From Desulfobacteraceae bacterium (GTDB lineage Bacteria; Desulfobacterota; Desulfobacteria; Desulfobacterales; SURF-15), in NCBI GenBank assembly GCA_003599475.1, contig QZKK01000030.1, forward strand, positions 1 through 20,253: a stretch of DNA of 20,253 bases, given 5' to 3'. The position numbers were made by a program, and so were the translations under genes. The notes below the pieces were generated by a model. It searched no databases and was not told the origin of the DNA. It saw nothing but the letters and a program-made list of their open reading frames with translations. Below are positions 1 to 20,253 of this stretch, in pieces; positions within the stretch are counted from its first letter, which is position 1; every line of letters starts with the position of its first letter.

Positions 1-161
1 GTTCAGGGGTTCAAAGGTTCAATGTTCAGAGGTTGAGAACCGCGCCGGTTTACAGGTTTTCAACCCTAAAACATTCGAGAACATCAAAAGTTTACTAGAA
101 TCTTAAGGCATTGAAATCAACCAACCTTTCAACCTTTTAACGCTGAACCTGTGAACGTTTA
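1..161. repeat. GTTCA-rich intergenic repeat tract
   Basis: The stretch downstream of the kinase gene is built of short imperfect direct repeats. GGTTCAAAGGTTCAATGTTC-type units occur in the first 40 bases, and two CAACCTTT units occur around 121-138. The segment 137-162 is repeated almost exactly at 2824-2849, on the other side of the kinase gene. No ORF or convincing terminator is seen here. Such GTTCA strings look like dispersed intergenic repeats rather than regulatory sites, but that reading is an inference. Confidence 0.5.
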
Positions 162-2447
162 CTATTTCTCCTTTTCGTCGGTTCCGGATTCCTGCTCCAG
201 AGCCTCGCGGACTTTTTGGGCCAGCACGGTTTTTGTGAAAGGCTTCTGAATGAAATGCACTCCCTGTCTTAAAACCCCGCGGTGGGCGATCACATCGGCC
301 GTATAACCGGACATATAGAGGCTTTTGATCCGGGGGCAGACGGCTGCGATCCGATCGATCAGCTCCCGGCCGTTCATCTCAGGCATCACCACATCGGTGA
401 TTAAAAGATCGATTGCCCCTGCGTGTGCTTCTGCATGTGCTTCGGCCAGCCGGATTGCCTCCGACGGTTTCCTGGCGGCAAGGACCGTATACCCCAGACG
501 CTCTAAAAGCATCCTGCCGAGCTTCAACACGGACTCCTCATCCTCTACGATCAATATCGTCTCCGTGCCTCCCCGGGGGATTATCGCCGTTTGCTCCACA
601 GGAGACTCGACGGATGCGGCTTCGAATCGGGGGATATAGATCCTGAAGATCGTCCCCCGTCCCGGCTCGCTGTCGACATCGATGAAGCCGTCGTTTTGTT
701 TGACGATGCCGTATACGGTCGAAAGTCCCAATCCGGTGCCGTTGCCCGCTTCCTTGGTGGTGAAGAAAGGCTCGAAGATGTTTGCGAGCGTCTTTTCGTC
801 CATGCCGGTCCCGCTGTCGCTTATCGAAAGGAGCACATAGTCGCCGGGAACGCAATCCGCATGTTCTGCACAAAAAGCTTCATCGAGAGTCACATTGTCC
901 GTATGGATGATCACCTTGCCTACGCCGGCGATCGCATCACGGGCGTTGACCATGAGATTTGCGAGAAGCTGGTCGACCTGCGAGGGGTCGATCATGACTT
1001 TCCAGAGTTTGTGGCCCGGCATCCAGACCAGGTCGATGTCCTCCCCGATGAGCCGGCGGAGCATCTTCAGCATGCTCTCCAACGTATCGTTCAGGTCAAG
1101 AACCACAGGGCTTACAACCTGCCTGCGGGCAAAAGCGAGAAGCTGCCGGACAAGGTCGACGGAGCGCTTCGCGGCAGACATCACCTCTTGCAGATCCTTT
1201 TGGACCGGATCCTGTGGGGCCAATTCCGTCAATGCCTGCTCCGTGTAGCCGATGATCACGCCCAGCATGTTGTTGAAATCGTGCGCCACCCCGCCCGCAA
1301 GCCTCCCGATGGATTCGAGCTTCTGTGCCCGGAGAAACTGCTCTTCGAGCTTTTTCTGCGCTTCCTCCGAACGCTTGCGTTCGGTGATATCGCGTGCAAA
1401 CCAAAATACCGTATTTTCAGTCAGCGGCGAGACTGTGCCGTCAAACCACACTTCCCTCTCTCCGATATTCAACTTGTACTCGAAATTGATCGATTGGCGG
1501 CTTTCCAAAGATCTCTTGATCTGGTGGATGATTTTATCCGAATCTTCTGCGGGAAGAATTTCATCGATCTTTTTTCCGATCAGCTCTTCCGAAGGCTGAT
1601 ACAAGTTCAAGGGGTTTGTCGGGGCGATTTTAATGTAACGGCCGTCTGCATCCAGCACCAGAACGACATCGGTCATTGCGGCAAACAGCGTGCGGAGTTC
1701 TTCCTCGGATTTTTGCAGCGCCTCCTCCGTACGTTTGCGCTCGGCCATCTCCCGTCTCAGATGCTCATTTGCGGTTCCAAGCTCCGCAGTCCGTTCCACG
1801 ATCCGCTGCTCAAGCTCTTCATTGAGCTGTTTCAATTCGATTTTAGCCTGCTTTAGCTTCGGGGTTTCGAGGACATCCCAATTTCCGTTGCGCATCGCGA
1901 TGGTAAGCTGGTGCGTGCGGGCCACGTCGAAGATCCTATCCGCGCTGGTACCGGCGAGCGGATACGTGCACAATACGATCATCCGCTGCCCGGCGATCAA
2001 CCGGTTGAGTTCTCCTTCGTATTCTGCAAAAGCCTTCCAATCCTTATCCGTCAGCCATGCTTCGATGCCGTTTACTCTCATTCCGTGGTAGCCGCGGTCC
2101 AGAGCCTTGTCCAGCTTCTCCTTCCAGGCATCTACGACCCGTCGCACGTCGAATTTGTCGTCTTTGAGATACCACTCCGAATGCTGAATAATCTCGATGT
2201 CTCCTGCCGTCAGGTGCCGGTCGGCTTCGGGAAAAGCTCCGATCAGCGCGTTTCTCGCCTCTTGCTTCGTCGGCGGGGGATCAAACACGATCCACATGCA
2301 GAATTCTTTGTTTTCCAGTCCTGCCTTGAAATAAGGGATCAGGATGTCGAGCATGTCTTTCCGGGTTTCGTAGAAATGGCAGAAGTGCGTCCCCCATGGA
2401 ACGTCGCCAACCATCTCGATTCCCGTCTTTCTCAATGCGTTTGTCAT
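162..2447 (-). CDS. MEDS-domain PAS hybrid sensor histidine kinase
   Basis: Cytoplasmic hybrid histidine kinase of 761 aa with no membrane segment. Residues about 10-185 resemble the MEDS domain (named after DcmR-type sensors of methanogens and methylotrophs), including the GTHFCHFYET start and the HGMRVNGIEAW stretch. A coiled coil follows at about 196-250, then a PAS domain at about 250-356. The HisKA domain has the phospho-acceptor H389 in GGVAHDFNN. The HATPase has an N box (N501 in NARDA), a G1 box DSGTGM (544-549) and a G2 box GTGLGLS (570-576). The C-terminal receiver (about 630-755) has acidic residues near D636, phospho-acceptor D685 in LLITDVVMPEMNG, and K735. All catalytic residues are present. 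The start at 2447 has an AAAGGGGG Shine-Dalgarno 5 nt upstream. No response regulator or HPt gene is adjacent, so it is an orphan; its signal and output partner are unknown. Confidence 0.93.
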   Translation of the reverse strand: MTNALRKTGIEMVGDVPWGTHFCHFYETRKDMLDILIPYFKAGLENKEFCMWIVFDPPPTKQEARNALIGAFPEADRHLTAGDIEIIQHSEWYLKDDKFDVRRVVDAWKEKLDKALDRGYHGMRVNGIEAWLTDKDWKAFAEYEGELNRLIAGQRMIVLCTYPLAGTSADRIFDVARTHQLTIAMRNGNWDVLETPKLKQAKIELKQLNEELEQRIVERTAELGTANEHLRREMAERKRTEEALQKSEEELRTLFAAMTDVVLVLDADGRYIKIAPTNPLNLYQPSEELIGKKIDEILPAEDSDKIIHQIKRSLESRQSINFEYKLNIGEREVWFDGTVSPLTENTVFWFARDITERKRSEEAQKKLEEQFLRAQKLESIGRLAGGVAHDFNNMLGVIIGYTEQALTELAPQDPVQKDLQEVMSAAKRSVDLVRQLLAFARRQVVSPVVLDLNDTLESMLKMLRRLIGEDIDLVWMPGHKLWKVMIDPSQVDQLLANLMVNARDAIAGVGKVIIHTDNVTLDEAFCAEHADCVPGDYVLLSISDSGTGMDEKTLANIFEPFFTTKEAGNGTGLGLSTVYGIVKQNDGFIDVDSEPGRGTIFRIYIPRFEAASVESPVEQTAIIPRGGTETILIVEDEESVLKLGRMLLERLGYTVLAARKPSEAIRLAEAHAEAHAGAIDLLITDVVMPEMNGRELIDRIAAVCPRIKSLYMSGYTADVIAHRGVLRQGVHFIQKPFTKTVLAQKVREALEQESGTDEKEK

Positions 2448-2526
2448 AGCGGCCCCCTTTCGCTTTTCCCGGTGCTTTGCGAGGCACCGATCCCTTTATC
2501 GGGGCGATCTTAAAATTCGGCCAGGT

Positions 2527-2540
2527 TACGATGCATCGTA
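2527..2540. promoter_or_regulatory. Perfect 14-bp palindrome TACGATGCATCGTA
   Basis: TACGATGCATCGTA is a perfect palindrome centred about 86 nt upstream of the kinase start. After one T/T mismatch on each side it extends by GG/CC. It could be a dimeric-regulator site or a small cruciform. No regulator is identified. Confidence 0.35.
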
Positions 2541-2735
2541 TCCGAGGCATCCCTTCCAAATCGAACGCCGCTGTTGAAAAACGAACAAGCCGGAAATCGC
2601 GTCAAAGCGAAAAAGTACCTGTCACAGGAGTCGGATGTGCAAACCAAATCGGCGAGGATGAAGATCCAAACAGGAGCCGCAGAGAGGACAGAAGAGATTG
2701 AGTTTCCGGGGCAATTTCAGGTTCGCGTCCTACAT

Positions 2736-2757
2736 CATGAACGTTCATTCGTTCATG
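2736..2757. promoter_or_regulatory. TetR-operator-like inverted repeat
   Basis: The arms CATGAACG (2736-2743) and CGTTCATG (2750-2757) are an exact 8-bp inverted repeat separated by TTCATT. A nested perfect 12-bp palindrome ATGAACGTTCAT occupies 2737-2748. TGAAC/GTTCA half sites of this kind are common in operators of TetR-family regulators, including those of fatty-acid genes. The site lies just downstream of a leftward TTGACA promoter candidate, where a bound repressor would block transcription. No tetR gene is in the window. Confidence 0.45.
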
Positions 2758-2774
2758 CCGACACCTGTAATATC

Positions 2775-2805
2775 CATATAGATATGAAGCCCGTCTGATT
2801 GTCAA
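2775..2805 (-). promoter_or_regulatory. Leftward sigma70-type promoter candidate
   Basis: On the minus strand a consensus TTGACA lies at 2800-2805. A/T-rich -10 candidates are TCTATA (2777-2782, 17-bp spacer) or TATATG (2775-2780, 19-bp spacer). It points toward the kinase gene and toward the inverted repeat at 2736-2757. The -35 is strong and the -10 mediocre. Confidence 0.4.
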
Positions 2806-2823
2806 TCGAAATTGATGAACTCG

Positions 2824-2849
2824 TTAACGCTGAACCAGTGAACGGTTAC
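2824..2849 (+). repeat. 26-bp direct repeat, second copy
   Basis: This segment matches 137-162 at 24 of 26 positions, in the same orientation. The two copies sit on either side of the sensor-kinase gene and enclose about 2.69 kb. The core is TTAACGCTGAACC. Related CTGAAC strings also occur at 18029-18054, so a dispersed repeat family is a simpler explanation than a target-site duplication. Confidence 0.6.
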
Positions 2850-2879
2850 TCAAAAGGAGGTCTCTTTGGGGTATGGAGG

Positions 2880-4415
2880 CTATATCCAAGGCATTTCACC
2901 GGCTGCATTCCTTCCCGCGATCCGGCCGAAAACCATACATTCGCCGATGTTGCTCGCCCCCTGGTAGATGATCCCCCACATCGAACCCAGCTCACCGGCG
3001 CTGTAGAGCCTGGGAATAGGTCTTCCGAAGGCGTCCAGAACGCGGGCATGCGCATTCCGGCGGGGGCCGCCCTGTGTGTTGATGAGACATGGGAAAAGCG
3101 GCACGGCGTAAAAGGGAGAGATTTCAATCGGTGCGGACAGGACAGCCGGAGTCACATCCTTGTATGCGGGCTTCTCTTCCGCCTTGGATCGCACCGGTCG
3201 ATCGAACCGGGTATCCCGGCCCTTTTTTACATCCTCGTTCCATTCGCCAACCGTTTCTTCGAGCGCGACCGGGTTCATGTTGAGCTTTCCGGCCAGTTCG
3301 GCAAGGGTCGCCCCCTTTACGATCCAGCCTTTTTCGATCTCGGCACTGTTGTCTTTGCTCCATCGGTATTGCTCTCCGGCGGCCCCGAGCCCCGCTCTCC
3401 TGGAAATGGGACCCTGCATCCGGGCGGTTTCATCAAAGATCGCATAGCAGGGAATTCTCGGGTATTCCAGTCGGTGCGTATCATAGTGATCGACCGCCAG
3501 AAGCCCCGCATGGATTTCGATTGCCTGTTCATTGACAAATCTCCTGCCGCCTTTATCCACAAAAATGTGGCCCGGCGGAGCGATCGAAGCAAGAAATGCC
3601 GCCTCGAAGTCGGGCACTTTTATGCCGAGCGCGCACGATACCCCGTTCATATGCCACAGTGAAGCCCCCGCCTTTTGAGCCATCCGGATGCCGTCGCCCG
3701 TGTTCGCCGGGCTGCCGGATGCGTAGATGGGATATCCTTTGACGTGATTTTGAAGGGTTTTCGGATCGAATTCATATCCGCCTGTCGTCAAAATGACGGC
3801 GCGGTTCGCCCGGATAGCGACCTTTTTCCCCTCTTGCTCGACGAGTATACCGATGACCTCTCCCCGGTCTCCCGTGATCAGTTCTCTTGCCGGCGTACGG
3901 GTCAGGACGGGGATTTTTCGTTTTTCTTCTACGGCATAGGAAAGAAGGTGCCAGAGATTCCTGGCAAAAAGAGTCGCCCCCTTCCCCTTCCCTTCGACGA
4001 TATATTTATCCATCGACTCCGAGCCGGGGGCCTGGGGAAACCCCGCATGTCCATACGTATGGACCTCGATTCCTTCCTTCAATCCTTTCACCCACAAGAC
4101 ATTTTTGACGGCTTCTTCGGCAAAGGTCCGCACCATCTCTTCGTCTTTATCCGAATGGGAGAAATCGTAAAGGGCCGATAAATACCGGAAAGCATCCTCC
4201 GGATTCGACGGACAGAGAAAGCCCCCCATGGAGACGCGCGTATTGCCTCCACCGGTATCCATCTTCTCCAGGATGACAACCTGCGCCCCGGCATCGTGGG
4301 CGGAGATTGCGGCCGCAGCGCCCGCTCCGCCGTAACCGGCGATGACGACATCGGCTGTCCGGTCCCATTTCATTTCCGCACCGCCTTGGGCGGCCCTGCC
4401 CTCTGCGAATTTCAT
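2880..4415 (-). CDS. FAD-dependent fumarate reductase/KstD-type flavoprotein
   Basis: Soluble FAD_binding_2 family oxidoreductase of 511 aa. Relatives are fumarate reductase flavoprotein subunits, 3-ketosteroid dehydrogenases, urocanate reductase and tricarballylate dehydrogenase. The dinucleotide motif GYGGAGAAAA sits near residue 28, followed by an acidic residue (ILEKMD) and GGGNTRVSMGG. A GGRRFVNEQ segment near residue 290 matches the conserved proton-transfer region of the family. The C-terminal flavin cap has the typical VLDAFGRPIPRLYSAGELG and GASNIGECMVFGRIAG blocks. There is no Tat or Sec signal and no FMN-binding or heme domain, so the electron partner is separate. The start at 4415 is preferred because AGAGGA lies about 10 nt upstream; M15 (4373) is a weaker alternative. 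The substrate cannot be read from sequence. Neither neighbour suggests a pathway. Confidence 0.88.
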   Translation of the reverse strand: MKFAEGRAAQGGAEMKWDRTADVVIAGYGGAGAAAAISAHDAGAQVVILEKMDTGGGNTRVSMGGFLCPSNPEDAFRYLSALYDFSHSDKDEEMVRTFAEEAVKNVLWVKGLKEGIEVHTYGHAGFPQAPGSESMDKYIVEGKGKGATLFARNLWHLLSYAVEEKRKIPVLTRTPARELITGDRGEVIGILVEQEGKKVAIRANRAVILTTGGYEFDPKTLQNHVKGYPIYASGSPANTGDGIRMAQKAGASLWHMNGVSCALGIKVPDFEAAFLASIAPPGHIFVDKGGRRFVNEQAIEIHAGLLAVDHYDTHRLEYPRIPCYAIFDETARMQGPISRRAGLGAAGEQYRWSKDNSAEIEKGWIVKGATLAELAGKLNMNPVALEETVGEWNEDVKKGRDTRFDRPVRSKAEEKPAYKDVTPAVLSAPIEISPFYAVPLFPCLINTQGGPRRNAHARVLDAFGRPIPRLYSAGELGSMWGIIYQGASNIGECMVFGRIAGRNAAGEMPWI

Positions 4416-4752
4416 CGCTTGTCCATCCTCTTTTCTTTTGCTTGGAAGATTTCAGTAGATCGGATTTCGAGTATTTAGCCGTCCGGAACAGCAGCGGATT
4501 TCTCCCTCCTCCGGCCCCATCGCTTTGCATAAAAATGTAGACACAGATGGCAATGGAAAAAAGGAGACGGTGAACGAAGTCCCTATTTAAATACGATCCG
4601 TGTGTCAAGTTTAAAATTTGTTTCCGCAATTCTCCGGTTTCAGGGGCTTTTGGTACTTTGGTCCTTCGTCGGAGTGAGGTTCTATCGGCATTCTGCCGGT
4701 ATCCGGCCCCTGGAATGTCGTTTACATCGATCTGTGGAATCTGCGGATCGTT
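4416..4752. other. 337-bp gene-free region between flavoprotein and methyltransferase
   Basis: No credible gene. On the minus strand TTGACA at 4603-4608 stands 17 bp from TAGGGA (4580-4585), a weak promoter candidate for the flavoprotein with a leader of about 160 nt. Near 4688-4712 small GC-rich hairpins are possible (CGGCA/TGCCG and GCCGG/CCGGC) downstream of the methyltransferase stop. They lack a U run, so no terminator is called. Confidence 0.45.
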
Positions 4753-5718
4753 TCAGACCGTGATCCGCCAGCAGCGGTGGATGGTCTTTCTCTTGCTTGC
4801 GTAGTCTTCGGGGATGGTGAGCCTGGTGATTTCCCTTGCTTCGGAAACCTCCAACGGCTCAAGGCGAGGTTCGAAATCCTGGTGATTGGTCGAGAAAAAA
4901 ATTACACCCCCGCTTCTCATCACCCCGACGACTGCTTCCAGCAGCCTGGGGTGATCTCTTAAAACATCGAATTCATCCTTCCGGATGCGGGTCGTGGAAT
5001 AGGACGGCGGGTCTACCACGGCCAGATCGAAGGCCTTTCCCCTGCGCTTCGCATTCTTCAGGAAATCGAATGCATCCGCTTGCACCAGAAGGTTTCCTTC
5101 TTTGGCGATTCCGTTGAGCTCCAGGTTTTCCCCGGCCCACCGGAGTGCGTTATCCGATCGATCCACCGACACGGTGGTCCGGGCGCCCCCCTTTGCGGCA
5201 TAGCAGGTAAAAGCCCCCGTGTAGCAGTAGAGGTTGAGAAAATCACGCCCTGCGGCCCCCTCCCGGACGATCCGCCGCGTATTCCTGTGATCGGAAAAAA
5301 GTCCTGTATCGACATAGTCGTAAAGATTGACATAAAACTTCAGGTCCCGTTCGGAGACGACGAGCTTTTCATCGGTATGCGCGATCCGTTCGTACCGCTT
5401 CCCCTCCGTTTTTCCGGCACGCCGCTGCTTCAGATGGACTTTTTCCATGGGAAGCTCGAGCGCACGGGCGGCGGCCTCCCCCATCATCGGAAGCCATTCC
5501 GGCAACGATTGGCGCCTCATATACTCTCCGATGACCAGGTGCCCCGAATACCAGTCCACGACCGCACGAACCTCAGGGATATCCCAATCATACAGCCTGA
5601 AAACCTCGATGTTCTGCCTTGCGAAACGCTTGCGGAAGTGCTTGAAGCGTTTTTTTACGCGGTTTGCGAAAATCTCCCCTTGATACCTGAATTTTTCCGC
5701 TGTTTCCGGATCTATCAT
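4753..5718 (-). CDS. rlmK: Stand-alone RlmK-type 23S rRNA methyltransferase
   Basis: SAM-dependent methyltransferase closely matching the C-terminal RlmK domain of E. coli RlmKL, which makes m7G2069 in 23S rRNA. Shared landmarks are the opening FANRVKKRFKHFRKRF, the YVDTGLFSDHR stretch, motif I FLNLYCYTGAFT, the acidic VDRS, the DPPSYS catalytic motif and the closing IHRCWRIT. The THUMP and RlmL methyltransferase half of the E. coli fusion is absent. The open frame runs back to 5919, but homology begins just after M at 5718 (321 aa), with GAGGAGG upstream. ATG 5760 is an alternative that adds 14 residues. It is a single-gene unit. The family call is firm; the exact target nucleotide is an inference. 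Confidence 0.85.
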   Translation of the reverse strand: MIDPETAEKFRYQGEIFANRVKKRFKHFRKRFARQNIEVFRLYDWDIPEVRAVVDWYSGHLVIGEYMRRQSLPEWLPMMGEAAARALELPMEKVHLKQRRAGKTEGKRYERIAHTDEKLVVSERDLKFYVNLYDYVDTGLFSDHRNTRRIVREGAAGRDFLNLYCYTGAFTCYAAKGGARTTVSVDRSDNALRWAGENLELNGIAKEGNLLVQADAFDFLKNAKRRGKAFDLAVVDPPSYSTTRIRKDEFDVLRDHPRLLEAVVGVMRSGGVIFFSTNHQDFEPRLEPLEVSEAREITRLTIPEDYASKRKTIHRCWRITV

Positions 5719-5939
5719 CCTGAATGAACCCTGCCTCCTCGCCGGTTCGCCGATTCTCATTCCTGAGTCCTGCCCCAATATATCTGAAACGAACATAAAA
5801 TCATAGCCGGGGCATCTCCGCAGAAGGATTCGGGGCAACGAAGCACCAAAAACCGTGTACTTGAGGGAAGCTTCAATATGGGTACGGCACGTTTTTGGTC
5901 CCTTCTGCTCGAAAATCAACCGAGCGATTGAGAGATATG

Positions 5940-5968
5940 TTTACATTGTTGCCGTTTTACCGTACAAT
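5940..5968 (+). promoter_or_regulatory. Strong sigma70-type promoter for the AAA_14 ATPase
   Basis: TTTACA (5940-5945), a 17-bp spacer and TACAAT (5963-5968) match 5/6 at each box. The predicted start site, 6-8 nt after the -10 box, falls at about 5974-5976, directly at the ATG (5977). There is no Shine-Dalgarno in between, so the transcript would be leaderless or nearly so. Confidence 0.6.
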
Positions 5969-5976
5969 CCTGCAAT

Positions 5977-7155
5977 ATGATTAACAGAATTTGCAATCTG
6001 CCGGATTCTCAATCGTTCTTTCTTTTCGGCCCGCGCCAAACAGGAAAGAGCACCCTCGTCGATCTCATCTTCACCGGTAACGTATGGAAGATCGATCTGC
6101 TAATGACAGATCAATTCCTGAGGTATTCGAAGTATCCGGATCTGATGCGGCGGGAGGCCCTTGAGAAGATTGAACGAGAAGGCATCGGCAGGATCATCAT
6201 CGACGAGGTGCAAAGGGTACCGCAGCTTCTCAATGAAGTACACTACCTCATCGAGAAGACCGGCTGCCTGTTTGTCCTTACCGGTTCGAGCGCCCGCAAG
6301 ATGCGGCAAGGAGGGGTAAATCTCCTTGCAGGAAGAGCTGTACAAAGGCGGCTTTTTCCTTTCGTATGCCAGGAAATCGCGGACACCTTCGACCTCCGGG
6401 ATGTCCTCCGGTTCGGAACGCTCGCAGGGGTATATGGCCGAAGCCAGGAACAAAAAACCGATATCCTCCGGGCATACACGGAGACTTATCTCAAAGAAGA
6501 AATTCAGGCCGAAGGTCTGGTAAGGAACCTTGGGGGTTTCTCTCGTTTCCTCGATCTGGCGGCCAGTCAATTCGGAGAATTGATCAGTTTCACAGCGATC
6601 GGAAGGGAATGCCAGGTTCCCACCAGAACCGTACAGTCTTACTATGAAATCCTCGAGGACACGCTGATCGGTTTTCGCCTCATGCCTTGGGCAAAAAGCC
6701 TGAGGAAGCGCCTCGTTGCTCACTCAAAGTTCTATCTTTTTGATCTGGGAGTAACCAACAGCTTGAACCGGCAATTGACTGCCCCACCAGATCCGGTACT
6801 AACGGGCCGCTTATTCGAGCAGTTTATTATTTTGGAAACGCACCGGATGCTAAGCTACCTTCAAAGCGAAGCGAGTATTTACTTCTGGCGAACCAACCAT
6901 GGGGCCGAGGTTGATCTGATTATCGAAAAGCACGGCAAGCTCATCGGCGCTTTCGAAATCAAATCCGTAAGACACGTCACGGGTTCTCATCTGAGCGGAC
7001 TTCGCTCCTTTCGAGAAGACTACCCTAACGTCCCGCTCCATGTAGTTTCGCACGTCGACCATGCGTATCGAATCGAAGATGTCCTTGCCATGCCATGGAG
7101 TATGTTTCTGGAAAATCTGGAGGAGTACCTCGGCCATCCGGGCAGACCACTGTAG
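5977..7155 (+). CDS. AAA_14/DUF4143 ATPase with PD-(D/E)XK-like tail
   Basis: P-loop ATPase of 392 aa. The Walker A is GPRQTGKST (residues 18-26), the Walker B IIIDEVQ has D76/E77, and a sensor-1-like LTGSSARKM sits at 101-109. This is the AAA_14 domain. The DUF4143 region follows (about 190-380) with E311-x-D313 and E327-x-K329, a spacing that resembles the PD-(D/E)XK nuclease core. Length and domain order are normal for the family. Its cellular role is poorly defined and the proteins are patchily distributed among bacteria and archaea, often as accessory genes. The start aligns with the usual family N-terminus just before the P-loop. No Shine-Dalgarno precedes it, consistent with the promoter lying directly upstream. 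No antitoxin-like partner is adjacent. Confidence 0.92.
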   Translation: MINRICNLPDSQSFFLFGPRQTGKSTLVDLIFTGNVWKIDLLMTDQFLRYSKYPDLMRREALEKIEREGIGRIIIDEVQRVPQLLNEVHYLIEKTGCLFVLTGSSARKMRQGGVNLLAGRAVQRRLFPFVCQEIADTFDLRDVLRFGTLAGVYGRSQEQKTDILRAYTETYLKEEIQAEGLVRNLGGFSRFLDLAASQFGELISFTAIGRECQVPTRTVQSYYEILEDTLIGFRLMPWAKSLRKRLVAHSKFYLFDLGVTNSLNRQLTAPPDPVLTGRLFEQFIILETHRMLSYLQSEASIYFWRTNHGAEVDLIIEKHGKLIGAFEIKSVRHVTGSHLSGLRSFREDYPNVPLHVVSHVDHAYRIEDVLAMPWSMFLENLEEYLGHPGRPL

Positions 7156-7192
7156 CCATACTTGGAATCGGCGATGAATGTTTTCAATCCGC

Positions 7193-7222
7193 TTGACATC
7201 CGGCCCCCTCCTGCCGTATGAG
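7193..7222 (+). promoter_or_regulatory. Promoter candidate for the selenoprotein gene
   Basis: Consensus TTGACA (7193-7198), an 18-bp spacer and TATGAG (7217-7222, 4/6). Transcription would begin near 7229, giving a leader of about 57 nt before ATG 7286. Confidence 0.5.
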
Positions 7223-7228
7223 TTCCCG

Positions 7229-7248
7229 AACCGGCATAACCGGTTTTT
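7229..7248 (+). terminator. Small AACCGG/CCGGTT hairpin with T run
   Basis: The stem AACCGG (7229-7234) and CCGGTT (7240-7245) with loop CATAA is followed by TTT. It may terminate transcription of the ATPase gene. It also overlaps the predicted 5' end of the selenoprotein mRNA and could be a leader hairpin instead. The stem is only 6 bp, so the call is tentative. Confidence 0.35.
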
Positions 7249-7285
7249 ACGGTTTGAATCTGAATAGAAAGGAAACGATCTCCGC

Positions 7286-7756
7286 ATGGATAGGGTGCAT
7301 CAGAACGAATACACCGAAAGAGCCGAGAAATACTTCCTTGAAGGGTATACATGAGCGGGTGCTCTTGTGCAGGTTGCACAAGAATACCTCGGGGAGGTGG
7401 ACGAACGCATCACCCGCCTGGCAACGGCACTGCCCGGCGGATCGGCCCTCAGAGGCGGGACATGCGGGATCCTGCTCGGCGCAATGGTTGCAATCGGCCT
7501 CAGATACGGATCGGTTGACCGTGAGGGCCGCGACCTGTGCAAAGCGCTTGGAATCCGCACGTTCGACTTTTTCCGGGAGCTCACAAGAGAAAGATTCGGA
7601 AGCGTCGACTGCCGCGGCATCTCCGGGTTCGATTTCACGGATTCCGAAGAAGCGCGGAAATATATCGGAAGCGAGGCGCAGAAATGGTGTGGGGAGCTTC
7701 TCGTGAACACGGTTTGTTTCCTGCTCCCCTTGCTCGACAATCGACAGCAAAAATAG
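7286..7756 (+). CDS. C_GCAxxG_C_C family redox protein, probable selenoprotein (TGA = Sec23)
   Basis: Read from ATG 7286 the frame gives 156 residues with one internal TGA at codon 23 (7352-7354). Residues 11-22 plus the TGA and following Ala read ERAEKYFLEGYT-U-A, matching the family N-terminus, in which EGYNCA places the first conserved Cys exactly at the TGA. The remaining family cysteines are present in GTCGILLGA, in SVDC and in KWCGELL. The length is normal for this roughly 140-residue cytoplasmic putative redox family. A SECIS-like hairpin follows the TGA. AAAGGA lies about 12 nt before the ATG. Starting at the GTG 7367 would remove the active-site segment. I recall that some members of this family carry Sec at this position. 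A nonsense mutation is the alternative, but the exact Cys position and the hairpin argue against it. Function and substrate are unknown. Confidence 0.85.
7352..7389 (+). promoter_or_regulatory. Bacterial SECIS-like hairpin after the Sec TGA
   Basis: Nine nt after the TGA comes CTTGTGC (7364-7370), loop AGGTT (7371-7375), then GCACAAG (7376-7382): a perfect 7-bp stem with GG in the apical loop. The GG begins 17 nt after the TGA, almost the same as in E. coli fdhF, whose apex is also GC-AGGU..GC. A lower helix GGGT/ACCT (7357-7360 with 7386-7389) is possible. The bulged U of fdhF is not evident. The element would recruit SelB with Sec-tRNA. Confidence 0.78.
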
Positions 7757-7766
7757 AACGCGTTTC

Positions 7767-7922
7767 CTATTTGATGATATCTTCTATATCTTCGCAGGAG
7801 GACCTGCAGCTATCGTATTCCTCCAGGCATCTCAGCCGTTCGTGCTCGACACAGTCGTTGAAATGTTCTTCGCACCGGATTCCGCATTCGGATTTCGTTT
7901 CTTCCTGATGTTCATCGATCAT
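7767..7922 (-). CDS. Small twin-CX3C cysteine-rich protein (51 aa)
   Basis: A textbook AGGAGG lies 7 nt before the ATG at 7922, which selects this start over the longer open frame reaching 8057. The product is acidic, hydrophilic and without a signal peptide. Its six cysteines are at 13, 17, 24, 32, 39 and 43, that is CX3C-X6-C-X7-C-X6-CX3C, a spacing symmetrical about its centre. Paired CX3C motifs on a helical hairpin are known in other small proteins, either disulfide-linked or metal-binding; I recognise no specific family. It is convergent with the selenoprotein gene, with only 10 bp between the stop codons. The local sequence is more A/T-rich than the surrounding genes. Function unknown; thiol/disulfide or metal chemistry is an inference. 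Confidence 0.7.
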   Translation of the reverse strand: MIDEHQEETKSECGIRCEEHFNDCVEHERLRCLEEYDSCRSSCEDIEDIIK

Positions 7923-8019
7923 GAGACCGCCTCCTGATATGTGATCGACGGGCATGAGTTCGTTCCCGCAGCCCGTATGGTTTCTTATCACACTGTTTTC
8001 AATCTGTTTCCAATCGCCA

Positions 8020-8048
8020 ATTATATCCATGAGTTGCAGAATAAATGA
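8020..8048 (-). promoter_or_regulatory. Leftward promoter candidate for the twin-CX3C gene
   Basis: A perfect TATAAT on the minus strand (8020-8025) has only a poor -35 (TCATTT at 8043-8048, 17-bp spacer). Transcription would start near 8013, giving a leader of about 90 nt. Confidence 0.4.
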
Positions 8049-8128
8049 AACAGTCAACCTTAAATATACTCATCATTGGGAGTCGATCAAGTGCCGGACG
8101 GGTTTTCGAAAGGAGGTTCGGACGGCGA

Positions 8129-8157
8129 TTGACGGATCCATTCAAATCGAATACATA
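8129..8157 (+). promoter_or_regulatory. Promoter candidate for the aminotransferase
   Basis: TTGACG (8129-8134, 5/6), a 17-bp spacer and TACATA (8152-8157, 3/6). The start would be near 8164, about 38 nt before the ATG at 8202. The -10 box is weak. Confidence 0.38.
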
Positions 8158-8201
8158 TTCCTGAAAATCGAAAGACAGAACAATCGAGAGGACAACCAAT
8201 C

Positions 8202-9383
8202 ATGAACCGGTTTGCAGCCGCAAAGATGGCGCGGATCCACCAGTCGGGGATCCGGCGGGTGTTTGAAAAAGCGCATCGCCTGGAAGCCCAGGGGCATAAA
8301 GTGATCCATTTCGAATCGGGAAGGACCGATTTCGATACTCCCCGGCCGATCAAGGATGCGGCCGTTCGGGCGATCGAAAAGGGGCTTGTCCACTATACCT
8401 CGAGCATGGGGATCCCTGAGCTGCGCACGGCGGTCGCACGGGATTTCCACAGCCGCTACGGGATCGATATGGATCCTTTGAGCGAGGTTCTCATCACGGC
8501 CGGGGGAAGCGGCGCGCTCATCGACTGCCTGATGGCCCTGGTGGAGACAGGCGATGAAGTGATCGTCGCGGATCCGATGTTTCTATTTTACAGGGACTGG
8601 GCCGAATTCATGGGCGGAAAAACCGTTTTCATGCCGCTTGAAGCGGAGAAAGGGTACCGTATTTCGGCGGATGCGCTCGAATCGTGCGTCACGGAAAAGA
8701 GCAAGGTCATCCTTCTGAACACCCCCCACAACCCGACCGGATCCTGTCTCGACCGGGAGAGCCTTGAGATTGTCGCCGCAAAGGCACGGGCGCACGATCT
8801 TGTCGTGGTTTCAGACGAGTGCTACGACCGGATCGTCTATCCTCCGAACGAACACCTGCCGATTGCGGCCCTCCCGGGGATGCGGGAGCGCACACTTACG
8901 GTAAACTCCTTTTCCAAGTCGTTTGCCATGGACGGCTGGCGTCTGGGCTGGGTGATCGGACCGGCCGATCTGATCTGGGAGCTTGACAAAGCCCAGCAGC
9001 ATACGGTGATCAACGCAACTACCTTTGTTCAATACGGGGCTCTGGCCGCATTCGATGAAGGCGACCGGCTGATTCGACCGATGCTCGAGGAGTACGCCGC
9101 CCGGCGCAAGCTTGCCGTAAGCATGCTCCGGACCGATCCGAAGATCCATTTTATCGAACCGCAGGGCGCCTTCTACCTGTGGCTGAAGACCGGTCTTTCC
9201 ATGGACGGATGGGAGCTTGCGGACATGCTCCTGGAGAAATGCCACGTGGCCGTGACCCCCGGAGACGAATTCGGACCCTCCGGAAAAGGGTATCTGCGAA
9301 TCAGCTACTCAACGCCCCGGGAAAACGTCGGAACCGGCCTCACGCGGATCATGGAGATGCTTTCTTCTCTGCGCAGGGATTAA
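8202..9383 (+). CDS. PLP-dependent class I/II aminotransferase
   Basis: Fold-type I aminotransferase of 393 aa, similar to the AspB/aspartate-aminotransferase group. Landmarks are the substrate-loop YTSSMGIPELR, NTPHNPTG (173-180), SDECYDR (204-210, PLP O3' and pyridine contacts) and the PLP lysine K239 in SFSKSFAMDGWRLG. A C-terminal arginine in YLRISYS should bind the substrate carboxylate. Length is normal and no signal peptide is present. The ATG has GAGAGGA about 9 nt upstream. It would transfer an amino group between an amino acid and a 2-oxo acid in the cytoplasm; the exact substrate cannot be told. It is convergent with the M20 peptidase gene, overlapping by 4 bp. Proximity to a peptide-uptake and deacylase locus suggests amino-acid catabolism. 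Confidence 0.93.
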   Translation: MNRFAAAKMARIHQSGIRRVFEKAHRLEAQGHKVIHFESGRTDFDTPRPIKDAAVRAIEKGLVHYTSSMGIPELRTAVARDFHSRYGIDMDPLSEVLITAGGSGALIDCLMALVETGDEVIVADPMFLFYRDWAEFMGGKTVFMPLEAEKGYRISADALESCVTEKSKVILLNTPHNPTGSCLDRESLEIVAAKARAHDLVVVSDECYDRIVYPPNEHLPIAALPGMRERTLTVNSFSKSFAMDGWRLGWVIGPADLIWELDKAQQHTVINATTFVQYGALAAFDEGDRLIRPMLEEYAARRKLAVSMLRTDPKIHFIEPQGAFYLWLKTGLSMDGWELADMLLEKCHVAVTPGDEFGPSGKGYLRISYSTPRENVGTGLTRIMEMLSSLRRD

Positions 9384-10561
9384 GCCCTCCCGTCGTTTCC
9401 GTTCGAGAGAAACCGCAGGGCGGTCAGGGTAAACATCCGGGAGATCCGGGGCAGGCATTCCAGGGAAACGTATTCGTTTTTCTGGTGGACGGCGCCCCTT
9501 TTTGGCCCCAGGTGAAGGCAATCGATTCCGGCCTCGCCGGCAAACACATTGGCATCGGTGATGCCGTTTGAGTAGTTGTAGACGGGGGCGGCGCCGGTGA
9601 CCTCCCGATAGACGGAGTCGAACGCTTTTAGAATCGGTGCATCCTTTTTCATCATGTAGGCTTCGTAGCGGGGCGGCTTCATCTTCACTTCGACTTCAGC
9701 CGCCAGCTTCAGACTTCGGATGAGACTCTCCATATCCTCTGTGGCGCCCGCTGCTGTTTCCCCCGGCACCAGCAGCCGGTTGACTTCGAAGCGGCAGCGG
9801 TCCGGAACGACGACCGAATAGACCTTGTAGCCGCCTTCGATTTTCAGCGTCGAAAAATTCCCCTTCCCGAAATCCGGGTGTTTTTTGAAATCGAGCCGAT
9901 TCAGATTGCAGAGGATTCGTGCGGCCTCCTCGACGGCATTGATTCCGTTTTGCGGGCTGAACCCATGGGCGGCCTTTCCCTTGACCAGGATGTCGTAGAG
10001 GACCTTTCCGGTGATGCCGAGCGGAATCGGTTTGTCCGCATCCCCTGCATAGGGCTCGGCCAGCACCACCGCGTCCGCCTCCCGGAATTCGGTGTCCAGT
10101 ACGGCCTTGGCCCCCTTGCTGAACGCCTCCTCATCGATGACCGCCGAAAAGGAAATCTCCCCGTCGAACCGGTATTTCGAGGCTGAAAAGGCGCGCATCA
10201 TGTCCATGATGCAGGCGATTCCCCCCTTCATGTCGCAGGCCCCGAGTCCGTATATCCGGCCGTTTCTTTCCGTAGGCTCGAACGGGTCCGTCTCCCACCC
10301 TTCCACAACGGGGATGGTATCGGTGTGGCCGTTGAAGTGAAGCTTCCTTCCGGAGGGGCTTCCCTGAATCCGGGCATACACGTTGGGTCTTCCCGGCTCG
10401 ATCTCGTGCAGCCTGCATTCGAGACCCAGCCTCTTCAGTTCCTCGAAAATATAGCGCGCCAGATCCCCTTCTTCCCCCACCACCGAGGGGATGCGGATCA
10501 TGTCTTTGAGAATGCGAAGCGTGTAGGAAGGATCCAGTTTCGAAAGAACTCTATCGGCCAT
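9380..10561 (-). CDS. M20 family deacylase/peptidase (ArgE/DapE type)
   Basis: Zinc-dependent M20 hydrolase of 393 aa of the ArgE/DapE/carboxypeptidase G2 group. Metal and catalytic residues are in place: GHTDT (H79, D81), the bridging aspartate D110 in CDMKGG, the base and ligand pair E144-E145 in DEE, E169 in AEP, and the late histidine in GAVHQKN. The dimerisation lid sits between. No signal peptide, so cytoplasmic. It should remove an acyl group from an amino acid or cleave a small peptide; the substrate is not readable. TTAGGAGA lies 5 nt upstream of the ATG at 10561. Its stop codon overlaps that of the aminotransferase in the shared bases TTAA (9380-9383). Confidence 0.92.
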   Translation of the reverse strand: MADRVLSKLDPSYTLRILKDMIRIPSVVGEEGDLARYIFEELKRLGLECRLHEIEPGRPNVYARIQGSPSGRKLHFNGHTDTIPVVEGWETDPFEPTERNGRIYGLGACDMKGGIACIMDMMRAFSASKYRFDGEISFSAVIDEEAFSKGAKAVLDTEFREADAVVLAEPYAGDADKPIPLGITGKVLYDILVKGKAAHGFSPQNGINAVEEAARILCNLNRLDFKKHPDFGKGNFSTLKIEGGYKVYSVVVPDRCRFEVNRLLVPGETAAGATEDMESLIRSLKLAAEVEVKMKPPRYEAYMMKKDAPILKAFDSVYREVTGAAPVYNYSNGITDANVFAGEAGIDCLHLGPKRGAVHQKNEYVSLECLPRISRMFTLTALRFLSNGNDGRA

Positions 10562-10868
10562 GATTGTCTCCTAAACGATAGGTTTCAGGTGTCAGCACCG
10601 CTGCCGAAGCGACCGGTTTAATCGATAAGAAAAATTCGGTGCGCATTTCCCCCTCCCCCAGCCCCTCCCACCCGGGAGGGGAGTTTCTGTTTCCCTCCCT
10701 CTCGACGGGGGAGGGTCAGAGCCTGCCCCGTGCTTGACACGGGGGTGGGGGTGACGGGGTGAAGCTTCGTAAGCTCTTCGTTTGATTTTTTCTTCATTTG
10801 CTTACTTTGTCTTATTGTTTGGATTTTGGTGCTTGGAGCTTGGAATTTTCTTTGAGCGGGGTGAAGTT
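10562..10868. other. 307-bp repeat-filled gap between M20 gene and dppF-type gene
   Basis: No gene. It contains the CCCCTCCC double-hairpin repeat (10649-10764). After that come A/T-rich sequence and a string of near-repeats of the GCTTGGAGCTTGGAATTT type (10830-10853). A short open frame runs leftward through the repeat from 10890, but its sequence is repeat-derived and it lacks family features. Confidence 0.6.
10649..10764 (+). repeat. CCCCTCCC double-hairpin repeat, copy 1
   Basis: CCCCTCCC (10662-10669) and GGGAGGGG (10674-10681) form a GC hairpin with loop ACCC. A second pyrimidine/purine pair (about 10692-10715) forms an imperfect hairpin. A G-rich tail of the GGGGGTGGGGGTGACGGGGTGAAG kind closes the element. 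The same order of modules, in the same orientation, recurs at 19692-19812. Confidence 0.75.
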
Positions 10869-11855
10869 TCATATGAGCTGGCCATCCCACTCGGTCTTAT
10901 AACAGGCGACAAAATGATCCGTGCTTACGGGCTTGAGCTCGGGTTCGATTCCTTTGCAGACATCCCTCCGGTAGGCGCACCGCGGATGGAAGCGGCAGCC
11001 CGACGGCGGGTTGACGGGGCTTGGCACATCGCCGGCAAGGATGATCCGCTTCGTTCGGACTTTCGGGTCAAGCGTCGGAATGGCCGAAAGGAGCGCCTGT
11101 GTATACGGGTGCGTCGGGCTGGCATAGAGGTCCCGATAGGTGGCCGTCTCCACGATCTTTCCAAGGTACATGACCGCAATCCGGTCGCACAGGTACTCCA
11201 CCACGGCAAGGGCGTGGGAGATGATGATATAGGAAAGATGGAATTCCTTCTGCAGATCGATCAGAAGGTTGATGATCTGCGCCTGTATCGACACATCGAG
11301 CGCCGATACCGGTTCATCTCCGACGATAAGCTGTGGATTCAGACACAACGCCCTGGCGATTCCGATCCGCTGCCGCTGTCCTCCGCTGAATTGGTGGGGG
11401 TAGCGCTCCCCCTGCTCCGCGGAGAGTCCGACCTTCGTTAGAAGGTATGCGATCCGCGCATCCATTTCCCGGCCGTGATAGAGGCCGTGGATTCGCATGG
11501 GATCTCCCAGGATCCGTTTTACCGTCATCCTCGGGTTCAAGGAGGAGTAAGGATCCTGGAAGATGATCTGCATCTCCTTTCTAAGCGACTGCAGCTCGCC
11601 TCCATCGATGGTGGACATATCTTTATCGCGGAATGAAATCTTGCCTCCGGTCGGCTCGATGAGCCGGAGAACCGCAAGGCCGGTGGTGGTCTTTCCGCAC
11701 CCGCTCTCTCCCACGATTCCGAGCGTTTCCCCTATGTTGAGATCGAAGGAGATGCCGTCTACGGCATGTACGAAGCTCGTAGAAGCCCGGGACCACATTC
11801 CCTTCCGGATGGGGAAATGGACCTCCAGGTCCTTTACACGCAAAATGCTTTCCAA
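10869..11855 (-). CDS. Peptide ABC transporter ATPase, DppF/OppF type
   Basis: ABC ATPase of 328 aa that would power the permease pair encoded at 14775-16546. Walker A is GESGCGKT (49-56), Q-loop Q100, signature FSGGQRQR (156-163), Walker B LIVGDEP with D180/E181, and switch H214. The residue after the switch His is Ala (ISHALAVV) where the family almost always has Asp. The C-terminal oligopeptide-transporter domain carries C287, C293, C300 and C318, the four-Cys pattern that holds an iron-sulfur cluster in several Dpp/Opp ATPases. The start codon is TTG at 11855, with GAGGAGG 6 nt upstream. It lies 12 bp downstream of the DppD-type gene, in one operon. Confidence 0.93.
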   Translation of the reverse strand: MESILRVKDLEVHFPIRKGMWSRASTSFVHAVDGISFDLNIGETLGIVGESGCGKTTTGLAVLRLIEPTGGKISFRDKDMSTIDGGELQSLRKEMQIIFQDPYSSLNPRMTVKRILGDPMRIHGLYHGREMDARIAYLLTKVGLSAEQGERYPHQFSGGQRQRIGIARALCLNPQLIVGDEPVSALDVSIQAQIINLLIDLQKEFHLSYIIISHALAVVEYLCDRIAVMYLGKIVETATYRDLYASPTHPYTQALLSAIPTLDPKVRTKRIILAGDVPSPVNPPSGCRFHPRCAYRRDVCKGIEPELKPVSTDHFVACYKTEWDGQLI

Positions 11856-11867
11856 GCAGCTCCTCCT

Positions 11868-12872
11868 CTATTTCTCCGCGTAGAGCCAGCAGCGGACCTG
11901 GTGCGATTCCCCGACTTCGACCCCCACTTGGATCAGATCCGATGCCCTCTCGCGGCAGACGGTCTTGACATGCGGACACCTCGGATGAAAGCTGCACCCG
12001 GACGGAAGCGACAACAGGCTCGGAACGACTCCTTCGATTTCATGAAGCCTGCTGCGCCCGTGTTTTGCACGTTCTCCGATCCGGGGGATCGATCGCATCA
12101 GCCCCCGGGTGTAGGGGTGTTTGGGGTCTTTTAGAATCACTTCCGCGCTCCCGGTCTCCATCACCTTCCCCGCATACATGACTACGATCCGCTGCGTGGT
12201 CTCTGCAATGACCCCCAGGTCGTGGGTGATCATCAAGATCGCCGTTTGGTAATTTTCCTTCAAATGAACCATCAGTTCGAGGATCTGCGCCTGGATGGTC
12301 ACATCGAGGGCCGTTGTCGGCTCATCGGCGATCAGGATCTCCGGCTTGCAGGAAAGCGCCATGGCGATCATGGCGCGCTGCCGCATGCCGCCAGAAAGCT
12401 TGTGGGGGTATTCGTCCACCCTTTTTTCGGGGAGAGGGATCTGGACCTGCCGCAGCATATCGACGGAAAGATCGCGGCTTTCGCGCTTCCCTTTATTCAT
12501 GTGCAGGAAAAACATCTCGGAGATCTGCCGTCCGATGGTGTAGACCGGATTGAGCGATGTCATCGGCTCCTGAAAGATCATCGAGATCCGCTTTCCGCGG
12601 ATGCGCCTGATTTTCTTCAGAGGAAGTTTCAGGAGATCGATTCCGTTGAACCGGATTTCGCCCCCCGCGATTTTTCCCGGAGGCTCTTTGATCAGCCGGA
12701 TGATCGAGAGGGCGGTGACGCTTTTTCCGCACCCGGACTCGCCGACCAACCCGAGCGTCTCCCCCCGGTTCAGCGTAAAGGACACGTCATCGACGGCCTT
12801 TGCGATTCCGGCATAGGTATAGAAATAGGTTTTCAGGGAGTCGAGCTCCAACAGCCGGTCGTTCTGGACCAT
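11868..12872 (-). CDS. Peptide ABC transporter ATPase, DppD/OppD type
   Basis: Partner ABC ATPase of 334 aa. Walker A is GESGCGKS (44-51), Q-loop Q101, signature LSGGMRQR (159-166), Walker B ILIADEP (179-185) and switch H217 followed by the usual Asp. The C-terminal domain has C293, C299, C306 and C328 in GCSFHPRCPHVKTVC...RC, the four-Cys motif typical of DppD. It is the first gene of the leftward ATPase operon, divergent from the binding-protein gene. The 238-bp gap between the two start codons holds back-to-back -35-like boxes. Together with the DppF-type protein it should form the heterodimeric motor of a nickel/peptide/opine-family importer. Confidence 0.94.
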   Translation of the reverse strand: MVQNDRLLELDSLKTYFYTYAGIAKAVDDVSFTLNRGETLGLVGESGCGKSVTALSIIRLIKEPPGKIAGGEIRFNGIDLLKLPLKKIRRIRGKRISMIFQEPMTSLNPVYTIGRQISEMFFLHMNKGKRESRDLSVDMLRQVQIPLPEKRVDEYPHKLSGGMRQRAMIAMALSCKPEILIADEPTTALDVTIQAQILELMVHLKENYQTAILMITHDLGVIAETTQRIVVMYAGKVMETGSAEVILKDPKHPYTRGLMRSIPRIGERAKHGRSRLHEIEGVVPSLLSLPSGCSFHPRCPHVKTVCRERASDLIQVGVEVGESHQVRCWLYAEK

Positions 12873-12962
12873 GGCTTCTCCTCATTTCGCTTGAGCATGC
12901 CGATCCGCCCGCACTCAGGGGGAGGGCGTTGAAAGAGAATACATCCCGGATTGCAGTTCGAT

Positions 12963-13013
12963 TGTCAAGATAGAAACTTGATGTTGACATCCATTTGATT
13001 GAAATTGTATGAA
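12963..13013. promoter_or_regulatory. Divergent promoter region of the peptide transporter
   Basis: Rightward: TTGACA (12984-12989), an 18-bp spacer and TATGAA (13008-13013, 4/6), giving a leader of about 90 nt before ATG 13111. Leftward: a second TTGACA (TGTCAA at 12963-12968 on the plus strand) faces the ATPase genes, but no good -10 is found at 17-18 bp. The two -35 boxes are 15 bp apart and back to back, so one regulator could act on both operons. Confidence 0.5.
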
Positions 13014-13110
13014 CAGCATCGGTCTGCTCCGATTCGCTCGGCGTTTACCCGTTTCGATCGGCTCTCAAACGCCGCAACATCTTTTTTCTAACCCCAATAA
13101 AGGAGGTCGT

Positions 13111-14715
13111 ATGAGAAAGGTCTGCATTCTTTTGCTCCTTGTTTCCGTTCTTTTCGGTTTTGGATCGTCGGAAGCCCTCGCCGCCCGTTCGGGGGGAACC
13201 CTAAACTTCATGGCGCCTTACGGAGGGGATCTTTTCGGGCTCGATCCCCACAAGTCGACCCGCGTCCAGGATTTTCTGGTCAGCATGAACGTCTTCCGAT
13301 CCCTTTATCGATGGGATTCAGAAAAGAACATGCCTGTCCTTGAGCTTGCAGAGAGCGTAAAGATCTCGGACGACAGCCTGGTCTATACGTTCAAGCTGCG
13401 CCCCAATGTCAAATTTCACAACGGCCGGAAGATGACCGCCGAGGACATCATCTGGTCATATAACCGCATCGCCTCCATGAAGCCTTCATCGCCGAATGTG
13501 ATGTACATCCGGGATATCAAGGGCGTTCAGGATGTCGAAAACGGGAAGGCCGATAAAATCGCCGGGCTGAAAAAAATCGACGATCTGACCCTCGAGATGA
13601 CCCTGGAAAACCCGGTCGACATCAAGCACGCCCTCCAACAACCCGGAACCTCCATCGTTCCCAGGGAGGAAGTGGAAAAGCTGGGAGATAAATTTTCTTC
13701 CGAGCCGGTCGGATGCGGCCCTTTCAAGCTGGTCAAATGGATCAAAGGGTCCGAGGTGATCATCGAGAAGTTTGCCGACTTCTACATGGAGGGCCGCCCT
13801 TATCTGGACAAGGTCAGCTACAAGATCATGACCGAGGCGGCAGCCCGGGATCTTGCCTTCAAGGCCAAAGACCTCGATGGGTCCATCGTCGAGGGGGTGA
13901 ACTATCCCGAGTATCTGGCCGATCCGGTCGTTTCCAAGAACATGCTCGAGGTGGTCGAGCTTTTCACCCGGCACATCGGGTTTAACCAGAAAGTGAAGCC
14001 GTTAAGCGACAAGCGCGTCCGGCAGGCGATCAACTACGCCATCCCGGCGGATCTGATCATCAAGAAGCTTATGAAGGACAAAGCCTACCCCTGCCAGGGG
14101 TGGCTGCCGACCCCGCTTTGGGGGGAAGGCCCAAAGCCGATCAAGTACGAGTACAACCCGGAAAAGGCGATGCAGTTGATGAAAGAAGCCGGGTACGAGA
14201 AGGGCTTTACGGTGGAGGCGATCGGAACCGCGAACTCCTCCTGGGGAACCGTCGTCTATGAAGCGATCCTGCCGTATCTCAAGAAGCTCAATATCGAGCT
14301 CAAAATCCAGCAGATGGAAGGGGCGGCCATGGCGGAGAAAAACCGCACCGGCGATTTTCAGATGTACATCTGGTCGGTCGGCTCCCCCACGGACCCTCTG
14401 AAGGCCATGGAGCGATGGAAGTCGAACAACCCGCAGGCAGCCGGAAACTATATCGCCTACAACAATCCGGAGTATGACAAGATCCTCGATCAGGCCGCAA
14501 AGGAGCGCGATTCGAAAAAGAAGATGGAGCTCGTTATGAAGGCAAACGCCATCTTCGCAGAGGATGCGCCGGTCTGGTTCTTCAACTACAATAAGGCGGT
14601 CATGGCCCACCAGCCCTGGGTGCACGGGCTGCAGGCCGTCGCCATCGAGATGATGTATCAGGATATGACAAACGTCTGGGTCGATGAGAAATCCCCCCGG
14701 GCGAATGTAAAATAA
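13111..14715 (+). CDS. Periplasmic substrate-binding protein, family 5 (Dpp/Opp)
   Basis: Solute-binding protein family 5 of 534 aa, the dipeptide/oligopeptide/nickel group. A Sec signal peptide occupies residues 1-24 with a hydrophobic core and an ALA-A cleavage site. There is no lipobox, so the protein should be free in the periplasm. The mature start SGGTLNFMAP and the GLDPHKSTRVQDF segment are typical, as is the conserved KFHNGRKMTAEDIIWSYNRI block. AAAGGAGG ends 5 nt before ATG 13111, which rules out the longer open frame from 13009. It leads the rightward operon: binding protein, two permeases, M20D hydrolase, D-acylase. The downstream enzymes suggest that the ligand is a peptide or N-acyl amino acid. 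Confidence 0.94.
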   Translation: MRKVCILLLLVSVLFGFGSSEALAARSGGTLNFMAPYGGDLFGLDPHKSTRVQDFLVSMNVFRSLYRWDSEKNMPVLELAESVKISDDSLVYTFKLRPNVKFHNGRKMTAEDIIWSYNRIASMKPSSPNVMYIRDIKGVQDVENGKADKIAGLKKIDDLTLEMTLENPVDIKHALQQPGTSIVPREEVEKLGDKFSSEPVGCGPFKLVKWIKGSEVIIEKFADFYMEGRPYLDKVSYKIMTEAAARDLAFKAKDLDGSIVEGVNYPEYLADPVVSKNMLEVVELFTRHIGFNQKVKPLSDKRVRQAINYAIPADLIIKKLMKDKAYPCQGWLPTPLWGEGPKPIKYEYNPEKAMQLMKEAGYEKGFTVEAIGTANSSWGTVVYEAILPYLKKLNIELKIQQMEGAAMAEKNRTGDFQMYIWSVGSPTDPLKAMERWKSNNPQAAGNYIAYNNPEYDKILDQAAKERDSKKKMELVMKANAIFAEDAPVWFFNYNKAVMAHQPWVHGLQAVAIEMMYQDMTNVWVDEKSPRANVK

Positions 14716-14724
14716 ACACCGCTT

Positions 14725-14760
14725 CACTTCGAGGGGGGCAAAAACGCCCCCCTCGAAGTG
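14725..14760 (+). promoter_or_regulatory. Intercistronic 15-bp perfect hairpin
   Basis: CACTTCGAGGGGGGC (14725-14739) pairs perfectly with GCCCCCCTCGAAGTG (14746-14760) around a 6-nt loop AAAAAC. No U run follows, so it is not a classical terminator. Placed after the binding-protein stop and 14 nt before the permease start, it probably protects the upstream mRNA and lowers downstream expression. That gives excess binding protein over permease, a common arrangement in ABC importers. Confidence 0.75.
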
Positions 14761-14774
14761 ATGGAAGAGATCCC

Positions 14775-15710
14775 ATGCTTGCCTACGCCGTTCGAAGACT
14801 GCTCCAGTTCATCCCGACGATCCTGGCCATCACGATCATCATTTTCCTGCTGCTCAACGTGCTTCCGGGAAACGCTGCGCTGATGGCGGGGGGGGAGCAG
14901 GATCAAAACATCGATGCCCGGTACATCGAACGGATGAAGATAGAGTGGGGCTTGGACAAGCCGATCTGGCTCCGCTACCTGATCTATCTGAAGGATCTTT
15001 CCCAGGGCAACCTGGGGCTTTCTTTTCTGAGGAGAGAGCCGGTTTACGATTTGATTGCGACGCGGCTATGGCCGACCCTGAAGCTGGCTGTGGTGGCCAT
15101 GACCATCGCGGTATCCCTGGGGATTCCGCTGGGCTTCTACTCCGCCCTCCGGCAGGGGAAATGGCTCGACACCGTCACCATGATGGGGGCCGTATCCGGG
15201 GTGTCGATGCCCCAGTTCTGGCTCGGCCTGCTGCTGATGTACCTGGTGTCCGTGAAACTGAAGATTCTCCCCCCTCAGGGGTACGGCGAGGGGAATTTCG
15301 CAAATATCATCCTGCCCGGTTTCACTCTCGGGGTCGGGTATATGGCCTTGCTGGCGCGGGCCACGCGGGCGGCGGTGGTGGAGATTCTGACGACCGACTA
15401 TATCCGGACGGCAAGATCCAAGGGGCTCTCCGAACTGATGGTCAATACCCGGCATGTCTGGCGGAACACGCTCATTCTCGTCCTGACGACAGCCGGGCTC
15501 CAGTTCGGAGCTCTGATGGGCCAGACCGTGATCGTCGAAAAGCTTTTCTCCTGGCCGGGCTTGGGATCGCTGCTGGTCGATTCCATCTTCCAGCGCGACA
15601 TCCCGGTCACCCAGGGGTGCATCCTGACCATCATCATGGTATTTTTGCTGGTCAACCTGGTCGTCGACCTGCTCTACGGTTTTATCGACCCGAGAATTTC
15701 GTACCAATGA
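14775..15710 (+). CDS. Peptide ABC transporter permease, DppB/OppB type
   Basis: Inner-membrane permease of 311 aa with about six transmembrane segments. The first is the hydrophobic stretch ending FLLLNVLPG near residues 10-31, a hallmark of DppB-type proteins. The coupling EAA loop contains DYIRTARSKGLSELMV and contacts the ATPases. The C-terminus YGFIDPRISYQ is typical (usual form DPRIR/DPRISY). GGAAGAG lies 7 nt before the ATG, directly after the hairpin at 14725-14760. The stop overlaps the next start as ATGA, so the two permeases are translationally coupled. Confidence 0.95.
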   Translation: MLAYAVRRLLQFIPTILAITIIIFLLLNVLPGNAALMAGGEQDQNIDARYIERMKIEWGLDKPIWLRYLIYLKDLSQGNLGLSFLRREPVYDLIATRLWPTLKLAVVAMTIAVSLGIPLGFYSALRQGKWLDTVTMMGAVSGVSMPQFWLGLLLMYLVSVKLKILPPQGYGEGNFANIILPGFTLGVGYMALLARATRAAVVEILTTDYIRTARSKGLSELMVNTRHVWRNTLILVLTTAGLQFGALMGQTVIVEKLFSWPGLGSLLVDSIFQRDIPVTQGCILTIIMVFLLVNLVVDLLYGFIDPRISYQ

Positions 15711-16546
15711 GAAACACCATTCGAAAACTGATGGACCGGACCAACCTGGTCGTGGGCGGGTTGATCACCCTTATGATCGTGGTTGTCGCGGTATTCGCCC
15801 CTTTTCTTGCTCCCTATCATCCGATCGACGATGCAGACCTGATGGTATCGGACGAGCCGCCGAATGCGAAGTTCTGGTTCGGTACGGACAACCAGGGAAG
15901 AGACATCCTTTCCCGGGTGATCTACGGGGCGAGGATTTCGCTTGCAGTGGGGCTGATCAGCCAGAGCTTCAACACCCTGATCGGAATCATATTGGGGATG
16001 ACGGCCGGGTTTTTCGGCAAATGGTGGGACGATCTGGTCGTGGGCCTGACCAACATCATGCTCTCCATCCCTTCGCTGATCTTTGCCCTGGCCGTCATGG
16101 CGATTCTCGGCCCCGGGCTGTTGAACGTTTTTTTTGCGCTCGGATTCACCAACTGGTCCTATTCCTGCCGCATCACCCGATCCCAGGTGCTCTCCGCCCG
16201 GTCGCTCGACTACGTCACGGCCGCCAGGGCTCTTGGCTACGGAAGGGTGCGGATCATGTTCACGCAGATCCTGCCGAATGTCGTCGGACCGATTCTGGTG
16301 ATCGCCACACTCGGTGTGGCCTACGCCATCCTGCTGGAGGCGTCGCTTTCCTTTCTCGGCCTGGGAGTGCAGCCGCCGACCCCCTCGTGGGGAGGGATGC
16401 TTTCCACCGCACGGCAGCAGCTTTTTATCTCCCCATGGCTCTCGGTCTTCCCGGGGGCGGCGATCTTCATCACCGTCCTGGGGCTCAATCTCCTGGGAGA
16501 CGGCCTCCGGGATATTCTGGATCCCCACATCAGCAAGCAGAAATAA
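15707..16546 (+). CDS. Peptide ABC transporter permease, DppC/OppC type
   Basis: Second permease, 279 aa, starting at the ATG of the ATGA overlap with the DppB-type gene. An in-frame open stretch continues upstream to about 14945 but is antifamily and lies inside the permease gene. The N-terminal segment LVVGGLITLMIVVVAVFAPFLAPYHP is the family OppC_N transmembrane helix. FGTDNQGRDILSRVIYGARISL follows, then the EAA loop DYVTAARALGYGRVRIMFTQILPN and the end GDGLRDILDPH. Length is normal. It forms the membrane channel with the DppB-type protein. Confidence 0.95.
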   Translation: MRNTIRKLMDRTNLVVGGLITLMIVVVAVFAPFLAPYHPIDDADLMVSDEPPNAKFWFGTDNQGRDILSRVIYGARISLAVGLISQSFNTLIGIILGMTAGFFGKWWDDLVVGLTNIMLSIPSLIFALAVMAILGPGLLNVFFALGFTNWSYSCRITRSQVLSARSLDYVTAARALGYGRVRIMFTQILPNVVGPILVIATLGVAYAILLEASLSFLGLGVQPPTPSWGGMLSTARQQLFISPWLSVFPGAAIFITVLGLNLLGDGLRDILDPHISKQK

Positions 16547-16564
16547 TCCATAGAAATTAAAAAA

Positions 16565-17854
16565 ATGGCTCTTCTAGAATCGATCAAAAAAGAATTGTCC
16601 GCCGGTGTAGACCGCCGCATCCCCGAACTGCTCGAAACCTACCGGGACTTCCATCGATCCCCCGAGCTCTCCGGACAGGAAAAGGAGACCGCCGGACGGG
16701 TGGCCGAGGCATTCTCCAGGCTTGGGCTCACCGTTACAGAACGTGTCGGCGGGCATGGCGTGGTCGGCCTTATCCAAAACGGACCCGAAAACGGCCCCGG
16801 TCCCGTTCTCATGCTGCGCGGCGACATGGACGCCCTTCCCATCCGAGAGGAAACAGGGCTTTTCTATGCCAGTTCCGCTGTCACCCGGAACCGGTCCGGG
16901 GAAGAAGTGCCCGTGATGCATGCCTGCGGCCACGACCTTCATACGACGGCACTGATCGGAACCGCCGGTGTCCTTGCCGCGATGAAAAATCACTGGTCCG
17001 GAACCCTTCTCCTGGTCGCCCAGCCCGCGGAAGAGGCGATCGGGGGGGCAAAGGAGATGATTTCAGACGGGCTGTTTGCGCGTTTTCCCCGGCCGCAGTG
17101 GGCGCTTGCTTTTCATGTCAACCCCAACCACCCCACAGGAACCGTGGCCATCCGTTCCGGTGCGATTTCTACCGGATCGGACAACCTGGACATTATGATC
17201 CGAGGGATGGGCGGTCACGGCGCAACCCCGCACAAGACCAAAGACCCGGTGGTTCTTGCCGCACAGACGGTGATCGCGCTGCAGACGATCGTGAGCCGGG
17301 AGGTGGATCCTGCCGAAACGGCCGTCGTCACCATCGGAGCGGTCCACGGGGGGACGCAGCGAAACATCATCGCCGAATCGGTCTGTCTTCAGCTTACGGT
17401 CCGCACATACAGCATCGAGCTTCGGGACCAGATCGTCGCCGCCATCCGGCGGATCAGCCGCGGGCTTGCCCAGGCCGCGGGGATGCCGGAAGATCGGATG
17501 CCGGAGGTGATCCGGGTTGACGATTTCACCCCGCCTGTCGTCAACGATTCGGGGCTTACGCAGCGGATCACGGAGACCTTCCGCGACCTTTTCGGGGAAA
17601 ACAGGGTGACCGAAGGCCGGATTTCGACCGGAAGCGAGGATTTCAGCGAATTCGGAGCGGTCGACCCTCCGATTCCGCTGCTGATGTATCATGTGGGCTG
17701 CACCGCCCCTGAAAGGCTTGCTTCCGGGGAAAAACCGGCCCAACTGCATACCCCGGCGTTTTCTCCGGATCCGGAATCGACCCTTCGAACCGGCATTCTT
17801 GCCCAGTGCGGGGCGGTGCTGGAGTTGTTGAAGCTGGCGAAATGTCCAATGTAA
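16565..17854 (+). CDS. M20D amidohydrolase (hippurate hydrolase/aminoacylase type)
   Basis: Cytoplasmic metal-dependent amidohydrolase of 429 aa in the M20D group (hippurate hydrolase, IAA-amino-acid hydrolase, N-acetyl-diaminopimelate deacetylase, carboxypeptidase Ss1). Motifs are RGDMDALP (85-92), HACGHD with C121 and H123, QPAEE with E156/E157, the ligand H184 in AFHVNP, and STGSEDFSEF. The late histidine in LHTPAFSPD replaces the more usual HSPxF. It lies 18 bp after the DppC-type gene, clearly in the operon, so it probably cleaves the imported acyl-amino acid or peptide. No Shine-Dalgarno is visible before the ATG, only an A-rich leader. The last codons and the stop fall in a 14-bp tandem repeat (17841-17882). 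Confidence 0.92.
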   Translation: MALLESIKKELSAGVDRRIPELLETYRDFHRSPELSGQEKETAGRVAEAFSRLGLTVTERVGGHGVVGLIQNGPENGPGPVLMLRGDMDALPIREETGLFYASSAVTRNRSGEEVPVMHACGHDLHTTALIGTAGVLAAMKNHWSGTLLLVAQPAEEAIGGAKEMISDGLFARFPRPQWALAFHVNPNHPTGTVAIRSGAISTGSDNLDIMIRGMGGHGATPHKTKDPVVLAAQTVIALQTIVSREVDPAETAVVTIGAVHGGTQRNIIAESVCLQLTVRTYSIELRDQIVAAIRRISRGLAQAAGMPEDRMPEVIRVDDFTPPVVNDSGLTQRITETFRDLFGENRVTEGRISTGSEDFSEFGAVDPPIPLLMYHVGCTAPERLASGEKPAQLHTPAFSPDPESTLRTGILAQCGAVLELLKLAKCPM

Positions 17855-17882
17855 AATGTCCAAGGCAGAATATCCAAGGGCG
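17841..17882 (+). repeat. 14-bp tandem repeat, three units
   Basis: Three units start at 17841, 17855 and 17869, each beginning AATGTCCAA (third unit AATATCCAA). The first unit supplies the last residues and TAA stop of the M20D gene. Confidence 0.65.
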
Positions 17883-17916
17883 TAGGTTGGGTTTCGTTGC
17901 TCTCAACCCAACCTAC
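17882..17916. repeat. GTAGGTTGGGTT inverted repeat
   Basis: GTAGGTTGGGTT (17882-17893) and AACCCAACCTAC (17905-17916) form a perfect 12-bp stem with an 11-nt loop. This palindrome type is a widely dispersed intergenic repeat in bacteria. TTTT follows six nt after the stem, so it may also slow or end transcription after the M20D gene. Confidence 0.65.
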
Positions 17917-17972
17917 AACTACTTTTAAATAGGAACGATTGCAGCCTTGAACCCTGGGAGCTGAACCTACGA

Positions 17973-18007
17973 TTTACCGATTTCAGGTCAAACCCGAAAT
18001 CGGTAAA
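17973..18007. repeat. 12-bp inverted repeat with extended stem
   Basis: TTTACCGATTTC (17973-17984) pairs with GAAATCGGTAAA (17996-18007). Inside, after one A/C mismatch, GGT/ACC closes a CAA loop. No U run on either strand. Function unknown; it may be a miniature repeat end or an mRNA hairpin before the deacylase gene. Confidence 0.5.
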
Positions 18008-18028
18008 ACACTGCGGACCCGAAAACCG

Positions 18029-18054
18029 CTGAACACTGAACACTGAACACTGAA
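18029..18054 (+). repeat. Heptamer tandem repeat (CTGAACA)3
   Basis: Three exact CTGAACA units (18029-18049) followed by CTGAA, ending 18 nt before the deacylase start. Related to the CTGAACC strings at 141 and 2830. Confidence 0.7.
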
Positions 18055-18072
18055 ACCTACAAAAGGTGAACC

Positions 18073-19674
18073 ATGCCATCCGAATTCGATCTTCTCATCC
18101 GAAACGCCAGAATCGCAGACGGGACCGGAAACCCCTCCTTTGCAGGAGATGTCGGGATTCGCGGCGGAAAGATCGTTTCCGTCGATCGAAAAATCGACGG
18201 AAACGCACGAAAAACGATCGATGCCGCCGGCCGGGTTGCAGCCCCTGGATTCATCGACGCCCACAGTCACGACGACCTTTTCCCGTTCCTAAAGACAGAC
18301 TGCGATGAAAAGGTTCTCCAGGGAGTTACCACGACCATCGCGGGAAACTGCGGCACCTCTCCGGTTGCCGTGGGGGAAGCGTATTTTCCGGAGCTCATGG
18401 ATGCCTTAAAATTCATGGGTGCGGCCGAAATCCCTCCCTCCCGATGGTTTAAGTCCTTTTCCGATTACCTGGAACGACTGGATTCGGTCCGGCCCGGAAT
18501 CAACATCGGGGCTCTGATCGGCCACGGGTCCGTTCGCATCGCCGCCATGGGAAACGCCAACCGTGCCCCTTCCGGTGCAGAGCTCGAAACCATGGAGTCT
18601 CTGGTCGGGGAAGCCATGGAAGCCGGAGCCCTCGGTATCTCGACCGGTCTTGCGTATATTCCGGGAAATTATGCGGGAAAGGAGGAGCTGGTCTGCCTCG
18701 GCCGAATCGCAGCGCGGCACAATGGGGTCCTGACCTCTCACATCCGCAGCGAACGGGACCAGGTGGTTGAGGCAATCGAGGAAGTGATCGCCGTGGGGGA
18801 CACAGCCGGATTGCCGGTTCAGATTTCGCATCTGAAAACCGCCGGGACAAACAACTGGGGAAGGAGCGAAGAAGTGCTGGATCTTCTCCGCCGTGCCCGT
18901 TCAAAGGGAACGGAGGCGACATGCGACGTCTATCCATACTGCGCTTCGAGCACATCCCTTTCGGCGCTTCTCCCTTACCACATCATGGCGGGGGGGGCTG
19001 CATCCTACAGCCTCAGGCTGAAAGATCCGGCAGTCAGAAGGGCGATCGTCCGGGAGATCGAGGAAAATACCGATTGGGAGAACATGCTGAAGGGAACCGG
19101 CTTCGACCGGATCGTTCTGAACCGGTCAGGCATCTACCGGGACTACCTGGGACTTACGCTGGCCCAAATCGCCGAAAAAAAAGACGTAAATCCCTACGAT
19201 CTGATCTTCGATCTGGTGGCGGCGGAGGGACACGGGGCGGGCATCATCCTGTTCAGCATGGATGAAGACGATGTCCGCCGCATCCTGCAGAGCCCCTTGA
19301 GCATGGTGGGCTCGGACGGAGGACCGAAAACCGGGAGCGCAATGAACCATCCCCGATTCTGCGGGACATTCCCGCGGGTGCTCTCAAAATACGTCCGGGA
19401 AGAAGGGGTACTTAAGCTCGAAGAGGCCATCCGGAAGATGACGTCTTTTGCGGCCCGGACCTTCGGCATCAAAGGCAAGGGGCTTCTCAAGGAAGGCTTC
19501 GATGCCGATATCGTGGTCTTCGATCCGCAGGCCGTGAAAGACTGTGCCACCTTCGAAAACCCCTCCGCAAAACCCGAGGGAATCGATCTGGTCATCGTCA
19601 ACGGGGTCCCCGCCGTAGAAGACGGGAAGCTTACGGGAAATCGCTCGGGGAGAGTGATACGGAGAGGAGCTTGA
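18073..19674 (+). CDS. N-acyl-D-amino-acid deacylase (D-aminoacylase family)
   Basis: Amidohydrolase-superfamily enzyme of 533 aa matching D-aminoacylases and N-acyl-D-glutamate/aspartate deacylases. The family's zinc and catalytic residues are visible: GFIDAHSHDD (H64, H66), GNCG (C93, the bridging Cys), H223 in TSHIRSE, H253 in ISHLK and D415 in GSDGGPK. Composite beta-sandwich segments flank the barrel: GDVGIRGGKIVSVD at the N-terminus and GFDADIVVFDP near the C-terminus. No signal peptide. AAAGGTG precedes the ATG. It hydrolyses N-acyl-D-amino acids to D-amino acid and carboxylate; the acyl and side-chain preference cannot be read. It lies 218 bp after the M20D gene across a repeat-rich gap, so it may be in the same operon or transcribed separately. 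Confidence 0.92.
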   Translation: MPSEFDLLIRNARIADGTGNPSFAGDVGIRGGKIVSVDRKIDGNARKTIDAAGRVAAPGFIDAHSHDDLFPFLKTDCDEKVLQGVTTTIAGNCGTSPVAVGEAYFPELMDALKFMGAAEIPPSRWFKSFSDYLERLDSVRPGINIGALIGHGSVRIAAMGNANRAPSGAELETMESLVGEAMEAGALGISTGLAYIPGNYAGKEELVCLGRIAARHNGVLTSHIRSERDQVVEAIEEVIAVGDTAGLPVQISHLKTAGTNNWGRSEEVLDLLRRARSKGTEATCDVYPYCASSTSLSALLPYHIMAGGAASYSLRLKDPAVRRAIVREIEENTDWENMLKGTGFDRIVLNRSGIYRDYLGLTLAQIAEKKDVNPYDLIFDLVAAEGHGAGIILFSMDEDDVRRILQSPLSMVGSDGGPKTGSAMNHPRFCGTFPRVLSKYVREEGVLKLEEAIRKMTSFAARTFGIKGKGLLKEGFDADIVVFDPQAVKDCATFENPSAKPEGIDLVIVNGVPAVEDGKLTGNRSGRVIRRGA

Positions 19675-19691
19675 TCGGGTTGCGGTTAACG

Positions 19692-19812
19692 GCCCCTCCC
19701 CCAGCCCCTCCCACAAGGGGAGGGGAGCTTCAGGTTTCTCCCGGCAGCGGGGCATAAACGGGTTCCCTCCCCCTTGATGGGGGAGGGTTAGGGTGGTGAA
19801 GGGTGGGGGTGG
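19692..19812 (+). repeat. CCCCTCCC double-hairpin repeat, copy 2
   Basis: CCCCTCCC (19705-19712) with GGGAGGGG (19718-19725) forms the first hairpin. CCCTCCCCC (19765-19773) with GGGGGAGGG (19779-19787) and loop TTGAT forms the second. A GGTGAAGGGTGGGGGTGG tail follows. The module order and orientation equal those of 10649-10764. It begins 17 bp after the deacylase stop and could also serve as its terminator. The DUF559 gene starts 28 bp further on. Confidence 0.75.
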
Positions 19813-19840
19813 AAGGAGCTGGGACGGGGGCGGAGTGGAC

Positions 19841-20173
19841 ATGCCGAAAGATCTCACGAAACTCGCAAGGGGTTTGAGGAAACATTCCACACAAGTTGAA
19901 AAGATCTTATGGCACAAACTGAGAAGCAAGCAACTGCAAGGCGTAAAATTCAGACGGCAACAACCGATTGGGCCGTATGTAGTCGATTTCGTGTGCTTTG
20001 AAGAAAAGCTTGTTATCGAGCTGGATGGAGGGCAGCACGCAGCTCGGAAAAAGGAAGATGCGGAAAGGGATGTTTGGCTTGGCACACGGGGGTTCAAAGT
20101 GTTGAGATTTTGGAATCATCAGGTGCTGGAAAGCCTTGAGGGAGTAATTGATGTGATTAGTTTGACTTGGTAA
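19841..20173 (+). CDS. DUF559 (Vsr-like) endonuclease-domain protein
   Basis: Small protein of 110 aa with the full DUF559 pattern: LRKHSTQVEKILWHKLR, the central GPYVVDFVCFEEKLVIELDGGQH and the closing GFKVLRFWNHQVL. DUF559 is related to very-short-patch-repair (Vsr) and PD-(D/E)XK-like nucleases. The acidic residues of VVDF and IELDGGQH would form the metal site. The ATG 19841 is chosen because GGCGGAG lies just upstream; the longer frame from 19793 is translated G-rich repeat. It directly follows the CCCCTCCC repeat. Its biological role is unknown. Confidence 0.85.
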   Translation: MPKDLTKLARGLRKHSTQVEKILWHKLRSKQLQGVKFRRQQPIGPYVVDFVCFEEKLVIELDGGQHAARKKEDAERDVWLGTRGFKVLRFWNHQVLESLEGVIDVISLTW

Positions 20174-20182
20174 AGATTATTC

Positions 20183-20211
20183 TTGCAATTACTCCGGGGA
20201 TTTACTATAGG
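20183..20211 (+). promoter_or_regulatory. Weak promoter candidate at the right edge
   Basis: TTGCAA (20183-20188, 4/6), a 17-bp spacer and TATAGG (20206-20211, 4/6). It would drive a gene beyond the window. Nothing else is recognised between 20174 and 20253. Confidence 0.28.
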
Positions 20212-20253
20212 GGCATTCATGCAACGACCCCCGAAGAAAGAACCGTAAACCCA

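What the first reader, a model, noticed from the sequence alone, without database searches (positions are those of the whole stretch)
7286..7756. Hidden selenoprotein: TGA replaces the first conserved Cys of a C_GCAxxG_C_C redox protein
The frame from ATG 7286 has good family sequence on both sides of a single TGA. That TGA is at the exact position of the first of the four family cysteines (EGYNCA in relatives, EGYT-TGA-A here). The other three cysteines are intact. A gene caller would begin at GTG 7367 and drop the active site.
Basis: partly seen in the sequence, partly recalled or inferred. Interest (0 to 1): 0.88.

Follow-up and report, generated by a model that had tools for sequence, protein, structure and literature searches.

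The report
Truncated gene for a selenium-containing redox protein
A small bacterial gene that databases list cut short is most likely read through a stop-like codon that puts selenocysteine into its active site; the protein family is already known to use selenium, so this is a new branch of a known kind.

Summary
Frame 7286-7756 (+) has one in-frame TGA (7352-7354) at the column of the first of four conserved cysteines of PF09719 (57.8 bits, cut-off 27); the other three are intact. The database form of the window's own protein is the 129-residue piece from GTG 7367 (P0002).

The selenocysteine reading is well supported. A hairpin behind the TGA meets the four published bacterial SECIS constraints. 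A gene 61-66% identical in another organism's assembly has TGA at the same codon, and that genome has selA, selB, selC and selD. Of 86 close proteins found, 81 begin five codons after this position and one has Cys. Of 46 resolvable family loci, 29 have TGA and 17 Cys; SECIS-type hairpins are commoner behind TGA.

The parts
7286..7756 (+). Full-length C_GCAxxG_C_C family gene, 156 residues with TGA read as Sec
   Evidence: translation; PF09719 57.8 bits vs cut-off 27, residues 21-143
7352..7354 (+). In-frame TGA, proposed Sec codon 23, at the column of the first family cysteine
   Evidence: same codon is TGA in L001
7356..7391 (+). SECIS-type hairpin: lower stem, 9-bp upper stem 7363-7371/7375-7383, apical loop GGU 7372-7374, 17 nt from the TGA
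   Evidence: -19.3 kcal/mol for 7352-7392, z -3.75, 1 of 200 shuffles as good; upper hairpin alone -10.9; meets the four bSECIS constraints quoted from PMC13188914; synonymous-codon control p = 0.026
7367..7369 (+). GTG at which the database form (129 aa) of this protein starts; lies in the 5' arm of the hairpin
7270..7273 (+). AGGA, possible ribosome-binding site 12 nt before ATG 7286
   Evidence: sequence, (by eye)
7463..7465 (+). Cys60 codon (the 'GCAxxG' cysteine; here TCGILLG)
   Evidence: invariant column
7610..7612 (+). Cys109 codon
   Evidence: invariant column
7688..7690 (+). Cys135 codon
   Evidence: 90% or more; invariant

Best explanation
The gene encodes a 156-residue selenoprotein of the PF09719 (C_GCAxxG_C_C) family. 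The hairpin directly behind UGA 7352-7354 acts as a bacterial SECIS element: SelB with Sec-tRNA(Sec) inserts selenocysteine at position 23 in place of the first family cysteine. The database copy starts at GTG 7367 and loses the first 27 residues and the Sec. Shown by computation: the frame, the family, the TGA/Cys column, the SECIS-type hairpin, and the Sec machinery in relatives. Inferred: incorporation in this organism. Likely work of the protein (inference, weaker, about 0.4): a small helical redox or electron-transfer protein in which Sec23, Cys60, Cys109 and Cys135 form a site equivalent to the iron centre of the split-Soret cytochrome c domain, the selenol lowering the potential or speeding the exchange.
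Confidence: 0.92

Rival explanations
1. TGA 7352 is a real stop; the working protein starts at GTG 7367 and lacks the first cysteine, and the upstream frame is a leader or relic.
For: This is how 81 of 86 close database proteins are called.
Against: The upstream frame is conserved in L001 with mostly third-position changes; the Cys form P0005 carries the upstream part and residue 23; 46 of 46 resolvable loci keep Cys or TGA at the column; the GTG lies inside the hairpin's 5' arm.
Confidence: 0.05
2. The TGA is a sequencing error or a pseudogene mutation of a Cys codon.
For: TGA differs from TGC/TGT by one base; read data were not available.
Against: Same codon in another organism's assembly, starts just behind this position in 81 of 86 close proteins, hairpin at SECIS distance, no other stop in the frame.
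Confidence: 0.015
3. The organism reads TGA as tryptophan.
For: P0087 and P0088 are recorded with Trp at this position.
Against: TGA ends 4 of the 14 other window genes examined and is in-frame in none of them; TGG occurs in all 14. The column is Cys or TGA in 46 of 46 resolvable loci.
Confidence: 0.005
4. It is a selenoprotein, but Sec23 works as a thiol/selenol redox partner (selenenylsulfide with Cys60, Cys109 or Cys135) and no iron centre is bound.
For: In one marine survey 33 of 51 selenoprotein families were thiol-oxidoreductase homologues or Trx-like (PMC2398784, passage); Pfam calls the family 'putative redox-active'.
Against: No CxxU/UxxC motif at position 23; the one solved relative found is reported with an iron centre.
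Confidence: 0.45

Closest known systems
C_GCAxxG_C_C family, Pfam PF09719 / NCBIfam TIGR01909 '(seleno)protein'
   Same: Same domain over residues 21-143, same four cysteine columns, TGA at the first one in 29 of 46 resolvable family loci.
   Different: Below the cut-offs of TIGR01909 (37.7 vs 47.4) and NF045669 (55.4 vs 103); none of the five NCBIfam models listed reaches its cut-off.
C-GCAxxG-C-C selenoproteins, form 1 and form 2 of published lists (PMC9312934, PMC13188914; passages seen)
   Same: Same Pfam family, one Sec.
   Different: The lists give no Sec motif, so I could not tell whether their Sec is at this column. The source cited for form 1 (Olavius paper, PMC1976440) is not held; the main text of the source cited for form 2 (PMC2398784) does not contain the family name strings that I searched.
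HUGP/GUXX-star fusion selenoprotein, NF045501
   Same: Its first part matches residues 6-134 (39 bits).
   Different: Far below the 325-bit cut-off; this protein is a single 156-residue domain, not a fusion.
Split-Soret cytochrome c, PDB 1h21
   Same: Fold over 140 residues, the GxxCGA motif, and a Cys aligned with Sec23.
   Different: No CxxCH haem motif here (by eye); NF047622 11.4 bits against a cut-off of 400.

Membership tests
PF09719 C_GCAxxG_C_C | Profile score over the gathering cut-off | tested here: met
   57.8 bits vs 27
PF09719 C_GCAxxG_C_C | Four conserved cysteine positions | tested here: met
   C60, C109, C135 present; the first position is TGA, aligned with Cys of relatives
TIGR01909 C-GCAxxG-C-C family (seleno)protein | Curated cut-off 47.4 bits | tested here: not met
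   37.7 bits
NF045669 DVU_1555 family | Curated cut-off 103 bits | tested here: not met
   55.4 bits
NF045501 HUGP/GUXX-star fusion selenoprotein | Curated cut-off 325 bits and fusion architecture | tested here: not met
   39 bits, single 156-aa domain
Bacterial selenoprotein gene | In-frame TGA at a conserved Cys column | tested here: met
[quoted passage not shown]
   GGU, 9 bp, 17 nt, -19.3 kcal/mol, upper hairpin alone -10.9; constraints from a figure legend of PMC13188914
Bacterial selenoprotein gene | selA, selB, selC, selD in the same genome | not testable with these tools
   Own genome not held; met in the genome of L001
Bacterial selenoprotein gene | Selenium in the protein | not testable with these tools
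   bench work
Split-Soret cytochrome c | Fold of the domain that precedes the haem part | tested here: met
Split-Soret cytochrome c | c-type haem motifs CxxCH | tested here: not met
   none in the 156-aa translation (by eye); NF047622 11.4 of 400 bits

The most novel reading that the evidence does not exclude
Sec23 is a ligand, or the labile position, of an iron-sulfur centre homologous to the split-Soret 'novel iron centre', so that this widespread family switches between Cys- and Sec-ligated versions of one small iron-sulfur protein.
Probability: 0.25. Interest if true: 0.7.

Novelty: new member of a known kind. Interest (0 to 1): 0.4.

Why it matters
Of the 86 close proteins found, 81 (the window's own included) begin five codons after the Sec position, so most stored copies of this clade seem to lack their first 27 or so residues and the Sec; annotation, structure or activity work on them would start from an incomplete protein. 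The family also offers a natural series: in a tree of 48 rows the Sec/Cys state needs at least 11 changes (7 forced by well-supported branches), which would let one compare Sec and Cys versions of one site. The structural link to the split-Soret iron centre turns 'putative redox protein' into a testable statement about metal binding.

Tried and rejected
Foldseek gave no usable match (best E 0.57); only VIA-align 2 and the sequence profiles brought out 1h21. A helical model can score high by arrangement alone; I keep 1h21 because it stands at 12.2 against 4.4 and has independent sequence support. A single-sequence search of solved structures found nothing below E 0.4. Rfam found nothing useful in the window (two hits at E<=1, both below their gathering scores). 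One scan of viral contigs and one tblastn of plasmids gave no relative. selB as a discriminating marker failed because it is nearly universal in this phylum. Gene neighbourhood gave no firm partner: the window (profile hits) and L001 (ORFs judged by eye) both have peptide-type ABC transporter genes within a few kb, but order and distance differ. Published sources: the Haft and Tolstoy 2025 paper and the Olavius paper are not held; four family terms have no occurrence in the main text of the deep-Sep paper; a four-term search for Sec as a cluster ligand found 0 papers. That the split-Soret centre was proposed to be of [2Fe-2S] type is recalled from the abstract of Abreu et al. 2003, not read; only its title was seen. 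All papers cited were seen as passages or listings, none in full.

The first alignment script used the wrong strand for minus-strand loci; it was discarded and redone. The loci fetched were the best matches only (capped at 30 per search; the match list was itself cut), so the 29:17 ratio is biased to near relatives; 2 of 48 rows had a gap at the column and were dropped from the ratio, the hairpin counts and the tree.

Full report
What is there. The frame from ATG 7286 to the TAG ending at 7756 holds a single in-frame TGA, codon 23 at 7352-7354. With the TGA read as an amino acid the 156-residue protein matches PF09719 at 57.8 bits (cut-off 27) over residues 21-143. It matches TIGR01909, which NCBI names 'C-GCAxxG-C-C family (seleno)protein', at 37.7 bits, below its cut-off of 47.4, and NF045669 at 55.4 of 103 bits. 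A mechanical ORF list gives GTG 7367-7756, 129 aa, and a 129-aa form is what the database holds for the window's own contig (P0002).

The TGA column. The one DNA relative found in the genome collection by its scan is L001, in the assembly 'Deltaproteobacteria bacterium SM23_61'; identity is 61 to 66% by different alignments. It has TGA at the same codon. Over 15 codons upstream of the TGA, window and L001 show 3 identical, 7 synonymous and 5 non-synonymous codons, with 10 of 16 base differences at third positions. A sample of 48 family loci (best matches from 8 genomes of the class and 395 of the phylum; one, L010, is the L001 gene itself) gives TGA in 29, Cys in 17 and a gap in 2 at this column. 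Of 86 close proteins in the database, the window's own included, 81 begin at the residue that GTG 7367 encodes, five codons after the TGA; P0005 has Cys, P0087 has Trp, P0081 apparently begins in another frame, and P0077 and P0085 begin further down. In a second, distant subfamily proteins of 126 aa also begin just behind the position of the TGA seen in the DNA of its relatives (P0090 and others; L016, L023, L027).

The hairpin. The 41 bases from the TGA fold at -19.3 kcal/mol (z -3.75; 1 of 200 shuffles as good): loop GGU, 9-bp upper stem, 17 nt from the TGA, plus a lower stem. [quoted passage not shown] All four are met, also by the upper hairpin alone (-10.9 kcal/mol). With my own simple scan, 24 of 30 TGA rows (window included) and 3 of 17 Cys rows reach -7.5 kcal/mol (Fisher p 4e-5). 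When codons are replaced by synonymous ones, 18 of 30 TGA rows and 2 of 17 Cys rows stay at p<=0.05 (Fisher p 0.0013); the window's p is 0.026 and L001's is 0.10. Rows are related, so these p-values are too small. Six TGA rows fall short, L049 entirely. The window and L001 share a six-pair stem core and so give no covariation between them; other subfamilies have other stem sequences, at 16 to 24 nt from the TGA (27 in the best hairpin of L041).

Machinery. No whole genome is held for the window. The L001 genome has selB (369 bits, cut-off 242), tRNA-Sec (Rfam 70.3 bits and ARAGORN tRNA-SeC, anticodon TCA), selA (636 bits) and selD (374 bits, itself with an internal TGA). Placement of the window's organism is unsettled: one methyltransferase is closest to G333, G295 and G164 (67-68%), an aminotransferase to G001 (55%). 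All four genomes have selB and tRNA-Sec over the cut-offs. SelB is over the cut-off in 47 of 53 phylum genomes that I chose: 22 of 23 with a TGA family gene, 11 of 14 with only a stop-free match, 14 of 16 with no match, so it says little by itself. TGA ends 4 of the 14 other window genes that I examined and is in-frame in none, which argues against reassignment.

Evolution. In a maximum-likelihood tree of 48 rows (46 resolvable loci, window, P0005) the Sec state needs at least 11 changes (7 forced by starred branches); window, L010 and the Cys form P0005 form a clade with 100/100 support. Sec and Cys have therefore probably been exchanged often, also inside this clade, though some long branches are uncertain.

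What is known. PMC9312934 (passages) lists a C-GCAxxG-C-C selenoprotein; PMC13188914 (passages) lists two forms, citing 2007 and 2008 studies, without a motif. So the kind is known. The window protein reaches no NCBIfam cut-off, and the paper searches made showed me no paper on this clade.

Verdict. Observation confirmed; interpretation supported; novelty modest.

Noticed in passing
window 7770-7922 (-): A small cysteine-rich ORF (51 aa, 6 Cys) convergent with the selenoprotein gene; the one protein search made found a single relative (P0125, 98% identical over 90% of the query).
   Followed up: partly
L016, L020-L023, L027 and P0090-P0124: A second PF09719 subfamily with TGA at the same column and, in these loci, a GGG/GGU hairpin 24 nt away; many of its database proteins also look truncated (126 aa).
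   Followed up: partly
P0087 and P0088: Both carry Trp at the Sec column; perhaps TGA read as Trp by a gene caller using another code. DNA not available.
   Followed up: no
L067 (G001:C181): selD of the L001 genome has an internal TGA, so it is likely a selenoprotein itself.
   Followed up: no
window 162-2447 (-): Hybrid histidine kinase with an N-terminal MEDS sensor domain, PAS and receiver domains.
   Followed up: no
window 9380-19674: Peptide-type ABC transporter genes with two M20 peptidases and an amidohydrolase, a possible peptide-use cluster; L001 also has ORFs that look like such transporter genes just upstream (by eye).
   Followed up: no
L052 (G264): A Cys-form gene that still has a SECIS-type hairpin behind the codon (-10.4 kcal/mol, synonymous-codon p 0.03), perhaps a recent Sec-to-Cys change.
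   Followed up: no
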